Translations under genes and position numbers: made by a program
Shown: in pieces, positions 1 through 34,508 of the stretch
How positions within the stretch are numbered: the first letter of the stretch is position 1
Layout of the letters: every line of letters starts with the position of its first letter
Notes under the pieces: generated by a model
What the model saw: only the letters and a program-made list of their open reading frames with translations
What the model was told of the DNA's origin: nothing
Database searches by the model: none
DNA from: Oscillibacter sp. ER4
GTDB taxonomy: Bacteria > Bacillota > Clostridia > Oscillospirales > Oscillospiraceae
Direction of reading: 5' to 3'
Assembly: GCF_000765235.1 (NCBI RefSeq)
Contig: NZ_JPJG01000062.1
Span: 1-34,508, forward strand
DNA length: 34,508 nt

Positions 1-52
1 TTAGGGGTGCAGGGGCGAGATCGAAACGCCCCTGCCGTTCTCTTGGGGGATC

Positions 53-92
53 AAAAGGGGGTATTCTCTCACGTGAGAGAATACCCCCTTTT
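53..92. terminator. Perfect 40-bp palindrome, probable bidirectional terminator
   Basis: Two 20-bp arms (53-72 and 73-92) are exact reverse complements with no spacer. The outer ends are AAAA and TTTT and the core is GGGGG/CCCCC, so either strand gives a GC stem followed by a short T tract. It lies downstream of the DUF2461 gene and would also stop a plus-strand gene lying left of the window. A smaller inverted repeat (9-17 with 27-35) sits just left of it. Confidence 0.7.
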
Positions 93-143
93 ACCGCACT
101 CCCGCGCGCGGCGTGGGAATTCCTCGCCGCTCTGCGAGCGGCA

Positions 144-818
144 TTATTCTTTATTCGGTTCGGGATCGCCCGCCAGCGAATCGAGATACAGATACAGCCC
201 CATCAGCTCGCGGAAGCCCGCGAGGACTTCGTCTTTGAGCTCCGGCGTGAACAGCACGCCTTCGGGATTGTCGTCATAGCCGACGGCGATATTTTTCGCG
301 TTGTACCACGGGTTCAGGAGCTTGCCGACGTCGCCCTTCGGGCGCTTGAACTGCTCGCCGGAGAGCGTGAAGCGGGATTTATTCAGCTTGCGCACGAGCT
401 TTTCGAGCTTTTTGGGGTCGGTCTCGATGCGGCGGCGGAGCTTGGCCATCGTGGCAGGGGAGGCGTCCCAGTAGCCGCAGCCATAGCTGAAGTAGTTCGG
501 TGCGAGCTCGAAATACAGCGCGGGGACGCCCTCGAAGCGCTCGTGCGGGCGCTCGATCGTGAACCACAGGTGGTCCTTATATGGGCCGCGGCCAAAGAGA
601 CGGCGAGCGTCGCGGTAGATGCGGCAGACGTGCAGCTTGAGCGACTGCTTGGGATATGCCGCGGCGATCGCGTCGAACAGTTCGCTGCCGAGCTCGCGCA
701 TCGGCCGGTCGAGTAGCGCGAGAAACTGCTCTTTTCGCGGCAGGAACCACTCGCGGTTGTTGTTGAATTTGATGCCCCAGAGGAACTCGACGGCCTCGGG
801 CGTAAAACCTTGAAACAT
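144..818 (-). CDS. DUF2461 family protein
   Basis: A 224-residue protein beginning MFQGFTPEAVEFLWGIKFNN, which matches the DUF2461 (TIGR02453-like) pattern: F-x-P-E-A-x-x-F-L near the start, a WF-x-x-x-K-x-x-F block around residues 24-31, then R-I-x-R-D-x-R-F-like (IYRDARRLFG), PYK and a Y-F-E-L-x-P segment. The biochemical function of the family is unknown. No signal peptide or membrane segment is visible, so it is probably cytoplasmic. The start at 818 is chosen because an AGGTGG site lies just upstream; a longer reading frame reaches 881, but its N-terminal extension is unlike the family. It follows gap in the same direction but is separated from it by a strong terminator at 871-908, so it is probably transcribed alone. 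Confidence 0.85.
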   Translation of the reverse strand: MFQGFTPEAVEFLWGIKFNNNREWFLPRKEQFLALLDRPMRELGSELFDAIAAAYPKQSLKLHVCRIYRDARRLFGRGPYKDHLWFTIERPHERFEGVPALYFELAPNYFSYGCGYWDASPATMAKLRRRIETDPKKLEKLVRKLNKSRFTLSGEQFKRPKGDVGKLLNPWYNAKNIAVGYDDNPEGVLFTPELKDEVLAGFRELMGLYLYLDSLAGDPEPNKE

Positions 819-851
819 GATCCACCTCAAAGAAAAATTTGCAACGATGGC

Positions 852-860
852 AGTATACCA
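852..860 (-). promoter_or_regulatory. Extended -10 promoter for the DUF2461 gene
   Basis: The minus strand reads TGGTATACT, an extended -10 (TGN plus TATACT), about 35 bp upstream of the start codon. No good -35 is visible. The same TGGTATACT string precedes the HAD gene and lies in the RNase J leader region. Confidence 0.4.
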
Positions 861-870
861 CCGAAAACGC

Positions 871-908
871 GAAAAAAACAAGAGGGATCTCGCACCAGAT
901 CCCTCTTG
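871..908 (-). terminator. Rho-independent terminator of gap
   Basis: Arms of 12 bp (879-890 and 897-908) form a perfect stem with a 6-nt loop. On the minus strand it is followed by a run of seven T (878-872). Confidence 0.9.
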
Positions 909-964
909 TCTCAGAGGAGCACCGTCCTGTTTTTACCCAAAAACAGGAACAGGAAAAAGCTAAG

Positions 965-2065
<1,101 letters not shown>

Positions 2066-2120
2066 GTCCTTTTTTGCAAAAACTCTATTTTTTTCATAAT
2101 TTCCACAAATTCCTTGCTTT

Positions 2121-2150
2121 TTGACCGAAATTTTGCTACCCTCATACTAC
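2121..2150 (+). promoter_or_regulatory. Weak candidate promoter of the histidine-kinase-like gene
   Basis: TTGACC (2121-2126) is followed after 18 bp by TACTAC (2145-2150), or after 16 bp by CATACT. It is the best plus-strand match in the gap/kinase divergent region. Confidence 0.4.
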
Positions 2151-2271
2151 AACGCTGTACAACAAAACGTTCTAAGCGCGAGCTTATCGCGAAAACACCA
2201 ATTCTTTCCGCGCAAACTCCGCCTCCCTGCGGTGAATGCTACCGGTAGGAGAACTTTTATTAGGAGACGCT

Positions 2272-3096
2272 ATGCGGGATTATACTGAAGAAGAACTGAA
2301 AATGCTGTCGGATGTGCTGCCGAATATTGCATTGCAGCTGCGCACCTCACTTTCGACGATCTACACGGCGGTCGACCGCATGGCACCGCAGGAGACGCGG
2401 GAGAAGGACCCGAAGACTGACCGCACCGCCGCGGCATTTTACCAGAGCTATTACCAGCTCTACCGCGTCATCAGTAATCTGACTGACGCGGGGAACCTGT
2501 TTGAGCGCAAGCGTTTCGAGCTCTACGATGACGACATTGTCGGCGTCTGCCGCAGCGTGTGCGCCGAGGTGGACTTCCTTTTTGCGCAGCGCGGCGTGGA
2601 GCTCGACTTCCTTGCCGACCGCGACAGCCGCATCATCGCCCTCGACGCCGAGGCCATTCGCAAGCTGTTGCTGAATCTCCTCTCCAACGCGCTTAAATTT
2701 ACGCCCAAGGGCGGCAGTGTCCGCGTGCGCGTGAAAACGGAGGGGAGATTTGTCAAGATCACCGTGGCGGACACGGGAAAGGGCATGGACAGCGACACGC
2801 TGACCCATTTGTTCGACCGCTTTATGGACGGCGGGCAGGACCCCATGCCGCCGCACGGCTTGGGACTGGGCCTTCCCATCTGCCAGCGCATCGCGCAGGG
2901 CCATGGAGGCATGATCGTCGCGCAGTCGGAGGAGGGAAAGGGCTCGCTCTTTACCGTCTCGCTCCCTGCGGTAAAGGCCGGGCGCGTACAGCTCAAGGAC
3001 CGCGGCAGCGACTACGCCGGCGGCTTCAACCGCACGCTCGTGGAGATGTCCGACGCGCTTTCGAGCGAGGCATTTCTGCAAAAGTATCTGGATTAA
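2272..3096 (+). CDS. Orphan histidine-kinase-like protein lacking the phospho-accepting His
   Basis: A soluble 274-residue protein with a HisKA-like helix (residues 15-35) and a complete HATPase_c domain. ATP-binding boxes are clear: N-box NLLSNALKF (N139), G1 DTGKGM (D167), F-box LFDRFM (180-185) and G2 GLGLGL (196-201). The HisKA box aligns residue by residue with the family consensus FLANVSHELRTPL but reads VLPNIALQLRTSL, so the phosphorylated His is Leu21 and the Pro is Ser26. There is no membrane segment, PAS or HAMP domain and no response regulator nearby. It may bind ATP without autophosphorylating, or serve as a scaffold; this is inference. The start at 2272 is chosen for AGGAG at 2262-2266; an in-frame ATG at 2236 lacks a good site. 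mnmA follows after 9 bp, so the two are probably cotranscribed. Confidence 0.85.
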   Translation: MRDYTEEELKMLSDVLPNIALQLRTSLSTIYTAVDRMAPQETREKDPKTDRTAAAFYQSYYQLYRVISNLTDAGNLFERKRFELYDDDIVGVCRSVCAEVDFLFAQRGVELDFLADRDSRIIALDAEAIRKLLLNLLSNALKFTPKGGSVRVRVKTEGRFVKITVADTGKGMDSDTLTHLFDRFMDGGQDPMPPHGLGLGLPICQRIAQGHGGMIVAQSEEGKGSLFTVSLPAVKAGRVQLKDRGSDYAGGFNRTLVEMSDALSSEAFLQKYLD

Positions 3097-3105
3097 GGGA
3101 CACAG

Positions 3106-4143
3106 ATGAAGAAAAAAGTTTTGATCGCCATGAGCGGCGGCGTGGATTCCTCCGCCGCCGCGCTTTTGCTGCAAAAGCAGGGCTACGAGTGCGCGGGCGC
3201 GACGCTGTCGCTCTGCGGCAACGAGACGGACGGCGCGAAGCGTATTGCCGACGGTCTCGGTATGCCGTTTTACATCTTCGACGAGCACGAGCTTTTTGCG
3301 CGCGAGGTGATGGATCACTTCGTCAGCGGGTACCGCGCGGGCCGCACGCCGAATCCGTGCATCGACTGCAACCGCTGCCTCAAATTCGGTGCATTTTTGG
3401 ACCGCGCGCTGGAGATGGGCTTTGACTACATCGCGACGGGGCACTATGCCCGCGTCGGCTATGACGAAGCGAGCGGACGTTATCGGCTGCTGCGCGGCGA
3501 GAGCCGCGCGAAGGACCAGAGCTACGTGCTCTATCAGCTCACGCAGGAGCAGCTCGCGCACCTGCTGCTGCCGGTCGGCAGCTTTGAAAAGCCGGAAATT
3601 CGAGAGCAGGCGGAGGAGGCGGGCCTTGCAAACGCCCATCAGGCCGATTCACAGGACATCTGCTTCATCCCCGACGGGGACTATGTGCGCTTTCTGCGCG
3701 ACTATGGCGGCGTGACGCCGCAGCCCGGCGACTTTGTCGACGAAACGGGCCGCGTGCTCGGCCGCCACCGCGGTTTGGAGTGCTACACGGCGGGTCAGCG
3801 CAAGGGTCTCGGCGTGAGCGCGGACCGCCCGCTCTATGTGATATCCAAAAATGCCGAAAATAATACCGTGCTGCTCGGCGACAACGAGGAACTGTTTTCC
3901 ACAGCGCTGCTCGCCTCGCGCGTGAACTGGATCGCGGGGGAGACGCCTGCGGAAAAAGTCTATTGCACCGCTAAAACGCGCTACAGCCAGAAAGAGTGTG
4001 ACGCCGTCGTCACACCGCTGGAAGGAGGCTGCGCGCACGTCGAGCTCCTCACGCCCCAGCGCGCCGTCACGGCGGGACAGGCCGTCGTCTTCTATGATGG
4101 CGAAGAGGTCCTCGGCGGCGGCACGATCGAAAAGGCGTTATAA
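3106..4143 (+). CDS. mnmA: tRNA-specific 2-thiouridylase MnmA
   Basis: A 345-residue ATP-dependent enzyme that places sulfur on U34 of the Lys, Glu and Gln tRNA wobble position. The PP-loop SGGVDSS is at residues 10-16. The two catalytic cysteines are present: Cys85 in NPCIDCN and Cys186 in DSQDICF. Other family motifs include the TGHYAR and AGQRKGLG segments. The length is slightly below the usual 350-370 residues but nothing essential is missing. The start codon lies 9 bp after the preceding kinase-like gene, with AAGGGA as a modest ribosome site. The gene ends 7 bp before a strong terminator at 4151-4178. The sulfur donor (a cysteine desulfurase) is not in the window. Confidence 0.96.
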   Translation: MKKKVLIAMSGGVDSSAAALLLQKQGYECAGATLSLCGNETDGAKRIADGLGMPFYIFDEHELFAREVMDHFVSGYRAGRTPNPCIDCNRCLKFGAFLDRALEMGFDYIATGHYARVGYDEASGRYRLLRGESRAKDQSYVLYQLTQEQLAHLLLPVGSFEKPEIREQAEEAGLANAHQADSQDICFIPDGDYVRFLRDYGGVTPQPGDFVDETGRVLGRHRGLECYTAGQRKGLGVSADRPLYVISKNAENNTVLLGDNEELFSTALLASRVNWIAGETPAEKVYCTAKTRYSQKECDAVVTPLEGGCAHVELLTPQRAVTAGQAVVFYDGEEVLGGGTIEKAL

Positions 4144-4150
4144 AAGTGAG

Positions 4151-4178
4151 AAAAGGCTCCGCGAAAGCGGAGCCTTTT
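4151..4178. terminator. Bidirectional terminator (mnmA / small ORF)
   Basis: Twelve-bp arms (4151-4162 and 4167-4178) around a GAAA loop, bounded by AAAA and TTTT, can end mnmA on the plus strand and the small ORF on the minus strand. Confidence 0.85.
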
Positions 4179-4184
4179 GGCATA

Positions 4185-4265
4185 TTATCGTTCGCTGACA
4201 TGCGCCTCGCTGCCGAAGATCATGTCGTCCACGTCGCCATGACGGATGTTGTCTTTTTCCTTCAT
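4185..4265 (-). CDS. Candidate 26-residue microprotein
   Basis: A short frame encodes MKEKDNIRHGDVDDMIFGSE followed by AHVSER, with strong charge and no membrane segment. I do not recognise it. The support is contextual: a perfect TATAAT (4307-4302 on the minus strand) about 35 bp upstream, AAAGGA ahead of the start codon, a TAA stop and a GC-rich terminator starting 7 bp after it. These form a compact transcription unit of about 150 bp. A second in-frame ATG at 4274 would add three residues. It could still be chance, because the unit abuts repeat A. Confidence 0.4.
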   Translation of the reverse strand: MKEKDNIRHGDVDDMIFGSEAHVSER

Positions 4266-4301
4266 TGTAACCATTCCTTTCAGCTTTTCTCTCACCCGGC
4301 T

Positions 4302-4307
4302 ATTATA
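4302..4307 (-). promoter_or_regulatory. -10 element upstream of the candidate microprotein
   Basis: TATAAT on the minus strand, with the start expected near 4295. The -35 (TACAAC at 18 bp) is poor. Confidence 0.4.
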
Positions 4308-4350
4308 TGCGCGAGCAAACGAAAAGTTGTACGAAAAAGGGCAATGGGAA

Positions 4351-4684
4351 TAAAAGGCGTCGCAGACTTTCACCCGCAAGGGGTATGCGGCATCCGTAAA
4401 GCAGCAAAGCTGCTAACGGCTGCCCAAGCGTCCGCAGACGCGAAATGATCTTAATCGTAAATTCCGACGTCACCGTCGCGGCATTACGATTCCCGCGCCC
4501 GTTCGGGCGCGCCAATCGTGCCACTTCCTCGAAACCGGCTCGCTTCATCCGCCACTGGCGGCGCTTCGCCGATTTCCATGTGCGTCAGAAAAAACGCCTC
4601 TCAGCCCGCAAACGTGCGCGCCTTCGGCGCGTGCGCTGCCGCGGGCTGCAATCCCCCTCAAAAAGCGGCTCTGCCGCTTTTTTT
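4351..4684 (-). repeat. Structured dispersed element, copy A (most complete)
   Basis: Read on the minus strand from the HAD stop codon, it contains a terminator hairpin, a stem of GCAGCCCGC type (4641-4648 with 4602-4609) around an inner hairpin, an arm ending in GACGCAC, a central module (about 4470-4582) with GC hairpins, a GCGTC/GACGC hairpin (4428-4432 with 4437-4441), and a distal module with AGCAGC/GCTGCT. The central part matches copy C at nearly every base over about 110 bp. The distal part matches copy B. See copies B and C for covariation. Confidence 0.85.
4659..4684 (-). terminator. Terminator of the HAD hydrolase gene, start of element A
   Basis: AGCGGC/GCCGCT stem with flanking A and T runs (about 4660-4669 with 4673-4682), 4 bp after the HAD stop codon. 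Confidence 0.8.
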
Positions 4685-4688
4685 GAAG

Positions 4689-5531
4689 TTAATAGCGATG
4701 GTTTAGGATCTCCACCACGTCCGCCAGCGCGCCGTCCTTGCAGTGGCAGACGATGTGCGCACCCCATTCCTTGACCTCGGGGATGGCGTTTTCGGGCGCG
4801 AAGCCGATCTCGGAGACCTCGAGCATCGGAATGTCGTTGTTGTGGTCGCCGATGCAGTAGATGTCCTTGCGCGCAACGCCGAGGAGCTTGGCAAGCTTTA
4901 AGATCATGCCGCCCTTCGTCGCGCCGCGGCGCGTCAGCTCAAGCAGGTGATCGCTCGAAAAGATGAGCTCGTAGCGTTTTCCCCAGTCCCGAGAGACGAT
5001 AAAATCGCGCACCTGCTCCAAAAGCGGCTTTTCCTCTTCAAAGAGCAGCTTGATGATCGGCAGGTCCACCTCGCGGAAGTCCTTGACCTCCTCGGTCTTC
5101 GCGCGCGTCAGGTGCTCGTGGTTGCGCGTGTAGTCGTTCGGGTGCAGGACGTGGATGCGGCGGTCGTCGTGGTAGATCTCGAAGCACAGGCCGGGGAAGC
5201 GCGCGAGCAGCGCGTCGACGTGATCGTAGATGTCCGCGTCTAAAAACGCGGTCTCCACATAGCAGTCCTTGTTGAAGTCATAGATGGCCGCGCCGTTGGC
5301 GATGACGCAGGGGGCGTTGCAGGGCAGATCCTTGGCGTAGCGGGCAAAGGCGGGCAGCGCGCGGCCGGTGGAGATCGAAAAATAGCCGCCGTTTTGAATG
5401 AAGTACTCGACCGCCTCGCGGTTGCGCGCGCTCATCGGCGGGATGTCCTCGCCGCGCTCCAGCGCGCCCTGCGTATAGACGAGCGTGTTGTCAAAGTCGC
5501 TGGCGAGCAGCACCTTGTTGAATTTCAGCAT
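4689..5531 (-). CDS. HAD-superfamily (Cof-type, class IIB) hydrolase
   Basis: A 280-residue phosphatase-type protein. Motif I is SDFDNTL at residues 11-17, giving the nucleophile and acid aspartates; motif II is the STG in FSISTGRALP; a Lys precedes motif III (ATKGGMILKL); motif IV is GDHNNDIPML, which binds magnesium. The insertion between motifs II and III is the large cap of class IIB enzymes, which commonly dephosphorylate sugar phosphates or flavin and pyridoxal cofactors. The substrate here cannot be told. GAGAGG lies upstream of the ATG. The gene has its own candidate promoter and a terminator 4 bp after the stop, so it is probably monocistronic. Confidence 0.9.
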   Translation of the reverse strand: MLKFNKVLLASDFDNTLVYTQGALERGEDIPPMSARNREAVEYFIQNGGYFSISTGRALPAFARYAKDLPCNAPCVIANGAAIYDFNKDCYVETAFLDADIYDHVDALLARFPGLCFEIYHDDRRIHVLHPNDYTRNHEHLTRAKTEEVKDFREVDLPIIKLLFEEEKPLLEQVRDFIVSRDWGKRYELIFSSDHLLELTRRGATKGGMILKLAKLLGVARKDIYCIGDHNNDIPMLEVSEIGFAPENAIPEVKEWGAHIVCHCKDGALADVVEILNHRY

Positions 5532-5570
5532 GATGGATCCTCTCTTCTTTTCTCGTTGTTTTTCGGCAAA

Positions 5571-5599
5571 AGTATACCACGGCGCGGGAGAAATGAAAA
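5571..5599 (-). promoter_or_regulatory. Extended -10 promoter of the HAD gene
   Basis: The minus strand reads TTTTCA (5599-5594), a 17-bp spacer and TATACT (5576-5571) preceded by TGG, an extended -10. Confidence 0.55.
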
Positions 5600-5620
5600 G
5601 GGATGTTTTGCGTAAAGATA

Positions 5621-6181
5621 TCAGCCGATGATGCCGAATTTTCCTTTGATAAAATGACGGTAGTCGGGCTGCTTTTCGGCATTTTCGTATTCATGTTTCA
5701 TGGTTTGCCATATCCAGGCGCGGAACGGATCGCCGGTCTGCGCATAGTACAGAATGCGCAGCAGCCCCTCCCGCTCTGCGCGGAGAATGGCCTCATAGGC
5801 ATCGGGGACGAACTCGCACGAGACGACTGCTACCGCCTCTTCGGACGTGACCGCGAACGGCACATCGGAAACAGGGGCGGTATTTGCCGGTTCCGCGCCG
5901 TAGATATAGCCGGAGACGCCGGCATAGGTCTCCTCCAGTGCGTTGGGGTAGTATTCCTCCAGCCGCTGCACGCCGTCTAAGTCGAAGCCGTAAGGCCCCC
6001 ATTTTTCCCACCGGCCCGTGTGGACAAAGCCGGTGTCGCGGCAGTATTTTTCAACGGCATTGCTCAGATAGACCAGCACATTTTCCCGTTTCTTCGAAAA
6101 GTAGACGAGCGGGTGGCCATGGTTAGAGACGTGCGGCGTGAGGACGGTGAGACCGCCGGTGGGGGAGGCATGGTACAGCAT
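5621..6181 (-). CDS. Uncharacterised protein with a YHAS-type N-terminus
   Basis: A 186-residue cytoplasmic protein beginning MLYHASPTGGLTVLTP. I do not recognise a named family. The opening L-Y-H-x-S, the following G-x-P-L-V-Y-F-S strand and a later conserved-looking SGYIYG segment recall the order of elements in small ADP-ribosyltransferase folds such as DUF3990 or rifampin ADP-ribosyltransferase, but this is a visual resemblance only. The C-terminal part is rich in aromatic residues. The start at 6181 has AAAGGA 10 bp upstream; an in-frame ATG at 6226 would add 15 basic residues and lies in the upstream terminator region. It sits alone between the ricT terminator and the HAD gene. Codon use is like its neighbours. 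Confidence 0.75.
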   Translation of the reverse strand: MLYHASPTGGLTVLTPHVSNHGHPLVYFSKKRENVLVYLSNAVEKYCRDTGFVHTGRWEKWGPYGFDLDGVQRLEEYYPNALEETYAGVSGYIYGAEPANTAPVSDVPFAVTSEEAVAVVSCEFVPDAYEAILRAEREGLLRILYYAQTGDPFRAWIWQTMKHEYENAEKQPDYRHFIKGKFGIIG

Positions 6182-6206
6182 GGAAGCAATTCCTTTCCGC
6201 CTTTTG

Positions 6207-6244
6207 GCAAAACCGCCGCGAAACAACTGTGCTTCGCGGCGGTT
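6207..6244 (-). terminator. Terminator of holB-ricT
   Basis: Twelve-bp arms (6211-6222 and 6233-6244) followed on the minus strand by TTTTG, beginning 12 bp after the ricT stop. Confidence 0.8.
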
Positions 6245-6255
6245 CTATTTCTTGT

Positions 6256-7671
6256 TTACGCTTCGCTCTTCGGCGCGGGACTTTCGCCGCCCTGACCGCC
6301 GCTTCTGCGGCGGCCTCTGCCGCCGCGGTGGCTGCGGCGGCGCGGCTTGTTCTCGCCGCCCTCAATCGCGCCCTCGGCTTTCGGCGGGCGGGGCGGACGC
6401 GGGGCTTTCGGCGCGTCGGGAGTTTCGCTGTTCGGCTTGCTCTGGCGCGGGGCGCGGCGCTCGCCGTTCTTGTCGGGATTGCGGGGCGGACGTTCGCTGC
6501 TCGGCTTATCGCCGCGCGCGGGGCGTTGGCTTCGCTTTTCGGCGGGCTTGTCGCCACCCTTTTGGGGCGTGTTTTCACTCTTCGGCGCGGCGGACTTCTC
6601 GCCGCCTTCACCGCTGCCCTTGCCGCGGCCTCTGCCGCCGCGATGCCCGCGGCCGCCGCGGCGGGAACGGCGCTTTTCCGTCTCCTCCTCGTCAGCGGCG
6701 GGGGCGTCCGCTTTTGCGACGGGGGCAGTCCACTGTTCGGGCGGCACGATGGGCTTGGCAGACGAGAAGAAGTTCAGCGTCAGCTGCGGCTCATCCTCCG
6801 GCGGCTCCTGATAGCGCTCGGGGAGCGTCACGGGAATCTCGATGCCGTCGCGCGAGCCCTTGCCGTTGCGCAGCACATGAATTTCGCAGGTGCGGTAGCG
6901 CTTGGGGCTTTCATTCTGCCCGTCGAGACGCACGAGCACCTGCTCGCGCAGAATGTCGACCGAGCTCACGTTGCCAAGGCCGTCGGGCGTTGCGACAAAC
7001 GAATCCTGCTTCGGGCAGCGGCGCACCGCGTCCTCGTAGGCGTTCTGCTCGTATTTGAGGCAGCACATGAGCCTGCCGCACGTGCCGGAGATCTTCGTCG
7101 GGTTCAGACTCAGATTCTGCGTCTTGGCCATCTTGATCGAAACGGGGACGAAGTCGTCCAAAAACTGCGAGCAGCAGAAAGGCCGGCCGCAGATGCCGAG
7201 GCCGCCGAGCATCTTCGCCTCGTCGCGCACGCCGATCTGCCGCAGCTCGATGCGGGCACGGAACACACCGGCTAAGTCGCGCACGAGCTCGCGGAAGTCC
7301 ACGCGCCCATCGGACGTGAAGAAAAAGATGATCTTGCTGCCGTCGAAGTTGCTCTCCACGCGCACGAGCTTCATGTCGAGCCCGCGCTCGGCGATCTTCT
7401 TCTGGCAGACCTCGAAGGCGTTCTTTTCGCGCGTTTTGTTGTAGGCGTAGGTGCGGTCATCGTTCTCCGTCGCCACGCGCACGAGCGGGCGCAGCGGTTG
7501 GACGACGGAATCGTCCTCCACCTCATGGTTGCCCGAGACGCACTGGGCGTACTCGAGCCCCTGCGCGGTCTCGACGATGACGAACTGGTTGGGTTCGACC
7601 GTGATGCCGTGCGGGTCAAAATAATATTCCTTGCATCCGCCGCGGAAGCGGACTCCGATCACTTCTGTCAA
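6256..7671 (-). CDS. ricT: RicT/YaaT-type PSP1-domain protein with a long basic tail
   Basis: A 471-residue protein. Residues 1 to about 290 are the PSP1-domain core known from Bacillus RicT (YaaT), part of the RicA-RicF-RicT complex that binds iron-sulfur clusters and supports RNase Y-dependent mRNA maturation. Cysteine clusters GICGRPFCC and GTCGRLMCC are intact. The remainder, about 170 residues, is low-complexity and rich in Arg, Gly, Pro, Lys and Ser, with RRGGRGHRGGRGRG and similar blocks at both ends of the tail. Bacillus RicT is about 275 residues, so the tail is an extension that probably binds RNA and is disordered (inference). The start overlaps the holB stop by 4 bp (ATGA), which implies translational coupling. 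Confidence 0.92.
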   Translation of the reverse strand: MTEVIGVRFRGGCKEYYFDPHGITVEPNQFVIVETAQGLEYAQCVSGNHEVEDDSVVQPLRPLVRVATENDDRTYAYNKTREKNAFEVCQKKIAERGLDMKLVRVESNFDGSKIIFFFTSDGRVDFRELVRDLAGVFRARIELRQIGVRDEAKMLGGLGICGRPFCCSQFLDDFVPVSIKMAKTQNLSLNPTKISGTCGRLMCCLKYEQNAYEDAVRRCPKQDSFVATPDGLGNVSSVDILREQVLVRLDGQNESPKRYRTCEIHVLRNGKGSRDGIEIPVTLPERYQEPPEDEPQLTLNFFSSAKPIVPPEQWTAPVAKADAPAADEEETEKRRSRRGGRGHRGGRGRGKGSGEGGEKSAAPKSENTPQKGGDKPAEKRSQRPARGDKPSSERPPRNPDKNGERRAPRQSKPNSETPDAPKAPRPPRPPKAEGAIEGGENKPRRRSHRGGRGRRRSGGQGGESPAPKSEA

Positions 7672-8522
7672 AGGGTTTCCTCCAATTCAACGGCGAAGCC
7701 GCCCAGCGTGGGCCCGACGCCGACGTTATAGGTGCATTTATTGCGGTAGTCCTGCAATAAATCTATTGTGCCGAGTAATTTGGCTTTTGTCAAGCGCGAA
7801 GCCAGTGACCGCGCGATGCGAAGATCCCTCTCCGGTACGCTCGCGCCGTACTGCCCCAGCAGGGCGGACGAGAGCAGAAGCCGCGTCCCCTCGAAAAGCG
7901 AGGACAGGTCGTCGCGCGTGACCTTCTGCGTTTCGAGCTTTGCGAGGAATGCCGCGCGGGACGCGCGCGACCCCTCGGCGATGAGCCGCGCGAGCTCGAG
8001 CGCGAGCTCGTCAGGCGCGCCGCCCTCTTCGACGGTGGGGGAGAGCTTGACCTCCACGCAGCGCGAGCGGATGGTCTGGAGCAGAACCGCCGGATTTTCC
8101 GCGCAGAAGAAGAACGCTGCGTAAGCGGGCCCCTCCTCCACGAGCTTCAAAAGCACGTTCTGGTCCTTTTCCGTTAGGATGGTGCAGTCCTCGAAAATGT
8201 AGACCTTGCGCGCGCCCTCATTCGGGCGGATGAACGCGTCGGCGCGCATCGCGCGCACCGTGTCGATCGAGAGCTCCTTGTGCTCTGCGTCGCGCACGAA
8301 CGTGACGTCGGGGTGGATGTCCTGCATCACCTTGCGGCAGGCAGGGCAGGCGAGGCAGGGCTTGCTTTCCGCTGTGCACTCCATCGCCGCGGCGGCATAG
8401 CGCGCAGCGCTCACGCGGTCGCCGCTGCCGCTGAAAATGAGTGCGTGCGACAGTGCGCCGCGCTTTGCCGCGGCGCGAAGACGCGCCGCCGTATCGGTTT
8501 TTGCAAAATCCAAAAGCTCCAT
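7668..8522 (-). CDS. holB: DNA polymerase III delta-prime subunit
   Basis: A 284-residue clamp-loader subunit that helps load the sliding clamp at primer ends. It shows the HolB layout: an N-terminal AAA+-like domain with SHALIFSGS in place of a working Walker A, a zinc-binding set CTAESKPCLACPAC, the segment ILTEKDQNVLLKLVEEGP and sensor-1-like RSRCVEV. The lack of a P-loop is normal for delta-prime. The C-terminal third is divergent, as usual. The start at 8522 is preferred because GGAG lies 6 bp upstream; an in-frame ATG at 8534 would add MERA. It is cotranscribed with ricT, a common Firmicutes pair. tmk, often upstream, is not here. Confidence 0.93.
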   Translation of the reverse strand: MELLDFAKTDTAARLRAAAKRGALSHALIFSGSGDRVSAARYAAAAMECTAESKPCLACPACRKVMQDIHPDVTFVRDAEHKELSIDTVRAMRADAFIRPNEGARKVYIFEDCTILTEKDQNVLLKLVEEGPAYAAFFFCAENPAVLLQTIRSRCVEVKLSPTVEEGGAPDELALELARLIAEGSRASRAAFLAKLETQKVTRDDLSSLFEGTRLLLSSALLGQYGASVPERDLRIARSLASRLTKAKLLGTIDLLQDYRNKCTYNVGVGPTLGGFAVELEETL

Positions 8523-8575
8523 TGCCCGCTCCATGCTCTGTACTCTGCGCGCATTTTCAGCGCAAATTTAAAAAT

Positions 8576-8604
8576 AGTATATCGCAAAAGTGCGGCGCTT
8601 GCAA
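8576..8604 (-). promoter_or_regulatory. Promoter of holB-ricT
   Basis: Minus strand: TTGCAA (8604-8599), 17-bp spacer, TATACT (8581-8576), about 50 bp before holB. Confidence 0.7.
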
Positions 8605-8707
8605 GAAAATCCGCGCCCCACGACGGAAAAACAGAACGATTTTGTGCCAAATTGCGTTTTGTGGGAGAAAAAATGCGGAAAGTCGACAAAAATTTCACAA
8701 CTTGTTA

Positions 8708-8736
8708 TTGAAAGTCGGGGATTTTCTGTCTATAAT
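8708..8736 (+). promoter_or_regulatory. Strong promoter of ppdK
   Basis: TTGAAA (8708-8713), 17-bp spacer and perfect TATAAT (8731-8736). Transcription should start near 8743, giving a leader of about 47 nt. Confidence 0.85.
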
Positions 8737-8789
8737 AATATGGCTTGATAATGATCACACAGCGATACATTTTTAATGGAGGAAAACCA

Positions 8790-11426
<2,637 letters not shown>

Positions 11427-11462
11427 GCGGAATTTCCGGCAAGAAAGAAATCCGATACAAAT

Positions 11463-11498
11463 GCACCCCCGATTCTCATGAATCGGGGGTGCGTTCTA
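11463..11498 (+). terminator. Terminator of ppdK
   Basis: Perfect 12-bp arms (11463-11474 and 11481-11492) with a 6-nt loop and a short T-rich tail. The rest of the 268-bp gap before the next gene holds only the promoter listed next. Confidence 0.8.
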
Positions 11499-11584
11499 TG
11501 TAACACCTGTTGAATCATTTGCAGACCGCATGGGCCGAACACGGATGACAAATGTGCTCTTTCTGAAATTATTCCATGTAGAAC

Positions 11585-11613
11585 TTGCAATTTTAAGTAA
11601 GATGTAATATCAT
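11585..11613 (+). promoter_or_regulatory. Promoter of the nitroreductase-like gene
   Basis: TTGCAA (11585-11590), 17-bp spacer, TATCAT (11608-11613), in an AT-rich stretch. No clear PerR box was seen. Confidence 0.55.
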
Positions 11614-11694
11614 ATAAAAATATAGACAAAAGATGCGCAGGATGCTGGTTTTAGAGGCCGTCCTGTATATCTAAATTGATTAGGAGGCACATCC

Positions 11695-12561
11695 ATGAAC
11701 TACAGTGCGCTGATCCAAAACAGAAAATCTGTCCGCGAGTTTGCGGATAAGAAGGTGTCCGCTGCTGCGCTTGCGGAAATTGAAGCTTATTATCAGAAGT
11801 CCTGCCAGCGTCTGGTCCCTGAGCTGGAGACAAAGCTGTGCGTTTTCGGTCAGGAAGCCCGGGAGGCCCTGGAGGGCGCCGCTGGTTATGAGAGTTTCCT
11901 GATTGGCGCACCCAACTATCTGGTCCTGCTGTCCGCCAAGGGCGAACTGGCAGGTGAGAACGCCGGCTACATGATGGAGGACCTAGTCCTGAAGCTGACC
12001 GACATGGATCTGGGCTGCTGCTGGCTCACTTTCACCGACAGTGAGAAGGTCAAGGATTCCCTGAAAATCGACTCCGCCTTGGATGTGGCTGCCATCGTGG
12101 CTTTCGGCCAGGGCGTCAAGACCACCAAGCGCCTGCGCGTGAACATTTTGAGCATGTCCAATGTGGATGTCAGCGCTAAGCGTCAGTACTTCGCCCCCAA
12201 GCACGGTCTCCACGACATGGTGTTCATGGATACCTGGGGCAACACTCAGGGCGTTGACGAGTACATCGGCTTCTATGACGACATGCTGTGGGAGGCTCTT
12301 TACGCGGCGACCCTGTCTCCCAGCTATCTGAACAGACAGCCCTATGGCTTCATCATCCATGAGGGCCAGATCACTCTGGTGAAGGCGCCGGACAGCTACA
12401 CTGACGAGATCGATGCCAAGCTGGGCCTGGGCATCGTGCTGCTGCACTTCTCCAGCACCGCTTCTCAGTGGGCCGGAAAGATCAAATGGAGTTTCGGCGC
12501 GGATGCCGCAAAGCTCCAGCTTCCGGAGGGCTATGAGGCTGTTGCGTCCTGCAAGCTGTAA
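11695..12561 (+). CDS. Nitroreductase-family protein (TM1586-like)
   Basis: A 288-residue protein. The start MNYSALIQNRKSVREF is the FMN-phosphate-binding opening of nitroreductase-family oxidoreductases. Two nitroreductase-like halves are apparent, the first ending near DLGCCWLTF and the second beginning near LWEALYAATLSPSYLNRQPYG, which repeats the S-x-x-N-x-Q-P-W/Y motif; this matches the putative TM-nitroreductase family (PF14512-like). It probably uses FMN and NAD(P)H, with unknown substrate. AGGAGG lies 7 to 8 bp upstream of the ATG. It leads the flavodiiron-desulfoferrodoxin-rubredoxin genes but a terminator (12586-12618) separates them. Arg codons include AGA, unlike the CGC-rich neighbours. 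Confidence 0.82.
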   Translation: MNYSALIQNRKSVREFADKKVSAAALAEIEAYYQKSCQRLVPELETKLCVFGQEAREALEGAAGYESFLIGAPNYLVLLSAKGELAGENAGYMMEDLVLKLTDMDLGCCWLTFTDSEKVKDSLKIDSALDVAAIVAFGQGVKTTKRLRVNILSMSNVDVSAKRQYFAPKHGLHDMVFMDTWGNTQGVDEYIGFYDDMLWEALYAATLSPSYLNRQPYGFIIHEGQITLVKAPDSYTDEIDAKLGLGIVLLHFSSTASQWAGKIKWSFGADAAKLQLPEGYEAVASCKL

Positions 12562-12585
12562 CAGACCCCGCAATGCAACAAAGAG

Positions 12586-12618
12586 GCCCTGGAGAGGATT
12601 TTGCCCTCCAGGGCTTTT
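12586..12618 (+). terminator. Terminator or attenuator after the nitroreductase-like gene
   Basis: Nine-bp arms (12586-12594 and 12606-12614) with an 11-nt loop, then TTTT. The next gene starts 57 bp later with no obvious promoter, so partial readthrough is likely. Confidence 0.65.
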
Positions 12619-12675
12619 CTGCTCCCGTGTACCCGAAGCCAAAACAAATGAACAGAAATTCAGAAGGAGCTACCC

Positions 12676-13971
12676 ATGATTTCTCAGGAGATTCATTACG
12701 CCGGTGTCAATGACCACGCCATCGACCTGTTTGAGAGCCAGTACCGCGTTCCCAACGGTATGGCCTACAATTCCTATGTGATCACCGATGAAAAAAACGC
12801 CGTCATCGACTCGGTGGATGCCCATTTTACCCAGGCGTGGCTGGACAACATTCGGGGTGTGCTGGAGGGGAAGGCCCCCGATTATATCGTCGTTCAGCAC
12901 ATGGAGCCGGATCACTCCGGCAGCCTGCTCCGGTTCCTGGAGACCTATCCCACCGCGCAGGTAGTGGCTTCCTCCAAGGCTTTTGCGATGATCAAGAATT
13001 TCTTCCATACGGACCTTGCGGAGCGGCAAATAACTGTGGGAGAGGGCGATACCCTGTCCCTCGGCCGGCACACCCTGCGCTTTATCACTGCCCCTATGGT
13101 TCACTGGCCCGAGGTCATCATGACTTACGACAGTACGGACAAGGTGCTGTTCTCCGCCGACGCCTTCGGAAAGTTCGGCGCTCAGGACGCGGCAGAGGAT
13201 TGGGATGACGAGGCCCGGCGCTATTACATCGGCATTGTCGGCAAATACGGCGGACAGGTGCAGACGGTTCTGAAAAAGGCAGCGGCGCTGGATATCCAGA
13301 CCATCTGCCCGCTGCACGGACCGGTACTGAGCGAAAATCTGGGCCATTATGTGGACCTCTACAACAAGTGGTCCTCTTATACCCCGGAGGAGGATGGCAT
13401 TCTCATCGCCTACACCTCTGTCTACGGGAATACCAAAAAAGCCGTGGAACAGCTTGCGGAGACGTTGAAGACCGCCGGACAGACAGTGGTCGTCCGGGAC
13501 CTGGCCCGCAGCGATATGTCTGAAGCGGTGGCTGACGCCTTCCGGTACAGCCGGCTGGTTCTGGCAACCACCACTTACAACAATGATATTTTCCCGTTTA
13601 TGCGGGAGTTCATTGAACACCTGACTGCCCGGGGCTTCTGTAACCGCACGGTGGGCGTCGTGGAAAATGGCAGCTGGGCGCCCTCTGCCGCCCGGGTCAT
13701 CAAGGGCCTGCTGGAAAAGAGCAAGAACTTGACCCAGCTGGAGCCGGTGGTGACCCTCCGCTCCGCCTTGAGCGAGGAGAGTGCCAAGCAGCTGAAACAG
13801 CTGGCAAAGGCGCTGTGCGGCGAGAGCTGTGCGGCCGGGGACGCGTCCTGCGGCAAAAAGAAGTTTGTCTGCAAGATCTGCGGCTATGTGTATGAGGGCG
13901 ACGCCCTTCCGGCAGATTTTATCTGCCCTATCTGCAAACGCGGAGCCGAAGATTTTGAAGAGAGCAAGTGA
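12676..13971 (+). CDS. fprA: Flavodiiron protein (FprA) with C-terminal rubredoxin domain
   Basis: A 431-residue cytoplasmic oxidoreductase that reduces O2 to water, or NO to N2O. Residues 1-235 are the metallo-beta-lactamase-like diiron domain with ligands His75, Glu77, Asp79 and His80 (HMEPDH), His143, Asp162 and His214. Residues 242-385 are a flavodoxin domain with the FMN loop TSVYGNTK. After a short Cys-containing linker (CGESCAAGDASCG), residues 397-431 are a short rubredoxin-type domain with Cys399, Cys402, Cys417 and Cys420. The fused iron centre lets it accept electrons directly. AAGGAG precedes the ATG. Desulfoferrodoxin follows after 17 bp. Many Arg codons are CGG, unusual in this window. 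Confidence 0.94.
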   Translation: MISQEIHYAGVNDHAIDLFESQYRVPNGMAYNSYVITDEKNAVIDSVDAHFTQAWLDNIRGVLEGKAPDYIVVQHMEPDHSGSLLRFLETYPTAQVVASSKAFAMIKNFFHTDLAERQITVGEGDTLSLGRHTLRFITAPMVHWPEVIMTYDSTDKVLFSADAFGKFGAQDAAEDWDDEARRYYIGIVGKYGGQVQTVLKKAAALDIQTICPLHGPVLSENLGHYVDLYNKWSSYTPEEDGILIAYTSVYGNTKKAVEQLAETLKTAGQTVVVRDLARSDMSEAVADAFRYSRLVLATTTYNNDIFPFMREFIEHLTARGFCNRTVGVVENGSWAPSAARVIKGLLEKSKNLTQLEPVVTLRSALSEESAKQLKQLAKALCGESCAAGDASCGKKKFVCKICGYVYEGDALPADFICPICKRGAEDFEESK

Positions 13972-13988
13972 AACAGGAGGAAATCATC

Positions 13989-14372
13989 ATGAGCGATACC
14001 AAGTTTTACATCTGTGAGCATTGTGGAAACATCGTCGGCAAGATTCACGACGCAGGTGTTCCTCTGATGTGCTGCGGCCAGAAAATGAAGGAACTGGTCC
14101 CTGGCACTGTGGAGGCCAGCACGGAAAAGCATATCCCTGTGGCCGCTGTGGAGGGCAATCTTGTCAAAGTTTCCGTGGGTGCTGTCGAGCATCCGATGAC
14201 CGAAGAGCACCTCATCCAGTGGGTCTATCTGCAGACCACTTCCGGCGGTCAGCGCAAGGTTCTGACTCCCGGTGCGGCTCCTACGGTTTCTTTTTCTCTG
14301 ACCGATGATGACAAGCCTGTGGCGGTCTATGCCTACTGCAACCTCCACGGCCTTTGGATGGCAGAGATCTGA
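13989..14372 (+). CDS. dfx: Desulfoferrodoxin (superoxide reductase)
   Basis: A 127-residue non-heme iron enzyme that reduces superoxide to hydrogen peroxide without releasing oxygen. The N-terminal desulforedoxin centre has Cys9, Cys12, Cys28 and Cys29. The catalytic iron site has His48, His68, His74, Cys117 and His120, with the Glu46-Lys47 pair (TEKHIP) that guides superoxide. The protein therefore has both centres (2Fe class). AGGAGG lies 8 bp before the chosen ATG; a frame opening at 13968 overlaps the fprA stop and lacks a good site. It is 17 bp downstream of fprA and upstream of rubredoxin, its usual electron donor. Confidence 0.96.
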
Positions 14373-14430
14373 AACAACGTTTCATGATTCAGTAAAATTC
14401 CACATTTTAAATTTAAAGGAGTGTTTTGTT

Positions 14431-14586
14431 ATGAAGTATGTATGCGATTTGTGCGGCTGGGTTTACGATGAGGCTGTCGGCGATCCCGATCACGGCATTG
14501 CCCCCGGCACCAAGTTTGCCGATCTGCCCGAAGATTTTGAGTGTCCCCTGTGCGGCGCCGGCAAGGACCAGTTCTCTGCCGAGTAA
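14431..14586 (+). CDS. Rubredoxin
   Basis: A 51-residue electron carrier with one Fe held by Cys5, Cys8, Cys38 and Cys41 ([11 protein letters not shown] and [11 protein letters not shown]). It is a standard-length clostridial rubredoxin, unlike the shortened domain fused to the flavodiiron protein. AAAGGAG is 8 bp upstream of the start. It probably hands electrons to desulfoferrodoxin and the flavodiiron protein from an NADH:rubredoxin reductase that is not in the window. It is 58 bp after dfx, with no promoter seen, so probably the last gene of the fprA operon. Confidence 0.95.
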
Positions 14587-14762
14587 ATTGCCGGGAAGCG
14601 GTGAAATCCCTGGTACATCAGAAAATGGCTCTGCTTTTGACTATCAGGTAAAGCGGCTCTGGAATCCAGTTGATTTCCTCGCAATATCCATAGCCGCTCA
14701 GGCTGCGATCAAGGACATGCAGTAAGCAAATCGCTTTCGGCATAGGCTTTTATTGAATCAAA

Positions 14763-14794
14763 CAAGCGCCCAGCCATTCGGCTGGGCGCTTGTA
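14763..14794 (+). terminator. Terminator of the rubredoxin operon
   Basis: Perfect 13-bp arms (14763-14775 and 14780-14792) around ATTC, with a short T-rich tail. Confidence 0.8.
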
Positions 14795-14818
14795 CTTTGT
14801 AAAAAGATGTGGTAGGAT
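14790..14818 (+). promoter_or_regulatory. Candidate promoter of the GNAT gene
   Basis: TTGTAC (14790-14795), 17-bp spacer, TAGGAT (14813-14818), immediately after the preceding terminator. Confidence 0.4.
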
Positions 14819-14857
14819 GTGGACCAATCAGATGTTGGATGGGAAAGGGGAGAGTGC

Positions 14858-15382
14858 ATGGAGATCAGACCCTTGGACAGGGAGATATATGCGGGCAAAA
14901 CATTTACGGCTTGCTACCGCACGAATGGCTATTATGAGATCCGCCCGTCCGAGACGGGCTTTCAGATGGACTATGTGCCCTTTGCGGAGCCGACTGAGAG
15001 ATCGTTCGACGATGTATTCTTCGGCGAATGGCTCGAAGACCCGATCGCCTTCGGCGCGTTCGAGGGCGAAAAACTGATCGGATATGTCGAGGGCTCGATG
15101 GAGGGCTGGAATAACCGCTTCCGCATCAGCAACATCTGCGTGCTGGACTTTTCCGAGCGCAGCAGGGGCGTCGGCACGGCACTGATGAAGCCCATAGAGC
15201 GAGCAGCGGAGGACGCCGGGGCGCGCATGCTGATTTTAGAGACGCAGTCGTGCAATGAAAACGCCATCGCGTTTTATAAAAAGAACGGTTTCGAAATCGT
15301 CGGTTTCGACCTGTACGCCTACTCCAACGACGATCCTGAGCGGCACGAGGTGCGGATCGAAATGGGGAAGAAGCTGCACTGA
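14858..15382 (+). CDS. GNAT acetyltransferase, streptothricin-acetyltransferase-like
   Basis: A 174-residue acetyl-CoA-dependent N-acetyltransferase. The acetyl-CoA loop is RSRGVGTALM (motif A), followed by the helix ERAAEDAGARMLILETQ and the C-terminal N-E-N-A-I-A-F-Y-K-K-N-G-F motif B. The strings LETQxxNxxAxxFYxKxGF and GFDLYAYSN closely resemble the streptothricin acetyltransferase (SatA) group, as does the upstream FxGAFEGExLIGY layout. That group includes many chromosomal enzymes of unknown substrate, so resistance cannot be claimed. AGGGGAG precedes the start at 14858; an in-frame ATG at 14819 sits inside the promoter. A small membrane protein follows after 47 bp. Confidence 0.85.
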   Translation: MEIRPLDREIYAGKTFTACYRTNGYYEIRPSETGFQMDYVPFAEPTERSFDDVFFGEWLEDPIAFGAFEGEKLIGYVEGSMEGWNNRFRISNICVLDFSERSRGVGTALMKPIERAAEDAGARMLILETQSCNENAIAFYKKNGFEIVGFDLYAYSNDDPERHEVRIEMGKKLH

Positions 15383-15429
15383 GCGCCGGTTTTGCATCTT
15401 AAAAGCATTTTTCAAAGGAGAACACAGCC

Positions 15430-15918
15430 ATGCTGTTACTGCTTCAGATCATTTTATGTTGTCTTCTGTATCTCGCGCTGGTCAAATGCGCGGTGCGAGA
15501 CAGCGGGCGCAACTGCCTCTATTTTTACCCGGACGCGTATCTCGACGAGGCGCAGAAGCGCGGCATCGCCGACAAGACTGAGGAGCTGCGCAAGGGCAAG
15601 CGCTTTATGACGTTCTTCTGCCTTGTAATCTTCGTCGTGCTGATCGCGGTCATCGCCGGATGGAACGGCGTGAAGGACTTCCATACCGCCTGCTTTGAAG
15701 CCTACCTTTTCCTCGTGGTGATGAACTGGTTCGACGGCCTCGTCATCGACCTGCTGTGGGTCGGCCACAGCAAGATCTGGCGTATCGAGGGCATGGAGAG
15801 CGTTCCCTACGTGAAGCCGTGGCGGACGGTCGTCATCAAGCGAAGCGCGGCCATGATGCTGTACCTGCTTGTCGCGGCCGCGGTCGGCGGGATTGTCGTG
15901 CTGATCGGCAAAATCTGA
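15430..15918 (+). CDS. Uncharacterised four-helix membrane protein
   Basis: A 162-residue protein with four clear hydrophobic segments: residues about 1-19 (LLLLQIILCCLLYLALV), 59-78 (FMTFFCLVIFVVLIAVIAGW), 88-111 (AYLFLVVMNWFDGLVIDLLW) and 141-162. The N-terminal segment may be a signal anchor. A conserved-looking NWFDGLVIDLLWVGHSK motif lies in helix three. I do not recognise the family. AAAGGAG precedes the start. It follows the acetyltransferase in the same direction, possibly as an operon, and ends at a bidirectional terminator. No metal-binding or catalytic motif is visible. Confidence 0.75.
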   Translation: MLLLLQIILCCLLYLALVKCAVRDSGRNCLYFYPDAYLDEAQKRGIADKTEELRKGKRFMTFFCLVIFVVLIAVIAGWNGVKDFHTACFEAYLFLVVMNWFDGLVIDLLWVGHSKIWRIEGMESVPYVKPWRTVVIKRSAAMMLYLLVAAAVGGIVVLIGKI

Positions 15919-15930
15919 ACACCGGAAGAA

Positions 15931-15965
15931 AAAGGTTCCCAAGCCATTGGCTTGGGAACCTTTTT
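15931..15965. terminator. Bidirectional terminator (membrane protein / leuB)
   Basis: Fifteen-bp perfect arms (15931-15945 and 15949-15963) with a 3-nt loop, with A and T runs on both sides, between convergent genes. Confidence 0.9.
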
Positions 15966-16029
15966 CGCATCGCCGCGCGATGCAGAGGATCAAAGGAGAG
16001 GTTCATAAAGAAGTTTGGAAGAGATCGTT

Positions 16030-17100
16030 TCAGATACGGCTGCGGATCTCCGCACCCATGGCCTTGCAGCCGACGAGTTGGCAGTTTTCCTGCATGATGT
16101 CGCCGCAGCGGAAGCCCGAGCGCAGCGTTTTATCCACCGCGCGCTCGATGGCGTTGGCCTCGGCGGCCATGTCGAAGCTGTAGCGCAGCATCATCGCGGC
16201 GGCCAGGATCGTGCCGATGGGGTTCGCCTTGTCCTGCCCCGCGATGTCGGGCGCGGAGCCGTGGATGGGCTCGTAGAGCCCGTTCGTGCCGTCGCCCATG
16301 CTGGAGGACGGGATCATGCCGATCGAGCCAGTGATCTGACTCGCCTCGTCGGAGAGAATGTCGCCAAAGAGGTTTTCGGTCACGATGACGTCGAACTGGC
16401 TCGGGTCGCGCACGAGCTGCATCGCCGCGTTGTCGACATACATGTGGCGAAGCTCGACGTCGGGATAGTCTTTTGCGACCTCCGTGACCGTTTTGCGCCA
16501 GAGGCGCGAGGTGTCGAGCACGTTGGCCTTGTCGATGGAGGTGACGCGCTTGCGGCGCTTGCGCGCGGTCTCGAACGCGACGCGCGCGACACGCTTGATC
16601 TCGTGCTCAGAGTAGGCCATGATGTCGGTGGCCTTCTGCTCGCCGTTCGCCTCTTCCGTGCGGTGCTCGCCGAAGTACACGCCGCCGATGAGTTCGCGCA
16701 CGACGATGAAGTCGATGCCGTTTGCCGCGATGTCGGCGCGCAGCGGGCAGGCGGCGGAGAGCTCGGAGAACATCTTGGCGGGGCGCACATTTGTATAGAG
16801 ACCCATGCCCTCGCGCAGCTTGAGCAGACCGCGCTCGGGACGGTTGGCGGCGGGCTGATTGTCCCACTTCGGGCCGCCGACCGCACCGAGCAGCACGCTG
16901 TCCGCGTTGCGGCAGGTCGCTAAACTCGAATCCGGCAGCGGCACGCCGAATTTATCGATGGCGTTGCCGCCCATCGGCGCGTCGACGTAGGTGAAGGTGT
17001 GGCCAAACTTCGCGGCCACGGCGTCTAAAATGCCCATGGCCTCGGTGACGATCTCGGGGCCGATGCCGTCGCCCTTGATGATGGCAATGGTCTTGTTCAT
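16030..17100 (-). CDS. leuB: 3-isopropylmalate dehydrogenase
   Basis: A 356-residue enzyme that oxidatively decarboxylates 3-isopropylmalate to 2-oxoisocaproate with NAD, the third step of leucine synthesis. It opens with [20 protein letters not shown]. The substrate-binding arginines are in the [15 protein letters not shown] segment, the catalytic Tyr in the REL-x-G-G-x-YF block, and the metal aspartates in [15 protein letters not shown] and the following helix; [20 protein letters not shown] is the NAD-binding loop. The ATG overlaps the leuD stop by 4 bp and uses a ribosome site inside leuD (GGAGG), so translation is coupled. It is the last gene of leuA-leuC-leuD-leuB. Confidence 0.97.
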
Positions 17101-17594
17101 TTCGCCGCCTCCTTTGCCTTGAGCGAGGCCATCAGGCCGCCGCGCGCGATCATGTCCTTGATAAACGGCGGGAAGGGCTCGGCCTGATACGTTGTGCCCT
17201 TTGTCACGTCTGTGATGACGCCGGTGTCGAAGTCGACCGTCACCTCGTCGCCGTTTTCGATCTCCGCGCTCGCGGCGGGACACTCCAAAATGGCGAGGCC
17301 GATGTTGATAGCGTTGCGGTAGAAGATGCGGGCGAAATTCGCCGCGATGACGCAGGAGATGCCGCTCGCCTTGATGGCGACGGGCGCGTGCTCGCGCGAC
17401 GAGCCGCAGCCGAAGTTTACGCCCGCAACCATGATGTCGCCGTCTTTGACGCGGTGGATGAAGTCCTTGTCGATGTCCTCCATGCAGTGGGAGGCGAGCT
17501 CCTTGTGGCTCTGGGTGTTCAGATAGCGCGCGGGGATGATGACGTCCGTATCGACGTGATCCCCATACTTATGGACAATGCCGTGTGCATTCAT
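17097..17594 (-). CDS. leuD: 3-isopropylmalate dehydratase small subunit
   Basis: A 165-residue subunit that completes the substrate pocket of isopropylmalate isomerase with LeuC. The motif [16 protein letters not shown] (residues about 57-72) is diagnostic, as is the opening [18 protein letters not shown]. Its length fits the short (homoaconitase/archaeal-type) LeuD class rather than the 200-residue enterobacterial form. Both ends overlap neighbours by 4 bp (leuC upstream, leuB downstream), an arrangement that keeps subunit output balanced. Confidence 0.97.
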
Positions 17595-18859
17595 TTGTTC
17601 ATGACCTCCTCCGGATGAGAAATGTGGCCGGTAATACCAGACGCCGCGGCGACCGCCGGGGAGGCGAGGTAGACCTCGCTGTCGACGTGGCCCATGCGGC
17701 CGACAAAGTTGCGGTTGGTGGTGGAAACGCAGCGCTCGCCGGCGGCGAGGATGCCCATGTAGCCGCCGAGGCACGGCCCGCACGTGGGCGTGGAGACGAT
17801 GCAGCCTGCGTCGAGGAAAATGTCGGTGTAGCCCTCGTGCATGCAGGCGCGGTAGACTGCCTGCGTGGCGGGGATGACGATGCCGCGGACGTTCGGGGCC
17901 AGGTGATGGCCCTTCAGGATCGCGGCGGCAGCGGCCATGTCGGGGAGCTGGCCGTTCGTGCACGAGCCGATGACGATCTGGTCGATGGCGATGTCGCTGC
18001 CCTCGTGCGCGCTGTGCGCATTTTCGGGCAGGTGCGGCCAGGCGACCGTGCAGTCGACTTTGCCGAGGTCAATGTCGATAACGCGCTCATATTCTGCGTC
18101 GGGATCGGCCTCGAACGCTGTCCAGGGGCGGCCCACGCGGCCCTCAACATAGGCGCGCGTCACGTCGTCGACGGGGAAGATGCCGTTTTTGCCGCCCGCC
18201 TCGATGGCCATGTTGCAGATCGTCAGGCGGTCATAGATCGTGAGGTTCTTGACGCCCTCGCCTGCAAATTCAATGGACTGGTAGCGCGCGCCGTCCACAC
18301 CGATCATGCCGATGAGCGTCAGGATGACATCCTTGCCGGAGACGAACGGACAGAGCTTGCCGGTGAGATTCACCTTGATGGCGGACGGGACCTTGAACCA
18401 CGTCTCGCCCGCGGCCATGGCCGCACCCATGTCGGTCGAGCCGACGCCGGTGGAGAACGCGCCGAGCGCGCCGTAGGTGCAGGTGTGCGAGTCCGCACCG
18501 ATGACGGCCTCGCCCGGGGCGACGAGTCCCTGCTCGGGCAGCAGCGCGTGCTCGATGCCCATCGTGCCGACATCGTAGAAGTGGTCGATGTCGAAGCGGC
18601 GGGCAAAGGTGCGGCACTGCTTGCACTGCGTGGCGGACTTGATGTCCTTGTTCGGTGCGAAGTGGTCCATCACCATCGCGATGCGGCTCTTGTCGAAGAC
18701 CTTTTCAAAGCCCGCGGACTCAAACTCGTTGATGGCCACGGGGGTCGTGATGTCGTTGCCGAGGACGAGGTCGAGCTTTGCCTGGATGAGCTGGCCCGCG
18801 CGCACGCTCTCAAGTCCTGCGTGCTTGGCGAGAATTTTCTGCGTCATTGTCATGCCCAT
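17591..18859 (-). CDS. leuC: 3-isopropylmalate dehydratase large subunit
   Basis: A 422-residue aconitase-family subunit that isomerises 2- to 3-isopropylmalate. The 4Fe-4S cluster ligands are Cys300 (SCTNG), Cys360 and Cys363 (CGPCLGG). Other family blocks include [20 protein letters not shown] and [13 protein letters not shown]. It is the shorter HacA-type LeuC that pairs with a 165-residue LeuD, as seen here. AAAGGAG precedes the start, 15 bp after leuA. The cluster needs anaerobic conditions or repair, consistent with the oxygen-defence genes nearby on the chromosome. Confidence 0.97.
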
Positions 18860-18874
18860 GTCGCGTTTCTCCTT

Positions 18875-20386
18875 TCAGTTGCCGGATTCCATAATCTTGT
18901 TGATGCCGTTGACGTAGGCGCGGATCGACGATTCGATGATATCGGTCGAGAGGCCCGAGCCGGTGTACGAGCGCCCGTCGGGGCCGGAGACCTTGACCAC
19001 GGCCTCGCCGATGGCGTCCTCGCCGTCCGTGACGGCGTTCAGGCTGAAGCTCTCGAGCTTCACGTCCATTTGGAGCATGCGGTTGATGGCCTTGAACGAG
19101 GCGTCCAGCGGGCCTGTGCCGATGGCGACATCTTCGACCTGCTCGTCGCCGCGCTGGAGCTTGATGCACGAGATGTTCGGCACGCCGTGGCCCGTGTTGA
19201 CCACATGACTCACGAGCTGGCAGCTGCCCTGCACCGCGGCCTGGCGGTGGAGCACGAGCGCCTCAATGTCGCTGCTCGTGATGTTCTTTTTCTTGTCGGC
19301 GAGATCCTTGAAGCGGGTGAACACACTTTCAAGCTCCTCGTCGCTCAATTCGTAGCCCATGGATTCGAGCTTTTCACGCAGCGCGTGCTTGCCGGAGTGC
19401 TTGCCGAGCACCATCGTGTTCTGCGGGATGCCGACGTCGGTGGAGTTCATGATCTCGTATGTTCTTGCATTGGCAATGACGCCGTGCTGATGGATGCCCG
19501 ACTCGTGCGCGAAGGCGTTCGCGCCGACGATGGCCTTGCTCGGCGGGATGGGCACGCCCGTGATGTTGCTCAGCAGCTTGCTCGAGCGGTAGATCTGCTT
19601 GGTGTTCACGCCGGTCTCGGCGTCGTAGAAGTCCTTTCTCGTGCGCAGCGCCATGACGATCTCTTCAAGGCTCGCGTTGCCCGCGCGCTCGCCGATGCCG
19701 TTGACCGTGCATTCGACCTGCGTCGCGCCCGCGCGGACGCATTCGAGCGAATTCGCCACCGCCATGCCGAGGTCGTTGTGGCAGTGGACGGAGATGTCGA
19801 CGTGCTCGACGCCCTCGATGTTTTCACGCAGGTAGGTGATGAGGTTATACATCTCCTGCGGCGTGGAGTAGCCGACGGTGTCGGGCACATTCAGTGTCGT
19901 CGCGCCCGCGGCGACGGCAGTGGAGTAGCAATGGGCCAGAAATGCCCAGTCGGAGCGGGAGGCGTCCTCGGCGGAAAACTCGATGTCATCGCAATAGCTC
20001 TTGGCGTAGGCGACCATCTCGCGGATGCGGTCGATGACCTGCTCGCGCGTCATCTTGAGCTTGTACTCCATGTGGATGTCGCTCGTCGCAAGGAAGACAT
20101 GGATGCGGGGGTGGTTGGCCTCCTTCACGGCGTCCCACGCCGCGTCGATATCGCCCTTGGCGCAGCGCGCGAGCGAGGCGAGCGTGCAGTTCGTCACCGC
20201 GGCGGCGATGGCCTGCACGCTCTTGTGGTCCATGGGAGACGCGATGGCGAAGCCCGCCTCGATCACGTCGACGCCCAGCTTTTCAAGCTGGCGGGCCATT
20301 TCGATTTTTTCCGTCAGATTCATGCTGCAGCCGGGGGACTGCTCGCCGTCTCTCAGGGTCGTGTCAAAAATTTTAATGCGTTTCAT
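18875..20386 (-). CDS. leuA: 2-isopropylmalate synthase
   Basis: A 503-residue enzyme that condenses acetyl-CoA with 2-oxoisovalerate, the committed step to leucine. The catalytic barrel has [12 protein letters not shown] (residues 8-19) and the metal-binding HCHNDLGMA (His201, His203), followed by NGIGERAGN. Residues from about 365 form the LeuA allosteric domain with [20 protein letters not shown] near the end, so feedback inhibition by leucine is expected. The start at 20386 follows AGGAGG; an in-frame ATG at 20419 would add 11 charged residues and lies against the T-box terminator. It leads the leuACDB operon and is controlled by a T-box. Confidence 0.97.
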
Positions 20387-20423
20387 GGGGTGTTCCTCCT
20401 GCTCTTTTTTCTCTCGCATAGCA

Positions 20424-20722
20424 ACAAAAAAAGCCTCCGTCTCTTCCCTTGAAGAGACGAAAGCTCAAAACTTCCGCGGTACCACTCTTGTTGGCATAAA
20501 ATATGCCCGCTTTCTGCATCGGCTTAAAATCAAGCGAATGCGCCTCGTTGGTAACGGTGAGGAGATCCGGCTGCGCCTAAACGAAAATCGTCTCAGCGGA
20601 GCTACTCAGGGGCCAGTGACATCATCCCGCTCTGCATTGCCTCGCAGCGACCGGCAACTCTCTGAAGCGTCTGTAGGACGAATTTTTCCCCGTCACGGTA
20701 TTTGTGAACTATGAGATTTAAT
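20424..20722 (-). promoter_or_regulatory. T-box riboswitch, leucine type, of the leu operon
   Basis: A tRNA-sensing leader of about 300 nt. The conserved T-box core reads GAGTGGTACCGCGGAAG on the minus strand (20487-20471). The AG-bulge and distal loop features appear as AGAGAG, GGTCGCTGCGAGG (about 20664-20635). A GGGG (20691-20688) pairs with CCCC at the foot of stem I and leaves CUG (20616-20614) as the probable specifier, a leucine codon followed by a purine. UGGU in the antiterminator matches a tRNA ending ACCA, as leucine tRNAs do. A terminator follows at 20432-20465. Uncharged tRNA-Leu would allow leuACDB transcription. Confidence 0.92.
20426..20465 (-). terminator. T-box-controlled terminator
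   Basis: Fifteen-bp stem (20465-20451 with 20446-20432, including G-U pairs), 4-nt loop, then seven T on the minus strand. Its 5' side competes with the antiterminator. Confidence 0.9.
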
Positions 20723-20728
20723 GATGCC

Positions 20729-20757
20729 ACTATAATCGCCCGCCCCCGCTTTGTCAA
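20729..20757 (-). promoter_or_regulatory. Promoter of the leu operon
   Basis: Minus strand: perfect TTGACA (20757-20752), 17-bp spacer, TATAGT (20734-20729). The start near 20722 gives a leader of about 335 nt before leuA. Confidence 0.85.
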
Positions 20758-20850
20758 GCAGGGAAAAAGAAATTTGCACTTTTGACAAAAAACCGCGCGG
20801 CGGAAAAACATATTTTGCGCACGTTGAACGGAGAAAAAGGCGGGAGAGCA

Positions 20851-20882
20851 AAAGAAAAGGGAACGCGCAAGCGTTCCCTTTT
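20851..20882 (-). terminator. Terminator of the symporter gene
   Basis: Perfect 12-bp arms (20855-20866 and 20871-20882) around a 4-nt loop, TTTTCTTTT following on the minus strand. Confidence 0.9.
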
Positions 20883-20895
20883 TTGCCAAAATTTC

Positions 20896-22302
20896 TTACC
20901 TGCCGCCGAAGATCAGGCTGCCGAGCCCCGTGGAGGTCAAAAACAGAATGAGCATGACAACGGGCACGACATACTTCATCATCACGCTGTAGAGCTTGGC
21001 GCGGCCGAAGTGTTCGCCGTTTTTCTCGACCTCGGCAATAATCCATTTCGGACCCACGACCCAGCCGACCAAAATGCTCGTGAGCAGGCTGATAAACGGC
21101 ATCAGGAAGCTGTTGCTGATGTAGTCCATCACGTCGAGCAGCTGCGCGGCCGAGCCGTTGGGCAGCGGAAGCTCGAAGTAGAGCGCGTTGTAGCCAAGGC
21201 AGATGAGCACGGCGGTGACGAGCGAGTAGACGCCCACGGCGGCGCACATCTCCCTGCGCGACTTGTGGAAAATCTCCATGCAGTTGGCGACGAGCGTCTC
21301 CATGACGGACACGCAGCTCGTCAGCGCGGCGAAGCCGAGCGCGAGGAAGAACACCGCGCCGATGACGCGGCCCACGCCGCCCATCGCGGCGAAGACCTTC
21401 GGCAGGCTGATGAACGTCAGGCTCGGGCCGCTGGCCATGCCGTCGGTGCCGAGAAAGACATAGACGGCGGGGATGATCATGAGGCCCGCGAGGAACGCGA
21501 CGCCCGTGTCGAAAATTTCGATCTGGTTGTTGGCCTTGTTGAGGTCGACGTCGTCCTTGACGTAGCTGCCGTAGGTGATCATGATGCCCATGCTGACACT
21601 GAGCGAGAAGAAGAGCTGACTCATCGCGTCGAGCGCGATGTTCAAAAAGCGCTGGACGGTCAGGCACGTGAAGTCGGGCTTAATGTAGACGAGCAATCCT
21701 TCAATACCCGTGCGCGTCATGCCGCTCTCGTCGGTGTAAGAGAGCGTGAGCGAGAAGATGGCGATGCCGATGATGAGAAGGAGCAGACCCGGCATGATGT
21801 AGCGGGAGTATTTTTCAATGCCCTTTTCAACGCCGCAGTACACGACCCACGCCGTCAGCACCAAAAAGATCAGCATGAAGACGATGGGCGAGACGGGGGA
21901 GGTGATGAACGAGGTGAAGAACCCGTCCTGCGCGGCGGCATCGCCGCTTGAGACGAGGTAGAGGGTAAAATACTTCGTGATCCAGCCGCCGATGACGGAG
22001 TAATACGTCATGATGAGCGTGGGGACGAGGAAGGTGAGGTAACCCAAAAACTTCCACTTCTTGTTGAGTGTTGCAAAGGCATTGAGGGCGTTCTGCTTCG
22101 TGCGGCGGCCAATGGCTACGTCAGTCGTCAGCAGGGTGAAGCCGAATGTCAGCACCAGTACCAGATAGACGAGCAGGAACAGTCCGCCGCCGTCCTTGGC
22201 ACAGAGATAGGGGAAGCGCCAGATATTGCCGACGCCCACCGCGCTGCCCGCCGCAGCCAGCACAAAGCCGAGCGAACCGCTGAAACTACTGCTTTTTTTC
22301 AT
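20896..22302 (-). CDS. Sodium:neurotransmitter symporter (NSS) family transporter
   Basis: A 468-residue integral membrane protein of the LeuT/MhsT family, which couples sodium entry to uptake of amino acids. The first helix carries the hallmark LAAAGSAVGVGNIWRFPYL, which forms the sodium and substrate sites, followed by the family's GGGLFLLVYLVLV helix. About eleven to twelve hydrophobic segments follow, consistent with the bacterial short forms. The substrate is not predictable; tryptophan, tyrosine and branched-chain amino acids are known in the family. The start at 22302 is preferred because GAGAG lies 8 bp upstream, whereas an ATG at 22326 has no ribosome site. It is monocistronic, next to but not part of the leu operon. 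Confidence 0.93.
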   Translation of the reverse strand: MKKSSSFSGSLGFVLAAAGSAVGVGNIWRFPYLCAKDGGGLFLLVYLVLVLTFGFTLLTTDVAIGRRTKQNALNAFATLNKKWKFLGYLTFLVPTLIMTYYSVIGGWITKYFTLYLVSSGDAAAQDGFFTSFITSPVSPIVFMLIFLVLTAWVVYCGVEKGIEKYSRYIMPGLLLLIIGIAIFSLTLSYTDESGMTRTGIEGLLVYIKPDFTCLTVQRFLNIALDAMSQLFFSLSVSMGIMITYGSYVKDDVDLNKANNQIEIFDTGVAFLAGLMIIPAVYVFLGTDGMASGPSLTFISLPKVFAAMGGVGRVIGAVFFLALGFAALTSCVSVMETLVANCMEIFHKSRREMCAAVGVYSLVTAVLICLGYNALYFELPLPNGSAAQLLDVMDYISNSFLMPFISLLTSILVGWVVGPKWIIAEVEKNGEHFGRAKLYSVMMKYVVPVVMLILFLTSTGLGSLIFGGR

Positions 22303-22349
22303 GTTCGATTCTCTCTTTTCTTTCATGTAAATGGAATGATTAATGCCCC

Positions 22350-22377
22350 ATTATAGCAGAAGAAACCGAATTGGCAA
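22350..22377 (-). promoter_or_regulatory. Promoter of the symporter gene
   Basis: Minus strand: TTGCCA (22377-22372), 16-bp spacer, perfect TATAAT (22355-22350). Confidence 0.75.
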
Positions 22378-22420
22378 GAGGAAAAGCACTGAAAATGCAG
22401 GAATTCTTGCGAAAATGTGA

Positions 22421-22458
22421 AAAAATATCTCACCAGCGGCTTGCTGATGAGATATTTT
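22421..22458 (-). terminator. Terminator of ftsH
   Basis: Sixteen-bp arms (22422-22437 and 22443-22458) with one mismatch, followed by a T run on the minus strand. Confidence 0.85.
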
Positions 22459-22471
22459 ATTCATGGCAGGA

Positions 22472-24325
22472 TTAGATTTTGTCATGGCCGGCGGCTTCGT
22501 CGGTGAAGACGGCCTCGAATTCCTCAGCGCTCATCGTCTCGTGCGCAAGCAGGAATTCCGCCACGGCGATGAGGTGCTTCTGATCGCGCGAGAGGATGTC
22601 CTCGCAGCGCTCGTAGGCAGCGTCGACGATGGACTTGACCTCCTCGTCGATCTGTGCGGCGACCTGCTCGGAATACGGCTTGGCCTGCGCCATCGAGCGG
22701 CCGATGAAAATTTCATCGTGGCCGGATTCAAACGAGATCGAGCCAAGCCTGTCGCTCATGCCGTACACCGAGACCATCTTGCGCGCGATCTGCGAGGCGC
22801 GCTGGATGTCGTTCGACGCGCCGGTCGAAATGTCGCCGAGCATCAGCTTCTCCGCCACGCGTCCGCCGAGCAGCGAGACGATCTGCTCTTCCATATAGCG
22901 CTTGGACTGGTACGAGCGGTCCTCCGTGGGCAGCGAGATCGTCATGCCGCCCGCGCCGCCGCGCGGAACGATCGTGATCTGGTGCACAGGGTCGTGCGTC
23001 GGCAGCGCGTGCATCACGATGGCGTGACCGGCCTCGTGATAGGCGGTCAGCTTGCGCTCGTGCTCGCTGACGACGCGGCTCTTCTTCTCGGGACCTGCGA
23101 TGACCTTGATCTCCGCCTCGGAGAAGTCGGACATCGTGATGAGCTTGCTGCCGCGGCGCGCGGCGAGCAGCGCCGCCTCGTTCGAGAGGTTCTCGAGGTC
23201 CGCGCCCGTGAAGCCGGGCGTTCCCTTGGCGACGGTGGAGAGGTCCACATCCTCGGCAAGGGGCTTATTCTTGACGTGGATCTTTAAAATTTCCTCGCGG
23301 CCGCGGATGTCGGGAAGCCCCACGTAGACCTGACGGTCGAAGCGGCCCGGGCGCAGCAGCGCGGGGTCGAGGATGTCGGCGCGGTTCGTCGCCGCCATGA
23401 CGACGACGCCCTGATTCGTACCGAAGCCGTCCATTTCAACGAGCAGCTGGTTGAGCGTCTGCTCGCGCTCGTCGTGGCCGCCGCCGAGGCCCGTGCCGCG
23501 CTGACGGCCCACGGCGTCGATCTCGTCGATGAAGATGATCGCGGGGGCGACCTTTTTCGCCTGTTCGAAGAGGTCGCGCACGCGGCTCGCGCCGACGCCG
23601 ACATACATTTCGACAAAATCAGAGCCGGAGATCGACAAAAACTGCACGCCCGCCTCGCCCGCGACCGCGCGGGCTAGCAGCGTCTTGCCCGTGCCCGGAG
23701 GGCCGACAAGCAGCACACCCTTGGGGATGCGCGCGCCGAGGTCGATGAACTTGCCCGGCGCTTTCAAAAAGTCGACGATCTCCTGCAATTCCTCTTTTTC
23801 CTCATCCGCACCGGCGACGTCAGAGAACGTCGTGGGGCGCTTGTTGTCTCCGCCGGTCTTGAACGACGCCGTGCCGAACTTCGCCATGCGGTCGCCGCCG
23901 CCTCCGCCCGCGGAGCGGACGGAGAGGAAGTACCAGATGGCGAAAATGCCGAGCACCGCTAAAATATAAGGCGCGAACATCGCGACATAGTTGATCGAGT
24001 GGTCGGCGGTGAAGTCGTAGTCCTCGATGATGCCGTCGGCCTTCTGCTGCTCGATGAGCTCGCCTAAGTCGTCATAGAAGAGCGTCACGCTGAAAAGGTC
24101 CTTTTTGAGCTCCGTTTTGCCGTCGATGGGCTCGCGCAGCTTCATGCGCAGCGTGGTGTCCGTCACCGTGAAGGCCGAGACCTGCTCGGATTCGAACAGC
24201 TCGCGTACCTCGGCATACGACGGTTCGGCCTCCACCGGCTTGTTCATAAAGCCGTAGACGCCGACAAGCACCAGCAGCACCAGCAGATACGGCAAAAGAT
24301 TGGGACGCTTGGTCTGTTGAGTCAA
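22472..24325 (-). CDS. ftsH: ATP-dependent zinc metalloprotease FtsH
   Basis: A 617-residue membrane-anchored AAA+ protease that extracts and degrades misfolded membrane and regulatory proteins. Two membrane helices (about residues 10-28 and 114-135) flank an extracytoplasmic domain. The AAA domain has Walker A GPPGTGKT (208-215), Walker B IIFIDEID (263-270) and the second region of homology [19 protein letters not shown]. The protease motif HEAGH is at 430-434. I start it at TTG (24325-24323) because AGGAGG is 8 bp upstream and the protein then begins as expected; the only upstream ATG (24388) is in repeat B. hpt precedes it by 256 bp, occupied by repeat B. Confidence 0.95.
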
Positions 24326-24350
24326 TGGGATATCCTCCTTGCACTGCAAA

Positions 24351-24580
24351 GATAAAAGCCTCGCAGAGTTTCTGCCCGCAAGGGGCACGCGACATCCGTA
24401 GAGCAGCAGAGCTGCTAACGGCTGTCCAGACGCCCGCAGGCGTGAAAAAATGTGAGATCGTTATTTCCGACGACAAGTGCGTCGGAAATAACACCGCTCG
24501 CTCCGCAAACGTGCGAGCGATAGCGAGTGCGCTGCAGCGGAGTGCAGCCTTCTCAAAAAACAGCGTTTGCTGTTTTTTGA
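24351..24580 (-). repeat. Structured dispersed element, copy B (central module missing)
   Basis: Lies between hpt and ftsH, read on the minus strand. It has the terminator hairpin, a stem CTCCGC/GCGGAG (24501-24506 with 24537-24542) at the same place as stem GCCCGC/GCGGGC in copy A and GGCCGC/GCGGCC in copy C, a perfect 13-bp hairpin (24460-24472 with 24480-24492) at the point where A and C carry their central module, a hairpin ACGCC/GGCGT (24430-24434 with 24439-24443), and the distal module shared with A. Confidence 0.85.
24554..24579 (-). terminator. Terminator of hpt, start of element B
   Basis: Eleven-bp arms (24554-24564 and 24569-24579) around a 4-nt loop, ending in TTTTTT on the minus strand, just after the hpt stop codon. 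It should reduce readthrough into ftsH. Confidence 0.8.
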
Positions 24581-24581
24581 A

Positions 24582-25136
24582 TCAGTTGGCGTAAACCTCG
24601 GGCTTGAGCACGCCGATGTACGGCATATTGCGGTACTTCTGGGCGTAGTCGAGGCCGTAGCCGACGACGAATTCGTCGGGCACTTCGAAGCCTGCGAGGT
24701 CGGCGGCGATGGGCTTGGTGCGGCGGGCGGGCTTGTCGAGCAGCGTCACGACGGTCACGCTGGAAGCGCCCTTGGTCATAAAGTAATTCTTGAGGAAGTA
24801 GAGCGTGTTGCCGGAGTCGAGAATGTCCTCGATGACGACGATATCGCGGCCCGTGATGTCCTGCTGGAGATCGCGCGTGATCTGCACGACGCCGGACGAG
24901 GTCGTCGCGTTCTGATAGGACGAGACGGCGATGAATTCAATGTCGCTCTTGAGCTGGCAGGCGCGCACGATGTCGGCCATGAAGATAAAAGAACCCTTCA
25001 GCACGCCGAGAAACAGGGGATTTTTGCCCTTGAGGCGCTCGTAGAGCTCGTCGCCCATCTCCTGCACGCGCGTTTTGAGCTGCTCTTCGGAATACAGTAC
25101 CTTCAGGATGTCCTGATCCATATTGCTCTTAGCCAT
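24582..25136 (-). CDS. hpt: Hypoxanthine phosphoribosyltransferase
   Basis: A 184-residue purine salvage enzyme that joins hypoxanthine or guanine to PRPP to give IMP or GMP. The PRPP loop is VVIEDILDSGNTL, the PPi loop is LKGSFIF and the C-terminal Y-V-V-G-Y-G-L-D-Y-like segment (FVVGYGLDYAQKYRNMPYIG) is diagnostic. GGAG lies 9 bp upstream of the ATG at 25136; the open frame extends to 25319 but that part is inside tilS in another frame. It follows tilS by 79 bp in the conserved tilS-hpt-ftsH order. Confidence 0.96.
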   Translation of the reverse strand: MAKSNMDQDILKVLYSEEQLKTRVQEMGDELYERLKGKNPLFLGVLKGSFIFMADIVRACQLKSDIEFIAVSSYQNATTSSGVVQITRDLQQDITGRDIVVIEDILDSGNTLYFLKNYFMTKGASSVTVVTLLDKPARRTKPIAADLAGFEVPDEFVVGYGLDYAQKYRNMPYIGVLKPEVYAN

Positions 25137-25215
25137 AGCTTTTTTCTCCACTTTCTTTTTATTCGTATTTGTTGTATCTGATGCGGCATTCCGCCGCAGG
25201 TCGCACAAATTGGCG

Positions 25216-26544
25216 TTATCGGGGGACGACGCGCACGAAGCACGCCATGTTCCCGCCTTTCGGCAGGAAAGTGACGTCCGTCCCCAGCCGCCACACGGCG
25301 GCAAGCCGGCCGCCCACATAAAGGGCGGGGAGCGCGTCGCGCTCGGTGAGGGAGAGCTTTCGGTCGACGCACAGCCGCTTGACGCTGCGCGCGCCGTTCG
25401 CGCCTTGTAGCATTAAGCGCGCGTTCAGGTCGCACGGGGCGACGGTGATGATCTCACCGTCTTCCGGCACGCGGAGCGAAATGCCCTCGCCGTCGGGCTT
25501 ATGCAGCAGCGTCAGCTCGAAATTGCCCCATGGGAGGGGAACGTTTTCCACAAGCGCCGCCTTTGGCAGCGCGGCGGGGGAGAACGCCATCGTCAGCGCG
25601 CCGTCCGCGATGCGGACAAGCGCGCCCTGCGGCAGCGTATAGCGCCGCTCGGCGCTGCCGCCTCTCTGCGCAAGGGCGCAGATCGCGTCGAGCTGCTTGC
25701 GCCCGATGTCCTTGCGCCCGAGGCCGAGCGCGTCGGCCAAGTGCAGCAGGATACGTGGCTGCACGACTTCATCGGCGGCAAGAAAGCAGTCCAGCGACAG
25801 CGAAATACCACCGTCCTGCGCTTTTGCATGGGAAAGTGCGGCTTCCGCCGCCTGCTCAAGCGCATCGTCGAGCGCAGTCAATGAACGCGCCGTTGTGGCG
25901 ATATGCTGAGGCGCGCGGGGATTGAGCTCCCTGAGCCGCGGCAGAATTTCAAGCCGCAGGTAGTTCCGTGCGGCGGCGTGCGGGTCCGCGTTCGTGTGAT
26001 CCTCGACATGCGGGATGTTGTGAGCGCGCGCATAGGTGACGAGCTCTTCTCGCGTCTGCTCCAAAAACGGGCGGACAATGTCGCCCTGCTTGGGCCGCAT
26101 ACCACACAGGCCGCGCAGATCCGCCCCGCGGACGAAGTTTAAGAGCACCGTTTCCGCGTTGTCGTCCGCATGGTGTGCCAGCGCGATCTGGGCGCCGAGC
26201 ATTTGCGCTGTTTCACGGAGAAAGGCGTAGCGCAGGTCGCGCGCCGCTTCTTCTTCCGATTTGCCGGTTGCGCGCGCGTAGGCGCGCACGTCACCGGTGC
26301 CCAGATAGAATGGAATGTCCTCTTTTTCGCACCACGCGCGGACGAAGTCTTCGTCACGCGCAGCCTCTTCGCCACGAAGCTGGTGGTTGAAGTGCGCACA
26401 GGAGACGTCATACCCCTCCCCGCGCAGAAAATGCAGTAAACACATCGAGTCCAAACCACCGGACACGGCGGCGAGCACGGGCCGGTTCTTGTCGAGATAG
26501 CGCGCGCAGAGTGCTTCCGCGCGCGGCAGCTCAGTCCTCTTCAT
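25216..26544 (-). CDS. tilS: tRNA(Ile)-lysidine synthase
   Basis: A 442-residue enzyme that attaches lysine to C34 of the AUA-reading isoleucine tRNA, using ATP. The PP-loop SGGLDSMCLLH is at residues 28-38, followed by CAHFNHQLRG and the catalytic-domain string IALAHHADDNAETVLLNFVRGADLRGL, with the insertion and C-terminal TilS domains after residue 220. The ATG overlaps the end of dnaB by 14 bp and no strong ribosome site is seen, so translation is probably coupled to dnaB. It is essential in most bacteria. Confidence 0.95.
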   Translation of the reverse strand: MKRTELPRAEALCARYLDKNRPVLAAVSGGLDSMCLLHFLRGEGYDVSCAHFNHQLRGEEAARDEDFVRAWCEKEDIPFYLGTGDVRAYARATGKSEEEAARDLRYAFLRETAQMLGAQIALAHHADDNAETVLLNFVRGADLRGLCGMRPKQGDIVRPFLEQTREELVTYARAHNIPHVEDHTNADPHAAARNYLRLEILPRLRELNPRAPQHIATTARSLTALDDALEQAAEAALSHAKAQDGGISLSLDCFLAADEVVQPRILLHLADALGLGRKDIGRKQLDAICALAQRGGSAERRYTLPQGALVRIADGALTMAFSPAALPKAALVENVPLPWGNFELTLLHKPDGEGISLRVPEDGEIITVAPCDLNARLMLQGANGARSVKRLCVDRKLSLTERDALPALYVGGRLAAVWRLGTDVTFLPKGGNMACFVRVVPR

Positions 26545-27877
26545 GCCGGTAGTCGAGCGACGAGAACGTCGTATACTGCGGCGACCAGGCGAGCTCGACC
26601 TTGCCGGTTTCGCCGTGGCGGTTCTTGGCGATGATGCACTCGGCGATGTTGCGCTTTTCCGAGTCCTCGTTGTAATAATCGTCGCGGTACAGGAACATGA
26701 CGATATCCGCGTCCTGCTCGATGGCACCCGATTCACGAAGGTCGGAGAGCATGGGGCGCTTATCCTCGCGCTTTTCGTTCGCACGCGAGAGCTGGGAGAG
26801 GCACAGCACGGGGACTTGCAGCTCCTTTGCCATGATCTTGAGCATACGGGAAATATCGCTGACCACCTGCTGGCGGCTCTCGCCGCTGTAGCCCTTCGTG
26901 CCGGAGGACGCCATCAGCTGCAAGTAGTCGATGACGACGAGCCCTAAATTGTCGATGCGGCGGCACTTGGCGTTCATGTCCGCAACGGTGAGCAGCGGAT
27001 TGTCGTCAATGAGAATGTCAAGCCCCGAGAGGACAGATGCGGCGTTTGCGATGTTGACCCAGTCCTGCTCACGCAGGTTGCCCGTCACGAGACGCTGGTT
27101 CTCGACCGTCGCCTGATTCGATAAGATACGCGTCACGAGCTGCTCGCGCGACATTTCGAGCGAGAACACGGCCACTGCCTGCCCGCTTGAGCGCGCGACG
27201 TTCAGCGCAAGGTTCAGCGCCATACTCGTTTTACCCATACCGGGACGCGCGGCCAGCAGCACAAGGTCCGATTTGTTGAGGCCATTCATTTTGTCGTCCA
27301 GTACGCCAAAGCCCGTGGGAAGGCCGGGCAGCGTTTTGCCGCCGTTAGCGCTCAGCTCGCTCAAATGGTCGAGAACGCCCTGCAAAACAACCCCGATGCT
27401 CGCCATGCTCTGCGCGCTGCGCCCGCGGCGCACGGCGTAAATTTTCTGCTCCGCCGCGTCGAGCACGCTGGCAGCGCCGCCTGTGCCGTCCTGCACCATG
27501 GTGGAAATTTCCCCCGCCACGGTATAGAGCGCGCGCAGCAGCGCCTTGTCGCGTACGATGCCGACGTATTCCATCACGTTTGCGCTCGTGGGCGTCACGT
27601 CCATCAGTTGGGCGAGGTACGGGCGCGTCGTGCTTTCCTCATAGGTGCCGTTTTTCTCCATCTCGCCCGCGACGGTCACGCCGTCGATGGGCTTGGAGTA
27701 GACGAACATGGAGTAGATCGTCTCGAAGATCTCGCGGTTCTGCTTTAAGTAAAAATCATCGGGACGGAGCTGCTCCATCACGTCCTTGACGCAGTTTGCG
27801 TCGATGAGCATCGAGCCGAGCACGGACTGCTCGGCCTCGAGCGAATGAGGCATCTGCCGGTAGAAGATATCTTCCAC
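26531..27877 (-). CDS. dnaB: Replicative DNA helicase DnaB
   Basis: A 448-residue hexameric helicase that unwinds DNA at the replication fork. The N-terminal primase-interaction domain (MPHSLEAEQSVLGSML) is followed by a linker and the RecA-like domain with Walker A AARPGMGKTSMA (residues 209-220), Walker B-type VVIDYLQLM and the R-E-S-G-A-I-E-Q-D-A-D motif near the end. The start is GTG (27877-27875) with AAGGAGG 7 bp upstream. rplI lies 33 bp upstream in the classic gdpP-rplI-dnaB order, and tilS begins inside its last codons. Confidence 0.97.
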   Translation of the reverse strand: MEDIFYRQMPHSLEAEQSVLGSMLIDANCVKDVMEQLRPDDFYLKQNREIFETIYSMFVYSKPIDGVTVAGEMEKNGTYEESTTRPYLAQLMDVTPTSANVMEYVGIVRDKALLRALYTVAGEISTMVQDGTGGAASVLDAAEQKIYAVRRGRSAQSMASIGVVLQGVLDHLSELSANGGKTLPGLPTGFGVLDDKMNGLNKSDLVLLAARPGMGKTSMALNLALNVARSSGQAVAVFSLEMSREQLVTRILSNQATVENQRLVTGNLREQDWVNIANAASVLSGLDILIDDNPLLTVADMNAKCRRIDNLGLVVIDYLQLMASSGTKGYSGESRQQVVSDISRMLKIMAKELQVPVLCLSQLSRANEKREDKRPMLSDLRESGAIEQDADIVMFLYRDDYYNEDSEKRNIAECIIAKNRHGETGKVELAWSPQYTTFSSLDYRHEED

Positions 27878-27910
27878 GAGAAGACCTCCTTAATTACGTA
27901 ATCTTGCGCC

Positions 27911-28357
27911 TTACTCCTCGCTCACGCTGACTGAGAACCTGGCGCTCACTTCGTAGCCGAGCTTGGCCTTGACCTCGTAGGTGCCGAAGGCCTTGATGGG
28001 CTCGTCGAGCACGATCTTCTGCTTGGGCACGTCGAGCTGGAACTGGCTCGCAAGGCCTTCGGAAATTTCCTTGCTCGTGATAGCACCGAAGAGCTTGCCC
28101 TCCTTGCCGCCCTTGGCCGTGAGCTTGACGGTCACGTTCTTGAGCTTGCCGCCCATTTCGACGGCGGCCTGACGGTTCGCGGCCTCCTCGGCGCGGCGGG
28201 CCTTTTCCTTCAGGTTCATGGTGTTGATGGCGTCAGCCGTGGCGAGCACGGCGAGCTTGCGGGGCAGCAGGAAGTTTCTTGCATAGCCCTCGGCTGCGTC
28301 GATGAGCTGGCCCTTTTTGCCCTGACCTCTCACATCCTGCGTTAAAATGACTTTCAT
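27911..28357 (-). CDS. rplI: 50S ribosomal protein L9
   Basis: A 148-residue ribosomal protein that binds 23S rRNA near the L1 stalk and helps restrain frameshifting. The N-terminal rRNA-binding domain reads MKVILTQDVRGQGKKGQLID and GYARNFLLPRKLA; a charged helix (KARRAEEAANRQAAVEM) joins it to the C-terminal domain, as in the family. AAGGAGG precedes the ATG. It is 45 bp after gdpP and 33 bp before dnaB. Confidence 0.97.
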   Translation of the reverse strand: MKVILTQDVRGQGKKGQLIDAAEGYARNFLLPRKLAVLATADAINTMNLKEKARRAEEAANRQAAVEMGGKLKNVTVKLTAKGGKEGKLFGAITSKEISEGLASQFQLDVPKQKIVLDEPIKAFGTYEVKAKLGYEVSARFSVSVSEE

Positions 28358-28402
28358 ATCTGTTTCCTCCTTGTGGGGTGATTTACGTTGTGGGGAAGAG
28401 CG

Positions 28403-30394
28403 TCACTCTTCCATATATTCGTCGATGGCGGCGAGCAGACGCTCGCGCACCTCGTCCACGGTGGCGTCGTTTACCTGGCCGCCTGCGGTGGTGGAATTGC
28501 CGCCGCCGCCGAGCTTTTCCATGATGAACTGCACGTTGATCTCGCCAAGCGAGCGCGCGGACAGGTTCACGCCCGTGCCGTTCTTGAACAGCACGAACGA
28601 GGCGTGAATGCCCGAGAGCGTCAGAAGCTCGTCGGCCGCCTTGGCGGCGGTCACGCGGTCGATCTCCTTTTCAACCGCGGCCACGGCGATGTCGCCGTGC
28701 ACGAGCTCGGCGTGACGGATGATGTCATAGCGCTCGACCATGCCGGCAAGGTCGCTCTGGAAGAGTCGCTGTACATCCGACGTGTCCGCGCCCGCGCGGC
28801 GCAGGAACGCGGCGGCCTCAAACGTGCGCCCGCCGGTGCGCATCGTGAAGTTCTTCGTGTCGAGCACGATGCCCGCGAGCAGCGCCTCGGACTCCGCGCG
28901 AAGTAAATCGGTCGGGTCGGCGAGGTATTGCAAAAGCTCCGTCACGAGCTCGGACGCGCTCGAGGCGTAGGGCTCGTGGAAGTTGAGCGCGGCGGATTCA
29001 ATATAATTCGCGGCTCTTCTATGGTGGTCGATGACCGCCACGCGGTTGCACGCATCAAGCAGCTGCTCGGATTCGACAAGGTCGGGGCGGTTCGTGTCCA
29101 CCACGACGAGCAGCGCGCCCGGCTGGGCGGAGATGAACGCGTCGTTGCCGGAGATAAAGGCGTCCTTGTATTCCGGAAGAGCCGCAAGCTTACTGAGCAG
29201 CGGCTTTGCGACGTTGTCCTCCATGTCGATGACGATCTGCGCCTTTTTGCCGCGCTTGCGCGCGATGCAGCAGATGCCGGCCGCTGCGCCGACCACATCC
29301 ATGTCCGCGTGCGCGTGGCCCATGACGAAGATCTGGCCTGCGTCGGAAATGAGCTCGCCGAGGGCGTTGGCCATCACGCGGGATTTGACCTTCGTGCGCT
29401 TTTCGGGGGACTTGGCCTTGCCGCCGTAGAATTCAAAGTCAAGGCGGTTGCGCACGACGACCTGGTCGCCGCCGCGCGAGAGCGCCATTTCGATCGAGAG
29501 CATGGCGTTCTGATAGAGCGTTTCGTAGTCATCCACGTCCTTGCCCACGCCGATCGAGAGCGTTGCGGCGACGCCGTCCTCAGTGACGACGCTTCGCACC
29601 GCGTCGAGCACGGAGAATTTACCCTCAAGCAGCTTTTGATACTCCTGCTCGGTCGTGACGAGCACGTAGCGGTTACGATCGAATTTGCGCAGCAGGCTGT
29701 GCGAATCCTTGAGCCATGTGCTGATCTTTTCGTCGATGGCAGCGAGCACCGCGCTGCGCGACGCCTCGCTGCCAGCCTTCATCAGCTCTTCGTAGTTGTC
29801 GATCACGATGACCGAGACGATGGGGCGGCGGCTCTCGTTCTCCTCGCGCAGCGAGTCCTGCTCGGTCACGTCCGTCCAGTACGTTGTGGCAAGAAGGCTC
29901 TGTCCGCCGCGGCGGGAGGAGGGATGGCTCAGATTGCCGAACACGCGGAAGTGGCGCCCGCCCATCACCACCGTTTCGGGGCACTCGCTTTTACCCTCGA
30001 GCAGCCAGTGTGTCGGAAAATCGGGGAGAATATCGTCGATGCGGTTGTCAAAGATATCCTCGCGCACGCCAGTGAGCTGCATGAAGCTGTCATTGCTCCA
30101 TAGGATCTCCTGCGTGTCGGGGCGGAAGACCATCATCGCGAACGGGGCCGAGAGCATCGAGGCCTTGTCGGCGGTGGTCATGTCGTCGGTCACGTCGTCG
30201 ATGTACTGGCGGATGCCCTCGCGGCGCTTCTGCGCCGTGTGGCGGAAGTACCACCAGAGAAACGCCATCGCCGCAGCCTCACAGATCGCGAGCGGGATGC
30301 TCACGCGCACCGTGACGGCGGCAAAGAGAAAGCCGACAAGAAAGTAGAGCCGGAAGCTGGGGTCTACCAGTTTGCTGATCTTTTTGTTCCGCAT
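28403..30394 (-). CDS. gdpP: GdpP-type cyclic di-AMP phosphodiesterase
   Basis: A 663-residue membrane enzyme that hydrolyses c-di-AMP, affecting osmotic balance and cell-wall stress. Two membrane helices (about residues 16-30 and 32-50) precede a PAS-like domain (80-180), a degenerate GGDEF domain (about 190-320, no GGDEF motif), a DHH domain with GHAHADMDVVGA (His360, Asp364, Asp366), Asp433 and the DHH motif at 456-458, and a DHHA1 domain ending with GGGGNSTTAGGQ. All metal-binding residues are visible. A candidate promoter lies at 30458-30487. The gene opens the gdpP-rplI-dnaB-tilS-hpt-ftsH run. Confidence 0.95.
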   Translation of the reverse strand: MRNKKISKLVDPSFRLYFLVGFLFAAVTVRVSIPLAICEAAAMAFLWWYFRHTAQKRREGIRQYIDDVTDDMTTADKASMLSAPFAMMVFRPDTQEILWSNDSFMQLTGVREDIFDNRIDDILPDFPTHWLLEGKSECPETVVMGGRHFRVFGNLSHPSSRRGGQSLLATTYWTDVTEQDSLREENESRRPIVSVIVIDNYEELMKAGSEASRSAVLAAIDEKISTWLKDSHSLLRKFDRNRYVLVTTEQEYQKLLEGKFSVLDAVRSVVTEDGVAATLSIGVGKDVDDYETLYQNAMLSIEMALSRGGDQVVVRNRLDFEFYGGKAKSPEKRTKVKSRVMANALGELISDAGQIFVMGHAHADMDVVGAAAGICCIARKRGKKAQIVIDMEDNVAKPLLSKLAALPEYKDAFISGNDAFISAQPGALLVVVDTNRPDLVESEQLLDACNRVAVIDHHRRAANYIESAALNFHEPYASSASELVTELLQYLADPTDLLRAESEALLAGIVLDTKNFTMRTGGRTFEAAAFLRRAGADTSDVQRLFQSDLAGMVERYDIIRHAELVHGDIAVAAVEKEIDRVTAAKAADELLTLSGIHASFVLFKNGTGVNLSARSLGEINVQFIMEKLGGGGNSTTAGGQVNDATVDEVRERLLAAIDEYMEE

Positions 30395-30457
30395 AATGAA
30401 GCTGCCCTCCCGTTATGATCGACATTACTGCGGCAAACCGCGGGAATAATCCATTTC

Positions 30458-30487
30458 ATTATAACACGGCGGGGCGGGCGGATACAA
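30458..30487 (-). promoter_or_regulatory. Promoter of gdpP-rplI-dnaB
   Basis: Minus strand: TTGTAT (30487-30482), 18-bp spacer, perfect TATAAT (30463-30458), about 65 bp before gdpP. Confidence 0.7.
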
Positions 30488-30523
30488 TATCAATATTTTA
30501 TTTTTCGGCGTCGACAAAAAATG

Positions 30524-30555
30524 TGGTATACTTTTGGTGGAAAACGTGCTATACT
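30524..30555 (+). promoter_or_regulatory. Tandem extended -10 promoters upstream of RNase J
   Basis: TGGTATACT (30524-30532) and TGCTATACT (30547-30555) are two extended -10 boxes 23 bp apart. Neither has a good -35. Starts near 30539 and 30562 would give leaders of about 280 and 260 nt. Confidence 0.5.
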
Positions 30556-30561
30556 ATCCCG

Positions 30562-30780
30562 TAATAGCGGATGGCCGCGCTGGAAAAATACGCGCAAGAG
30601 CCTCCGCGACAACGGGTTTTGACCGCATTTTCGCGGTTCTCATAGAAAGTCCATAGGGATCCAAAAGGCGCCGCAGGTGCGATCGCTTCGTGAAGCAGGG
30701 CGAAGTGAGAGTACGGACGTCTCCAATGCTTTGCGCTTTTTGGCCCGGACGCACATGACAAAATCAAAACAAATCTATCG
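30562..30780 (+). other. Probable structured 5' leader of the RNase J gene or a separate RNA
   Basis: About 220 bp without a credible coding region. Several hairpins are visible, for example ACCGC/GCGGT around ATTTTC near 30632-30647 and GCTTC/GAAGC around GT near 30684-30695. An opposite-strand frame (30549-30767) shows no ribosome site and is not called. No named RNA family was recognised; RNase P, 6S, tmRNA and SRP RNA motifs were looked for and not found. Confidence 0.35.
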
Positions 30781-30821
30781 TTATTCTATTGTGAAACGAA
30801 TCAAAAGGAGTTGATCCAGCA

Positions 30822-32483
30822 TTGGCTGAACAGTTAAAAATCATCCCCCTCGGCGGTCTCAATGAGATCGGCAAGAATATGACCGTTTACGAATACGGCG
30901 GCGAGATCATCGTGGTCGACTGCGGCATGGCCTTCCCCGGCGACGACATGTACGGCATCGACTGCGTCATCCCCGACGTGAGCTATCTTGTCAAGCACAA
31001 GAACCGCATCCGCGGCATGTTCATCACCCACGGGCACGAGGACCACATCGGCGCCGTGCCCTACATCCTCAAAAAGGTGAATATTCCCATCTACTGCACG
31101 CGCCTGACCGCGGGCCTCATCCGCTTAAAGCTCGAAGAGCACGGCCTTCTCAAATCGACGAAGATCGTCACAGTGGAAAGCGGCATGACCGTCAAGGCCG
31201 GCAAGTTCAGCGTGGAGTTCATCCACGTGAACCACTCCATCGCGGACTCTGTCGCGTTTGCCATCCACACAGGACTTGGCACCGTTGTCCACACGGGCGA
31301 CTTCAAGATCGACTCGACGCCCATCGACGGCGAGGTCATCGACCTTGCCCGCTTCGGCGAGCTTGGCAAGCAGGGCGTTTTGGCGCTGCTCGCGGATTCG
31401 ACGAACGTTGAGCGCCCAGGCTACACGATGAGCGAGCGCACGGTGGGCAGGACCTTCAACCGCCTGTTCCAGAGCTGCAAGCAGCGCATCATCGTCACGA
31501 CGTTCGCCTCCAACGTCCACCGCATTCAGCAGATCATGGACGCCGCGGCGGAGTGCGGGCGCAAGGTCGCCGTCACGGGCCGCAGCATGGAAAACGTGAC
31601 AAAGGTCGCCATGGACCTCGGCTACATGAAGCCGCCGAAAAACACCGTGGTCGACATCAACAAGATCAAGTCGATGCCGCTGGAAAAGCAGGTCATCGTC
31701 ACCACCGGCTCGCAGGGCGAGGAGATGTCCGCCCTGTACCGGATGGCATTTTCCCAGCACAAGCAGATCGAGGTCGGCCCCGGCGACCGCGTCATCATCT
31801 CGGCGAGCGCCATCCCCGGCAACGAGAACACCGTCTCGCGTGTCATCAACGAGCTCTTCCGCAAGGGCGTTGAGGTCATCTACGACCGCGCGGACATGCT
31901 GCACGTTTCGGGCCATGCGTGCCAGGAGGAGCTCAAGATCATCCACGCGCTGACAAAGCCCAAGTATTTCATCCCCGTGCACGGCGAGCAGCGCATGCTC
32001 CAGCTGCACAAGGATCTCGCTCTCCAGATGGGCATGGACCGCAAGAATATTGTGATTTGCGACAACGGCGACGCCGTCGAGATCGGCGCGCGCTCGATGA
32101 AGTGCGTGCCCGGTTATGCGCCCGCGGGCGAGGTGTTTGTCGACGGCTACGGCGTCGGCGACGTCGGCGCGGTCGTGCTGCGCGACCGCAAGCATCTCGC
32201 CGAGGACGGCATGGTCGTCGTCGTGCTGCCCATCTCCGCGCAGAACGGCGACCTTCTGGCCGAGCCGGAGATCATCACGCGCGGCTTCATCTACGTCAAG
32301 GATTCCGAGGAGCTGCTGCAGGACCTCAGAAACCTCACGATGTCCACGGCGGAGGCCTACCGCGGCAAGCGCGGGCGCGACCTGAACGAACTCAAGGGCG
32401 CGATCCGCAGCGCGGTGAGCAACTATCTTTTTAAGGCGACGAAGAGAAGCCCGATGGTTTTACCGGTTATCACGAAACTTTAA
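30822..32483 (+). CDS. rnj: Ribonuclease J
   Basis: A 553-residue metallo-beta-lactamase/beta-CASP RNase with 5'-exonuclease and endonuclease activity in mRNA decay and rRNA maturation. The zinc motif HGHEDHIGA is at residues 70-78, with NHSIADSVAFAIHTGLGTVVHTGDFK and the C-terminal HVSGHACQEELK and PVHGE metal motifs. The start is TTG at 30822, with AAGGAG (30805-30810) 11 bp upstream; no ATG serves better. Only one RNase J gene is seen, so J1 or J2 cannot be assigned. It is monocistronic, ended by a strong terminator. Confidence 0.95.
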   Translation: MAEQLKIIPLGGLNEIGKNMTVYEYGGEIIVVDCGMAFPGDDMYGIDCVIPDVSYLVKHKNRIRGMFITHGHEDHIGAVPYILKKVNIPIYCTRLTAGLIRLKLEEHGLLKSTKIVTVESGMTVKAGKFSVEFIHVNHSIADSVAFAIHTGLGTVVHTGDFKIDSTPIDGEVIDLARFGELGKQGVLALLADSTNVERPGYTMSERTVGRTFNRLFQSCKQRIIVTTFASNVHRIQQIMDAAAECGRKVAVTGRSMENVTKVAMDLGYMKPPKNTVVDINKIKSMPLEKQVIVTTGSQGEEMSALYRMAFSQHKQIEVGPGDRVIISASAIPGNENTVSRVINELFRKGVEVIYDRADMLHVSGHACQEELKIIHALTKPKYFIPVHGEQRMLQLHKDLALQMGMDRKNIVICDNGDAVEIGARSMKCVPGYAPAGEVFVDGYGVGDVGAVVLRDRKHLAEDGMVVVVLPISAQNGDLLAEPEIITRGFIYVKDSEELLQDLRNLTMSTAEAYRGKRGRDLNELKGAIRSAVSNYLFKATKRSPMVLPVITKL

Positions 32484-32516
32484 AACAAAGGAGCGGCTTT
32501 GCCGCTCCTTTGTTTT
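32482..32516 (+). terminator. Terminator of rnj, start of element C
   Basis: Perfect 16-bp arms (32482-32497 and 32501-32516) around a TTT loop, ending in TTTT. Confidence 0.9.
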
Positions 32517-32784
32517 AATTGGGGGCTTGCAGGCCGCTGCGCGCATAAAACGCCCGCCATTGGCGGGCGTTTTCCACACTTGCGGCCTGAAAAGTGTAAA
32601 TTGTCACGCACATGGAAATCGGCGAAGCGCCGCCAGTGGCGGATGAAGCGAGCCGGTTTCGAGGAAGTGGCACGATTGGCGCGCCCGAAAGGGCGCGGGA
32701 GTCGTAATGCCACGACGGTGACGTCAGAAAAAACGATTCAAATTTATTTCGCGTCTGCGGACGCGAAAGTTTGCGACGCTTTTG
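32482..32784 (+). repeat. Structured dispersed element, copy C (distal module missing)
   Basis: Plus-strand copy after rnj. It shows stem CAGGCCGC/GCGGCCTG (32530-32537 with 32582-32589) around an inner 12-bp hairpin (32547-32558 with 32562-32573), the central module (about 32611-32722) nearly identical to copy A including a CGCGCCC/GGGCGCG hairpin with GAAA loop, and hairpin GCGTC/GACGC (32751-32755 with 32760-32764). It lacks the AGCAGC/GCTGCT part found in A and B. Confidence 0.85.
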
Positions 32785-32815
32785 GCCGCCTGTGGGCGGC
32801 GGAATAAGTTATTTT

Positions 32816-32848
32816 GGCAGGGAATGCGAGAGCGTTCCCTGCCTTTTT
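32816..32848 (+). terminator. Terminator closing the element C interval
   Basis: Twelve-bp arms (32816-32827 and 32832-32843, one G-U pair) with a GAGA loop and TTTTT. No protein gene ends just before it, so it would stop any transcript started inside element C. Confidence 0.85.
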
Positions 32849-32900
32849 GTATTTGCGGAAAACTTTGGGCGATGGCAGGGAGGGCATTCCGTTTTTTCAG

Positions 32901-32929
32901 TTGACGGGATACGAATGATATGATACTTT
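32901..32929 (+). promoter_or_regulatory. Promoter of the padR-DUF2812 operon
   Basis: TTGACG (32901-32906), 17-bp spacer, TACTTT (32924-32929). Confidence 0.6.
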
Positions 32930-32964
32930 ATCGGTAGACGATATATCGGTTTCCGTTATAACGG
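32929..32964. promoter_or_regulatory. Candidate PadR operator region
   Basis: TATCG-GTAGA-CGATA (32929-32943), the palindrome CGATATATCG (32939-32948) and a second perfect 12-bp palindrome CCGTTATAACGG (32953-32964) cover the start region of the padR promoter, suggesting self-repression. Confidence 0.5.
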
Positions 32965-32988
32965 GGGCCGAGGAAAGAAGGATACCAC

Positions 32989-33303
32989 ATGGGAACGACG
33001 GCACTGACCGAAGCGGTCTTTTATATCCTGCTCTCGCTCGACGCGCCGCTGCACGGCTACGGCATCATGCAGAATGTAGAAAGCTTGAGCGGCGGGCGTG
33101 TGCGGCTTGCCGCAGGCACGCTCTACGGCGCGCTCGCGACGCTGACCGAGCGCGGCTGGATCGTGTCGCTCGGCGACGAGAGCGAGGGGCGCAAGAAGGA
33201 ATATCAGATCACGCCCGCGGGCCGCGAGGCCGTGCGCGCAGAGCTGCGCAGACTGCATGAGCTGACGCAGAACGGCGACAAGCTGACAAACGAATGGAAC
33301 TGA
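32989..33303 (+). CDS. PadR-family transcriptional regulator
   Basis: A 104-residue winged-helix protein of the short PadR subfamily. It has the family opening (TEAVFYILLSLDAPLHGYGIM), the recognition region LAAGTLYGALATLTERGWI and the wing EGRKKEYQITPAGREAV, then a short dimerisation helix. Such regulators usually repress an adjacent membrane-protein operon and respond to drugs or envelope stress; the ligand here is unknown. AAGGAT precedes the ATG. Palindromes overlap its promoter. Two DUF2812-type genes follow at 14 and 13 bp, a pairing often seen in Clostridia. Confidence 0.93.
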   Translation: MGTTALTEAVFYILLSLDAPLHGYGIMQNVESLSGGRVRLAAGTLYGALATLTERGWIVSLGDESEGRKKEYQITPAGREAVRAELRRLHELTQNGDKLTNEWN

Positions 33304-33317
33304 GAGGAGGTCGCACA

Positions 33318-33956
33318 ATGCTGAAACAAAAATTCTGCCTCTGGTGGATCTGGTATCTGCTGTTTGACAACGCGCATTTTCAGCGCTGGCTCGCATGGCA
33401 CCGCAAGCGCGGGTGGGAACTGGCGCACGTCGGCGGGCTGTTTTTCCACTTTACGCGCGGCGACGGCACGGATTACCGCTACTATGTGCAGGTGATGAAG
33501 GACTTCCCGTGGACGGAGCAGGGCAGGGCCTATATTGCGGGCGTGGAGGGGCTGGGCGTCACCTATCTTGGCTGCTTTCTGCACCGCGCGTACTTCCGCT
33601 GGGTGGACGACGGCAGGCCGGAGGAGATGTTTTCCGACCTTGCGTCGCAGGCGCAGGAGGCAAGGTGCGTGCGCAGCGCGCAGATTTTTGCGGCGGCGCT
33701 GTGCGCGCTCGGCGCGGCGATGCAATTTTATACTGCGTGGGAGTATCTGTACGCGGCGCAAATTTATGAAGAGCTCTATGCCGAGCTGATCGCCGCGGGC
33801 GGGCCGAGCGTTGTGGCGGCCTGGATGCCGCGGATCGCGCTGGAGGCAGTGCTCGGCCTTTCGTGGCTCGCCCTCGCCGTATGGGGCGCGAGCGCAGCCG
33901 TGCGCACGCACAAAAAGTGGAAGAAGATCAAAGACGAGCAGTGCATCTGCGAGTGA
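33318..33956 (+). CDS. DUF2812 domain membrane protein
   Basis: A 212-residue protein. The N-terminal half shows the DUF2812 pattern: an aromatic start (FCLWWIWYLLFDNAHFQRWL), the W-H-R-K-x-G-W-E-L signature (residues about 26-35) and a Y-R-Y-Y-V-Q strand. Two membrane helices follow (roughly residues 119-145 and 169-193), with a basic C-terminus ending in Cys-Ile-Cys-Glu. The function of DUF2812 is unknown; it often sits beside PadR regulators. The start at 33318 has AGGAGG just upstream; an ATG at 33294 overlaps padR and is less likely. Confidence 0.85.
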   Translation: MLKQKFCLWWIWYLLFDNAHFQRWLAWHRKRGWELAHVGGLFFHFTRGDGTDYRYYVQVMKDFPWTEQGRAYIAGVEGLGVTYLGCFLHRAYFRWVDDGRPEEMFSDLASQAQEARCVRSAQIFAAALCALGAAMQFYTAWEYLYAAQIYEELYAELIAAGGPSVVAAWMPRIALEAVLGLSWLALAVWGASAAVRTHKKWKKIKDEQCICE

Positions 33957-33969
33957 AAGGAGAGCAGAA

Positions 33970-34508
33970 ATGGCAGGGACGATGACGAAGAAGTGGAGCA
34001 GAGCGCCGTTTGGCCCCGAGCGGGTGGAGGAGATGGAGCGCTATCTCAACAAGATGTCCCACGAGGGCTGGCAGTGCTGCGAGATCGTGCGCGATGAGCT
34101 GCGCTTTGTGCGCGGGGAACAGGACGAGTACATCTACCGCGTACAATACTTTTACGAATCGCGCGACGGCGAGAAGAAAGACTATCTGCGCACGCTCGGC
34201 GAGACGGGCGCGGCGCTGGTGGGCGAGTACGGCGAGGTGCTGATCCTGCGCAAAAAGACGGCGGCCGGCGCGTTTGAGCTGTACTCTGACTTGGACTCCA
34301 AGATCGCGGCGCTGGAAAAGCGGCGCTCGCACTCGAGAAACATGATGCTCGGCGCGCTGGTGCTGGTACTGCTGAGAGGGGAATATGCTTACAAAGCGAT
34401 CTCGCAGTACGGCTTTTCAAACTGGCTGGACACGCAGCTTGATTCACCTGTATATATGGTGCTGACCGTCCTGATCGTGGCGGGACTGTTGGCGGGCGGT
34501 ATTGCCGG
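33970..34508 (+). CDS. Second DUF2812-type membrane protein, cut by the window edge
   Basis: An open frame of 179 complete codons runs from ATG at 33970 (AAAGGAGAG upstream) to the end of the window without a stop, so the C-terminus is missing. It begins MAGTMTKKWSRAPFGPE and has the DUF2812-like M-S-x-E-G-W-Q-C-C block (residues about 29-37) and a Y-I-Y-R-V-Q-Y-F strand like the upstream gene. A basic linker (EKRRSHSRN) leads to a first membrane helix near residues 122-133 and a second starting near 162. It is probably the third gene of the padR operon. Confidence 0.8.
   Translation, partial: MAGTMTKKWSRAPFGPERVEEMERYLNKMSHEGWQCCEIVRDELRFVRGEQDEYIYRVQYFYESRDGEKKDYLRTLGETGAALVGEYGEVLILRKKTAAGAFELYSDLDSKIAALEKRRSHSRNMMLGALVLVLLRGEYAYKAISQYGFSNWLDTQLDSPVYMVLTVLIVAGLLAGGIA

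Follow-up and report, generated by a model that had tools for sequence, protein, structure and literature searches.

A hairpin-array repeat behind genes of Oscillospiraceae and relatives: a probable MITE that targets hairpins

Introduction

The closest described systems are IS1272 and TnSha1, members of the IS1182 family from staphylococci. In the parts of the two papers considered here, their target is a hairpin, often a terminator, with no sequence consensus, and the ends of IS1272 are 16 bp long (PMC5678879, PMC4923244). The same parts describe the hairpin as deleted or replaced upon insertion and report no duplication of it (PMC5678879, PMC4923244); duplication of the whole hairpin is drawn as possible pathway (b) in PMC5678879. 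For IS1182-type transposases in general, the portion of PMC12056078 considered describes targets that are duplicated, deleted, or neither, and the recognition of either a sequence or a DNA structure.

The element studied here has the transposase family, through its partner insertion sequence, and the hairpin target in common with IS1272 and TnSha1. In contrast to both, it often lies between two whole hairpins and reads as a MITE, while theirs are autonomous elements in the parts of the papers considered. It also departs from the account of the IS1182 family in PMC12056078, whose considered portion gives neither a MITE nor the hairpin-length duplication rule proposed here. Hairpin targeting by IS1182 and IS1272 is already known, and target duplication within the IS1182 family is not itself new; the hairpin-array MITE and the duplication of whole hairpins of varying length are new here. 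ISfinder gives repeats of 0-60 bp for IS1182. Among the matches listed from open-licence PMC papers, there is no IS1182 MITE and there are no data on whole-hairpin duplication.

Other repeat families resemble the element in part. The BOX elements of Streptococcus pneumoniae are modular A-B-C intergenic repeats with stem-loops; the present element is likewise modular but belongs to a different lineage, and the two are likened by description alone. REP/BIME palindromes with RAYT are extragenic palindromic mosaics, whereas the genome that carries the present element has no match to a Y1 transposase. The IS1202 family leaves long target duplications of about 24-29 bp. Its insertion sequences have a chosen target, dif/pdif sites, in the portion of PMC10132070 considered; here, unlike there, the duplication, at 17-64 nt, tracks the hairpin in length, and the candidate transposase is of the IS1182 type.

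Structure of the element

The window is the whole analysed stretch of 34,508 nucleotides from Oscillibacter sp. ER4 (contig NZ_JPJG01000062.1). The initial annotation placed three copies of a structured element in it, A (4351-4684), B (24351-24580), and C (32482-32784), and all three are found there, directly 3' of HAD, hpt, and rnj and on the strand of these genes. The genes encode a HAD hydrolase (PF08282), a phosphoribosyltransferase (PF00156), and RNase J (PF22505 and PF17770), respectively. The paired base changes that had been listed for one stem, here S1, and for a second hairpin, here H3, are also borne out by the sequence (Table 1).

The element is about 200-330 nt long, contains no transposase gene, and is overlapped by mechanical ORFs only. 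Along the direction of the upstream gene, it comprises T, S1, H2, H3, and a tail mini-hairpin. T is a terminator-like hairpin that is frequently flanked by TCAAAAA...TTTTTGA, and in copy A it begins with CTTCAAAAAAAG, resembling the inner half of the left terminal repeat. S1 is a long stem that encloses a variable inner hairpin, and H2 is a stem of ~13 bp with a loop mostly of the CRCATGT type. The loop of H3 is TGCG in 82 of 104 copies, and the tail follows the pattern NNN-TGC-NNN. Some copies are extended by modules: the H2 loop can contain M2 (107 nt) or a different insert, and the 3' arm of H3 can contain M4 (56 nt). The element is regarded as modular because blastn matches usually end at the same breakpoints.

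Table 1. Parts of the three window copies, with positions in the window
Copy	Feature	Position	Strand	Basis
A	T, terminator-like hairpin right after the HAD stop codon	4657..4688	-	sequence
A	S1 stem with inner hairpin (GCCCGC/GCGGGC)	4602..4649	-	sequence
A	H2, left arm	4583..4595	-	sequence
A	Module M2 within the H2 loop	4470..4576	-	sequence, genome matches
A	H2, right arm, not complementary to the left arm of A	4457..4469	-	sequence
A	H3 hairpin (GCGTC/GACGC), loop TGCG	4428..4445	-	sequence
A	Module M4, inserted into the 3' arm of H3	4372..4427	-	sequence
A	End of H3 and tail mini-hairpin GTC-TGC-GAC	4357..4371	-	sequence
B	T hairpin 3' of hpt	24553..24580	-	sequence
B	S1 (CTCCGC/GCGGAG)	24499..24545	-	sequence
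B	H2, intact, stem 13 bp, loop CACTTGT	24460..24492	-	sequence
B	H3 (ACGCC/GGCGT)	24430..24450	-	sequence
B	Module M4	24374..24429	-	sequence
B	Tail CTC-TGC-GAG	24360..24368	-	sequence
C	T hairpin at the stop codon of rnj	32482..32516	+	sequence
C	S1 with inner hairpin (GGCCGC/GCGGCC)	32529..32589	+	sequence
C	H2, left arm	32596..32608	+	sequence
C	Module M2	32615..32721	+	sequence, genome matches
C	H2, right arm, exact complement of the left arm of A	32722..32734	+	sequence
C	H3 (GCGTC/GACGC) without M4	32747..32768	+	sequence
C	Tail	32769..32777	+	sequence

Copy number and distribution

Copy A as blastn query gives 43 matches in its own genome, itself included (E<=1e-3; 2.73 Mb in 130 contigs). 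A covariance model of H2, H3, and tail, named R1, finds at least 57 matches there, a lower bound with 150 of 686 candidates scored. The proposal of a repeat family had hinged on further copies in the genome, and these exist; the repeat is also widespread in the family. R1 matches occur in 17 of 18 genomes of the genus and in 158 of 300 family genomes from 70 of 106 family genera (E<=1e-6), and in a draw across the order they occur in 41 of 394 genomes, 26 from the same family and 15 from four others; these genome counts are lower bounds, part of the candidates having been scored. Flavonifractor sp. An10 has at least 86 matches, Pseudoflavonifractor sp. An44 at least 49, and P. phocaeensis An507 at least 19. 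Oscillibacter valericigenes and Clostridiales bacterium CCNA10 have two weak matches each, and R1 has no match among the candidates scored in Chakrabartyella, Desulfosporosinus, and Acetobacterium, three of the eight named genomes reached via transposase loci.

Flanking hairpins, ends, and empty sites

Copies A, B, and C have no flanking direct repeats, the longest matches between their flanks being 9, 10, and 7 nt. A wider set of 105 copies was obtained from 118 H2-like candidates filtered by loop pattern and parsed without the covariance model; copies whose H2 loop carries a long insert, such as A and C, fall outside it. Direct repeats of at least 18 nt flank 13 of the 105 copies, compared with 0 of 315 mismatched flank pairs. 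All 13 are among the 63 copies from other genomes (same genus included), versus none of the 42 own-genome copies. Every one of these repeats contains a hairpin, which spans at least 80% of the repeat in 11. In An10, where 40 of the 86 copies found were fetched, repeats flank 13 of the 40 (control 1/117) and a hairpin spans 10 of the 13. The exceptions are L337, where a second element supplies the repeat with its T hairpin, and L327 and L346, which have no plain hairpins.

The ends of the element lie inside the repeats and are of the CAGNCTGTC(A/G)AAAAAG type, with variation. By eye, TGTC stands beside the left repeat in 13 of 17 copies inspected and GACA beside the right repeat in 9. A strict end pattern is present on the left in 8 and on the right in 10 of the 63 copies from other genomes; the figures for the 42 own copies are 0 and 2. 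Because neither A, B, and C nor the 42 own copies carry a duplication, and strict ends are scarce, the mobility of the window copies is argued from their kin.

The flanking hairpins mostly resemble each other in direct orientation. Among 39 scored pairs, 31 are nearer to direct repeats, five are nearer to reverse complements (L114, L139, L256, L273, and L285), and three are symmetric, while mismatched MITE flank pairs are equally alike in 1 of 200. Reverse-complement flanks are also seen by eye at L324 and L338 of An10 and at L175. Such flanks could stem from attack on a folded hairpin or from later inversion of one loop. At L256, L273, L324, and L338, the two flanking hairpins can be loop-wise reverse complements.

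The regions downstream of the rnj and HAD orthologues were located by tblastn. Among the rnj loci of the genus, 15 of 16 are readable 3' of the gene; the element is present in the own genome (copy C) and at L175, and 13 loci are without it. Among 17 HAD loci, the element is confined to that of the own genome, one of the others being readable for only 49 nt. At L175, a reversed element lies between two hairpins in the series CCTGACAC...GTGTCAGG. L178 has a single hairpin, CCTGACACGACGTGTCAGG, followed by what is by eye the same downstream DNA as at L175. The two loci read as one clear case of an empty and a filled orthologous site, across two species and not within one.

The IS1182-type insertion sequence

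The own genome holds an insertion sequence (L198), which was found by PF13751. Its transposase matches NF033551 (IS1182) at 393.8 bits (cut-off 270) and comprises the domains PF13751, PF05598, and PF01609. The insertion sequence ends in CAGTCTGTCAAAAAAG and CAGTCTGTCGAGGAACCC and sits between two copies of the 29-nt hairpin AGAGGGGGAAAGATTTCCTTTCCCCCTCT, a palindromic target as in the IS1182 family. Ends of the CAGNCTGTC(A/G)AAAAAG type are common to the insertion sequence and the element, and no counterpart of the core hairpins of the element is seen in the insertion sequence.

Related transposase loci numbered 80 from the named genomes; 11 with short flanks or partial matches and 2 dropped by the script were set aside, and the remaining 67 with L198 make up the 68 tested. 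Repeats of at least 17 nt (range 17-64 nt) flank 43 of these 68 loci, while the mismatch control gives 0 of 203; the loci lack independence, as Chakrabartyella supplies 9 and CCNA10 supplies 5 of them. An inverted repeat spans at least 80% of the repeat at 41 of the 43, and 39 have the end motif on both sides. No such repeat is found at 25 of the 68 loci, and 19 of the 25 carry the left end motif. The transposase is present in 12 of 300 family genomes (E<=1e-80), versus 158 for the MITE. The MITE is found in each of these 12 as well (P=0.00037, without correction for kinship). A second PF13751 group in G091 (L199 and L203) has different ends, of the GGRGCTGTTGACAAAG type, and no hairpin repeat by eye.

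Covariation of the stems

In nine insert-free copies, 96.0% of 224 cells are paired and 16 of 25 pairs show double changes. Their covariation score is 0.622, compared with 0.175 for shuffled alignments, and it is reached by none of 500 shuffles; controls with a slid structure score 0.098-0.148. None of the cells in these nine copies has a one-sided (wobble) change. Covariation had been proposed from three copies, and it persists in the larger alignment.

In the larger set of 105 copies, cells were tallied for H2, H3, and the tail. Positions 3-12 of H2 comprise 997 Watson-Crick, 13 GT, 7 AC, and 33 other cells out of 1050, H3 comprises 923, 9, 4, and 9 out of 945, and the tail comprises 229, 7, 6, and 10, respectively. 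A control of 11 tRNAs from the same loci has 21 GT and no AC in 250 cells, though it is small and ARAGORN itself expects G-U. The exception is position 2 of H2, where a left A stands opposite T (53/105) or C (46/105). Read on the opposite strand, the A-C combination becomes a wobble pair, and it is the sole hint of RNA. If the element acted as RNA, G-U pairs should be acceptable on the RNA strand, yet G-T is rare, so a structure of DNA or of both strands fits. What is conserved in the co-varying stems is most likely a DNA structure, whether as a cruciform, a single-strand hairpin, or through repair that corrects one arm by the other, and not an RNA. Covariation in a dispersed repeat is by itself no proof of RNA, a caution that applies here, where wobble pairs are rare.

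Rfam at gathering score places no family on the element in the window. A search by E-value over eight loci gives none that fits the element, with one tRNA above the cut-off and 13 sub-threshold matches judged to be chance. The initial annotation had called the element a structured RNA or a hairpin repeat family; the second term stands, while the first is disfavoured by the lack of an Rfam fit, the position after a terminator-like hairpin, and the few G-T pairs. Elsewhere in the window, a T-box leader (RF00230, 102.3 bits) at 20450-20705 on the minus strand is the single Rfam match at gathering score.

Position relative to genes and terminators

A codon-position test classifies 96 of the 105 copies and calls all four window genes tested correctly. 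By this bias, the upstream gene is on the strand of the element in 82 of 96 copies, 28 of which face a convergent gene; 12 copies have genes on both sides that point in the direction opposite to the element, and 2 lie between divergent genes. Orientation by the longest open stretch (upstream + in 23/40 own and 12/50 other copies) was dropped in favour of this test, since antisense frames stay open in G+C-rich DNA.

The distance from the stop codon to H2, with values above 250 nt excluded, differs between classes of copies. Copies with a duplication have 138-199 nt (10/10), occupied by the host terminator and then T. Among copies without a duplication in other genomes, 24 of 30 have 81-108 nt and 6 have at least 130 nt. 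In the own genome, the distance is below 130 nt in 32 of 35 copies and at least 130 nt in 3. In this short state, in own and other genomes alike, T follows the stop codon. It fits either replacement of the terminator, as in IS1272, or a subsequent disappearance of the first hairpin together with the outer ends. For the own copies, loss or a settled class is tentatively favoured because right ends are rare there. The copies with duplications do not show the hairpin replacement of IS1272; the own copies resemble it, but mostly without a right end.

Interpretation and alternatives

The element is best read as a MITE that targets hairpins, often with duplication of the whole hairpin, and an IS1182-type transposase is its probable mover; judged from sequence, this reading has a probability of about 0.86. 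Terminal repeats in some copies, hairpin duplications, the empty site, and the partner insertion sequence argue for mobile DNA and not a structured RNA. As its target the element would use a hairpin, in most cases the terminator of a gene, which may be recognised in its folded form. Insertion by the IS1182-type transposase would in many cases leave the element between two whole copies of the hairpin, with a duplication as long as the hairpin. The window copies may have arisen likewise and then replaced the host terminator or lost their outer ends and duplication, and their own T hairpin would now act as the terminator. For common gut bacteria, this reading would give a formerly anonymous intergenic repeat a mobile nature, a candidate transposase, and a clear rule for its target, and dozens of natural insertions would show what a transposase does with a folded target.

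A broader proposal, for and against which the odds are about even, is that, in Oscillospiraceae and relatives, a subgroup of IS1182 selects targets for their DNA shape and joins at both feet of an extruded hairpin, whereby the duplication equals the hairpin (17-64 nt). The reverse-complement second hairpin of some insertions would then be the trace of a folded intermediate. The MITEs, themselves built as rows of DNA hairpins, would also offer places for further modules to insert, and old copies would have taken over as gene terminators.

The most serious alternative, compatible with an origin as a MITE, is a domesticated 3'-end device, in which former MITEs are kept as terminators or as barriers for mRNA or supercoiling. 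It is possible but doubtful. The own copies have 393 of 420 H2 cells (positions 3-12) in Watson-Crick pairs, lack duplications and mostly right ends, and place H2 close behind the stop codon with T between. However, these 42 copies were picked for a paired H2, which makes the kept pairing partly a matter of sample selection, and H2 pairing is lost in A and C. A structured RNA conserved behind genes, as a 3' UTR element or small RNA, is improbable. Strong covariation, the prevailing orientation with the upstream gene, conserved loops (mostly CRCATGT and TGCG), and H2 position 2, which is U-A or U-G on the opposite strand, would suit it. The location 3' of a terminator-like hairpin, the scarcity of G-T pairs apart from that position, the terminal repeats of some copies, the duplications and empty site, and the missing Rfam match do not.

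Terminators could have been doubled by another process, such as recombination or the terminators of convergent genes, with the element between them by chance, and the reverse-complementary flanking pairs, unlike a simple duplication, lean this way. The identical pattern with fixed ends around the autonomous insertion sequence at 43 of 68 loci, and the empty and filled rnj sites, make this very unlikely. The element is also extragenic, palindromic, and dispersed, as expected of palindromes of the REP/RAYT type, with a Y1 (HUH) transposase as their mover. This origin is scarcely credible, as PF01797 (Y1 transposase) is unmatched in the own genome (a draft 97.99% complete) and hairpin duplications are present, which are not known from Y1 elements.

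Modules and exchange between copies

The window copies of the probable MITE differ in their modules: A has M2 and M4, B has M4, and C has M2. H2 is mispaired within A and within C, both of which have the 107-nt M2 in the H2 loop. As the left H2 arm of A is exactly complementary to the right H2 arm of C, the sequences suggest an exchange between copies via M2. M2 has nine matches in the own genome, by reading six in H2 loops and three elsewhere, and within the genus it is matched in 11 of 18 genomes. In one of the genomes (G007), M2 lies ~10 nt upstream of H2 on the opposite strand. At positions 953-1068 of L020, two model matches overlap on opposite strands, apparently two elements arranged tail to tail. 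M4 additionally forms part of another conserved repeat, ~200 nt long, which occurs at least nine times (L024-L031), mostly with the motifs GCGCGGCGGAGCCGCG and CTTGTAGAAGTGC.
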